Positions 1 through 31,686 of a stretch of DNA of 31,686 bases are shown here, piece after piece; position 1 is the stretch's first letter; every line of letters begins with the position of its first letter. The notes under the pieces are model-generated. The model worked only from the letters and a program-made list of their open reading frames with translations, was not told the DNA's origin and ran no database searches. Origin of the DNA: a virus. The stretch is from positions 1-31,686 of IMG/VR virus record IMGVR_UViG_3300020455_000061; one strand, 5' to 3'. The translations under genes were made by a program, and so were the position numbers.

Positions 1-34
1 TAAGTCTGGTAAGAATTATTGGTGGGCTGTTCCA

Positions 35-1012
35 ATGAGTGAGTTTGAGTCTATCTCAACTCCAACTATTGACTTATCACAAGTTGAAGTTCCTACCGAC
101 CATGCTGAGGTTCTAAACTTCATTCACTCTTCATATAATCTTAAACCTAAAGGTTTGGTTATGAAAGAATTAAAGTGGAAATATCTTGTAAGGTCTGCCG
201 TTAGAGGTAAGAATATTTTAATGACAGGACCAGCTGGTTGTGGTAAAACAATGGCTGCTAAGTCATTGGTTAATTCACTTGACCGACCTGATTTTTATTT
301 TAATTTAGGAGCCACACAAGATCCAAGGGCTACTCTAATTGGTAATGTACATTTTGATAAGAAGAAAGGTACTTACTTTTCAGAGTCTCTTTTTGTGAAG
401 GCTATCCAAACACCAAATGCTGTGATTCTTCTTGATGAATTGTCAAGGGCTCATCCAGATGCTTGGAATATTTTAATGACAGTTTTAGACCAAGGCCAAA
501 GATACCTTAGATTAGATGAGGCTAATGGTCAAGAAACTATCAATGTGGCAGAGGGAGTTACCTTTGTAGCAACCGCTAACATTGGTAATGAGTATACTTC
601 TACCAGAGTTATGGATAAGGCTTTGATGGATAGATTCATCATTGTTGAGATGGATGTTCTAACTGATTCAGAAGAGTCTGGTCTGTTACAATATATGTTT
701 CCTCATGTTGATTCAACTCTATTGGAAAATGTTTCCGAGATTACTCATACTACTCGTATGGAAGCCAAATCAGATAATGGTAAATTATCTACTGGAGTTT
801 CTACAAGAACTGCGGTTGAGTTGGCTGGTCTATTGTATGATGGATTTGGATTAGATGAGGCTGCTGAGGTTACTATCTATCCACAATTTGCAGATGATGG
901 TGGAATTGATTCAGAAAGAACTTTTGTAAAACAATTAATACAGAAGTACATTTCTGATGGAACTGATGAGAATCTTTTCAATGAACAAGAAATCAATGAG
1001 TCGGCTAATTAA
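35..1012 (+). CDS. CobS-like MoxR-type AAA+ ATPase
   Basis: A 325-residue AAA+ ATPase of the MoxR/CbbQ/CobS class, the family often annotated cobS in T4-like marine phages. It would use ATP to remodel an unknown partner, probably as a ring. Walker A GPAGCGKT is at residues 65-72, Walker B ILLDEL at 131-136, and a sensor-1-like segment with FVATANIGN follows, then the MDRF arginine-finger region. Start choice: the ATG overlaps a TGA at 36-38 that ends another open frame (positions 3-38, possibly the tail of the upstream gene), giving the ATGA junction common in this genome, with GGTGG upstream. The same frame is, however, open to the left edge, so a longer N-terminus cannot be excluded. No VWA-domain (CobT-like) partner follows. 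A real role in cobalamin synthesis is unproven for the phage family. Confidence 0.85.
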   Translation: MSEFESISTPTIDLSQVEVPTDHAEVLNFIHSSYNLKPKGLVMKELKWKYLVRSAVRGKNILMTGPAGCGKTMAAKSLVNSLDRPDFYFNLGATQDPRATLIGNVHFDKKKGTYFSESLFVKAIQTPNAVILLDELSRAHPDAWNILMTVLDQGQRYLRLDEANGQETINVAEGVTFVATANIGNEYTSTRVMDKALMDRFIIVEMDVLTDSEESGLLQYMFPHVDSTLLENVSEITHTTRMEAKSDNGKLSTGVSTRTAVELAGLLYDGFGLDEAAEVTIYPQFADDGGIDSERTFVKQLIQKYISDGTDENLFNEQEINESAN

Positions 1013-1024
1013 GTAGTCGGCTTA

Positions 1025-1063
1025 TGGCGGGGGGTTTTTTCCTCCTTTCTTTACCCTCCGCCA
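1025..1063 (+). terminator. Strong intergenic hairpin after the AAA+ gene, possible terminator
   Basis: GGCGGGGGGT (1026-1035) pairs with ACCCTCCGCC (1053-1062) over ten base pairs with one G-U, extended by T1025-A1063. It is much more GC-rich than its surroundings and sits just after the stop codon. The 17-base loop begins with a run of Ts, but no T-run follows the 3' arm, so this is not a classical intrinsic terminator. It could instead be an mRNA stability or processing element. Confidence 0.4.
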
Positions 1064-1102
1064 ATTAATTAACAGAAAGATGGAGCAAAGGACTATTTAT
1101 AT

Positions 1103-1396
1103 ATGAAAGTAAGTGCAATGTCAGATTACGAAAAATACCTTTTAATCGCAGATAGTACAAATTCTATTTCTGGTGGTTATCAGGGTTTCGTAAATTTTAA
1201 AGAGGTATTGTCTTTAATTAGAACAATGTTTTCCAAACAAAGTACTACCTATGAATACAACAACAGTTTTTATACAAGTAAACTTACAATATCAGAGATG
1301 GGTACTATAATAAATTCTTTTGATTTGGGTGTATATCGTAGAGGGTTTAATTTGGTCAGGAGTATTTCTAACCAGATTGCAATTGGAAAAATTTAA
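1103..1396 (+). CDS. Hypothetical protein, 97 aa
   Basis: I do not recognise this 97-residue protein. It has no signal peptide, membrane segment or metal motif; it is a mixed polar sequence with serine-, asparagine- and tyrosine-rich stretches in its middle. The ATG directly follows an AT-rich TATTTATAT block, and AAAGGA at 1087-1092 is a possible but rather distant ribosome-binding site. An in-frame ATG at 1118 is an alternative start. It stands between the strong hairpin and the nuclease gene, and its stop codon is embedded in the candidate RNA switch at 1392-1425. Confidence 0.6.
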   Translation: MKVSAMSDYEKYLLIADSTNSISGGYQGFVNFKEVLSLIRTMFSKQSTTYEYNNSFYTSKLTISEMGTIINSFDLGVYRRGFNLVRSISNQIAIGKI

Positions 1397-1425
1397 CGGA
1401 GTCTAAAATCTCCGTTTAACGGAGA
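1392..1425 (+). promoter_or_regulatory. Competing hairpins that expose or cover the nuclease ribosome-binding site
   Basis: TTTAACGGAG occurs twice (1392-1401 and 1415-1424) with a complementary CTCCGTT (1410-1416) between the copies. CTCCGTT can pair with the first AACGGAG (7 bp, 8-base loop), leaving the second free. Alternatively TCTCCG (1409-1414) pairs with CGGAGA (1420-1425) around a 5-base loop, burying the Shine-Dalgarno GGAG that lies 7 bases before the ATG at 1432. The pairings are visible and mutually exclusive; a regulatory role is inferred. Confidence 0.4.
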
Positions 1426-1431
1426 ATAATA

Positions 1432-1923
1432 ATGGCTAAAAAACCAGCATCGTTTGAATATAACGGTACATTAGTTAAAGTTTTAGATGGAGATACAATT
1501 GATTGTTATATTGATTTAGGTTTTGATTTAAAAATTAAAAAGAGAATTAGATATATGGGTATTGATACTTGGGAAAGTAGAACAAGAGATTTAGATGAGA
1601 AGGCAAAAGGTCTTTTAGCTAAAGCCCGTAATAAAGAATTACTTGAAGCAGGAGTATTCAAAATAGTATCTTATGGTACAGGTAAGTTCGGTAGAGTCTT
1701 GGGTGAGATATTTGTTTCACCAGAGGCAGTTGGACATGAGATTGCTGAAAATGTTGATAGGTCGGCAGATGGATTAGTTAGTATTAATGACATATTAATT
1801 AATGAAGGCCATGCTTATGAATACGATGGTGGAAAGAAGAAAGCTTTTGTTGCTGAGATTGAAACAGAGAAGGCAGCAAAGAAAGAAGATTTGGTTGACA
1901 AGTCAGCCGAAGAAAACGCGTAA
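1432..1923 (+). CDS. SNase-like (thermonuclease-fold) nuclease
   Basis: A 163-residue protein with the staphylococcal-nuclease OB-fold signature. VLDGDTIDCYIDLG (about residues 17-30) gives the metal-binding Asp region. RIRYMGIDTWE (about 39-49) gives the first catalytic arginine region and conserved acid. YGTGKFGRVLGEI (about 82-94) gives the second catalytic-arginine region. SINDILINEGHAYEY matches the C-terminal helix of the family. The expected activity is Ca2+-dependent cleavage of DNA or RNA. No signal peptide is visible, so it probably acts in the cytoplasm, for example on host nucleic acid, unlike the secreted enzyme. The Shine-Dalgarno CGGAG lies in a possible switch just upstream. 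The lysine/glutamate-rich last 25 residues look disordered. Confidence 0.85.
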   Translation: MAKKPASFEYNGTLVKVLDGDTIDCYIDLGFDLKIKKRIRYMGIDTWESRTRDLDEKAKGLLAKARNKELLEAGVFKIVSYGTGKFGRVLGEIFVSPEAVGHEIAENVDRSADGLVSINDILINEGHAYEYDGGKKKAFVAEIETEKAAKKEDLVDKSAEENA

Positions 1924-1936
1924 ACAGGAGTTAACT

Positions 1937-2131
1937 ATGAAAAGTATACTAACAGGAATACTTTCTTTATTTATCTTTTTTGGTACTGTTCCTACAGCTA
2001 ATGCTTCAGATATGAACATGGCAGGAATGGAAGAGGTCAAGAAGAAGAAAAAGAAAGGTAAGAAGATCGGTGGTAAAAAAGGGAAGAAATCTAAGAAAGG
2101 TTTTTTCTCAAAGGTCTTTGGAAGTAAGTAA
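1937..2131 (+). CDS. Exported lysine-rich mini-protein, 64 aa
   Basis: The ATG at 1937 follows CAGGAG and encodes a typical signal peptide: MKS, a hydrophobic core ILTGILSLFIFFG, then a TANA cleavage site before SDMN. The mature part (about 40 residues) is extremely basic, with KKKKKKGKK, GGKKGKKSKKG and a final FFSKVFGSK. This is thus a periplasmic or secreted polycationic peptide. Its function is unknown. By analogy with phage cationic outer-membrane-disrupting peptides (disruptins) it might aid lysis, but that is inference. A longer frame opens at 1802 inside the nuclease gene; the start at 1937 is preferred for its ribosome-binding site and signal peptide. Confidence 0.7.
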   Translation: MKSILTGILSLFIFFGTVPTANASDMNMAGMEEVKKKKKKGKKIGGKKGKKSKKGFFSKVFGSK

Positions 2132-2257
2132 ATGAGTGAATTAGAAGAGTCAGTTGTAAGAAGTCAAGCTCTTCTAATGATGTCAAGAAATCAAGGAAAA
2201 ACATACATAATAAAAAGAGTTGTAAAACGATTTTTAAAATGTTTAACAGGTAAATAA
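2132..2257 (+). CDS. Small basic protein, 41 aa
   Basis: A 41-residue frame starting one base after the previous stop and ending immediately before the next ATG (TAAATG). It begins acidic (MSELEESVV) and ends basic and amphipathic (IIKRVVKRFLKCLTGK). I see no recognisable domain. Its snug fit between two genes is the main evidence that it is translated. Confidence 0.5.
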   Translation: MSELEESVVRSQALLMMSRNQGKTYIIKRVVKRFLKCLTGK

Positions 2258-2851
2258 ATGAACTATACATTAGAAAATATTGTTAAGGCCATCAAAGATG
2301 GTGATAAGAATGAGATAAGTGAAGCCTCTTTGGGTAGAGTTTATCAACACATGACTAAACAAGGTAGTGAAAGTTTTGCTATTATAACAGCCTTTAGGGG
2401 TGGTTATAGTAACAAAGAAAACCTATCTAGGAATAAACAATTAGAGTCTAGTGTTCGTTCACTCGGGCTTGGCTTTTTCAAACAGAAGGGGTATTGGAAT
2501 GAATGTGAGGATCCAAACATTGAGTATAAAGATTGTCCTGCTGATAAGATTAAGCCAGTCATCGAGTTAAGTTTATTTATACCTAACATTAAGTTTAAAG
2601 ATGCGGTTAAACTTGGTAAGAAATTTGACCAAGATGCAATAGTGTTTCAAGGTCCAGATACGGATGATAAAGTAGAACTGATTAGTAAATCAGGAGGAAG
2701 TATCATGAAGTTGGGTAAGTTTGCACCAAATAAAGTATCACAGGCTTATAGTAAAGTTAAAGGTAGAAGTTATGTCTTTGAGGGATTTGAATATGTTCCT
2801 TCAGGACAGATGTCTAACTTGGTATTCAAGTCGTTATTGGAAAATGAGTGA
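2258..2851 (+). CDS. DUF3293-like protein
   Basis: A 197-residue soluble protein. The block FAIITAFRGGYSNKENLSRN, followed by a helix with paired arginines and then GYWNECED, resembles the DUF3293 pattern (ITA-x-NP then N-x-x-R-N, then a G-W/Y turn). LGKKFDQDAIVFQGP also matches the family's GRRFGQDAV-like ending. The function of that family is not established. The C-terminal third (KLGKFAPNKVSQAYSKVKGRSYVFEGF) is a conserved-looking tail. The gene abuts the preceding small ORF and overlaps the next by four bases, so it is probably cotranscribed. The assignment is by eye and moderate. Confidence 0.6.
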   Translation: MNYTLENIVKAIKDGDKNEISEASLGRVYQHMTKQGSESFAIITAFRGGYSNKENLSRNKQLESSVRSLGLGFFKQKGYWNECEDPNIEYKDCPADKIKPVIELSLFIPNIKFKDAVKLGKKFDQDAIVFQGPDTDDKVELISKSGGSIMKLGKFAPNKVSQAYSKVKGRSYVFEGFEYVPSGQMSNLVFKSLLENE

Positions 2852-3138
2852 GTCGCGATTGGGAACAAGATATATTAGAATGGGCAGGTAACAAACAAGT
2901 AAAGAAATTACAAAGTGGTAATTTAGTAAAGTTTGTTATAAGTATTTTTACCGCCATTGGCGGATTCGGTGGTGGTTGGTATAAGATGGAACAGAGAGTT
3001 ACCGCCTTAGAGGCTCAGATGGCAGAGGAACAAAAAATTAAATTAATTGAAATGGAGATAGCTACATTAAGAAGAGATCAAGAACTTGAAGAGTTAAGAT
3101 TCAAATGGAAGTTAGATTCATTACAAAGGAGTAAATAG
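2848..3138 (+). CDS. Single-pass membrane protein with C-terminal coiled coil
   Basis: A 96-residue protein starting at GTG in a GTGA overlap with the previous stop. Residues about 27-45 (VKFVISIFTAIGGFGGGWY) form one membrane segment. Residues about 47-94 are a strongly charged coiled coil (MEQRVTALEAQMAEEQ and on). This layout resembles inner-membrane spanin subunits or small phage membrane scaffolds, but no outer-membrane lipoprotein partner is embedded in it, so I leave the role open. Confidence 0.6.
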   Translation: MSRDWEQDILEWAGNKQVKKLQSGNLVKFVISIFTAIGGFGGGWYKMEQRVTALEAQMAEEQKIKLIEMEIATLRRDQELEELRFKWKLDSLQRSK

Positions 3139-3140
3139 TT

Positions 3141-3260
3141 ATGGAATTTTTAACAGAATTTATATCAAGAAATTGGGAAGTGTTTTTATGTCTTTATTGT
3201 GTACATTCAGTTGAGATACTGGATTGGTTGGCAGTAAGGATTGCGAGGATACTACCTTGA
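3141..3260 (+). CDS. Small hydrophobic protein, 39 aa
   Basis: A 39-residue frame with ATG two bases after the upstream stop and GGAG at 3128-3131. The centre (WEVFLCLYCVHSVEILDWLAV) is hydrophobic and could form a membrane-associated helix; the end (RIARILP) is basic. No family is recognised. Support is the ribosome-binding site and tight spacing. Confidence 0.45.
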   Translation: MEFLTEFISRNWEVFLCLYCVHSVEILDWLAVRIARILP

Positions 3261-3334
3261 TATATGAAATCATAGTAGATTATGCTACTGAAACAACAAC
3301 ACAAAGTTACCAGTATATGGAATGGAGTGAGTAA
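3257..3334 (+). CDS. Very small acidic ORF with TTG start
   Basis: A 25-residue frame using TTG in a TTGA overlap with the preceding stop and ending TAATG into the next gene. GAGGA at about 3244-3248 is a suitable ribosome-binding site. The translation (IYEIIVDYATETTTQSYQY and so on) has no known relatives that I recognise. Evidence is positional only. Confidence 0.35.
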   Translation: MIYEIIVDYATETTTQSYQYMEWSE

Positions 3335-3546
3335 TGCCTATATTGGAACAACATGAAGAACAGGTAACTTCGGTATGGCGTAGAGTAGAAGTTACAGAAG
3401 AACAAGCTAAAGAATTTCAAGAGGTCTATGATAATGAAGATGAATGGCCTGATTGGGTTTGGGATTTAGATTGGGATTTAGAAAATGAAAGGCCTGAAGA
3501 TGATGAAGTACTTTCAATTAGGGTAGTACCTGAAGATGAAATATAA
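3334..3546 (+). CDS. Acidic hypothetical protein, 70 aa
   Basis: A very acidic, tryptophan-rich 70-residue protein (DEWPDWVWDLDWDLENERPEDDE in its second half). No membrane segment or catalytic motif is visible. Such acidic small phage proteins are sometimes DNA mimics or inhibitors of host factors; nothing here proves that. The start overlaps the previous stop (TAATG) and the 3' end overlaps the next gene by 11 bases. Confidence 0.55.
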   Translation: MPILEQHEEQVTSVWRRVEVTEEQAKEFQEVYDNEDEWPDWVWDLDWDLENERPEDDEVLSIRVVPEDEI

Positions 3547-3709
3547 AGTTTTAAAAGATTATCCAACTACTGATGGTGTCTTATATGAAAATGAAATAGT
3601 TAAAGTATGGGATGCTAAAACAACTGATGATAATCTTAGAGTAAAAGATAATATGGGTAGAATATGGAATATACCCAAGAACTTATTAAAAGAGGTTAAA
3701 AATGGATGA
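3536..3709 (+). CDS. Hypothetical beta-rich small protein, 57 aa
   Basis: A 57-residue frame beginning inside the end of the previous gene and ending inside the start of the thioredoxin gene. The pattern YKVLKDYPTTDGVLYENE, then IVKVWDAK and GRIWNIPKNLL, suggests a small SH3-like barrel, but this is only impression. Nested overlaps on both sides fit the local operon style. Confidence 0.5.
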   Translation: MKYKVLKDYPTTDGVLYENEIVKVWDAKTTDDNLRVKDNMGRIWNIPKNLLKEVKNG

Positions 3710-3983
3710 TGTAATAATTAGATATTTTGGGGCTACATGGTGTGGTCCTTGTAAACAATTTAAACCAGTATTGAAGAAATTAGAAAAGGCTGGATATCCT
3801 ATATCTTTTCATGATGTAGACCAAGATCCTGTTCTTGCAGAATCACATAGAATACAATCAGTACCACAAATCAAAATTGAAGTTGATGGTCAGGTAGTAG
3901 AATCTATGATAGGTATTCAACCTTTAGAAACCTTGTTGGGTAAAATACATATCCACTGGGAACCAGAAGAAGGTGATGAGTGA
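3702..3983 (+). CDS. Thioredoxin-family protein
   Basis: A compact 93-residue thioredoxin. The active site WCGPC occupies residues 13-17 after the beta strand VIIRYFGAT, and the cis-proline SVPQIKIEVDG is at about 53-63. It would reduce disulfides in the cytoplasm, with thioredoxin or glutaredoxin reductases of the host as electron source, and could support ribonucleotide reductase. It is about 15 residues shorter than E. coli thioredoxin, mainly in the N-terminal strand and helix. The ATG overlaps the end of the preceding ORF (ATGGATGA), and AAGAGG lies upstream. Confidence 0.9.
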   Translation: MDDVIIRYFGATWCGPCKQFKPVLKKLEKAGYPISFHDVDQDPVLAESHRIQSVPQIKIEVDGQVVESMIGIQPLETLLGKIHIHWEPEEGDE

Positions 3984-4176
3984 TTATAGGGATAGAGATT
4001 ACTATTCTTTAAAGAAGGAACTAAAAGAGGTTAAGGATTTACTTGGTGAAGTATTACGCAGATTAGGTACTATGGAATATGAAGGTATGATTAAATATGG
4101 TACACCAAATCATGTAAGTGATTCTAAACAAAAATATGTAGATTTAACTTTAAAAAGGAAGAAGAAAAAAGATTAA
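3976..4176 (+). CDS. Small charged protein, 66 aa
   Basis: A 66-residue highly charged protein; the ATG at 3976 overlaps the thioredoxin stop and has an AAGAAGG site just before it. Residues about 8-30 (LKKELKEVKDLLGEVLRRLG) form an amphipathic helix, perhaps a short coiled coil, and the C-terminus is a lysine run (LKRKKKKD). It is the last gene before the hsp20 leader. Function unknown. Confidence 0.5.
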   Translation: MSDYRDRDYYSLKKELKEVKDLLGEVLRRLGTMEYEGMIKYGTPNHVSDSKQKYVDLTLKRKKKKD

Positions 4177-4218
4177 AATAAATGCTATTTTTATTAAATA
4201 GGTTTATATTTATATATA

Positions 4219-4300
4219 CATCAAGGCTCAAATGAGGTTGATGTTTAATAACCGAATATCAAGGTTCAGTAGAAGTTGATATTCATGTTGACTAACCGTA
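4219..4300 (+). promoter_or_regulatory. Two tandem, covarying hairpins in the hsp20 leader
   Basis: Hairpin 1 (4219-4243): CATCAA, GG, CTC, AAAT, GAG, G, TTGATG. Hairpin 2 (4255-4283): AATATCAA, GG, TTC, AGTA, GAA, G, TTGATATT. Both have the same plan: outer stem ending TCAA/TTGA, an asymmetric GG/G internal loop, a 3-bp inner stem (CTC/GAG becomes TTC/GAA) and a 4-base loop. Each is followed by an ATGTT-spacer-TAACCG stretch (about 4241-4254 and 4285-4299). They end about 20 bases before the hsp20 Shine-Dalgarno AGGAG. Candidate RNA element or tandem protein operator. Confidence 0.6.
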
Positions 4301-4318
4301 ACACAATAGGAGACTATA

Positions 4319-4798
4319 ATGACTAAAGTTACTTTTCGCAAATTCCCTGTTCCAGCCGTACTGGATAGGGATTCTTTTTTAACACCATTTGATAGAATGT
4401 TTGATGATATTGTAGGAAAACAATTTCCTGAAATCAATCAACAAGTTGGAGTCAATCCATTTCAAGGAACAGCATACCCAAAAGTAAATGTATATGAATA
4501 CGATACTAAGATTGGTGTGATTGCTGAGATACCTGGTTTGGATAAGAAGGACTTAAATGTAGAAGTTGAGGATGGTGTATTAACTGTATCTGGTGAAAAA
4601 TCACATGGATTTGATGAGGGCGAGGCTAAGGTATTGCGTCGTGAACTCAAACACTCTTCCTTTAAGAGACAATTCACTTTAGGTGAAATGTTAGATGGGG
4701 ATAATATCTCTGCCAACTTTAAGGATGGTATTCTATCTATTGAGATTCCAAAGATAGAACCGACACTCCCTAAGAAAAACATTGTCAAGATTAAGTAA
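4319..4798 (+). CDS. hsp20: Small heat-shock protein (Hsp20, alpha-crystallin domain)
   Basis: A 159-residue ATP-independent holdase of the alpha-crystallin family. The domain spans about residues 50-147: PKVNVYEYD, then IPGLDKKDLNVEVEDGVLTVSGE (the family's consensus strand pair) and FKDGILSIEIPK. The C-terminal NIVKIK supplies the I-x-I/V motif that docks oligomers. Marine T4-like phages commonly carry one; it probably protects phage proteins during assembly or under stress. Strong AGGAG precedes the ATG by seven bases. The gene is preceded by an unusual leader with two tandem hairpins, which may control its expression. Confidence 0.92.
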   Translation: MTKVTFRKFPVPAVLDRDSFLTPFDRMFDDIVGKQFPEINQQVGVNPFQGTAYPKVNVYEYDTKIGVIAEIPGLDKKDLNVEVEDGVLTVSGEKSHGFDEGEAKVLRRELKHSSFKRQFTLGEMLDGDNISANFKDGILSIEIPKIEPTLPKKNIVKIK

Positions 4799-4976
4799 TA
4801 AACTTATATCTGCGAACAATAGGTTATACTATGTTCTTGGAACGGTGTCGGTGGACTCTGGTTATTCTCCCGATAAGCTTAAATCAATGTGGGCTCTCGC
4901 TGATACCGTTCTAAAGAATAATAATTTGTACTATGTAACATATGAAATAAAAGATGCTGAATTTGATGAATTATAG
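4782..4976 (+). CDS. Hypothetical protein, 64 aa
   Basis: A 64-residue frame whose TTG start would lie 17 bases inside the end of hsp20. It holds NNRLYYVLGTVSVDSGYSP, a central LKSMWALADTVLKNN, and a C-terminal LYYVTYEIKDAEFDEL, which looks like a conserved folded mini-domain with no obvious motif. No clear ribosome-binding site precedes the TTG, so the exact start is uncertain and coupling to hsp20 translation is possible. Confidence 0.5.
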   Translation: MSRLSNKLISANNRLYYVLGTVSVDSGYSPDKLKSMWALADTVLKNNNLYYVTYEIKDAEFDEL

Positions 4977-4988
4977 ATACTTATTTAT

Positions 4989-5528
4989 ATGGATGATACA
5001 TTACAAAAAATTCGTTACAAAAAAGTAAGACAAAAGTTACGCTACCTACAAACTGAATTAGAAGAAACTAAACTGATTTATCAAGTATGTTTGGATAAAT
5101 TTAATGAGGATTTTTCTAAATATATGAATGATGGAGATAGTCAAATAACAGCACCATCTGATAGTGAACAAGTAAAATACGATAAATTAGATACTGATGT
5201 TAGTGAGGATACTATCAAAGATGTTTATCGCAAAGTTGCTGCTAAAACCCATCCCGATAAAAAAGATGGTGATGAAGATGTATTTAAAAAATTAAATAAA
5301 GCAAACAAGAATAAAGATTTTGGTACTATATTAGAAATGGCTGATGAATATGATATACCAATAGAGTCATCAGAATTTATGATGTTGGAAATGGCCAAAC
5401 AAAATAAATCAATAGTAGGTGCTATTGAAAATATGAAACTTACTTGGGCATGGACTTATTCTCATTTAAGAGGTAATGATAAGAATGAATTTAAAAAGTA
5501 TGTTTTGCAACAACTAAATGTAAAATAG
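4989..5528 (+). CDS. J-domain (DnaJ-like) protein
   Basis: A 179-residue protein. Residues about 1-45 form a coiled coil. A J domain follows at about 68-120 with helix II DTIKDVYRKVAAKTHPDK: the HPD tripeptide that triggers Hsp70 ATP hydrolysis is at 88-90, then a helix III beginning FKKLNKANK. The C-terminal 60 residues are helical and unassigned. It lacks the Gly/Phe and zinc regions of full DnaJ, so it is a class III co-chaperone that could recruit host DnaK to phage substrates. The start has no good Shine-Dalgarno and directly follows a TATTTATAT block. It sits beside hsp20, suggesting a chaperone pair. Confidence 0.85.
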   Translation: MDDTLQKIRYKKVRQKLRYLQTELEETKLIYQVCLDKFNEDFSKYMNDGDSQITAPSDSEQVKYDKLDTDVSEDTIKDVYRKVAAKTHPDKKDGDEDVFKKLNKANKNKDFGTILEMADEYDIPIESSEFMMLEMAKQNKSIVGAIENMKLTWAWTYSHLRGNDKNEFKKYVLQQLNVK

Positions 5529-5530
5529 AC

Positions 5531-5548
5531 TATTTATTATTAACAATA
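5531..5548 (+). promoter_or_regulatory. Candidate phage (late-type) promoter element
   Basis: TATTTATTATTAACAATA here is identical over 18 bases to 25948-25965, which precedes the baseplate operon. Here it lies 11 bases before the ATG at 5560, with AAAGG between. A shorter copy, TATTTATTATT, is at 6707-6717 before phoH. No -35 box accompanies them, as expected for T4-type late promoters, but the sequence is not the T4 TATAAATA. Confidence 0.4.
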
Positions 5549-5559
5549 AAGGTACTATT

Positions 5560-5739
5560 ATGAATAGAAAAAATCAAGTATTAGATCAATTGTCAGATAC
5601 TTATGAAGAATTGAATAGATTACACCAAATGATTCCTGAGGATACTAATCCAAAGTTCACTGTGTGGTTAGCAATTATTATGAAAATAAAAAATAGATTA
5701 GACAATATATCTAATTTGGTAGAATTGGAAGAAGATTAA
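5560..5739 (+). CDS. Small helical protein, 59 aa
   Basis: A 59-residue protein with an AAAGG site and a shared promoter-like element upstream. It reads as two helices (NQVLDQLSDTYEELNRLHQM and PKFTVWLAIIMKIKNRLDNI) with an acidic end. No known family is recognised. The gene is followed after 13 bases by the membrane protein at 5753. Confidence 0.55.
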   Translation: MNRKNQVLDQLSDTYEELNRLHQMIPEDTNPKFTVWLAIIMKIKNRLDNISNLVELEED

Positions 5740-5752
5740 CTAGGAGAAAAAT

Positions 5753-6691
5753 ATGGAACGCTCTAAGAATTTTCATTGGTTCTTAGGTATAGCAGCATTC
5801 CTCATTGCAGGTAGTGCTGGGTTCTTTTCGGTATTCGGTTTATCAAAACTATTTAGTGGTGCTGCATTATCTGTTGTGATTATGGCTGGTTCATTAGAGT
5901 TTGGTAAATTAGTAACTGCCGCATTTCTATACAGATATTGGGACAAAGTAAGTTTTTTACAAAAAGTTTATTTAACTATAGCCACACTTGTATTAATACT
6001 AATAACAAGTGCTGGTATTTATGGATACTTATCTAACGCCTATCAAGGAGCTACCGTAGGGTTTGAGAAACAATCTACCAAATTATTAGCCTTAGAGGAA
6101 AGATTAGATAATCTAGCTGAGGATAAAAAATTCCTAAAAGAAGATTTAGAATTTCAGTTAAAAGAATTACCTGAGAATTATAGGACAGCAAAACGGAAGT
6201 TAAGAGAAGATTATAATCCAAGAATACAAAAGGTCAATGGTGAGGTATTAGATTTAAAAAGTCAAATATCAGATTTAGAATTACAATTGATTGATACTGG
6301 TGTTGATGTGGGTCCTGCTATCTATCTTGCTAAAGTATTCAAATCAGATGTAGATACTGTTGTTAGTTTCTTTATGTTGGTCCTTATCTTTGTGTTTGAT
6401 CCATTAGCTGTTATGTTAGTTATAGCGTTTAACCAAGCACTCATACTTAAAGAAGAAGAGAGCCCTGTAAGATCTGGGACAAGTTCCAATACCAACATTA
6501 CCACAGGAAAAAAATGGTGGGAAATGTTTGGTGAGAAAAAACCAAAAAAAGTTGAGAAAGTACTTGACTTTTCTAAAAATGATGATAGTGATAGTGGCGA
6601 GATTTTGGAACCTGATATTGATGATATACCACCAGTAGAAGAAAAAACTTCTGAAAATAATGAAAGAAGAGGTGCCGTTCCTACAATTTAA
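5753..6691 (+). CDS. Polytopic membrane protein with central coiled coil
   Basis: A 312-residue membrane protein. Three hydrophobic segments lie in the first 95 residues (WFLGIAAFLIAGSAGFF; GAALSVVIMAGSLEFGKLVTAAFL; YLTIATLVLILITSAGIYGYL). A charged coiled coil of about 90 residues follows, then a segment with SFFMLVLIFVFDPLAVMLVIAFNQAL (two close passes or a hairpin). The tail is long, acidic and disordered, with a lysine-rich part near 255. The arrangement loosely recalls DUF4407-type membrane proteins, but I would not assign it. TAGGAG precedes the ATG. Possible roles include membrane remodelling or superinfection control, both speculative. Confidence 0.65.
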   Translation: MERSKNFHWFLGIAAFLIAGSAGFFSVFGLSKLFSGAALSVVIMAGSLEFGKLVTAAFLYRYWDKVSFLQKVYLTIATLVLILITSAGIYGYLSNAYQGATVGFEKQSTKLLALEERLDNLAEDKKFLKEDLEFQLKELPENYRTAKRKLREDYNPRIQKVNGEVLDLKSQISDLELQLIDTGVDVGPAIYLAKVFKSDVDTVVSFFMLVLIFVFDPLAVMLVIAFNQALILKEEESPVRSGTSSNTNITTGKKWWEMFGEKKPKKVEKVLDFSKNDDSDSGEILEPDIDDIPPVEEKTSENNERRGAVPTI

Positions 6692-6706
6692 TTGTTATAT
6701 ATATTC

Positions 6707-6755
6707 TATTTATTATTGTAGTGAGATACTCCTTTTTAAATATTAAAACCAGGAG
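6707..6755 (+). promoter_or_regulatory. phoH leader: promoter-like element and hairpin covering the ribosome-binding site
   Basis: TATTTATTATT at 6707-6717 matches the element at 5531 and 25948. Downstream, CTCCT (6729-6733) pairs with AGGAG (6751-6755), the phoH Shine-Dalgarno. TTTTAA (6734-6739) pairs with TTAAAA (6743-6748) around an ATA loop, with CC bulged. The ribosome-binding site is thus fully paired in the full-length leader. Translational control is inferred. Confidence 0.5.
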
Positions 6756-6763
6756 ACAGTTTT

Positions 6764-7612
6764 ATGAAACGCAAACCTAAAGTCGAAACAATAACGAAGG
6801 TTACAGCCAACCAAGAATGTCAAAACAAACGCCAAGCATTATCTCAAATCAAAAGAATCAAATGGAATATAGAATTCAAAAATAGAAACCAAGAGAAATT
6901 TTGGAACACTATTAGTTCTAATAGTCTATCCTTTTGTATTGGTCCTGCTGGGTGTGGAAAGACATTTGTTGCAACATATTATGCATTACAACATCTGGTA
7001 GATAAAGATTCTAAATTTGATGGAATCATTATTACTAAACCTATGGTAGAAGTAGATGGAGAGAAGATAGGTTATTTGCCAGGTAATGTAGATGAAAAAA
7101 CCGAACCTTTCATGCAATCTGTTTATTACAATATGGAGCAGATTATAGGAAAGCAGAGGTTAGATGTTTTAAGAAAGTCAGGTGTTATTAAAGTAATTCC
7201 ATTAGCATACATGAGAGGTATCACACTACAAAATAAAATAGTGTTAATGGATGAAGCCCAAAATTCAACTGTACCACAAATTAAAACATTCCTAACGAGA
7301 ATTGGAATGGGTTCTAAGTATATCGTTAGTGGGGATTTAGGACAGAGTGATTTAAGAAGAAGTGTAGACAATGGTTTAGAGGATTCCATTAAGAGGTTTA
7401 CAGGAGTTTATGGTGTTGGTTTTTCAAGATTTGGAATGGGAGACATTGTTAGACACCCAATAGTTGCTGAACTACTTGATAAGTATCAAGATGATAGTAT
7501 AGATTTATCGGGTATAGATGCTGAGGTAACTCTAAGTGAATGGCTAAAACAACCATCTTATGAGCACCCAAAGTACACGCATTATTTTAGAAATATGCAA
7601 AATAAGGCTTGA
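6764..7612 (+). CDS. phoH: PhoH-like P-loop ATPase
   Basis: A 282-residue PhoH-family ATPase. Walker A GPAGCGKT is at residues 60-67 and Walker B IVLMDEAQN at 159-167. Between them are the family signatures TKPMVEVDGEKIGYLPGNVDEK and PLAYMRG. After Walker B, IVSGDLGQSDL is the sensor region. PhoH genes are frequent in marine phages; proposed roles involve RNA metabolism or phosphate stress, and none is firmly shown in phage. The AGGAG site is eight bases before the ATG but lies in a hairpin. The stop codon TGA is shared with the -35 box of the next promoter. Confidence 0.93.
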   Translation: MKRKPKVETITKVTANQECQNKRQALSQIKRIKWNIEFKNRNQEKFWNTISSNSLSFCIGPAGCGKTFVATYYALQHLVDKDSKFDGIIITKPMVEVDGEKIGYLPGNVDEKTEPFMQSVYYNMEQIIGKQRLDVLRKSGVIKVIPLAYMRGITLQNKIVLMDEAQNSTVPQIKTFLTRIGMGSKYIVSGDLGQSDLRRSVDNGLEDSIKRFTGVYGVGFSRFGMGDIVRHPIVAELLDKYQDDSIDLSGIDAEVTLSEWLKQPSYEHPKYTHYFRNMQNKA

Positions 7613-7638
7613 CTCGTATAGGTTTTTCTTTGTATATT
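7609..7638 (+). promoter_or_regulatory. Sigma70-type promoter before the transglycosylase gene
   Basis: TTGACT (7609-7614), an 18-base spacer and TATATT (7633-7638). The spacer ends TTTTTCTTTG, as in the two copies at 8237 and 9020. The -35 overlaps the phoH stop. The predicted start of transcription, about 7645, leaves a short leader with GAGG before the ATG at 7665. Confidence 0.7.
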
Positions 7639-7664
7639 GATCTAATCAAAACGAGGTAAAAATC

Positions 7665-8240
7665 ATGAATTCAAGACAATCTTTTTTAGCAGGTATGTTA
7701 ACTACAGCGGCAGTAGTTATGTACTATATGGAAAACATCTATGATGTACCAGCAGTATATGATGTTAAAGTAAAATATGTTGAGGTTGAAATACCTGCTA
7801 AGAAACCTAACTTTACAGATGAGGTAAAGACAATCAACTCATCATTAAACAAATCAAAACTAAAACATCTTTTAGTTTACACCTATGCCTTATGTGAGGA
7901 ATATCAAGTTCCTTATACATTAGTAAAGGCAGTCATAGAAACTGAATCAAGTTGGAATCATAGAGCAATTAGTACAAGTGATGCTAGGGGATTGATGCAA
8001 ATAAAACCATCAACCGCTAAGAGTGAATTCAAAACACCAGGTTGGGATTTGTTTGATCCTTATGTAAATATTACAGTTGGTATCAAATATCTTAAACAAC
8101 TATATGATAGATTTGGAGATTGGAATAGTGCATTGACTGCCTATTCACATGGTCCTACCATTACAGATACCTATAGTTCCAATTATATTAATGATAATTT
8201 TTATGTAAAAAAGATCAAAAAAGTGCAAGAAAGTTCTTGA
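7665..8240 (+). CDS. Lytic transglycosylase (SLT domain) with N-terminal membrane anchor
   Basis: A 191-residue peptidoglycan-cleaving enzyme. Residues about 6-24 (SFLAGMLTTAAVVMYYMEN) form a signal anchor or uncleaved signal. The Slt-type domain covers about 70-165: IETESSWNHRAIS holds the likely catalytic Glu94 of the ES motif, GLMQI is at 109-113, then VGIKYLKQLYDRFGDWNSALTAY. It would cut the MurNAc-GlcNAc bond in the periplasm to give 1,6-anhydro ends. It could be the phage endolysin, anchored and released like a SAR-type lysin, or a protein helping DNA entry. It is preceded by a host-type promoter, which is unexpected for a pure lysis gene. Followed at once by another sigma70 promoter. 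Confidence 0.88.
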   Translation: MNSRQSFLAGMLTTAAVVMYYMENIYDVPAVYDVKVKYVEVEIPAKKPNFTDEVKTINSSLNKSKLKHLLVYTYALCEEYQVPYTLVKAVIETESSWNHRAISTSDARGLMQIKPSTAKSEFKTPGWDLFDPYVNITVGIKYLKQLYDRFGDWNSALTAYSHGPTITDTYSSNYINDNFYVKKIKKVQESS

Positions 8241-8273
8241 CTTTGGCGTTTTTTCTTTGTATATTAAGGTATG
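8236..8273 (+). repeat. 38-bp promoter repeat, copy 1 (copy 2 at 9019-9056)
   Basis: Positions 8236-8273 and 9019-9056 are identical over 38 bases, covering -35, spacer, -10 and the first transcribed bases. Upstream of both are A-rich AAAAAAGATCAAAAAAG runs (8206-8222 and 8991-9007), which may act as UP elements. The copies flank a four-gene block (8304-8990), suggesting duplication of a promoter cassette. Confidence 0.8.
8237..8265 (+). promoter_or_regulatory. Sigma70-type promoter P1
   Basis: TTGACT (8237-8242), 17-base spacer, TATATT (8260-8265). Start of transcription is expected near 8272, so the ATG at 8271 would have no leader; translation from 8304 is more likely. The -35 overlaps the transglycosylase stop TGA (8238-8240). 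Confidence 0.75.
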
Positions 8274-8303
8274 ATTAAAGAACAAAAAACAAAGGATTTA
8301 AAA

Positions 8304-8549
8304 ATGAGAGATTTATTTGATAAAGAGTTTCAACAAGAAATGGATGATTTTTTTGACTATATTGACCATGAGGTTTTAGGAAAACCTAAGACAGATGATG
8401 TTCCAGTAATAACTGGTGATAGAGATACAGATGCTCTTCTTGAAGATGAAAGAAGAAACCAAGAAGATGTTGTAGAATTAGTTCATGAAGTTGATGGTGT
8501 TGTTGTTTGTGAACCTGTTGAAGATGTTTTAAAAAGAGAGGCTAAGTAA
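8304..8549 (+). CDS. Acidic hypothetical protein, 81 aa
   Basis: The frame opens at 8271, but that ATG is at the predicted transcription start; the ATG at 8304 has AAAGGA at 8291-8296 and is preferred, giving 81 residues. The protein is acidic, with a helical N-terminus (LFDKEFQQEMDDFFDYIDHE) and a VVELVHEVDGVVVCEPVED strand-like end. As a likely early small protein it may target a host function, but nothing in the sequence identifies it. Confidence 0.6.
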   Translation: MRDLFDKEFQQEMDDFFDYIDHEVLGKPKTDDVPVITGDRDTDALLEDERRNQEDVVELVHEVDGVVVCEPVEDVLKREAK

Positions 8550-8692
8550 TGACTAAACCACTTCAAAAATTTAAGTATATCAAAGGTGATGTACTTGTCG
8601 GTTTCTTAATGGATAGATTTGATTATACTGCCAAACAGGCTATCAAAATGGAAAAGAGATTACCTGGTGGTTTAAAAGTACAGGTGATATAA
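8549..8692 (+). CDS. Small hypothetical protein, 47 aa
   Basis: A 47-residue basic frame starting in a TAATG overlap and ending directly before the next ATG. KYIKGDVLVGFLMDRFDYTA, followed by KQAIKMEKRLPG, looks like a compact helix-turn-helix-sized unit, but no DNA-binding pattern is convincing. AGAGAGG upstream serves as ribosome-binding site. Confidence 0.5.
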   Translation: MTKPLQKFKYIKGDVLVGFLMDRFDYTAKQAIKMEKRLPGGLKVQVI

Positions 8693-8824
8693 ATGAAAAA
8701 TACACTAATCACTTTTCTATTCACAACCTTAGTTGCGTTGTGGTACTTAGATGTAACTCCAACCGAGTTAGTTTATCTGTTGGAGATTTTACCAAATTAT
8801 TTAAAATACAAGTTAGGAGTTTAA
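8693..8824 (+). CDS. Small membrane protein, 43 aa
   Basis: A 43-residue frame directly abutting the previous stop. Residues 4-19 (TLITFLFTTLVALWYL) form a single membrane helix, followed by an amphipathic stretch VYLLEILPNYLKYK. Likely an inner-membrane micro-protein of the early region. Function unknown. Confidence 0.5.
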   Translation: MKNTLITFLFTTLVALWYLDVTPTELVYLLEILPNYLKYKLGV

Positions 8825-8825
8825 T

Positions 8826-8990
8826 ATGAATGAAATTATATATGATATTTCAGATTTAGAACCAGTAAGTGCATGTTGCAATGCAGAAATTGTCTTACAT
8901 GATTTATGTAATGATTGTCATGAACATTGTGATAATATTTATGAAACCGAAGATGGAATCTTTGTAGATGAAGATGGAGTTGAATATTAA
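8826..8990 (+). CDS. Small zinc-ribbon-like protein, 54 aa
   Basis: A 54-residue protein with AGGAG at about 8815. The Cys pattern ACCNAE, then LCNDCHEHCD (residues about 17-35), suggests a zinc knuckle or ribbon with C-C and C-x2-C pairs. The C-terminus is acidic (ETEDGIFVDEDGVEY). Zinc micro-proteins of phages often bind nucleic acid or host polymerase, but no partner can be named. It is the last gene before the second promoter copy. Confidence 0.55.
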   Translation: MNEIIYDISDLEPVSACCNAEIVLHDLCNDCHEHCDNIYETEDGIFVDEDGVEY

Positions 8991-9019
8991 AAAAAGATCA
9001 AAAAAGATCAAATTAATAC

Positions 9020-9048
9020 TTGACTTTGGCGTTTTTTCTTTGTATATT
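9020..9048 (+). promoter_or_regulatory. Sigma70-type promoter P2
   Basis: TTGACT (9020-9025), 17-base spacer, TATATT (9043-9048), sequence-identical to P1. It lies after an A-rich run and drives the genes from 9072. The start of transcription is expected near 9055, so the ATG at 9054 is probably not used. Confidence 0.75.
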
Positions 9049-9071
9049 AAGGTATGTTAAATGAGGAATAT

Positions 9072-9236
9072 ATGAAGAACTTAGTAGTAAATGCTTTCGG
9101 TGATTTAGTTGAAAGAACTGATTATGGTAATCACAAGAACCAGTTAAATTTATTTGATAATCTAAATGAGGTTGTTGAAGAGAATATCACAGCAGATGAT
9201 ATATTAGATTTTTTATTTAATAGGAAGAAAAAATAA
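9072..9236 (+). CDS. Hypothetical protein, 54 aa
   Basis: The ATG at 9072 has GAGGA five bases upstream and is chosen over the ATG at 9054, which falls at the predicted transcription start. The 54-residue product has NHKNQLNLFDNLNEVVEE and ends in a basic FNRKKK tail. No family is recognised. Confidence 0.55.
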   Translation: MKNLVVNAFGDLVERTDYGNHKNQLNLFDNLNEVVEENITADDILDFLFNRKKK

Positions 9237-9247
9237 GGAGTTATAAA

Positions 9248-9460
9248 ATGGCGTTAAAACCTAAAACAGAAAAAGTAAGGTCAAAGAATGCGGCCTTCAA
9301 AGATATGGTCAAAGACATGGATGTTGAGAAGTTGGCAGCCAAGTGGGCAGTTGAAGATTACACTTCACATTATTTTCAAGGTGAGAAAGATTATTCACCT
9401 GAATCAAATGATGTGTTAGAGTATGATGATATTGATGAAACTGATTTCTACTTAGATTAA
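9248..9460 (+). CDS. Hypothetical protein, 70 aa
   Basis: A 70-residue protein with AAGGAG upstream. It is basic at the N-terminus (MALKPKTEKVRSKNAAFK), helical in the centre (DVEKLAAKWAVEDYTSHYF), and very acidic at the end (LEYDDIDETDFYLD). No motif allows a function to be given. Confidence 0.55.
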   Translation: MALKPKTEKVRSKNAAFKDMVKDMDVEKLAAKWAVEDYTSHYFQGEKDYSPESNDVLEYDDIDETDFYLD

Positions 9461-9480
9461 TATTTATTATAGGAGAGAAT

Positions 9481-9564
9481 ATGATAATGATTGCAATTAT
9501 GTTTATCGGCTGTCTATTATTTATGTGGGCAGTTGATGCAGAAGCTAAACGGAAACAAAAATGA
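9481..9564 (+). CDS. Membrane micro-protein, 27 aa
   Basis: A 27-residue frame with AGGAGAG immediately upstream and an ATGA overlap with the next gene. It is almost entirely one membrane helix (MIAIMFIGCLLFMWAV) with a basic tail (EAKRKQK), implying an N-out/C-in single-pass peptide. The strong ribosome-binding site supports translation. Confidence 0.55.
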   Translation: MIMIAIMFIGCLLFMWAVDAEAKRKQK

Positions 9565-9776
9565 ATATAAGTAAGTTAGTTCAAAGATTAGAAGAAATAG
9601 AAAACCACACTAAAGGTGAGGGGGCAGAACTAATAAACTCTTTGATTGAAGAGTTAATTGAAATTGACTTGAGATTGGAAAAGGGTTTTAAAAAAGTATT
9701 ATCAAAAGAAAAAGATGAGTTCTTAGATGAGCTACTCCAAAAAGGAATAGACACAGGACAAATCGGTGAAGCATAA
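9561..9776 (+). CDS. Helical hypothetical protein, 71 aa
   Basis: A 71-residue, leucine/glutamate-rich protein predicted to be all helical (LVQRLEEIENHTKGEGAELI then LIEELIEIDLRLEKGFKKVL), possibly a small coiled-coil oligomer. It starts in the ATGA overlap. No family recognised. Confidence 0.55.
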   Translation: MNISKLVQRLEEIENHTKGEGAELINSLIEELIEIDLRLEKGFKKVLSKEKDEFLDELLQKGIDTGQIGEA

Positions 9777-9790
9777 AAAGAGAGGTTAAA

Positions 9791-10228
9791 ATGAGTAAAA
9801 GTACATTTGAAAAAAATGGTGGTTATTTCATAGATGGAATAGCATATATGGATTGTAAAATCACAGGTGAACCTGTTGCCAATGTTGGAACAGAAGCTAA
9901 ATCTGTAATTGGTAGTAGAGCTTTAATGGGTAGAATGTTTAAACAATTTCCTGAAACTACTAAACCAGCAAGAGTTTCAACAGGACGGCCAGCAGGTTGG
10001 CATTTCATGAATGAGTTTGTTGATAAAGATGGAACAGTATTTCATAAAGGTAAGGAACAACCAGACCTTAAAGGAACATTACCACCAACAAAAGTAGTTC
10101 CTAAGAAAAAAACTAAAAGAAGGACTAAGGAAGAGATACTTATTGCTAGGGATAAAGAGAAAAAAGCTGCTCTTAGAAAAGCACATAAGCAACAGAAAGA
10201 TTTTTTAAACCATAAATTCGGAGGCTAA
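9791..10228 (+). CDS. Hypothetical protein with basic C-terminal tail, 145 aa
   Basis: A 145-residue protein with AGAGAGG before the ATG. The first about 95 residues contain conserved-looking turns (YMDCKITGEPVANVGTEA; RPAGWHFMNEFVDKDGTVFH), consistent with a small folded domain. The last 50 are strongly basic (KVVPKKKTKRRTKEEIL and so on), suggesting nucleic-acid or ribosome contact. I cannot name the family. Confidence 0.6.
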   Translation: MSKSTFEKNGGYFIDGIAYMDCKITGEPVANVGTEAKSVIGSRALMGRMFKQFPETTKPARVSTGRPAGWHFMNEFVDKDGTVFHKGKEQPDLKGTLPPTKVVPKKKTKRRTKEEILIARDKEKKAALRKAHKQQKDFLNHKFGG

Positions 10229-10393
10229 ATGTCAAAGAAAGTTACAAAGAAAGTTGGTCAATTTGACCACTATAAGAAATGGACAACTGGTGAAGGTTAT
10301 ACATTCCTTGCAGAAACCAAAGAAGATGCATTAGAGTATCTTAAACACATGGAACATGCCAACTTAGGCAAACTAAAAGAGGTTACTAAATGA
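10229..10393 (+). CDS. Small hypothetical protein, 54 aa
   Basis: A 54-residue frame with GGAGG just upstream, beginning one base after the previous stop and sharing ATGA with the next gene. It is lysine-rich, with GEGYTFLAETKEDALEYLKH suggesting a strand plus helix. Function unknown. Confidence 0.55.
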   Translation: MSKKVTKKVGQFDHYKKWTTGEGYTFLAETKEDALEYLKHMEHANLGKLKEVTK

Positions 10394-10635
10394 GACAGAA
10401 GCCGTATTTACTAAAAAAAGATTGGGTAACTGGTCAAGATAAATCTGGTGAAGATAAATTATTGAAAGTATCTGATATGATTCAAGGACCAAAAAGATTA
10501 GAAGATGAATCTTTTGAAGATTTTAAAATTCGTAGAAAAGCAGAAAATGGTATGGTTAGTGATAGACTTGCTGGACTATATACACCAAATGAATTTGATG
10601 AAGTTATTGGGAAGATTAAACCTGTTAGGAAATAG
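10390..10635 (+). CDS. Hypothetical protein, 81 aa
   Basis: An 81-residue charged protein starting in an ATGA overlap and ending directly before the deformylase ATG. It has short polar motifs (DWVTGQDKSGEDKLLKVSDM; FEDFKIRRKAENG) but no recognised domain. AAGAGG lies upstream. Confidence 0.55.
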   Translation: MRQKPYLLKKDWVTGQDKSGEDKLLKVSDMIQGPKRLEDESFEDFKIRRKAENGMVSDRLAGLYTPNEFDEVIGKIKPVRK

Positions 10636-11223
10636 ATGTCCGTAATTAATTGTTACAAAGAAGATAATCCATTAATCAAAAAGAAACTACGGGAGGTTAC
10701 AGTTGAAGAAGGACTGGAGATTGCAACAAAACTATTTCAGATACTTAACCAAAGAGGGGACGGTATTGGGTTGGCAGCTAATCAAGTGGGAATTGATGCA
10801 CAGGTGGCCGTTGTCAATGTTATTGAACCTCGGATACTCATCAACCCTAAGATCATATCTAAAGATAATGAGATTGATTATTACGAAGGTTGTTTAAGTT
10901 ATCCTGGTCAAGGTGTATCCACAAAAAGATATAGAGATGTAGTTATATCTACTGCTCAATCAGAAAGTAATTGGTATTTTAGTGGTGCTGAATCTTTACA
11001 AGATGTTCATGGTAGTTGGGAAGAGAAACATAAAAAAGATGAACAAGAAAAAAGAATCTTAGAATCCATTTGTGTTCAACATGAGATTGACCATTTGAAT
11101 GGTGTAACAATATTTAATCGTCAGGTAAAGAATCAACCTGTACAAAAAAAGACTATCAAAGTTGGGCGTAATGAAAAATGTCCATGTGGTAGTGGAAAGA
11201 AATTTAAGAAGTGTTGTGGATGA
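10636..11223 (+). CDS. def: Peptide deformylase with C-terminal SEC-C zinc motif
   Basis: A 195-residue peptide deformylase that removes the formyl group from nascent N-formyl-Met. All three catalytic motifs are present: GIGLAANQ (43-50), EGCLS (84-88) and QHEIDH (148-153), giving the Cys-His-His metal site and catalytic Glu. Unlike standard enzymes it has a charged insert of about 25 residues (roughly 115-140) between motifs 2 and 3. It also ends in a complete SEC-C motif, [14 protein letters not shown] (182-195), the zinc element found at the SecA C-terminus. That element could tether it to ribosomes or SecB. Deformylases are common in marine phages; this C-terminal fusion is not something I know as standard. 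AGGAA precedes the ATG. Confidence 0.92.
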
Positions 11224-11855
11224 GAAAACAATTACAAGATTATATAAACACACCAGTTACTTTTGAAAATGATGGGGTGTGGTATGATGGTGTTCCTATA
11301 ATGAATGGTTTTGAAAAACCATTGATTGATTTTATAGCTGATAGTATTGTCCATAGGGGTGGTAGTGTATTGAACATTGGATATGGTTCAGGTTTTTTTG
11401 ATAAGAGAGTTCAGGAGATTGGTGTTAGGGTACATACAATAATGGAATGTCATCCAAATGTAGTTGCTAATATTGATGCACCTTTTGCTACAATTTATGT
11501 TGGTCCTTGGCAAGAACACATAGAGACATTGATTGAAAATGGTCAAAAATATGATTGTGTATTTTTTGATACTTATGATTTTGATGGTAATTCTATGGAA
11601 TATGAATGGTTTAAATTTATGGAGTATGCTGAATCACTATTGAATCCAAAGGGTAAGGTTAGTATGTTTACTTGGTTGGGAAAGGATTATACTAAAGAAT
11701 TTAAAGAAGGATTGAAAAATCTAAAACTATATGAAGAAGAATATGAAATAAATGACTATAAGTATAAACACTTATATTGGGAGAAATCGGATGAAAAAGA
11801 ATATGGCAATGAACAGAACGGATATGATGTTGAGAAAGGCCTTAAAGAAAATTAG
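11220..11855 (+). CDS. Class I SAM methyltransferase, GAMT/RMT2-like
   Basis: A 211-residue methyltransferase starting in an ATGA overlap with the deformylase gene. [18 protein letters not shown] (49-66) is SAM motif [10 protein letters not shown] (73-81) is motif II, GPWQEH (95-100) and [10 protein letters not shown] (111-120) follow. The ECHP-GPWQE-DTY series matches guanidinoacetate N-methyltransferases and the related arginine delta-N-methyltransferase RMT2. It may therefore methylate a guanidino group of a small molecule or protein arginine. Substrate not deducible. The last 65 bases overlap the next gene in another frame, so the charged C-terminal tail may be poorly constrained. Confidence 0.75.
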
Positions 11856-12075
11856 TATGTTAGAAAATAGATGTAATGAAATGGAAAAAAAATTAGGTAT
11901 GATAGGAGACTATACACATTTGAGTTTAGATAGACCAGAAGAAATAACAAGAGATGGTGATGGTAGATTACTTGATATACATGGTAATGAATATGATCCA
12001 AAGAAATCTGGTAATAATGGTCAACATGATTTTGCAGAAGATCAATATGATTGGGATAACGCAGGGAGTTTATAG
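11791..12075 (+). CDS. Hypothetical protein, 94 aa
   Basis: The frame is open from 11752, but ATG 11791 with GGAGAAA upstream is the better start, giving 94 residues. It begins with a basic amphipathic helix and coiled coil ([24 protein letters not shown]), followed by a polar acidic half with GDGRLLDIHGNEYDPKK. It overlaps the methyltransferase end by 65 bases. Function unknown. Confidence 0.55.
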   Translation: MKKNMAMNRTDMMLRKALKKISMLENRCNEMEKKLGMIGDYTHLSLDRPEEITRDGDGRLLDIHGNEYDPKKSGNNGQHDFAEDQYDWDNAGSL

Positions 12076-12233
12076 TGGCCAGAGATTTATTTGGAAATCG
12101 TAAATTAACTAAAGAGGACATGAACACAAAAGGTAAGATTCAGTTTTCTAAGTCAGATGAATATTTTGAATATTTCAAAATGTTTTGTGTGGCAATGATT
12201 GGACTTGCTTACTTGTGGTATATATTTAAATGA
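12075..12233 (+). CDS. Small C-tail membrane protein, 52 aa
   Basis: A 52-residue frame with GTG start in a TAGTG overlap and an AGGGAG site. The N-terminus is polar; residues about 36-51 (MFCVAMIGLAYLWYIF) form a C-terminal membrane helix, so it is tail-anchored. Ends in an ATGA overlap with the next gene. Unknown function. Confidence 0.5.
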   Translation: MARDLFGNRKLTKEDMNTKGKIQFSKSDEYFEYFKMFCVAMIGLAYLWYIFK

Positions 12234-12394
12234 ATGAATTAGAAAAAGCAGCAATAAGAGTATTTACTCTAATCATGATAGGATTAGCAGTTATACTATG
12301 GTTACAACTACAAAGTTGTGCACCACCAATAAAGATAGAACCAGATACAATTGATGAAATTAAAATAGATAGTACATTAGCTTATGGAAGATAA
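12230..12394 (+). CDS. Small lipoprotein-like membrane protein, 54 aa
   Basis: A 54-residue protein with an N-terminal hydrophobic helix (VFTLIMIGLAVILWL) ending LQLQSCAPP. The LQSC looks like a degenerate lipobox with Cys30 as possible lipidation site; Gln at -2 is atypical. The remainder (IKIEPDTIDEIKIDST) is acidic and would be periplasmic. It could be an outer-membrane lipoprotein such as a spanin or exclusion factor, but that is conjecture. Confidence 0.45.
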   Translation: MNELEKAAIRVFTLIMIGLAVILWLQLQSCAPPIKIEPDTIDEIKIDSTLAYGR

Positions 12395-12632
12395 ATTACA
12401 AGAACTACTAACCATCACTATGGAAGAGTGCGGAGAATTAATACAGGCCTGTAGTAAGGCAATCAGATGTGATGACTATTATATAAATGAAAAACTAATT
12501 GAAGAGGTTGGTGATGTCTATTGTATGATTGAACTATTACATGAATATGACCTTATCAGTTGGGAAGATATTCAAAAGAGAGTAAAGGTCAAACAAGAAA
12601 AACTAAAAAAATGGAGTAAGCTTTATGAATAA
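12384..12632 (+). CDS. MazG-like nucleotide pyrophosphohydrolase
   Basis: An 82-residue all-alpha NTP pyrophosphohydrolase of the MazG/iMazG type. EECGE (14-18) and EVGD (41-44) supply the Mg-binding E-x-x-E and E-x-x-D pairs in helices LQELLTITMEECGELIQACSKA and LIEEVGDVYCMIELL. It would hydrolyse (d)NTPs or possibly (p)ppGpp-like alarmones to monophosphates, a common phage-borne activity. Length fits the single-domain phage form. The ATG overlaps the previous gene end by 11 bases, without a clear Shine-Dalgarno, which suggests coupled translation. Confidence 0.82.
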   Translation: MEDKLQELLTITMEECGELIQACSKAIRCDDYYINEKLIEEVGDVYCMIELLHEYDLISWEDIQKRVKVKQEKLKKWSKLYE

Positions 12633-13047
12633 AAATACTAAATCATTAATATTATCAATGATTCCAAAGTGGATTGCTATGGGAGTCTTGATAGGATTAG
12701 TAGTATTTAATTTTGTTGAAGGACAAGATATAGATTACTATGTTAATTCAGAATTTGAACTTAAAGGTCATCCACCAGAGTTAGTTCCTTATCAAATTAT
12801 ACCGTTAGATCCTGTACCTGATTGTAGATTGGAAATGGGTATTGAGTTGATATATCCTCAAAGTATTATGAATCTACCTAAACCACAAAAGGAAGAAACA
12901 TTAGAATATATTTACAAGAGAGTTGCATATGAGATTTCTAACCCAGATAAATCTGCTGGACTATTTCAAGTTGATGGTCAAATGTATCATTTAATTAGAA
13001 TACCTTATACTGGCTCATCTAACTTTTTTGGGTGGGAATATGAGTAA
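12625..13047 (+). CDS. Membrane-anchored hypothetical protein, 140 aa
   Basis: A 140-residue protein with one N-terminal membrane segment (WIAMGVLIGLVVFNFV, about 16-31) and an approximately 105-residue outside domain rich in proline, acidic and aromatic residues. The domain has only one cysteine (DCRLEMGIE). It may be an anchored periplasmic protein. No family recognised. ATG overlaps the MazG-like gene; a GGAG lies upstream. Confidence 0.55.
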   Translation: MNKNTKSLILSMIPKWIAMGVLIGLVVFNFVEGQDIDYYVNSEFELKGHPPELVPYQIIPLDPVPDCRLEMGIELIYPQSIMNLPKPQKEETLEYIYKRVAYEISNPDKSAGLFQVDGQMYHLIRIPYTGSSNFFGWEYE

Positions 13048-13240
13048 GACTAAAAAATTAAAACACGATGCCGATCATATATTAGTAGATTTAATACTGG
13101 AACATTTTAATACACAATCATTTGAGGGATTAAAAGAAAATTTAACTGGAGAACAATTTAATGACATTTTGGAAGTTGCCAAAGATATGTATTATATGGA
13201 AGTATTAAAAAGTGTAAAACATGATGTTCCAAAAAGTTAA
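13040..13240 (+). CDS. Hypothetical protein, 66 aa
   Basis: A frame opens at 13028 (TTG), but the ATG at 13040 with GGTGGGA upstream is the better start, giving 66 residues. Mostly helical and acidic (HILVDLILEHFNTQSFEGLKE; FNDILEVAKDMYYMEVLK). No motif recognised. Overlaps the previous gene by eight bases and the next by twenty. Confidence 0.5.
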   Translation: MSKTKKLKHDADHILVDLILEHFNTQSFEGLKENLTGEQFNDILEVAKDMYYMEVLKSVKHDVPKS

Positions 13241-13346
13241 GGATTTTATTGAAGTAATTGGTAAGGTGATATTCTTACAACAATATAAAAGGCATTTAAA
13301 GAAAAGAATAGAAAAAAATAATTTTGGTAGAAGAGAAGAATGGTAA
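13221..13346 (+). CDS. Small basic protein, 41 aa
   Basis: A 41-residue frame nested between two genes with overlaps on both sides. It has an amphipathic helix (FQKVKDFIEVIGKVIFLQQY) and a very basic end (KRHLKKRIEKNNFGRREEW). Either of two adjacent ATGs could be the start; the ribosome-binding site is weak. Confidence 0.4.
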   Translation: MMFQKVKDFIEVIGKVIFLQQYKRHLKKRIEKNNFGRREEW

Positions 13347-13771
13347 TAAAAAATAAGAAAAAAAGAAAGTTAATATTAGATAGGTTACAGATGTTATTAA
13401 ATCTATGTTATAACACAATTCCAGAAGAAACAGAAAATATATTATTTCACGAACACATGATAGAAACTGAAAAGATGACAGACTTAGTTAGGGATGAGGA
13501 ACATTGGAATGATTTATATCCTGATGAGATTGCTAACATCATGGTCAATGCAAATCGTATTTGGAAAATAAGAAATAGAATTAAAAATGGTAAATTACCT
13601 AATGACTATTTATCTGATGTCAGAGATTTGATGGAAGATTATGTTAAACAAGGTCAAAAGATAAACGCTATAAAACTATATAGAAAGAACCATGATTGTA
13701 CTTTAAGAGAAGCTAAAGAGTACGCTGATTCTATTCAAAAAGATTTAAAAATAAGAGGTTTAATAACATGA
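13340..13771 (+). CDS. Protein with ribosomal L7/L12 C-terminal-like domain
   Basis: A 143-residue protein. The first 95 residues are helical, charged and unassigned. Residues about 96-136 (VRDLMEDYVKQGQKINAIKL, then YRKNHDCTLREAKEYADSIQ) follow the L7/L12 CTD pattern: K-x-x-x-I-K-x-x-R, a turn, then L-x-E-A-K-x-x-V/A. In ribosomes that domain recruits and activates EF-Tu, EF-G and other GTPases. Here it may bind translation factors or the stalk apparatus, or it is simply a reused protein-protein module. AGAGAAG precedes the ATG, and the gene ends in an ATGA overlap with dut. Confidence 0.65.
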   Translation: MVIKNKKKRKLILDRLQMLLNLCYNTIPEETENILFHEHMIETEKMTDLVRDEEHWNDLYPDEIANIMVNANRIWKIRNRIKNGKLPNDYLSDVRDLMEDYVKQGQKINAIKLYRKNHDCTLREAKEYADSIQKDLKIRGLIT

Positions 13772-14226
13772 TTAATTTAAAAATAAAACTATTAGACGGA
13801 GATTGGGGTAAAGCTGCACAAGGTATTTATAATGATATGAAAAGTTATAAAGATGATGCTGGATTTGATTTATATTGTCCAGACCAGTTACTTATAGAAC
13901 CTAAAGAAACTACTTTAATAAAAATGGGTATTGCTTGTGAAATGACAGATGATTATTTACCAACAAGTTATATGTTAGTTCCAAGAAGTAGTATTTATAA
14001 AACACCATTAAGAATGGCAAACTCAATTGGTATTATAGATGCTGGATATAGAGGTGAGATAATGGCAGCTGTAGATAATACTTCTAATGAAGATTACATG
14101 GTTTCACCTGGTGATAGATTATTTCAATTAGTACATCCCAGCTTATATCCAATAACGGCTTCACTTGAAAAAGAACTATCGGATACAGAAAGAGGTGATG
14201 GTGGATTTGGGAGTACTGGTAAATGA
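13768..14226 (+). CDS. dut: dUTPase
   Basis: A 152-residue trimeric-type dUTP diphosphatase that converts dUTP to dUMP, preventing uracil incorporation and feeding dTMP synthesis. All five motifs are seen: I DAGFDLY (30-36), II PRSSIYKTPLRMAN (72-85), III GIIDAGYRGEI (88-98, with the catalytic Asp and Tyr), IV GDRLFQLV (115-122) and V RGDGGFGSTG (142-151), the C-terminal arm that closes the site. Length is normal for the family. Starts and ends in ATGA overlaps, so it is translated with its neighbours. Confidence 0.95.
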   Translation: MINLKIKLLDGDWGKAAQGIYNDMKSYKDDAGFDLYCPDQLLIEPKETTLIKMGIACEMTDDYLPTSYMLVPRSSIYKTPLRMANSIGIIDAGYRGEIMAAVDNTSNEDYMVSPGDRLFQLVHPSLYPITASLEKELSDTERGDGGFGSTGK

Positions 14227-14408
14227 AAAAAATTAGACATAGTAAATTACCACTTACATTGGAATCATCCGACCACTTAACAACTGATATGTTGAAGGCT
14301 ATACAAATACAGATGGAAGCATATAGTTGGGATGCTTGGGTAGATGAAGATGGTAACTGGTTCAAATATTGGAACAAACCAAACCCTAAACAAATGGAGT
14401 TATTTTAA
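14223..14408 (+). CDS. Hypothetical protein, 61 aa
   Basis: A 61-residue protein in ATGA overlap with dut. The N-terminus is basic, the middle a helix (TTDMLKAIQIQMEAYSW), and the C-terminus tryptophan-rich (DGNWFKYWNKPNPKQMELF). No family recognised; it may contact DNA or a partner through the aromatic tail. Confidence 0.55.
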   Translation: MKKIRHSKLPLTLESSDHLTTDMLKAIQIQMEAYSWDAWVDEDGNWFKYWNKPNPKQMELF

Positions 14409-14932
14409 TGCAAACATTTTTACCGTATGAATCATTTAGAGAATCTGCTAAAGTCTTAGACTGGCGTAGGTTAGGTAAACAAAGAGTTGAAGGTATGCAA
14501 ATCATCAATGCGATTGAAGGTAAGAAACGCAAAGATGGTAAACCATACAAAGGTTGGATAAATCACCCAGCTACAGTTATGTGGCGTCCTTATGTAAATG
14601 CACTCAAACACTATACCAATATTATTATTGCCGAGTGGATGAAAAGGGGATACAATAACAATATGAAAATGTATGAATACAATACTATTGAGAAACCACA
14701 TTGGTTAGGTAAGGAAGAATTTCATTCTTCACATCGTGCTAACTTGTTGCGTAAGGATCAAAAATACTATTCTCAATTTAAGTGGACAGAAAATCCAGAG
14801 GCACCTTATGTATGGCACGACATTGAAGGTCAATGGTATGAACAGCATGTGGGAACAGGTGAAAGAGTTTATATGGATGATATGACCTGTAATTATTCAG
14901 GATTACCATCTGTAAGTTCGTATGCTAAATAA
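14408..14932 (+). CDS. Pyrimidine-dimer glycosylase-like protein (MSMEG_6728/Pyr_excise type)
   Basis: A 174-residue protein starting MQTFLPYESFRESAKVLDWRR, then LGKQRVEGMQIINAIEGKKR and GWINHPATVMWRPYVNALKHY, a pattern characteristic of the MSMEG_6728 family related to T4 endonuclease V (DenV). DenV excises UV-induced cyclobutane dimers and nicks DNA. Conserved arginines (LD-x-RRLGKQRVE) and His/Trp (NHPA-x-MW) are present, but DenV's N-terminal Thr nucleophile is not: residue 2 is Gln. Activity as a UV-repair glycosylase is therefore plausible, not certain. The gene sits beside dut. Confidence 0.8.
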   Translation: MQTFLPYESFRESAKVLDWRRLGKQRVEGMQIINAIEGKKRKDGKPYKGWINHPATVMWRPYVNALKHYTNIIIAEWMKRGYNNNMKMYEYNTIEKPHWLGKEEFHSSHRANLLRKDQKYYSQFKWTENPEAPYVWHDIEGQWYEQHVGTGERVYMDDMTCNYSGLPSVSSYAK

Positions 14933-15152
14933 ATTAGGACATTATATATTTAAAAGAATATGTAAAGACCAAGAGTTATTAAGGAAAAAACAAGCCATGA
15001 ATATGTATGGACTATATATTAGACCAAATGATATACAGCGTTATATAAGTGATTATACTGATTATGGCATAGACTATACTGGTGATGACAATATTTCTAT
15101 GGAAGATAGAATAGAAAAATATTGGGATGAATCAGATGGGGAAGAAATTTAA
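14922..15152 (+). CDS. Hypothetical protein, 76 aa
   Basis: A 76-residue protein; the ATG lies 11 bases inside the previous gene end. Basic N-terminus (FKRICKDQELLRKKQAMNM), then tyrosine/aspartate-rich (YISDYTDYGIDYTGDD) and acidic end. No motif. Ends directly before the PC4-like gene. Confidence 0.5.
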   Translation: MLNKLGHYIFKRICKDQELLRKKQAMNMYGLYIRPNDIQRYISDYTDYGIDYTGDDNISMEDRIEKYWDESDGEEI

Positions 15153-15398
15153 ATGGATATACAGAAAAATAAAAAAGAAATTATCAGAGTAGAAACCTCT
15201 GAATTCAAGGGTAATAAATTCATTGATTGTAGAGTCTATTTCAAAGATGAAAATAGTGGTAAATACTTACCTACCAAAAAGGGTATAGCATTTAGTCACA
15301 AGGTTGCCAAACAAGTAATAGAAGCTATATTGGATGAAGCGGAGAATGGTGACTATGACAACCAACAATCAGATTGGAGAAATTTTAAAACAAATTAG
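15153..15398 (+). CDS. PC4/p15-like ssDNA-binding protein
   Basis: An 81-residue protein matching the transcriptional coactivator PC4 fold: ETSEFKGNKFIDCRVYFKDE (14-33) gives the F-x-G-x-x-x-x-D-x-R strand pair, then KYLPTKKGIAFSHKVAKQVI (37-56) gives the P-T-K-K-G-I turn and start of the C-terminal helix. PC4-like proteins are dimers that bind single-stranded or melted DNA and act in replication, repair or transcription; phage members are known. Its 3' end overlaps the VOC-fold gene by 44 bases in another frame, so the last about 15 residues are doubly coding. Confidence 0.8.
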   Translation: MDIQKNKKEIIRVETSEFKGNKFIDCRVYFKDENSGKYLPTKKGIAFSHKVAKQVIEAILDEAENGDYDNQQSDWRNFKTN

Positions 15399-15768
15399 TA
15401 GTATGGATAAAATTGATCATGTAGCAATTCAAGTTAAAGATGTAAAAGAGTCTATCGCTTATTATATGAGTGAGTTCAAATGTATGATAATATATGAAGA
15501 TGCAACTTGGGCTTTGTTACAGTTTGACAACATAAAATTAGCATTAGTTTTGGAAGGTGAACATCCATTTCATATTGCTTTTGAAGTAAGAGATTTAGGA
15601 CCACTTAACGGAACATTACATCGTGATGGAAGTATCAGTAGATACATTGATGATCCAAGTGGTAATAAAATAGAATTAATTAAATATCAAGAAACAAAAC
15701 ATTTTGCCGATGGTTTTCACGAAGGCCGTTGGGAAGATGATATAAATGAAGATGACCTAATAGGTTAA
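15355..15768 (+). CDS. VOC-fold (glyoxalase/bleomycin-resistance-like) protein
   Basis: A vicinal-oxygen-chelate protein: IDHVAIQVKDVKESIAYYM begins the first beta-alpha-beta unit with metal-ligand His, HIAFEVRDL starts the second, and IDDPSGNKIELI ends it with the conserved D-P-x-G-N-x-I-E-L and metal-ligand Glu. Such proteins bind divalent metal and act as lyases, isomerases, dioxygenases or resistance proteins; the substrate is unknown. Start is uncertain: in-frame ATGs at 15334, 15346, 15355 and 15403. I choose 15355 because GGAG (15341-15344) is ten bases upstream; the domain itself begins near 15403. Confidence 0.78.
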   Translation: MTTNNQIGEILKQISSMDKIDHVAIQVKDVKESIAYYMSEFKCMIIYEDATWALLQFDNIKLALVLEGEHPFHIAFEVRDLGPLNGTLHRDGSISRYIDDPSGNKIELIKYQETKHFADGFHEGRWEDDINEDDLIG

Positions 15769-15778
15769 GGAGTTATAT

Positions 15779-15991
15779 ATGTATTATGAAGTGCAAGTAC
15801 TATTTATTGAAGAGGTACAAGTAAAGAACGGAACTAAAGAAAAAAAAGTTCGTAAGAACTATTTAGTTGAGTGTGATGCTTGTTCTGTTGCAGAAAACAA
15901 AGTTAGAGAATGGTTAAAAAACTCACCATTCGCGTTTGATGTAAAATGGGTAAAAGAGTCAAAAATTATAGAGGTAGTTGATGAAGGATAA
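15779..15991 (+). CDS. DUF4494-like small protein
   Basis: A 70-residue protein with strong AAGGAG upstream. The pattern YYEVQVLFIEEVQVKNGTKE, then KKVRKNYLVECDACSVAENKV, resembles DUF4494 (V-x-x-x-Y-x-x-x-x-x-x-G-x-x-K-K-V-x-x-x-Y-L-V-x-A, then helix with AE). That family is best known from Bacteroidetes and their phages; its function is unknown. Assignment by eye. Confidence 0.55.
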   Translation: MYYEVQVLFIEEVQVKNGTKEKKVRKNYLVECDACSVAENKVREWLKNSPFAFDVKWVKESKIIEVVDEG

Positions 15992-16148
15992 ATGTGTAAC
16001 TTGTAACAAAGAATCTGTCTATGATAGAGAAGAACATATTGATTTCAGGATTGGATATATTGAAGGTGCTGGTCAATTGTGTTTAAATTGTTATGATGAG
16101 TTATACAAGAAAACCTTTGTTAAGGAGAAAAAAGTTGGTACTAGATAG
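15981..16148 (+). CDS. Small zinc-ribbon protein, 55 aa
   Basis: A 55-residue protein with CVTC (5-8) and CLNC (34-37), two C-x2-C knuckles 25 residues apart, as in a zinc ribbon. The remainder is charged with a basic tail. It starts within the end of the preceding gene, with GAGG upstream, and its end overlaps the start of the beta-barrel gene. Likely nucleic-acid or protein binding; function unknown. Confidence 0.6.
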   Translation: MKDKCVTCNKESVYDREEHIDFRIGYIEGAGQLCLNCYDELYKKTFVKEKKVGTR

Positions 16149-16722
16149 TTTATTAGCAGGAGTAATGTTATTCAGTTCCTTTGCGGTTAGGACACCTAAT
16201 GTGCAACCTAATCCAGATGATTATGAAGTAAGTATAGGTGTAACACATAAGTACTTCCATTTCAATCGTCAATGGGAAAGAGAACTTGGTACAAAATATA
16301 ATGATGTCTTAGCGTGGGCTAAGTTAGATGAGGGTATATATTTTAAACCAGAGTATATGAATAAACAAAGTAAATCTATTAAGTATTTAAAACTTGATTG
16401 GCGTAGAAAAGTACTTGGAGCTAGTTTTGGGTTCACTACCCGTTCTACTGATGAGACATTAAAATTATATGAAACATTTGCTTCGGTTGGTATTAGTAAG
16501 ACAAAGAAATATTACAATGACAAAATTGAAGTACAGGTTTCATTTGATGGATATTTTCCACCTGATGATAGTGGCGACAATAACACATTTGAATTTGAAG
16601 ATAAATTTAAAGTGAGTTGGAAACTTACAGATAAAATTAAATTATATAATCTGGGTGAAGTGTCTAAACTTAAAGGTAAAGAATTTTATAAAGGTAAAGT
16701 AGGAGTAGAGTATGTTTTCTGA
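16135..16722 (+). CDS. Exported protein, predicted outer-membrane beta-barrel
   Basis: The frame is open from 16093, but the TTG at 16135 has AAGGAG seven bases upstream and yields a signal peptide (VLDSLLAGVMLFSSFAV), so 195 residues is preferred. The mature part shows repeated alternating hydrophobic/polar strands (YEVSIGVTHKYFHF; KYLKLDWRRKVLGASFGFTT; KIEVQVSFDGYF) and ends GKVGVEYVF. A terminal Phe after alternating residues is the classical BAM recognition signal of outer-membrane beta-barrels. Possibly an 8-stranded barrel that alters the cell surface during infection, for example to block superinfection. Barrel and role are inference. Confidence 0.6.
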   Translation: MVLDSLLAGVMLFSSFAVRTPNVQPNPDDYEVSIGVTHKYFHFNRQWERELGTKYNDVLAWAKLDEGIYFKPEYMNKQSKSIKYLKLDWRRKVLGASFGFTTRSTDETLKLYETFASVGISKTKKYYNDKIEVQVSFDGYFPPDDSGDNNTFEFEDKFKVSWKLTDKIKLYNLGEVSKLKGKEFYKGKVGVEYVF

Positions 16723-16915
16723 TGGAGCAGTTTTTCTTACTTTAATATCATTACTTGTTGTTGGATTAGTAATTGCAACATTACCATTTTGGTTATTGTG
16801 GAATTGGATAATGCCATTATTTGGATTACCTAATTTAACTATATTTCAATGTTGGGGTTTAATATTATTAATACAGATTTTACATTTTCCATATACTTAT
16901 GCAAAAGATAAGTAA
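16712..16915 (+). CDS. Two-pass small membrane protein, 67 aa
   Basis: A 67-residue membrane protein overlapping the barrel gene by 11 bases. Two hydrophobic segments: FLTLISLLVVGLVIATLPFWLL and CWGLILLIQILHFPY, separated by NWIMPLFGLPNLTIF. The MP-x-x-FGLP-x-x-T-x-x-Q pattern occurs in small membrane proteins of bacteria and phages without known function. A holin role is possible by size and topology but unproven. Confidence 0.6.
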   Translation: MFSDGAVFLTLISLLVVGLVIATLPFWLLWNWIMPLFGLPNLTIFQCWGLILLIQILHFPYTYAKDK

Positions 16916-16927
16916 TGGAGAGGTACA

Positions 16928-17077
16928 TTGACACTAATGGAAATAATAAAAGAATTAAAAAGAGCAGTTGGTACTCATGATTGGAATAAAGTAATGGAGA
17001 TAATTGAGGAATTAGAAATATTACAAAGAGAAGATGATGAGTATGAATTTCCTGACTATGAAGATTGGGAAGAATAA
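16928..17077 (+). CDS. Small acidic helical protein, 49 aa
   Basis: A 49-residue frame from TTG with GGAGAGG close upstream; an ATG nine bases on (16937) would give 46 residues. It is helical (MEIIKELKRAVGTHDWNKVM; EIIEELEILQREDDE), with a very acidic end. Unknown function; lies just before the radical SAM gene. Confidence 0.5.
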   Translation: MTLMEIIKELKRAVGTHDWNKVMEIIEELEILQREDDEYEFPDYEDWEE

Positions 17078-17090
17078 TTAAGAGGTTTAA

Positions 17091-18038
17091 ATGGAATACT
17101 ATTTACCAAGAATTTTACAAGCTGGTATAGGTCCTAATCAACCACCACATACAAAAGATATAATTGTTAATGGAATACCATTATTTGATAATATACAAAT
17201 ACAGACAATTGAGTTTTGTAATTTAAAGTGTGATTTTTGTCCTAATCATTATTTGATTTGGGATAGGTTAGATGATAAAAGAAATGGAACACCATATAAA
17301 TTGATGTCCATTGAAAATTATACTAAGTTGATTAAGAACTTATCAGACTTAAACTACTCTGGTAGAATATCACCTTATCTAATGAATGAACCATTGATGG
17401 ATAAAGATAGAATGGTAGAAATAATTGGTATTGCTAAAGAGTATTTACCAAATAGCTATTTGACAATTAATACAAATGGTACTGGATTAACAGTAGATTT
17501 GATGCAAGGTATGATTGATGCTGGTATGGATAGGATACAGATTGATGATTATTTTGATGATAAGTATGCAACCAGAATGTTAAAGATTATGGAACACTTT
17601 CAGAAAGCGAATTGTAATATAATTTTATCATCTAATTATAATGTTAAACAGGCTAGGAATAGAGAGGATAAAAATAAATTACCACATTATGGTCCTTATA
17701 CTTATTGGAATAGAGGTGGTTTGGTAAATGTAAACCCAGACATACCTGTACCACAAAAGAATTGTAAATATCCTAATAAACATGCGTTTATTAAATGGGA
17801 TGGAAGTGCATTACTATGTTGTTGTGATTGGGAATATAAAGTAGTACATGGTAATGTTTTTGAAACAAGTATAGAAGAGGTTTGGACTAATGGTTCATAC
17901 CAACACTATAGAGATACCTTAGCAAAAGGTAGAAGAGATTTATTAAAAATGTGTCGGAAATGTAATATGGGCGGAGTTGAATCAGAGGATCAACGAATGG
18001 AAGAATTTCAACGACAAGAAAAATATGGGGCTGACTAG
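17091..18038 (+). CDS. Radical SAM protein with SPASM-like C-terminus
   Basis: A 315-residue radical SAM enzyme. CNLKCDFC (Cys43, 47, 50) binds the [4Fe-4S] cluster that cleaves SAM. The TIM-barrel region follows, with INTNGTGLTVDLMQGMIDAG typical of family strand 3. A SPASM-like segment has Cys225, CCC at 243-245 (in the pattern F-I-K-W-D-G-S-A-L-L-C-C-C-D-W), GNV and CRKC at 288-291, enough for at least one auxiliary cluster. Relatives modify peptides or small molecules; marine phage homologues have no proven substrate. No precursor-peptide gene is evident next door. The final four codons and stop lie inside the 5' end of the tmRNA gene (18027-18038). Confidence 0.9.
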   Translation: MEYYLPRILQAGIGPNQPPHTKDIIVNGIPLFDNIQIQTIEFCNLKCDFCPNHYLIWDRLDDKRNGTPYKLMSIENYTKLIKNLSDLNYSGRISPYLMNEPLMDKDRMVEIIGIAKEYLPNSYLTINTNGTGLTVDLMQGMIDAGMDRIQIDDYFDDKYATRMLKIMEHFQKANCNIILSSNYNVKQARNREDKNKLPHYGPYTYWNRGGLVNVNPDIPVPQKNCKYPNKHAFIKWDGSALLCCCDWEYKVVHGNVFETSIEEVWTNGSYQHYRDTLAKGRRDLLKMCRKCNMGGVESEDQRMEEFQRQEKYGAD

Positions 18039-18459
18039 GATTCGATTATTACAATCAATTTAAAAAGTGCAGCAGAGATTAGGTCAATATCTCGTGACAA
18101 AAGACCTACTACACTCAAATGGCGATAATTCGCTTGAAGGGTTGGACATTGATTGGCATTTGGCTGAGTATGATTACTCACCAGCACCGATCGGTGATTA
18201 CCAACCATCTTACGCATACGCTGCTTAAGGTCTTGGGTTGTCTAACACCCGAGCATAAAATAAGTTAGACAAACTCACTTTAGCTAGAGGGAAGTTAGTG
18301 ATTAAAGAAACTGCCAGTTGGCAACTCTGAACAAAGTTGTTAGTGGTTTTGCAGGTAAATTAATAGGCCTCCTATGATAAGATGTGAAAACCTGACTAAG
18401 CTGTGAATGACTTAGTAAAAGGGTGTAATAAGACGGCGGTTCGATTCCGCCCAGCTCCA
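18027..18459 (+). ncRNA. ssrA: tmRNA (one-piece, extended tag)
   Basis: Transfer-messenger RNA that rescues stalled ribosomes. The 5' end GGGGCTGACTAGGATTCGAT matches bacterial ssrA. GGGGCTG (18027-18033) pairs with CAGCTCC (18452-18458), with A18459 as discriminator. CCA is not encoded (CAA follows). The T-arm is perfect: GGCGG (18435-18439), TTCGATT loop, CCGCC (18447-18451). PK1: GAGAT (18075) with ATCTC (18089), loop TAGGTC (18080) with GACCTA (18103). PK2: CTTGGGT (18232) with ACCCGAG (18247), loop TGTCTAAC (18239) with GTTAGACA (18264). Further pseudoknots are likely at 18273-18355. CTGACTAAGC before the T-arm also matches ssrA. It is longer than the usual 350-400 nt because of its 35-codon tag region. 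No promoter is seen directly upstream, so RNase P may free it from the operon mRNA. Confidence 0.95.
18121..18228 (+). other. tmRNA tag reading frame, 35 codons plus TAA
   Basis: Resume codon assigned as GGC at 18121, 12 bases after the 3' strand of PK1 (E. coli spacing is about 11). The frame runs 35 codons to TAA at 18226-18228, starting GDNSLEG and ending GDYQPSYAYAA. The end keeps the Ala-Ala of ssrA degrons but has Tyr where ALAA has Leu. Inside the frame, TGAGTA-TGAT-TACTCA (18165-18180) and CACC-GATC-GGTG (18185-18196) form hairpins enclosed by GGTTGG (18140-18145) pairing with CCAACC (18201-18206). The resume codon is inferred by position. Confidence 0.75.
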
Positions 18460-18465
18460 CAAGAT

Positions 18466-18630
18466 ATGAAGAAGTTAGTAAGAGTATTAAAAAAATTATT
18501 TGATGGCGCCACTATCACGGCGAAAAAGAAACGCATTATAAATGTTTATAGTGCAGATACAAATAAGATAGATGAGGATGGTGGTCCTTATAAAGTAGAG
18601 GTTACAAATGTTCAACGAAAAACCAGATAG
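18466..18630 (+). CDS. Small basic protein, 54 aa
   Basis: The frame is open from 18403 inside the tmRNA, but the ATG at 18466, seven bases after the tmRNA end, is the sensible start. The 54-residue product is basic (MKKLVRVLKKLFDGATITAK), followed by a strand-rich region (KRIINVYSADTNKIDE) with no motif. There is no clear Shine-Dalgarno because the tmRNA 3' end occupies that place, so tmRNA processing could affect its translation. Confidence 0.45.
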   Translation: MKKLVRVLKKLFDGATITAKKKRIINVYSADTNKIDEDGGPYKVEVTNVQRKTR

Positions 18631-18805
18631 TAATGATTTAAAAGATTGGGTTTTAAATTGGGAAAGATTAAATCCTGATGTTAAAGAAACATTAGAATTA
18701 TTAAAAGAACAATATGGTTGTGAAAAGGCAGTAGAGATGTATTCAGAAATGTTGTTTATGGATTTATTAGCCAAGAAACAAAAAAGAGAAAAGGATAAAA
18801 AATGA
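18608..18805 (+). CDS. Helical hypothetical protein, 65 aa
   Basis: A 65-residue protein with GAGG ahead of an ATG that lies inside the previous gene. LNPDVKETLELLKEQYGCEK and AVEMYSEMLFMDLLAKKQK form helices; the C-terminus is basic (KKQKREKDKK). No family recognised. Ends in an ATGA overlap with the membrane protein gene. Confidence 0.5.
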   Translation: MFNEKPDSNDLKDWVLNWERLNPDVKETLELLKEQYGCEKAVEMYSEMLFMDLLAKKQKREKDKK

Positions 18806-19122
18806 TAGCAATGTATTTTGCATTAGGTGTACTAGCACCCTCAATCTTAAATCTAATACATTTAGTAATGAATGTATACATTGTAGTTGCCAGGGGTAAT
18901 TTGATGTCATTAGGATTTACTGGTATTAGTTTTTTAACAAAGACCATAGGAATGTTATTTTTAACATGGTTTGGTATAGAGATTGCTGGATTAGACTTTA
19001 GAATATATGTACCTATATTAACTTTTGTTTGGTTTATGTCTCATTTATGTGAAGCATTTATTATACAACATTATATGAAACAAAATGTTCCGAAGTGGAT
19101 AGAAAGGATGCAGTTGAAATGA
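18802..19122 (+). CDS. Three-pass membrane protein, 106 aa
   Basis: A 106-residue membrane protein with three hydrophobic segments: MYFALGVLAPSILNLIHLVMN, ISFLTKTIGMLFLTWFGIEIA and YVPILTFVWFMSHLCEAFII, and a basic C-terminus. Size and layout loosely resemble small AtpI-like proteins, but this is not a firm match. AAAGGAT precedes the ATG; ends in an ATGA overlap. Confidence 0.6.
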   Translation: MIAMYFALGVLAPSILNLIHLVMNVYIVVARGNLMSLGFTGISFLTKTIGMLFLTWFGIEIAGLDFRIYVPILTFVWFMSHLCEAFIIQHYMKQNVPKWIERMQLK

Positions 19123-19379
19123 AAATAACATTAGCACAAAGACATAGATTTAATGATTCCAAACCTATGGTAAAGATTTGGGACCCAACTAGTTCTGGTT
19201 GGTGTCAATGGGATAATTGTGATTTAAGTGAGTGTCCACCATATAGATTAAAAGGTAGTATGACCGCACACGGTAAGTTTCCAACATATAAGTATGAAGA
19301 ACTACCAGAGGTATTTACCGACACAGATGGTAATGAACATAGGGTAGAAGATATAATGGCATATAGGAGTAGTCAATGA
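19119..19379 (+). CDS. Hypothetical protein, 86 aa
   Basis: The ATG at 19119 (ATGA overlap with the previous stop, GAAAGGATG nearby) gives 86 residues. SGWCQWDNCDLSECPPYRLKG contains three cysteines close together, perhaps a metal site or loop. The rest is polar with a TDTDGNEHRVEDIM turn. No family recognised. Confidence 0.55.
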   Translation: MKITLAQRHRFNDSKPMVKIWDPTSSGWCQWDNCDLSECPPYRLKGSMTAHGKFPTYKYEELPEVFTDTDGNEHRVEDIMAYRSSQ

Positions 19380-19561
19380 GTGAAGATAATAAAAAATTAA
19401 TTGAATTAGATAAAAGAATAGAAAAGTTAGAAAAAACAATACAAGAATTTTTAGATAGTTGGGGACCAGATGTTCAAAGAAAAAGAGATGAACGAGATGA
19501 GCGTTGGGATGAGATGGTAAGAGTTTTGACTATACAAAAGAAACATAACAGGAATAAGTAG
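19376..19561 (+). CDS. Coiled-coil protein, 61 aa
   Basis: A 61-residue, highly charged protein in ATGA overlap with its upstream neighbour. Residues 1-28 form a heptad-like helix (LIELDKRIEKLEKTIQEFLD) and the remainder is arginine/aspartate/glutamate-rich. Possibly a small dimer. Unknown function. Its stop codon TAG overlaps the next GTG start. Confidence 0.5.
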   Translation: MSEDNKKLIELDKRIEKLEKTIQEFLDSWGPDVQRKRDERDERWDEMVRVLTIQKKHNRNK

Positions 19562-19839
19562 TGAAAATTATAGATGAAATATTATTGTTTTTAATACAAT
19601 GGTTACATTGGACATTCTTAGTACTGATTGGTGTATCTGTACCATTGGTATTATTATTAGAACCAATTTATGTATCTTTACCTATATGTGCTTGGATAAT
19701 GCATTTAGGTTTTAGTAGGACATTGGATTGTCCCTGGACAAGATTAGAAAATGTATATAGAAGTAAAACAGGTAGACCAGAGATAGGTGGATTTATATCT
19801 CACAACCTAAAAGTCTTGGGATTGAAAAAGAAAAAATAA
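19561..19839 (+). CDS. Two-pass membrane protein with DUF2784-like cysteine motif
   Basis: A 92-residue protein starting GTG. Hydrophobic stretches at about 5-35 and 36-50, then CPWTRLENVYRSKTGRPE, which recalls the C-P-x-T-x-x-E-N-x-x-R segment of DUF2784 membrane proteins, and a lysine-rich end. The family has no known role. Assignment tentative. Confidence 0.5.
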   Translation: MKIIDEILLFLIQWLHWTFLVLIGVSVPLVLLLEPIYVSLPICAWIMHLGFSRTLDCPWTRLENVYRSKTGRPEIGGFISHNLKVLGLKKKK

Positions 19840-19840
19840 A

Positions 19841-19918
19841 ATGTATTTTAGTTGGGTTGTCTTATATTTATTATTGTTAGTACAAAGACCGAAAGTTCAA
19901 ACGACTAATTGTGATTAA
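19841..19918 (+). CDS. Possible membrane micro-ORF, 25 aa
   Basis: A 25-codon frame starting one base after the previous stop: MYFSWVVLYLLLLVQRPKVQ then a polar end. It would be a single hydrophobic helix. No ribosome-binding site stands out, so translation is doubtful. The rest of this 171-base gap (19919-20010) is AT-rich; I see no tRNA and no convincing terminator. Confidence 0.3.
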   Translation: MYFSWVVLYLLLLVQRPKVQTTNCD

Positions 19919-20010
19919 AAGTAGTGTGGTGACGACCAGACAGAATACTAAATAAAATAAAAAGCGGTTCTAAATTAACAAGTTTATAATGATTAAAATA
20001 AGGTTATAAT

Positions 20011-21528
20011 GTGAAAAAAGGTTTTTACGAAAAATCAAACATCGCCAGCCTGGCAAATCCTCTTAACATTACATACGATGAAATTTTACATAAAACTTCC
20101 AAAGAATTAGATTCTTGGATTGATGAGTTACGCCATTATATTATTGACCAATGGGATAATGAAGGCCAACCACCAGTAATTGGTAAGAATGAAGATGAGA
20201 TAATTAAGGGTTGGAGAAAGTTATTCGGTTATGATGTAAATTCATTCTTTGATGAAGAAACTAAAGTGGTTAGGAATTTCAATAAATTTGCTAGTGGTAT
20301 TAATCAATTCTTTCCTACTATGTTAAAGACTAAAATAAGTAGTGGTGTTAGTAGTGAAGGTGCTACATCTATATATGACCATTTCAAAGAAGATGATTTA
20401 AGAGATAAATTTAAGAAGGCTATGTTTAGAGGATTGTTTAAAGACTCTATGTATAGTTATGGTAAATCGGTATTGAAGAAGGAAATGGGAATGAGTATAA
20501 AAGAATTTTTTACTCATCATAATAGTAATGAAAGATTCGGTATTACCGTAGTTAAAATGACTAATAAGAAACCTGTCGGTAATAGTAAGTACTTAATACT
20601 AACTGCTCAAGAAATTAATGAATATATAAAAAGCGGTCATCTTACTATTCAGAACTTAAAAACTATACAAGGTGAAATAGAAGATAATTATGAATTAAAG
20701 AATGGAGATAAAAGATATTATTGGTATTATGTTAGAATATATAATAGACAACAAAGATTATTTCCAAGTGCATTACAAGTATTTAGATTAGGATTAGGAC
20801 AACCAGCGGTTAACTTTCCACCATTAACTGCTAAATTCTTATATGAACACTTTACTAAACATATAGATATTTCAGAGAAAGTAAATGTATATGATCCATC
20901 AAGTGGATGGGGTGGTAGAATATTAGGTGCGATGTGTACTAATAGAGATTTACACTATATTGGAACAGACCCGAATCCGGATAATGTTGGTATATATGAG
21001 AGGGTAGCTCAATACTACAATACTCATTGTTTCCAAAGTAATCCGTTCTTCGGCAAGGCTTCACCTAATACATTTGAAGTTTTTCAATTAGGAAGTGAGG
21101 TTATAGGTGATGACAAAAATTTTCTTAAATACTTTGGTAAGTTGGACTTTGTTTTCACCTCTCCACCTTATTTCAATAGGGAACAATATTCTCAAGATGA
21201 AAATCAATCATTTAAGAAATTCTCGGCGTATGAGGATTGGAGAGATAACTTTCTCAAACCGACTCTAACCACCGCATTTTCTTTTTTGAAAAATGATCGT
21301 TATCTTTGTTGGAACATCGCCGACATAAAAATTGGCGAAAATAAATTCATTCCATTGGAACAAGACTCTATTGATGTAGTGGAATCTTTGGGTGGTGAGT
21401 ATCAAGGTATTTATAAAATGTTAATGACTCGGATGATTGGTATTGATGCGAGTAATGTTAAGAATTCTGTAGAACTTGATGGTGAACATTATAAATTTGA
21501 ACCTATATTGGTGTTTTATAAATCATGA
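20011..21528 (+). CDS. DNA methyltransferase-like protein (SPPY motif)
   Basis: A 505-residue protein with an approximately 270-residue N-terminal region of unknown fold and a class I methyltransferase domain behind it. DPSSGWGGRILGA (295-307) is the SAM-binding motif, GTDPNPDN (318-325) the acidic loop, and FVFTSPPYF (380-388) the catalytic motif IV of amino-methyltransferases (S/N-P-P-Y) that act on exocyclic amines of adenine or cytosine. LTTAFSFLKNDRYLCWNIAD follows as in that group. It could modify phage DNA, perhaps against restriction, with the N-terminal part giving target specificity. GTG start with AAGG upstream; ends in an ATGA overlap with the next gene, forming a cassette. Confidence 0.8.
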   Translation: MKKGFYEKSNIASLANPLNITYDEILHKTSKELDSWIDELRHYIIDQWDNEGQPPVIGKNEDEIIKGWRKLFGYDVNSFFDEETKVVRNFNKFASGINQFFPTMLKTKISSGVSSEGATSIYDHFKEDDLRDKFKKAMFRGLFKDSMYSYGKSVLKKEMGMSIKEFFTHHNSNERFGITVVKMTNKKPVGNSKYLILTAQEINEYIKSGHLTIQNLKTIQGEIEDNYELKNGDKRYYWYYVRIYNRQQRLFPSALQVFRLGLGQPAVNFPPLTAKFLYEHFTKHIDISEKVNVYDPSSGWGGRILGAMCTNRDLHYIGTDPNPDNVGIYERVAQYYNTHCFQSNPFFGKASPNTFEVFQLGSEVIGDDKNFLKYFGKLDFVFTSPPYFNREQYSQDENQSFKKFSAYEDWRDNFLKPTLTTAFSFLKNDRYLCWNIADIKIGENKFIPLEQDSIDVVESLGGEYQGIYKMLMTRMIGIDASNVKNSVELDGEHYKFEPILVFYKS

Positions 21529-22811
21529 TTTTTAGAGACTTTGATAAAAAAATAGTACCACCGCACCGTGATGGTAAATGGATTTATTCAGATCCTATCT
21601 ATCAACAAGTAGAGGATTGTTTTCTTAGAACACAAAGACCTATTGGTGTAAAGGAATATAAGGATAATAAACCAAGATTACTGGACCCATTTAGAAAGAT
21701 TAATAAACATAAAATGCAAGGTTATTTTGATGATGATAATTACAAATGTTTAGATTGGGCTACTGATGAAAATGGTGTGGTTAGAGCAGCCTTAATCTAT
21801 TATGATATATCTAAAATGTCAAATAAGAAAAAAACTATCACATCATTTACACAAAGAAAAATAGAATTAAGTGAAAATGATTCTTATATATTTGATGTTG
21901 CGTGTGATGTTGGGTATGAAAGATGGTTAGGTTTCTTGATGGAAAGACACTTTTCTAAGACAGTATTTGGTACTACTATTGCTGAATGTGATATGCAAAA
22001 TAAAGAAATTAGAGAAGTATTTGAGTCTCTTGGATTTGAAAGAATAGATAATAAGGTAAGTAGTTTTGCAGATATGTATGGTATTTGGTGTAAACAAAAT
22101 GAGTTATTACCTATTGAGAAAATTGAAGAGTCACAAGAGTGTTCATTACAAAGATTGATTATGGATGTACCACCATTAGAACCATTGTTAAACCAAGTTA
22201 AAGAATTGGAAGATGAAATGTTTGCTAATCATTATTCTAATTACAATAAAGGTAATACTTGGAGTGGTGTTGTAATAAGAGGATATGGTGGTAAGGAAGA
22301 TTTTATTATTAAACCAAGTGAGATGACCAATAGTTGGAAAAAAGAAAATAAAGAAAAGTTAGAATGGATATGTGAAGATACACCATTAAGAAAAAGATTA
22401 GATGAAGTAGAAAAGTTTATTGATGTCTTAGATGTTAGTGAGGTTGAAAGAGTTAGAGTATTAAAACTATCTAAAGGTGAAGGCGAACTACAAAGACATA
22501 CAGACATACAAGATAAAGAAGCTGGTATTAATGATGGACAATGGGCTAGATTACATTTTCCATTACAGACAAATAAAAATGTTATATTCACACAATGGAA
22601 TACAGATGGTACAGAAACTACTACAAGAATGAGACTTAATGAGTTGTGGTATTTAGATATGAGAAAACCACATACGGCAGTGAATTTTGGTGAAGAAGAT
22701 AGGTATCATTTGATTATTGATGTTAAGGCTGATGAAAGATTGCGGGCTTGGTTAAGAAGAAGTTTAGTAAAATATCCACCATTTAAACAAACGGATGACT
22801 ATGAAAATTAG
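21525..22811 (+). CDS. GNAT-like plus AspH-type 2OG-Fe(II) oxygenase fusion
   Basis: A 428-residue two-part protein. The N-terminal 195 residues resemble a GNAT acyltransferase: strands around VVRAALIYYD, IFDVACDVGYERWLGFLMER, and the typical ending REVFESLGFERI (163-174). The C-terminal part (about 300-420) looks like an aspartyl/asparaginyl beta-hydroxylase-type dioxygenase: LQRHTDIQD (His325, Asp327), ARLHFPLQTNKNVIF, KPHTAVNF (His383) and EDRYHLIIDV (Arg393, for 2-oxoglutarate). The two activities could act in sequence on one substrate. Overlap with the methyltransferase gene (ATGA) suggests a joint task, possibly base or protein modification. Domain calls are by eye; the dioxygenase is firmer than the GNAT. 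Confidence 0.7.
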   Translation: MIFRDFDKKIVPPHRDGKWIYSDPIYQQVEDCFLRTQRPIGVKEYKDNKPRLLDPFRKINKHKMQGYFDDDNYKCLDWATDENGVVRAALIYYDISKMSNKKKTITSFTQRKIELSENDSYIFDVACDVGYERWLGFLMERHFSKTVFGTTIAECDMQNKEIREVFESLGFERIDNKVSSFADMYGIWCKQNELLPIEKIEESQECSLQRLIMDVPPLEPLLNQVKELEDEMFANHYSNYNKGNTWSGVVIRGYGGKEDFIIKPSEMTNSWKKENKEKLEWICEDTPLRKRLDEVEKFIDVLDVSEVERVRVLKLSKGEGELQRHTDIQDKEAGINDGQWARLHFPLQTNKNVIFTQWNTDGTETTTRMRLNELWYLDMRKPHTAVNFGEEDRYHLIIDVKADERLRAWLRRSLVKYPPFKQTDDYEN

Positions 22812-23259
22812 TGAAGAAAAATTACAATCAATGTTTAAGGTTGCTGGTATTGAGAAGAAAGTATTACATGATGCATTATTAAAAATGGGTAAAAAAGAAC
22901 TTAAAACTAAATTGATGAGAGATGCTTGGTCAGAGGAAAATCCAACAAAGAATTATTGTTATGTAGTATCTGAAATGGTATTTTATTTTCTAGCACCACC
23001 AGGTAGTAAACCATATAAGTTAGCAGGGATACCTGGTGATGATGGATTACATAGATTTATTAGATGGCCTGATGGAACAATAATAGATTTAACAGTAGAC
23101 CAATTTCCTAATTATGAAGATGTTGATTATGAAAAAGGTAAGGTTTGTTATTTTATGACCAACCAATATAATAAGTTTGCATCTAAGAGAGCAATTAAGT
23201 TAGCAAAATTATGTGGATTAAAGATGCCAGAAAATAAGGAGAGTAAGTTTTGGGATTAA
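22795..23259 (+). CDS. Protein with Cys-His-Asp arrangement, function unknown
   Basis: A 154-residue protein overlapping its upstream neighbour by 17 bases (an ATG six bases on, 22801, is an alternative start). The core is NYCYVVSEMVFYFLAPPG, then LHRFIRWPDGTIIDLTVDQF, then KGKVCYFMTNQ with SKRAIKLAKLCG. A Cys followed by His-x8-Asp on adjoining strands is reminiscent of papain/transglutaminase-like folds. I have the impression of similar proteins in other phages, all hypothetical. It could be a hydrolase or amide-forming enzyme of the cassette. Confidence 0.6.
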   Translation: MTMKISEEKLQSMFKVAGIEKKVLHDALLKMGKKELKTKLMRDAWSEENPTKNYCYVVSEMVFYFLAPPGSKPYKLAGIPGDDGLHRFIRWPDGTIIDLTVDQFPNYEDVDYEKGKVCYFMTNQYNKFASKRAIKLAKLCGLKMPENKESKFWD

Positions 23260-24074
23260 ATGATTTTATAGAACAATGTTATGAAGATAACAATGGTGTT
23301 ATGTATGATACTGATAAGTTATTGGATATGGTTAGTGATTGGGAAGATCCTAATCCACCATTAGTTATAAAAGAGTATGATGGTATCAAAGTTGTTAGAG
23401 ATGATTTATTAGACCACGGCAGTAAGATTAGGTTTGTGGATAAATACATTAGAGATATTAAGGCTAAGGAAATAGTATTTGGTTGTTGTCCTGCTACAGG
23501 TTATGCTCAAATCTCATTACCTGCGGTTGCCAATAAGTATGATAAGAAAGTAGTATTGTTTATGGCTAAGCGACATCCAGATAATTATCATGAATACCAA
23601 AAGAGAGGTATGGCATTGGGTGCTATCTATGAGTGGGTGAATATGGGAATGTTGAGTGTTACCAAATCAAGAGCACAAAAATACTATGAACAAGATCCTG
23701 ATAATAGGGTTTTATTTCCTATTGGTTTGGAACATCCTACGGTAGTTGGGAGTATAATAAAAGTTGCTAGACAAAATCTAAATGAAAATGACTTTAGTGA
23801 AATATGGAGTGTTGGTTCAAGTGGTACTATTAATAGAGGACTACAATTAGCATTTCCAAATAAAGATGTTCATGTTGTATCAGTAGGACACAAGATGAGT
23901 GAAAGAGAGATTGGTAGAGCTAAGTTCTATCGGTCAGATTATAAGTTTGATAAGATTATCAAAGAAGAAGAGATGCCACCATTTCCATCCGCACCAACTT
24001 ACGATGCTAAAGCTTGGAAGTTTGTTAAGGAATATGCAAAACCAAATGCATTATTTTGGAATGTAGGAGCATAA
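23250..24074 (+). CDS. PLP-dependent enzyme, ACC deaminase/cysteine synthase-like fold
   Basis: A 274-residue fold-type II PLP protein. GIKVVRDDLLDHGSKIRFVD (45-64) matches the V-x-R-D-D-L-x-x-x-G-x-K-x-R region in which Lys59 would bind PLP. A strand with FGCCPATGYAQISLPAVANKY takes the place of the S-N-H substrate loop, and SVGSSGTINRGLQLAF resembles the phosphate-binding glycine loop. Family members carry out beta-elimination or replacement and deamination of amino acids. TTG start with AAGGAGAG just upstream, overlapping the previous gene by ten bases. It closes the enzyme cassette; shortly after it comes a sigma70 promoter. Confidence 0.75.
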   Translation: MGLNDFIEQCYEDNNGVMYDTDKLLDMVSDWEDPNPPLVIKEYDGIKVVRDDLLDHGSKIRFVDKYIRDIKAKEIVFGCCPATGYAQISLPAVANKYDKKVVLFMAKRHPDNYHEYQKRGMALGAIYEWVNMGMLSVTKSRAQKYYEQDPDNRVLFPIGLEHPTVVGSIIKVARQNLNENDFSEIWSVGSSGTINRGLQLAFPNKDVHVVSVGHKMSEREIGRAKFYRSDYKFDKIIKEEEMPPFPSAPTYDAKAWKFVKEYAKPNALFWNVGA

Positions 24075-24079
24075 AGTAC

Positions 24080-24108
24080 TTGACTTTTATCAAAAAATGT
24101 TGTAAATT
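24080..24108 (+). promoter_or_regulatory. Sigma70-type promoter before the HD-domain gene
   Basis: TTGACT (24080-24085), 17-base spacer, TAAATT (24103-24108), in a 61-base intergenic gap. Same -35 as the three promoters between 7.6 and 9.1 kb, but a different spacer. It would transcribe the HD hydrolase and the late sigma factor gene, which suits an earlier stage than the baseplate genes. Confidence 0.65.
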
Positions 24109-24135
24109 AAAGGGTTATAAATTGGAGTATATCGC

Positions 24136-24915
24136 ATGATTACATTAACAGAAAAAGAAATATTATCTAATTGGGAAAAACTAAGAGGTATCATTACAGA
24201 TACTTTTGAAGGTAAGCGATTAGAAAACTTAAACAAAATGTATGATCATTTTGAAGAAAGAATGTGTTTAGCACCAGCAAGTGGTAAGGAACATTTTCAT
24301 AATGCTATGGTAGGTGGTTATGTATCGCATGTTATTCATGTCATTGAATCAGCATTACAAGTAAAATCATTATGGGAACAGAATGGTGGTAAGATTGATT
24401 TTACAGATGAAGAACTTATCTTTGCAGCCATGCATCATGACTTGGGTAAAGTTGGTGATTTAGAAATAGATTACTATGTACCACAAGAAAGTGATTGGCA
24501 TAGAAAGAATAAAGGTGAAATCTATATGCATAATCCTGATTTGGATTATATGACAGTTACAGATAGGTCATTATTCATATTACAACATTTTGGTATTAAG
24601 TTAAGTAAGTTGGAATATATTGGTTTGATGTTAACAGATGGTATGTATGAAGAAGCTAACAAGACTTATTATGTACAATACTTTCCACAAAATGTTTTGA
24701 GAAGTAATATTGCTTATATACTTCATCAGGCAGATATGATGGCAACTCACATTGAGTATGATTTATGGATGAAGGGTGATGAGAAAGATAAAGTAAAAGT
24801 AAAGAAGAGTGTTGAAAAGATTAAGAAGGCCGCAGACACTACTTCTAAATTCTTATCAAGTGATAATGATAATGCAAAAGATTTATTTGATGAGTTATTT
24901 GGAGAAAAGAAATGA
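24136..24915 (+). CDS. HD-domain phosphohydrolase
   Basis: A 259-residue HD-superfamily protein. Metal ligands: His in GGYVSHVIHVIESAL (about 65-68), HHDLGKVGD with the HD pair at 101-102, and later a conserved Asp in HQADMMATHIEYD. FHNAMVGGYVSHVIHV followed by HHDLGK is like YhaM-type 3'-5' exoribonucleases and related phosphohydrolases. No OB-fold nucleic-acid domain precedes it, so substrate may be a nucleotide or RNA. It has its own host-type promoter; start ATG with GGAG about 11 bases upstream. Confidence 0.85.
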   Translation: MITLTEKEILSNWEKLRGIITDTFEGKRLENLNKMYDHFEERMCLAPASGKEHFHNAMVGGYVSHVIHVIESALQVKSLWEQNGGKIDFTDEELIFAAMHHDLGKVGDLEIDYYVPQESDWHRKNKGEIYMHNPDLDYMTVTDRSLFILQHFGIKLSKLEYIGLMLTDGMYEEANKTYYVQYFPQNVLRSNIAYILHQADMMATHIEYDLWMKGDEKDKVKVKKSVEKIKKAADTTSKFLSSDNDNAKDLFDELFGEKK

Positions 24916-25163
24916 TTTTAGAAATTATATTAGGAATAACCACAATCACATTTGGATATACAAGTTTTAATCTTTTTAAAAAAGTAGAAAGATTAGAAGA
25001 TTGGGTTGAAGAGTATTCACAAAGAATAATAGAAGCAGATACAACATTGACAGAATTGGATTCGGAAGGTAAATTTGAATCTGATGATGAGGTTGGAACT
25101 GTTTTTACAGGTATAAAACAAACCATAAAAGAATTAAACACAATAAACAACAAGGATATATAA
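24912..25163 (+). CDS. Single-pass membrane protein, 83 aa
   Basis: An 83-residue protein with N-terminal membrane helix (LEIILGITTITFGYTSFNLF) and a charged coiled-coil-like outside part (KKVERLEDWVEEYSQRIIEA). ATGA overlap with the HD gene; ends at the ATG of the sigma factor gene. Small membrane proteins are often found near gp55 genes in T4-like marine phages, as I recall; role unknown. Confidence 0.6.
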   Translation: MILEIILGITTITFGYTSFNLFKKVERLEDWVEEYSQRIIEADTTLTELDSEGKFESDDEVGTVFTGIKQTIKELNTINNKDI

Positions 25164-25918
25164 TGCCAAGAAAAGCAAAAAAAGGTTCACCAAGATATTA
25201 TTTTCATATAGGAACAGAAAACGCGATTATTAGACATAATCAAGAAACCAGGCCTGTTATGCGAGAACGCATTTATAATGAACATATTAGAAATGCATTT
25301 GAGAAATTGGCAGAGAATATTATTCATACATTTAAGTTTTATTATTTTGATGTTCCAAGTGAAGATGTTAAACATGAAGTAGTAAGTTTTTTATATATGA
25401 ATATGCACAAATATGACCATACCAAAGTAAATGCAAAAGGTCAAAGGTCAAAGGCATTCTCATACTTTAGTATTGTGGCAAAGAACTATTTGATTCTTCA
25501 CAATAATAACAACTATAAGAGAATGAAACAACATGATGGTGCTGAAGTTACAGATAGGAAAAGAGATCCTATATCAGAAATCCGTAGTAGAGATGCTAGA
25601 AACATGAAGATTGAGTATGTTGATGTCTTAGCAGACTATTGGAGAAACAATTTAACTACTGTATTTAAACGGAAGAAAGATTTAGATGTTGCAAATGCTG
25701 TTGTTGAATTGATGGATATGAAAGAGAACATTGATAACTTTAATAAGAAAGCATTATACATTCTCATTCGAGAAATGACTGGTTCAAACACACAACACAT
25801 CACAAGAGTAGTAAATGTGATGAAAAAACACCACTTCAAACTACAAGAAAACTACCTATCTACTGGCTCTGTTGTTACTACACAAACAGGAAGTTGGTTT
25901 GATAGAACAGCAATCTAA
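25163..25918 (+). CDS. 55: gp55-like late-transcription sigma factor
   Basis: A 251-residue protein matching the divergent sigma factors (T4 gp55 type) that direct host RNA polymerase to late promoters. The middle FEKLAENIIHTFKFYYFDVP and VVSFLYMNMHKYDHTK correspond to sigma region 2 helices that bind the beta-prime clamp; KAFSYFSIVAKNYLILHNNN is the -10-recognition helix region. A C-terminal segment of about 80 residues lacks a clear region 4, as in gp55, which works with a sliding clamp and coactivator. AAGGA precedes the ATG. The baseplate genes begin just downstream behind a candidate late promoter. Confidence 0.8.
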   Translation: MPRKAKKGSPRYYFHIGTENAIIRHNQETRPVMRERIYNEHIRNAFEKLAENIIHTFKFYYFDVPSEDVKHEVVSFLYMNMHKYDHTKVNAKGQRSKAFSYFSIVAKNYLILHNNNNYKRMKQHDGAEVTDRKRDPISEIRSRDARNMKIEYVDVLADYWRNNLTTVFKRKKDLDVANAVVELMDMKENIDNFNKKALYILIREMTGSNTQHITRVVNVMKKHHFKLQENYLSTGSVVTTQTGSWFDRTAI

Positions 25919-25947
25919 ATAATATATACTTTTTTCTATTGCCGTAA

Positions 25948-25965
25948 TATTTATTATTAACAATA
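25948..25965 (+). promoter_or_regulatory. Candidate late promoter for the baseplate operon
   Basis: TATTTATTATTAACAATA, identical over 18 bases to 5531-5548. It lies in the 62-base gap after the sigma factor gene and 15 bases before the ATG at 25981, with TATAGG between. No -35 box. The position at the start of a structural operon makes a late promoter plausible. Confidence 0.5.
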
Positions 25966-25980
25966 TTATAGGTAAATATT

Positions 25981-26361
25981 ATGGCAATAGATTTTGAAGT
26001 TTTTGAAGGTAAGTCTTTATCTGATATCTTCAAGGACATCTACGACAATTCCAACAAAAATAAACAACAACTTGAAGTCTTAATGAAAGAGGTTGTTGGC
26101 TTTATTAAAGATGGTGACACGGCTATTCAAATCATTCCCATGTTGAAAGAATATTTAGAAATCAATGTGAAGAATGATGAACAGTTGGTTAAGCTCGCTA
26201 CAATAGTTCAACGCATGGCTACTGCTAAAGCTAACACAAGTTCTGATGAGGAGTTTGGTATAAGTGATAAAGAAAAAGAACAATTATTAGCTAGTATCCA
26301 AGAGGTATCAAATGAGGTTCAAGATTATAGTGATAAGATTATATCAAGTAGAGATGAGTAA
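25981..26361 (+). CDS. Helical protein at head of the structural operon, 126 aa
   Basis: A 126-residue, all-helical acidic protein (SLSDIFKDIYDNSNKNKQQL; EVLMKEVVGFIKDGDTAIQI; EKEQLLASIQEVSNEVQDYS). It is the first gene of the baseplate operon, so a structural, chaperone or assembly role is likely. It does not look like T4 UvsY, which occupies a comparable place near gene 25 in T4. Ends in a TAATG overlap. Confidence 0.6.
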   Translation: MAIDFEVFEGKSLSDIFKDIYDNSNKNKQQLEVLMKEVVGFIKDGDTAIQIIPMLKEYLEINVKNDEQLVKLATIVQRMATAKANTSSDEEFGISDKEKEQLLASIQEVSNEVQDYSDKIISSRDE

Positions 26362-27551
26362 TGTCTTATAAAAAAAGTAGTACTATTAAAAGTGATAGTC
26401 CAGGTTCTGATTTAAAAGGTTCTGTAGTTACAAAAGATATGATGATGAGGGCTATTGAAACTCGTGCAGCAAGTGAAGAGTTTTATGAGATAGAACCAGT
26501 AGAAGTTTTGGATGTTTGGATAGATGAAGGAAATAGTGATTTTCCAATAGATTCCGATAAAGAAAAAGATTATACTTTAACTGGATCTATATTGGGAAGA
26601 TATATTTATTCAGAACAAGGTATTGCTAAAAGTAAATGTAGTAATTTTAGACCACTAAATCCTAACATAAATATGACACCAGTTAGAGGCGAGGTTGTAC
26701 TTGGTTTTGAATTTCTTGGTCAAAGATATTATACCACTACCTTAAATATATTTGGTAGTCCTAATCAAAACATTAAAAAGAATGTAAGTAGTTATAGACA
26801 AAAACCAACTGATGTGAAGCCTGGAGTATATTTTAAAAAATCTGGTGATGATACACCAGAGTTTGGATATTCTCGTAAATTAAGACCAAATGAAGGTGAT
26901 TTAATTATTGAGGGTAGATATCAAAATTCTATTAGATTGGGTAGTGACCAAAAGGAAGAAGCATTTACAGAATCACCTAACATTATTTTATCAGCTGGAC
27001 ATTTGATGAATGGGGATAGTGATGGTGAACAGAAACATGAACCACAAAAAGAAAATGCCTATGGTACTGGTAAAAGAGAGAAGGCAATTTATGAAGATAT
27101 TGATAAAGATGGTTCAAGTATATATTTAACCACTAATGAAGAATTAAAATTTACACCAGCAGTAGAAAGTGAGGTGGATGGTGCATTTGGTCCATTTGAA
27201 GGTAAGAATATTTTATTAGATAGTGATAGAATTATATTTAATACTAAGAACAATGGTAGTATTGCAATGATGAGTAGTAATAATATTGCTTTGAGTGCAG
27301 TAACAGAAGTGGTGATTGAAACACCAGCAAGTAAGTTGGGTAGTATAGAAGCAGAAGAACCTCAGGTGTTAGGTCAAGTATTATTTGATAAGTTAGATTT
27401 TTTAATTACACAATTAGGTTTAGTAGGTGCTATACCAACACCAACTGGTCCTTCTGGTACATTAAATACATCACCTGGTTGGACAGCAGTAACAACTGCT
27501 ATGGCAGATATTCAAAGTGCTTTAAGTACAAAACATTTAATAGATTCATAA
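26361..27551 (+). CDS. Baseplate structural protein, possible gp5-like hub/spike
   Basis: A 396-residue structural protein. After an approximately 50-residue disordered N-terminus there is a beta-rich domain with a long loop region (LRPNEGDLIIEGRYQNSIRL, about 177-196, with GS then NIILSAG), the pattern of OB-fold hub/spike proteins of the gp5/gpV kind. Later strands (SIYLTTNEELKFTP; NILLDSDRIIFNTKNNGSIA; AVTEVVIETPA) look like a beta-helix spike. No lysozyme domain is present. Probably part of the central hub or spike of the baseplate. Position next to gp25 and gp6 homologues supports this; exact equivalence is uncertain. Confidence 0.65.
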   Translation: MSYKKSSTIKSDSPGSDLKGSVVTKDMMMRAIETRAASEEFYEIEPVEVLDVWIDEGNSDFPIDSDKEKDYTLTGSILGRYIYSEQGIAKSKCSNFRPLNPNINMTPVRGEVVLGFEFLGQRYYTTTLNIFGSPNQNIKKNVSSYRQKPTDVKPGVYFKKSGDDTPEFGYSRKLRPNEGDLIIEGRYQNSIRLGSDQKEEAFTESPNIILSAGHLMNGDSDGEQKHEPQKENAYGTGKREKAIYEDIDKDGSSIYLTTNEELKFTPAVESEVDGAFGPFEGKNILLDSDRIIFNTKNNGSIAMMSSNNIALSAVTEVVIETPASKLGSIEAEEPQVLGQVLFDKLDFLITQLGLVGAIPTPTGPSGTLNTSPGWTAVTTAMADIQSALSTKHLIDS

Positions 27552-28024
27552 TGGGATTTACCACATTTAAAAATAATTATTTATCTAAGGTAGATAGTGG
27601 TGGATTTGGAACTGTTGATGAAACTGCAGAGTTTATAGCTAGTGAATATGATAAAGCAGTATCACTTCCAACTTCAATGGCTACTGCAACTGGACCAATA
27701 GCTACATCTGGTGGTGGAACAACAGCACTTGAAAATTATTTGAAAACTTCATTTGCAGCTGGTACTTTACCACCAGTTTTAGAAGCAGGATTACTTCCTT
27801 CATTATCTACATATTGGACAGGAGTAATTACTAGTTTGGCTTTTACTACAGTTCCAGTGGCTGGGGTTGTTGGACTATTACCAGCTGGTAACTTAATTGG
27901 TTCTGCAGATACAACAGAAGATTTTTTAGACCAATTAATCGGTGCATTTGAAATGCATCTTAGTGGTATAGGTTGGTTACATAGTGGTGGAGTCACCGCA
28001 GATACTGGATGGACAGTATTATAA
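27551..28024 (+). CDS. Structural protein of the baseplate region, 157 aa
   Basis: ATG 27551 overlaps the previous stop (TAATG), giving 157 residues; an in-frame opening at 27479 is a shadow in the previous gene. The sequence is low in charge and rich in Gly, Ala, Thr and Ser (PTSMATATGPIATSGGGTTA; VPVAGVVGLLPAGNLIG), with a final WLHSGGVTADTGW. This composition is typical of virion proteins. No specific family. Confidence 0.6.
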   Translation: MGFTTFKNNYLSKVDSGGFGTVDETAEFIASEYDKAVSLPTSMATATGPIATSGGGTTALENYLKTSFAAGTLPPVLEAGLLPSLSTYWTGVITSLAFTTVPVAGVVGLLPAGNLIGSADTTEDFLDQLIGAFEMHLSGIGWLHSGGVTADTGWTVL

Positions 28025-28047
28025 GAATTTAATAATAGGAGTTAGTA

Positions 28048-28506
28048 ATGAAAAAGAGCGAATTAATAAAAATAATTGAATTAGTAGTTCGTAAGGAAGT
28101 TAAAAAACAGGTCAAACAGATACTTATTACAGAGAAGAGTATCAAACCTAAACCTGTTATACAATCCAAACCAAAACCGAAACCAAAAGTTCAACAACAC
28201 TTTACAGATAATGCTGAACTAAATAAAGTTTTAAATGAAACAGTTGGTTTGAATGATAAGTCACAAGAAGATGAAGAATGGCCAACAATGGGTGGAAGTG
28301 CGTTTGATAGTACAAGAGCAACCGAACTTTTAGGTTATGGTGAGTCTATGGGCACTAGTAAAGAGATGAAAAGAAATATGGCAGCTGCTCAAACATTAAA
28401 AGAAAAGGGTGTATCAACTAAAGATGTACCTGAATCGGTACTAAATGCATTGACTCGTGATTATAGTGATTTAATGAAGCACGATAAAATGAAAAGTAAA
28501 AAATAG
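28048..28506 (+). CDS. Virion-assembly-region protein, 152 aa
   Basis: A 152-residue polar protein with AGGAG upstream. It opens with a basic amphipathic helix (KKSELIKIIELVVRKEVKKQ), then a proline/lysine linker (KPKPVIQSKPKPKPKV), an acidic helical region, and a C-terminal helix ending in lysines. Such proteins recur beside gp25 in marine T4-like phages by my recollection; role unknown, perhaps a tail-assembly factor. Confidence 0.6.
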   Translation: MKKSELIKIIELVVRKEVKKQVKQILITEKSIKPKPVIQSKPKPKPKVQQHFTDNAELNKVLNETVGLNDKSQEDEEWPTMGGSAFDSTRATELLGYGESMGTSKEMKRNMAAAQTLKEKGVSTKDVPESVLNALTRDYSDLMKHDKMKSKK

Positions 28507-28515
28507 GAATAACAA

Positions 28516-28947
28516 ATGGCGACCGTAAGAGAGTTAAATGAAAATGATGATGCTAGATTTGGATTAAAGTTTCCACTTGAATACCATAGTCAAAAGGGTG
28601 GGTTTTTTCCAACATCAAAAACACTAAAGGAACAGGCATCTTCAAATCTAAAAAACTTAATATTAACTGTTAAAGGTGAAAGAGTAGGACAGCCAGATTT
28701 TGGATGTGAAATAACATCAATTTTATTTGAACAAATAACTGAAGGGTTAGGTGATAGGGTAGAAGAAACTATAAGAGAAAGTGTTAGTAAATGGCTACCT
28801 TATATAGAATTAGTAAATATTTTTACTTCTACACCAGATGATAATCCAAATATGGTGTTAGTTCAAATTGAATTTGTAGTAACGGTAGATGATCCTAATG
28901 CAGTTAATACTATAACATTTACCTTTAATACAGGTACAGGGGAATAA
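28516..28947 (+). CDS. 25: Baseplate wedge protein, gp25-like
   Basis: A 143-residue member of the GPW/gp25 family. FGLKFPLEYHSQKGGFFPTS is followed by a helix SSNLKNLILTVKGERVGQPD, the conserved L-x-T-x-x-G-E-R-x-x-x-P-x-F-G block, then a helical ILFEQITEGLGDRVEETIRE and a C-terminal strand pair ending FTFNTGTG. In T4, gp25 is part of the inner baseplate wedge that starts sheath polymerisation. AGGAA lies before the ATG, and gp6 follows two bases after the stop, the usual order in T4-like phages. Confidence 0.92.
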   Translation: MATVRELNENDDARFGLKFPLEYHSQKGGFFPTSKTLKEQASSNLKNLILTVKGERVGQPDFGCEITSILFEQITEGLGDRVEETIRESVSKWLPYIELVNIFTSTPDDNPNMVLVQIEFVVTVDDPNAVNTITFTFNTGTGE

Positions 28948-28949
28948 GA

Positions 28950-30908
28950 ATGGCAAGAGAAGTTGAATATGGCACTAATATTAAGGCCGTTAAAAAAGAA
29001 GTAAAATATATTGGTAGGGAATTTTCTACTATTAGGGCTAATTTAATTGAATTTGCTAAATCATATTTTCCAAATGCCTATAATGATTTTAATGAAGCAT
29101 CACCTGGTATGATGTTTATTGAGATGGCTGCTTATGTTGGTGATACATTAAATTTTTATATGGATAATCAATATAGGGAATCTTTATTACATAGTGCTGA
29201 AGAAAAAAAGAATGTATTTAAACTTGCTCAATCATTTGGTTATAAACCAAAATTAGCGAACCCAGCTACAGCAATTGTAGATGTAACTGTTGAAGTTCCT
29301 GCAGAACAGGTAAATGCAGATACATACAAACCAGATTTGGATTATGCTCCAGTTATAACTGCTAATAGTATGTTTGATAGTCAAGGTGGATCTACTTTTA
29401 GATTAATGGATGACATTAATTTCAAAACATCTTCCTCATTAGATACAAGAACTTCTATTGTTTCTCAAATGGAAGATGATGTACCAACACATTTTAAATT
29501 AACAAAACAGGCAATTGTACAGTCTGGACAACAAATAAGTCAAGATTTTACTTTCGGTAATGCAGTAAAATTTGATAAAGTTATATTGAGTAATGAAAAT
29601 GTAGTTCAAATAACATCTTGTATTGATGATGATGGTAATAAATGGTATGAAGTTCCTTATTTAGCACAAGATACTGTATTTGATGCAGTTGAAAATAATC
29701 CTGTTAATACTCCAGATATGAGTTCACTGTCAGCAGATACACCATATATGATGAAATTAATCAAAACTGCTAGAAGATTTACAACTTATGTTAGGAGTGA
29801 TGGAAAAACAGAATTAAGATTTGGTGCTGGTATAAGTAGTAATGCTGATGAGGAGATAATACCAAATCCTGATAATGTTGGATCATCATTGAGTACTGGA
29901 TTATCTAAATTAGATTCAAGTTTTGATCCAAGTAATTTTTTAAATACAAAAACTTTTGGTCAATCCCCAAGTCAGATTACTTTAACAATTAATTATACTT
30001 ATGGTGGTTCATTAGATGATAATGTTTTATCCAATCAAATAACAAAGGTTAATGCGGCAAATGTAATTCTAAGTCCAGAGGGATTAAATGCTACTAAAGT
30101 AAATGAAGTAAAGGATAGTGTTGAAGTAACTAATAATGAACCTGCTACTGGTGGTTCAAGTGGTGATAATATAGAAGAAGTCAGACAGAGAACTATGGCT
30201 TATATGAATACACAAGGTAGAGCAGTTACACTACAAGACTATATAACAAGAGTATATTCTTTACCACAAAAATTTGGTAATATTGCTAAGGCACACATTG
30301 TACAGGATGAACAATTAGACCAAGTTGCTGGTGGTGAGGATGGTGATAAACCAATGTTAAAAGAAATAAGTAATCCACTTGCATTGAATATGTATGTATT
30401 AGGTTATGACCACAAAAGAAATTTCGTGAAATTAAATAATGCAACTAAACAAAATTTAAAAATATACCTATCACAATACAGAATGATGACAGATGCTATT
30501 AATATTAAAGATGCATTTATAATAAATGTTGGTGTTAAATTTTCTATAATAACACAAAGGGGATTTAATAAAAATGAAGTATTGATGAAATGTATTGATA
30601 AAATTAAAAAACATTTTGATGTAAAAAAATGGCAAATAAATCAACCAATTATTGTAAGTGATATAGCATATCAAATTTCATTAGTTGATGGTGTTGCTAG
30701 TGTTGTACCACCGATAGAAGATAATCCACAAAAACAAATGGTGGTTGTTGAGAATCTATTTGATGGAACTGCTGGTTATAATACTAATGTTTATGATTTA
30801 GATGCTGCAACTAAAGATGGTGTGATATATCCATCATTAGATCCATGTATCTTTGAAATTAAATTCCCCGATAATGATATCGAGGGTAGAGTAGTGGGAG
30901 ATATTTAA
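28950..30908 (+). CDS. 6: Baseplate wedge protein, gp6-like
   Basis: A 652-residue wedge protein homologous to T4 gp6 and related to the baseplate J family. The N-terminal part (IRANLIEFAKSYFPNAYNDF, then MMFIEMAAYVGDTLNFYMDN and LLHSAEEKKNVFKLAQSFGY) is the conserved wedge domain. The middle holds a variable beta region, and the C-terminal 250 residues (RQRTMAYMNTQGRAVTLQDY; KNEVLMKCIDKIKKHFDVKK) correspond to the J-like dimerisation domains. It connects wedges into the inner ring and changes shape on sheath contraction. Length is close to T4 gp6 (660). It overlaps the next ATG by one base. Confidence 0.92.
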   Translation: MAREVEYGTNIKAVKKEVKYIGREFSTIRANLIEFAKSYFPNAYNDFNEASPGMMFIEMAAYVGDTLNFYMDNQYRESLLHSAEEKKNVFKLAQSFGYKPKLANPATAIVDVTVEVPAEQVNADTYKPDLDYAPVITANSMFDSQGGSTFRLMDDINFKTSSSLDTRTSIVSQMEDDVPTHFKLTKQAIVQSGQQISQDFTFGNAVKFDKVILSNENVVQITSCIDDDGNKWYEVPYLAQDTVFDAVENNPVNTPDMSSLSADTPYMMKLIKTARRFTTYVRSDGKTELRFGAGISSNADEEIIPNPDNVGSSLSTGLSKLDSSFDPSNFLNTKTFGQSPSQITLTINYTYGGSLDDNVLSNQITKVNAANVILSPEGLNATKVNEVKDSVEVTNNEPATGGSSGDNIEEVRQRTMAYMNTQGRAVTLQDYITRVYSLPQKFGNIAKAHIVQDEQLDQVAGGEDGDKPMLKEISNPLALNMYVLGYDHKRNFVKLNNATKQNLKIYLSQYRMMTDAINIKDAFIINVGVKFSIITQRGFNKNEVLMKCIDKIKKHFDVKKWQINQPIIVSDIAYQISLVDGVASVVPPIEDNPQKQMVVVENLFDGTAGYNTNVYDLDAATKDGVIYPSLDPCIFEIKFPDNDIEGRVVGDI

Positions 30909-31686
30909 TGTACTATTTTCAATATCCAACAGCAGACACAACAATTTATGAAGGTAATTTAACATCTTCATTAAATTCTGGCCGTGACCAAATATTAGAA
31001 GTACAAAAAAATGTAGATGAAACTGGTACGGTTGTTTCAGTTTCTCGTATATTAATGAAATTTGATTATACTGATATTACAAGAAAAAGAACTGCTGGGA
31101 CAATACCAACAACTGCTAAATATTATTTAAATCTATATGATGCTAATTCTAGTGAATTGAAAGTAGAACAGAATTTATTTGTATATATGGTAAGTGGTAG
31201 TTGGACACATGGTACAGGATTATCTGATAGTAATCCCGTTATTGAAGATGGTGCCAATTGGAAATATAGAGGAGATACTACTACAAAAAATCAATGGGTA
31301 AGTGGTAGTGATACACAAGGTGGAACTTGGTTTACTGCTAAGACTGGACAATATGAAGTTAGTAGTTCATGTAGTTTAACCTATGGTACAAAAGATTTGA
31401 GAATAGATGTAACAAATTTAGTTAATAATCAAATAGCCTCAAGTTCAGTATATGGTAATAATGGATTTATAATTAAAAGGGAAAACATATCTACACAAGG
31501 TAATGCTTTATATACAGTATTTGATCCTGCAAATGCTACTGGTTCTGCAGAACACAATACACAACACTTAGGTAGTTTAAAATTTTTCTCAAAAGAAACC
31601 AATACAATATATCCACCTAAATTAGAAGTGGAGTGGGATGATTCAAAATGGAGTACTGGTTCACTAGATCCACTATCATCAACAGA
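30908..31686 (+). CDS. DNRLRE/CBM96-like structural protein (3' end outside window)
   Basis: A frame open from ATG 30908 (TAATG overlap with gp6) to the right edge, at least 259 residues, so partial at its 3' end. The start, YYFQYPTADTTIYEGNLTSS, followed by SVSRILMKFDYTDI, a strand KYYLNLYDANSSELKVEQNL and VYMVSGSWTHGTG, matches the DNRLRE/CBM96-type jelly-roll seen in bacterial surface and phage structural proteins (D-x-x-I-x-x-G, then R-x-L-x-K-F-D, then W-x-x-G). Such domains bind carbohydrate or stabilise fibres. Probably a baseplate-attached or adhesion protein where T4 has gp7. Confidence 0.7.
   Translation, partial: MYYFQYPTADTTIYEGNLTSSLNSGRDQILEVQKNVDETGTVVSVSRILMKFDYTDITRKRTAGTIPTTAKYYLNLYDANSSELKVEQNLFVYMVSGSWTHGTGLSDSNPVIEDGANWKYRGDTTTKNQWVSGSDTQGGTWFTAKTGQYEVSSSCSLTYGTKDLRIDVTNLVNNQIASSSVYGNNGFIIKRENISTQGNALYTVFDPANATGSAEHNTQHLGSLKFFSKETNTIYPPKLEVEWDDSKWSTGSLDPLSST

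Follow-up and report, generated by a model that had tools for sequence, protein, structure and literature searches.

Tandem bulged-G hairpins in a phage hsp20 leader: a probable relative of ROSE-type chaperone leaders without the Shine-Dalgarno trap

Background

Leaders of the ROSE type have been found upstream of small heat-shock genes, as in the Rfam family ROSE_3 (RF02523), E. coli ibpA and the short ROSE element of Pseudomonas, and combine one bulged-G hairpin with a hairpin that holds the Shine-Dalgarno (SD) sequence. In E. coli ibpA, as in ROSE_3, the bulged-G hairpin (hairpin I) lies upstream of the SD hairpin. ROSE-like leaders have been described as the commonest class of RNA thermometer, yet what their stable upstream hairpins do is reported to be incompletely understood (PMC3669281). 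The ROSE-G leaders, in which the bulged G stands opposite an unpaired G, include the SD and have been described before ABC transporter genes (PMC12857270). A structured chaperone-gene leader can also be a target of the chaperone itself, as E. coli IbpA binds its own 5' UTR and represses its own translation in a manner that seemingly needs RNA structure and for which Arg93 is essential and irreplaceable in RNA binding (PMC10474464). For the hsp20 genes of phages, we found no report of ROSE-type leaders in the open-licence part of PubMed Central.

Here we examine the hsp20 leader of a viral genome record (IMG/VR IMGVR_UViG_3300020455_000061), the whole of which, 31,686 bases, is referred to as the window. 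Its genes include those for baseplate proteins and PhoH, which suggests a T4-like phage with a contractile tail. The leader appears from its sequence to be a relative of the ROSE-type chaperone leaders from which the SD trap has gone.

Results

Architecture of the leader

The leader occupies the interval between a small open frame and hsp20, and contains three tandem hairpins (H1-H3) downstream of an AT-rich element and upstream of the hsp20 SD (Table 1). The AT-rich element occurs once in the window as against 2.4 copies expected by chance, and in many relatives a stretch like TATATTTAT precedes the hairpins. A J-domain gene follows shortly 3' of hsp20, which suggests a small chaperone cluster.

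Table 1. Features of the hsp20 leader and of selected genes in the window
Feature	Position	Strand	Description
S-adenosylmethionine lyase family gene	2258-2851		product matches PF23780, E=5e-9; possible counter-defence gene
Small open frame	ends 4176
AT-rich element	4206-4214	+	ATATTTATA; immediately 5' of H1; candidate promoter element
H1	4218-4244	+	ACATCAA[GG]CTC(AAAT)GAG[G]TTGATGT; from folding and covariance model
H2	4254-4284	+	GAATATCAA[GG]TTC(AGTA)GAA[G]TTGATATTC; from folding and covariance model
H3	4286-4303	+	TGTT[G]AC(TAACC)GTAACA; weak; 3' end 5 nt upstream of SD
SD	4309-4312	+	GGAG; not within H1, H2 or H3
hsp20	4319-4798	+	small heat-shock protein, alpha-crystallin family, 159 aa; Pfam PF00011, E=3e-20
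J-domain (DnaJ) gene	4989-5528
tmRNA gene	18027-18462		Rfam RF00023, 90 bits; missed by the tRNA/tmRNA finder

H1 and H2 fold as a first-pass annotation had described, with energies of -9.3 and -10.5 kcal/mol, and each does so better than its shuffles (z -3.3 and -3.5, about -3.4 overall); the compensatory difference between their inner stems, CTC/GAG to TTC/GAA, is likewise real. That annotation had also placed an ATGTT-N3-TAACCG tail after each hairpin. The letters are present, but they belong to the 3' arm of H1 and to H3 and do not form a distinct element, and TAACCG was rejected as a conserved tail since relatives do not conserve it. H3, a third and weaker hairpin with the same plan, was absent from its account, as were the free SD and the relation to ROSE, and it did not choose among mechanisms. 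A short reading frame within H3 (TTG ACT AAA TAG) was considered and set aside by inspection, as its start codon is not conserved and the pairing is.

The annotation had proposed a search of the rest of the genome; across the 31.7-kb record, H1 and H2 are the only two sites that match the core pattern exactly. A covariance model trained on 58 distinct hairpins from the window leader and related leaders ranked H1 and H2 as the two best sites in the window (30.3 and 20.5 bits, with the next site at 13.4), scores that serve as a uniqueness check only because the model includes both hairpins.

Conservation and covariation among relatives

Relatives in this family of mostly marine phages were drawn first from 80 viral loci whose Hsp20 is 64-88% identical to that of the window, and then from further loci. 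The resulting 65 distinct leaders share a common plan of an outer stem, one 5' bulged G, an inner stem of 2-4 bp and an A-rich loop of 3-5 nt. After removal of duplicates, at least one bulged-G hairpin lies upstream of the SD in 64 of the 65 and at least two in 55, although these are counts of distinct leaders and not of independent events; in an earlier and smaller set, at least two were present in 50 of 60 distinct leaders compared with 3 of 1,200 shuffled leaders. H3 is kept in 60 of 65 relatives (1.25% of shuffles), is separated from the SD by 1-9 nt in 60 of the 65, and includes an ACT/AGT class that covaries. The SD of this family stands 10-11 nt upstream of the ATG and never falls within a bulged-G hairpin.

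Covariation was assessed on hairpins chosen by their core alone (the G, three inner pairs and four loop bases), leaving the outer arms unconstrained. Across 67 distinct cores the outer arms pair in 84% of cells and all six outer pairs show changes on both sides, with G-U among some of the stem pairs. The covariation score of the outer stem is 0.916, compared with 0.226 +/- 0.025 for shuffles and a ceiling of 0.25 over all slides, and four outer Watson-Crick pairs accompany 48 of 67 cores in leaders but none of the 114 such cores found at other places in the loci. Because related sequences inflate covariation scores, the slid and elsewhere controls outweigh the shuffles. The suggestion of the first-pass annotation that this is a real RNA element, conserved in structure over sequence, is supported by this covariation (0.92 vs 0.23 shuffled), and the hairpins that it had reported before hsp20 recur in that position in related phages (64 of 65 leaders).

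A near-invariant bulged G

A grammar that demanded G would be circular for a claim about a bulged G, and the related leaders were therefore scanned with any base permitted on either side, or with no bulge. The scan returned 106 hairpins with a 5' bulge, of which 104 carry G and 2 carry A, together with 5 hairpins bulged on the 3' side and none without a bulge. Loops are A-rich, with AAAT occurring 32 times. The scan was not designed for the GG/G form of the window, a G-G mismatch beside a bulged G; among relatives, either this form or a plain G bulge can be present at one and the same site (L141 vs L144).

Specificity for chaperone genes

The window and all 65 distinct related leaders have a PF00011-type gene directly 3', and the leader accompanies hsp20 across 25 clusters of different upstream neighbours. 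When the covariance model was applied to 25 records of up to 131 kb, it detected hsp20 leaders only, bar one marginal match (G004) that lies within an open frame and was taken as chance; very divergent copies elsewhere are possible, since three records with divergent hairpin forms gave no match at that threshold. Since the motif is confined to hsp20 leaders across whole records, a general late-leader element was rejected. In two pattern scans of viral contigs, the outer arms were paired in 24 matches, comprising 18 before hsp20, one on a contig that ends inside hsp20 (L474), one before dnaK and four that lack the remainder of the leader.

In the dnaK case (L477:750-2692), a window-type leader precedes a phage dnaK (Hsp70) with a J-domain gene adjacent. 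By reading, the contig encodes proteins similar to, and ordered like, those of the window, namely the J-domain protein followed by homologues of the products from ~24.1-28.9 kb, so that this single case looks like the phage lineage of the window. A search for further phage dnaK copies returned this contig alone. In bacterial genomes, the hsp20 profile search found no relative, and none of the pattern matches listed had hsp20 downstream.

A second RNA element, the manA motif (RF01745), was observed no more than about 500 bases before hsp20 in two phages, below cut-off in a relative of the window family (L061:1490-1686, 34 bits) and strongly in P-SSM2 (L168:1-121, 95 bits).

Comparison with ROSE and other described leaders

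No known RNA family was detected at the window leader at either the gathering or a relaxed threshold, and at the relaxed threshold Rfam ROSE did not match the window leader or seven loci of the family. RF02523 in particular matched neither the window record nor the hsp20 leaders of 18 relatives, its one weak match (E 0.72) lying elsewhere in a relative.

The resemblance emerges from comparison with other phages, whose Hsp20s were gathered with three single-protein queries because a profile of other phage Hsp20s was too divergent (leaders L083, L084, L164-L174 and IMG/VR loci L177-L416). Cultured phages (Melnitz, HTVC008M, Mosig, S-SM2, P-SSM2 and others) usually have a single bulged-G hairpin and, downstream of it, an SD hairpin of the ROSE type; none of those tested reaches the Rfam ROSE cut-off, and ROSE_3 matches three of their leaders below it (best Melnitz-3, 34.1 bits). 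Close to the SD, 196 of 198 distinct other-phage leaders carry a U(U/C)GC motif, compared with 1 of the 65 window-family leaders, and by a mechanical test the SD falls inside a bulged-G hairpin in 166 of 198 compared with 0 of 65. For whole leaders at 20 C, median predicted SD accessibility is 0.43 in the window family and 0.20 in the ROSE-type leaders, with overlapping ranges.

The window family thus shares with ROSE_3 the same upstream hairpin I, with the G on the 5' arm, and with ROSE-type leaders generally the position before a small heat-shock gene. Some of its H2 copies come close to the ROSE signature U(U/C)GCU...AGGA, reading UCGCUC-N4-GAGGA, and in the window itself the GG/G loop present in both H1 and H2 resembles ROSE-G. 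It differs from ROSE in usually having two or three bulged-G hairpins, none of which sequesters the SD, and the free SD of the window also sets it apart from ROSE-G. From these alignments and folds we conclude that the bulged-G hairpin was probably kept and multiplied in the window family, and that the SD-trapping hairpin was probably lost.

Operators of the MS2/R17 type, hairpins with one 5'-side bulged purine near the ribosome-binding site, offer an analogy only. The window shares with them the 5' bulged purine, the short inner stem, the 4-nt loop and the proximity to the ribosome-binding site; the bulge base differs and tandem copies are a feature of the window. To our knowledge, an MS2-type coat protein is not expected in a tailed phage.

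The residue at the Arg93 position

The comparison with IbpA autorepression extends to a structured chaperone-gene leader, from which feedback is proposed, but not to the key residue. By alignment, 157 of 158 window-type proteins have Ser at the position of Arg93 in E. coli IbpA, with the remaining one not scored, as do 64 of 65 in the distinct-leader set (one unassigned). The other phages have Arg in 168 of 198, Lys in 9 and Asp in 1, with 20 unassigned; leader type and residue change together across one deep split and so count as one event. With Ser at this position, self-binding by the phage Hsp20 would need a re-made surface.

Discussion

The structure of this leader is conserved and covaries, its bulged G is near-invariant, it is placed upstream of an SD that it leaves free, and it is linked to chaperone genes. 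As the ribosome-binding site is no longer hidden, the leader should control the chaperone otherwise than by simple heat melting. We consider it a cis-acting RNA control element of the phage chaperone gene, most likely, although at somewhat short of an even chance, a translational operator bound by protein. Each bulged-G hairpin would be a protein recognition site, two or three in tandem would allow cooperative binding, and the bound protein would reach H3 close to the SD, block 30S loading and repress hsp20 until drawn away. Hsp20 was the sole candidate considered and, by comparison with E. coli IbpA, the best candidate for this protein may be the chaperone itself, in which case the leader would act as a feedback sensor of free chaperone and not of temperature. 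The dnaK copy counts both for this reading and against it, the latter in that a gene other than hsp20 can follow the leader.

A plausible but less probable reading is an RNA thermometer of new geometry, in which H3, folded beside the SD in the cold, would impede the 30S subunit until warming melted it and turned hsp20 on, with H1 and H2 only aiding folding. The bulged G is needed for the heat response of ROSE-like and ROSE-G thermometers (PMC11342760, PMC12857270); H3 is marginally stable through its bulged G and A-U stem, is kept near the SD, and in relatives has stems whose predicted folded fraction falls from about 80-90% at 5-25 C to about 40-70% at 45 C. This predicted change is gradual, however, the SD stands outside every bulged-G hairpin, and the near-invariant G of H1 and H2 is left unexplained. 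These two hairpins are predicted to remain folded up to 45 C, so their bulged G would not serve melting, which favours recognition. An operator accounts for both a near-invariant bulge in stable hairpins and their repetition, and is the reading that we tentatively prefer.

Stable hairpins near the transcript start could instead shield the chaperone mRNA from 5'-dependent decay, a role that we regard as rather improbable. In many relatives H1 lies directly 3' of the AT-rich element, and hairpin I of Pseudomonas ibpA has been suggested as an mRNA stabiliser (PMC3669281), but any stable hairpin would suffice for this purpose, without a near-invariant bulged G or a 3-bp inner stem, and the model detected no hairpin of this kind at any other gene in these records. 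Operator, thermometer (through H3) and stabilisation (through the 5' position) can be combined. The alternative raised by the first-pass annotation, DNA operators for a dimeric repressor, draws on inverted repeats that adjoin the presumed promoter and now seems very improbable, being weakened by a one-sided G bulge in the sense-strand 5' arm, which breaks dyad symmetry, by the rarity of the bulged-G plan on the antisense strand, and by stem pairs that are in some cases G-U.

A broader and more speculative proposal, which we hold as possible but doubtful, is that the small heat-shock protein docks on ROSE hairpin I itself. The window family would then carry a multiplied docking array without the thermosensor, a temperature-independent feedback operator that has also moved onto dnaK.

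The comparison shows that a ROSE-type leader is usual in other phage hsp20 genes. In the window family, evolution appears to have split the parts of ROSE: the hairpins are retained and repeated, the SD trap is missing, and the chaperone has in parallel a different residue in place of its RNA-binding Arg. With these parts separated by evolution, the family provides a natural test of ROSE hairpins as protein operators.

Follow-up and report, generated by a model that had tools for sequence, protein, structure and literature searches.

Tag length and coding constraint at a phage tmRNA locus

The locus raises the question of whether a phage tmRNA can encode a tag of 35 residues, and whether the additional codons are kept for the peptide, for the RNA, or for both. 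The DNA analysed ("the window") comprises the 31,686 bases of an IMG/VR virus record; the phage has T4-like baseplate genes and PhoH. It carries a phage tmRNA with a 35-codon tag frame that has two conserved parts, a folded insert within the coding sequence, and a tag-PK2 cassette that is exchangeable between phages, and we consider it fairly probable that the tag acts as a two-part signal.

The earlier note had recognized a tmRNA with acceptor stem, T-arm, PK1, and PK2, and this call was corroborated. The Rfam covariance model RF00023 matches at 18027-18462 (+) with 90.1 bits (gathering score 47, E 5.6e-34) over the full model (1-374), and compensatory pairs were found in PK1 across 77 and in PK2 across 71 distinct relatives, as expected for a real tmRNA. 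The features are compiled in Table 1. With the RNAs described by RF00023 the gene shares the one-piece form, a tRNA-like domain whose third acceptor pair is a G-U wobble (G18029-U18456, the established G3-U70 alanine identity pair for AlaRS), the covarying PK1 and PK2, a resume codon after a 12-nt linker, an open tag frame, and a stop codon in an H5-like helix. In contrast to them, it has a tag of 35 codons instead of about 10, a folded coding insert, a resume codon inside a hairpin, and a low model score (90 bits). The 3′-end is CACAA (18460-18462 is CAA), i.e. CCA is not encoded, and the CCA tail must therefore come from the host.

Table 1. Features of the tmRNA gene in the window
Feature	Position	Strand	Basis
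One-piece phage tmRNA (ssrA)	18027-18462	+	Rfam RF00023 covariance model
Acceptor stem, 5′ strand GGGGCTG	18027-18033	+	Partner 18452-18458; G18029-U18456 wobble; sequence and covariance model alignment
PK1	18075-18108	+	18075-18079/18089-18093 and 18080-18085/18103-18108
Linker from PK1 to resume codon, 12 nt	18109-18120	+	GGC at the equivalent place in short-tag relatives
Resume-codon hairpin GGCGA/TCGCT	18121-18134	+	18121-18125/18130-18134
Tag reading frame, 35 codons and TAA	18121-18228	+	18121-18225 and TAA 18226-18228; GDNSLEGLDIDWHLAEYDYSPAPIGDYQPSYAYAA
Conserved peptide block SLEGLDIDWHLA, codons 4-15	18130-18165	+	dN/dS and synonymous excess at unpaired sites
Folded insert	18140-18206	+	Closing helix GGTTGG/CCAACC 18140-18145/18201-18206; MFE folds
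Inner helix and hairpin of the insert	18147-18156/18187-18196; 18165-18170/18175-18180	+	MFE folds
C-terminal tag part QPSYAYAA, degron-like end	18202-18225	+	dN/dS 0.18 over QPxYAYAA codons
H5-like helix, TAA stop in 3′ strand	18207-18231	+	18207-18212/18226-18231
PK2	18232-18269	+	18232-18237/18248-18253 and 18241-18246/18264-18269
T-arm GGCGG-TTCGATT-CCGCC	18435-18451	+	Sequence and RF00023 alignment

The upstream radical SAM/SPASM gene (17091-18038) overlaps the tmRNA gene by 12 nt (18027-18038). Its stop codon TAG (18036-18038) is thus inside the tmRNA, and 5′ maturation would make its mRNA a non-stop message. A homologue of this gene (L013) ends earlier and is found in a record without a tmRNA. 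In several relatives (L215 318-471, L124 upstream of 1078, and others) the tmRNA is immediately preceded by a small acidic ORF, at the position that the radical SAM gene has in the window. Two further genes of the window (4319-4798 and 10636-11223) code for a chaperone of the HSP20 type and a peptide deformylase that has a SEC-C motif.

Distribution of the long tag

Relatives were found by a scan for AAATGGCGATAATTCG and by a search with the tag alignment (80 of 106 relatives kept). To avoid choosing by the tag, additional scans used PK2 and PK1 patterns. More than 100 IMG/VR phage contigs have tags of 34-43 residues, including contigs from these tag-independent scans. The analysed set comprised 71 distinct long-tag contexts, in which 64 different tag DNAs encode 60 different peptides, with lengths of 34-43 aa and a mode of 36. 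The PK2 pattern led to a long tag at 61 of 65 distinct loci; three of the remaining four are cut off at a contig end, and L200, the last of them, is long according to the PK1-pattern scan. The latter scan retrieved a long tag in 19 of 22 cases, a variant long tag in two (L202, L206), and a short tag in one (L215).

A tblastn search of the isolate phages in INPHARED with the tag found none. DNA searches with the window tmRNA gave no match, and with the tmRNA of a relative the matches listed covered 8-9% of the query, around the T-arm. The bacterial genome contigs searched for the tag contained a single hit (L124, contig NHIV01000037.1), a phage-like contig with a long-tag tmRNA and three tRNAs that is binned into the MAG bacterium TMED198. 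A further 198 genomes of the same phylum are devoid of the tag, and a host origin was rejected on these grounds. The long-tag carriers are a group of uncultivated T4-like phages. The binning of L124 is a weak hint at the host; the MAG's own tmRNA tag is ADYGYAAAA.

Longer-than-usual frames were also seen in other phage tmRNAs, i.e. GKNIPVNLLAQGQVGHSNFAYAG with 23 aa (L002 8616-9020), DNTTVVFHPALVAALSKRTAA with 21 aa (L008 4240-4692), and a frame that ends with AGIQAFA (L010 1419-1651).

Selection on the tag peptide and on its RNA

The tag consensus among the long-tag relatives is G[DE]xSLxGLx[IV]DWHLA...QP[ST]YAYAA, and the C-termini are mostly YAYAA or YAYA, with some YAFA. The mean dN/dS values (Nei-Gojobori) are 0.14 for SLxGLxIDWHLA, 0.09 for GLxIDWHLA, and 0.18 for QPxYAYAA, in contrast to 0.76 for the middle of the tag. 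At nucleotides of the conserved block that are predicted to be unpaired, 73 synonymous and 14 non-synonymous changes were counted, while about 80% non-synonymous changes would be expected by chance; the changes are not independent and the folds are predicted, so that the effect size matters more than a p-value. The conserved block is under purifying selection at the peptide level. RNA pairing also fixes the codons GGG, TTG, and TCG, and this RNA constraint could account for part of the conservation seen in the peptide.

A Pfam search with the tag found no domain match, i.e. the conserved block has no match to a known family. AlphaFold2 (AF2) predicts a disordered peptide without secondary structure (pLDDT 65), as expected for a linear signal, and a folded mini-domain was therefore rejected. 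In the PDB, GH18 chitinases matched weakly (E 0.09); the match consists of the motif GLDIDW and was taken as chance. The tag begins with GDN and its last 11 residues begin with GDY, which could be read as a duplication; this echo is not conserved, because other relatives have NDQ, DSQ, or DVQ, and the idea was dropped.

The tag-coding nucleotides are also under selection at the RNA level. The MFE of the tag is below that of synonymous-codon shuffles (mean z -2.86, p<0.05 in 91%). Three elements recur, i.e. the resume-codon hairpin, the domain closed by GGTTGG/CCAACC, and the H5-like helix that holds the stop codon; the first and the third had been absent from the earlier list of hairpins. The resume codon is paired in the local folds of 85 of 87 relatives, and its stem is kept by the variants GACGAA..TTCGTT and GAGG..CCTC. 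Whole-alignment RNAalifold missed most helices because of the gappy middle, and pairs were counted on codon-anchored columns instead (codon numbers are alignment columns). In the insert helix, the third position of codon 11 and the first position of codon 38 are paired in 81 of 92 sequences, with a shuffle maximum of 59; the pairs include A-T (43), C-G (25), G-T (8), and T-G (3). In the H5-like helix, the first position of codon 41 pairs with stop+2 in 87 of 92 sequences (shuffle maximum 66), and the third position of codon 40 pairs with stop+3 in all 92. The shuffle values overstate the significance, since the relatives are not independent. Both of these helices show compensatory changes. The outer GGTTGG/CCAACC pairs hardly vary and carry little information by themselves, but the inner extension of the helix covaries.

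The folded insert proposed from the sequence is supported, except for one of its two inner hairpins. The GGTTGG/CCAACC helix is present and lies within the tag frame: in the covariance model alignment the insert is an unaligned stretch from PK1 to PK2, yet it is inside the reading frame. Two alternative inner folds occur, with EYDYS-like middles (type I) and NSEMGF-like middles (type II), and the hairpin at 18165-18180 is conserved as the inner hairpin of one of them. The second proposed hairpin (18185-18196) is not the best fold, because 18187-18196 pairs better with 18147-18156.

These results bear on the possibility that the insert matters mainly as RNA, e.g. by masking of the resume codon, resistance to host nucleases, or protein binding, and that the long peptide is a tolerated by-product. 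The strong fold in comparison with synonymous shuffles, the compensatory changes, the fixed GGG and TCG codons, and the hairpin over the resume codon are all compatible with this explanation. However, the same SLxGLxIDWHLA peptide is found under two different inner folds. Among the 24 type II sequences, most changes in the loop codons for H and L are synonymous, the exceptions being four sequences with Q-F, and the middle of the tag, which is structured too, is free to drift at the peptide level (dN/dS 0.76). We therefore regard a role mainly as RNA as unlikely, and favour selection on both the peptide and the RNA.

Short-tag relatives and exchange of the tag-PK2 segment

Four relatives (L215; L287, on the same contig as L292; L293; and L295) have the 9-residue tag GNTANFAYA. 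It starts at the same GGC, after the same kind of PK1 linker as the long tags. The gene downstream of the L215 tmRNA is 57% identical to window ORF 18802-19122, indicating that the locus is syntenic. The short-tag L287 and the long-tag L023 share 90% identity across 88 nt on the 5′ side of the tag and 96% across 178 nt on the 3′ side of PK2, whereas tag and PK2 are entirely different. The tag-PK2 segment is thus exchanged as a unit, as a recombining cassette.

In a backbone tree, L287 and L215 were found in separate places among the long-tag rows. The support is weak and recombination occurs, so that the tree does not order the long and short states. The suggestion that a short tag had been expanded by insertion is plausible, as short-tag relatives exist.

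Possible function of the added peptide

Host SmpB, alanyl-tRNA synthetase, and EF-Tu are the expected partners of the tmRNA, which would load on stalled ribosomes and add an alanine and the 35-residue peptide encoded from GGC 18121. QP[ST]YAYAA would most likely provide the ordinary C-terminal degron, recognized by a host AAA+ protease, and the added SLxGLxIDWHLA most likely a second recognition element for a protease or an adaptor, with a variable spacer between the two conserved parts, similar to the extended Mycoplasma tags, which are contacted at several points by Lon. The insert folds probably accommodate the long ORF in the space from PK1 to PK2 and leave the remainder of the RNA undisturbed. 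Translation, tagging, and a binding partner of the added peptide are steps that we infer. By analogy to its nearest parallel, the extended Mollicute tag read by Lon, the added peptide may belong to a two-part degron or offer a protease or adaptor a second site to bind.

More specifically, proteins from stalled ribosomes might receive a two-part address from the exchangeable cassette during infection, which would send them to a particular adaptor, protease, or phage factor; the same nucleotides would encode this address and its folded RNA carrier. This proposal is tentative, and we regard it as possible rather than probable. Searches for a phage-encoded partner gave no common gene for SmpB, ClpP, or Lon, and this candidate was rejected: SmpB was found in 0 of 14 large records and a ClpP-like protease in two of the 14 (L224 and L225, the records of L072 and L194), many of these records being fragments. 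Lon_C was found in 0 of 12 phage records, many of them likewise fragments, and is also absent from MAG TMED198, for which completeness is not given.

Alternatively, the added peptide could give tagged proteins a fate other than degradation, such as protection or jamming of a host protease, or could act as a free phage peptide. The peptide-level conservation of a block without a known family match would fit such a fate, as would tag ends of AYAA, AYA, or AFA instead of ALAA. Nevertheless, the C-terminal residues remain small and hydrophobic, as in known degrons, and we consider this explanation improbable compared with a two-part degradation signal.

Start of the tag and its annotation

The least likely alternative is that the real tag is short and starts downstream, e.g. 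as GDYQPSYAYAA at GGT 18193, and that the upstream part is a structured RNA insert only. An 11-aa tag would be ordinary, given that the most frequent length is 10 aa (PMC11915505), and ARAGORN predicts shorter tags for six long-tag relatives (L023, L024, L124, L001, L060, and L087). However, these starts are inside the long tag, on unrelated and non-homologous codons (GNDQ, GDYQ, EYDYS, AEKS, VNDE). ARAGORN called GNTANFAYA in L287 correctly, and found no tmRNA in L038, L104, L190, the window, or the short-tag L215. The short-tag relatives resume at the GGC just past the same kind of PK1 linker, and no homologue has its resume codon downstream. The strongest constraint on the tag lies in codons that precede GDYQPSYAYAA (dN/dS 0.09-0.14, with the synonymous excess at unpaired sites). 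Stop codons occur in 0 of 64 tag frames in contrast to 62-64 in the other two frames, the former count being partly a result of the search rule. A start at 18193 was thus rejected on the basis of the short-tag relatives and codon-level selection, and we hold a downstream start to be very improbable. Comparison places the first tag codon at GGC 18121, and the 35-codon frame read from there in the earlier note is borne out by its recurrence, with 34-43 codons, in the long-tag contigs.

Comparison with known tags

According to the 2025 tmRNA database paper, tags are most often 10 aa long and a tag of 2 aa is an extreme at the short end; its passages on tag length mention no long tags, although its supplements may list such tags (PMC11915505). 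Phage tmRNAs are known from the mycobacteriophage Bxz1 group, Bacillus phage G, and, in two-piece form, Melnitz (PMC4131195, PMC9004378). They have in common with the present gene that the tmRNA is phage-encoded and presumably relies on host SmpB, but the passages of these sources that describe them report no extended conserved tag.

The extended ssrA tags of Mycoplasma and Mesoplasma, which are read by Lon, end with NYAFA/AFA (Gur & Sauer 2008; Ge & Karzai 2009, via PMC9382460, PMC3985003). The phage tags resemble them in being much longer than 10-15 aa and in the C-terminal Y-A-aromatic-A end (NYAFA there; TYAYAA and TYAFA here). They differ in being phage-borne and longer (34-43 aa), and no similarity was seen beyond the end in a comparison by description. 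The phage long tag is nearest in kind to these Lon-directed tags; it was not classified with them because it has its own structured insert and short-tag relatives.

Implications

With 34-43 residues, the phage tags exceed both the usual 10 residues and the roughly 27 residues of the extended Mycoplasma tags. ARAGORN misses or truncates them, and long tags would therefore be overlooked or recorded as ordinary short tags. Conservation acts on the peptide and on the RNA of the tag simultaneously, and phages exchange the tag along with PK2. As almost identical molecules with a long and with a short tag exist naturally, the function of the extended tag is testable. The selection on both the tag peptide and the RNA fold suggests that, in these phages, stalled proteins receive a second signal in addition to the usual one for degradation.
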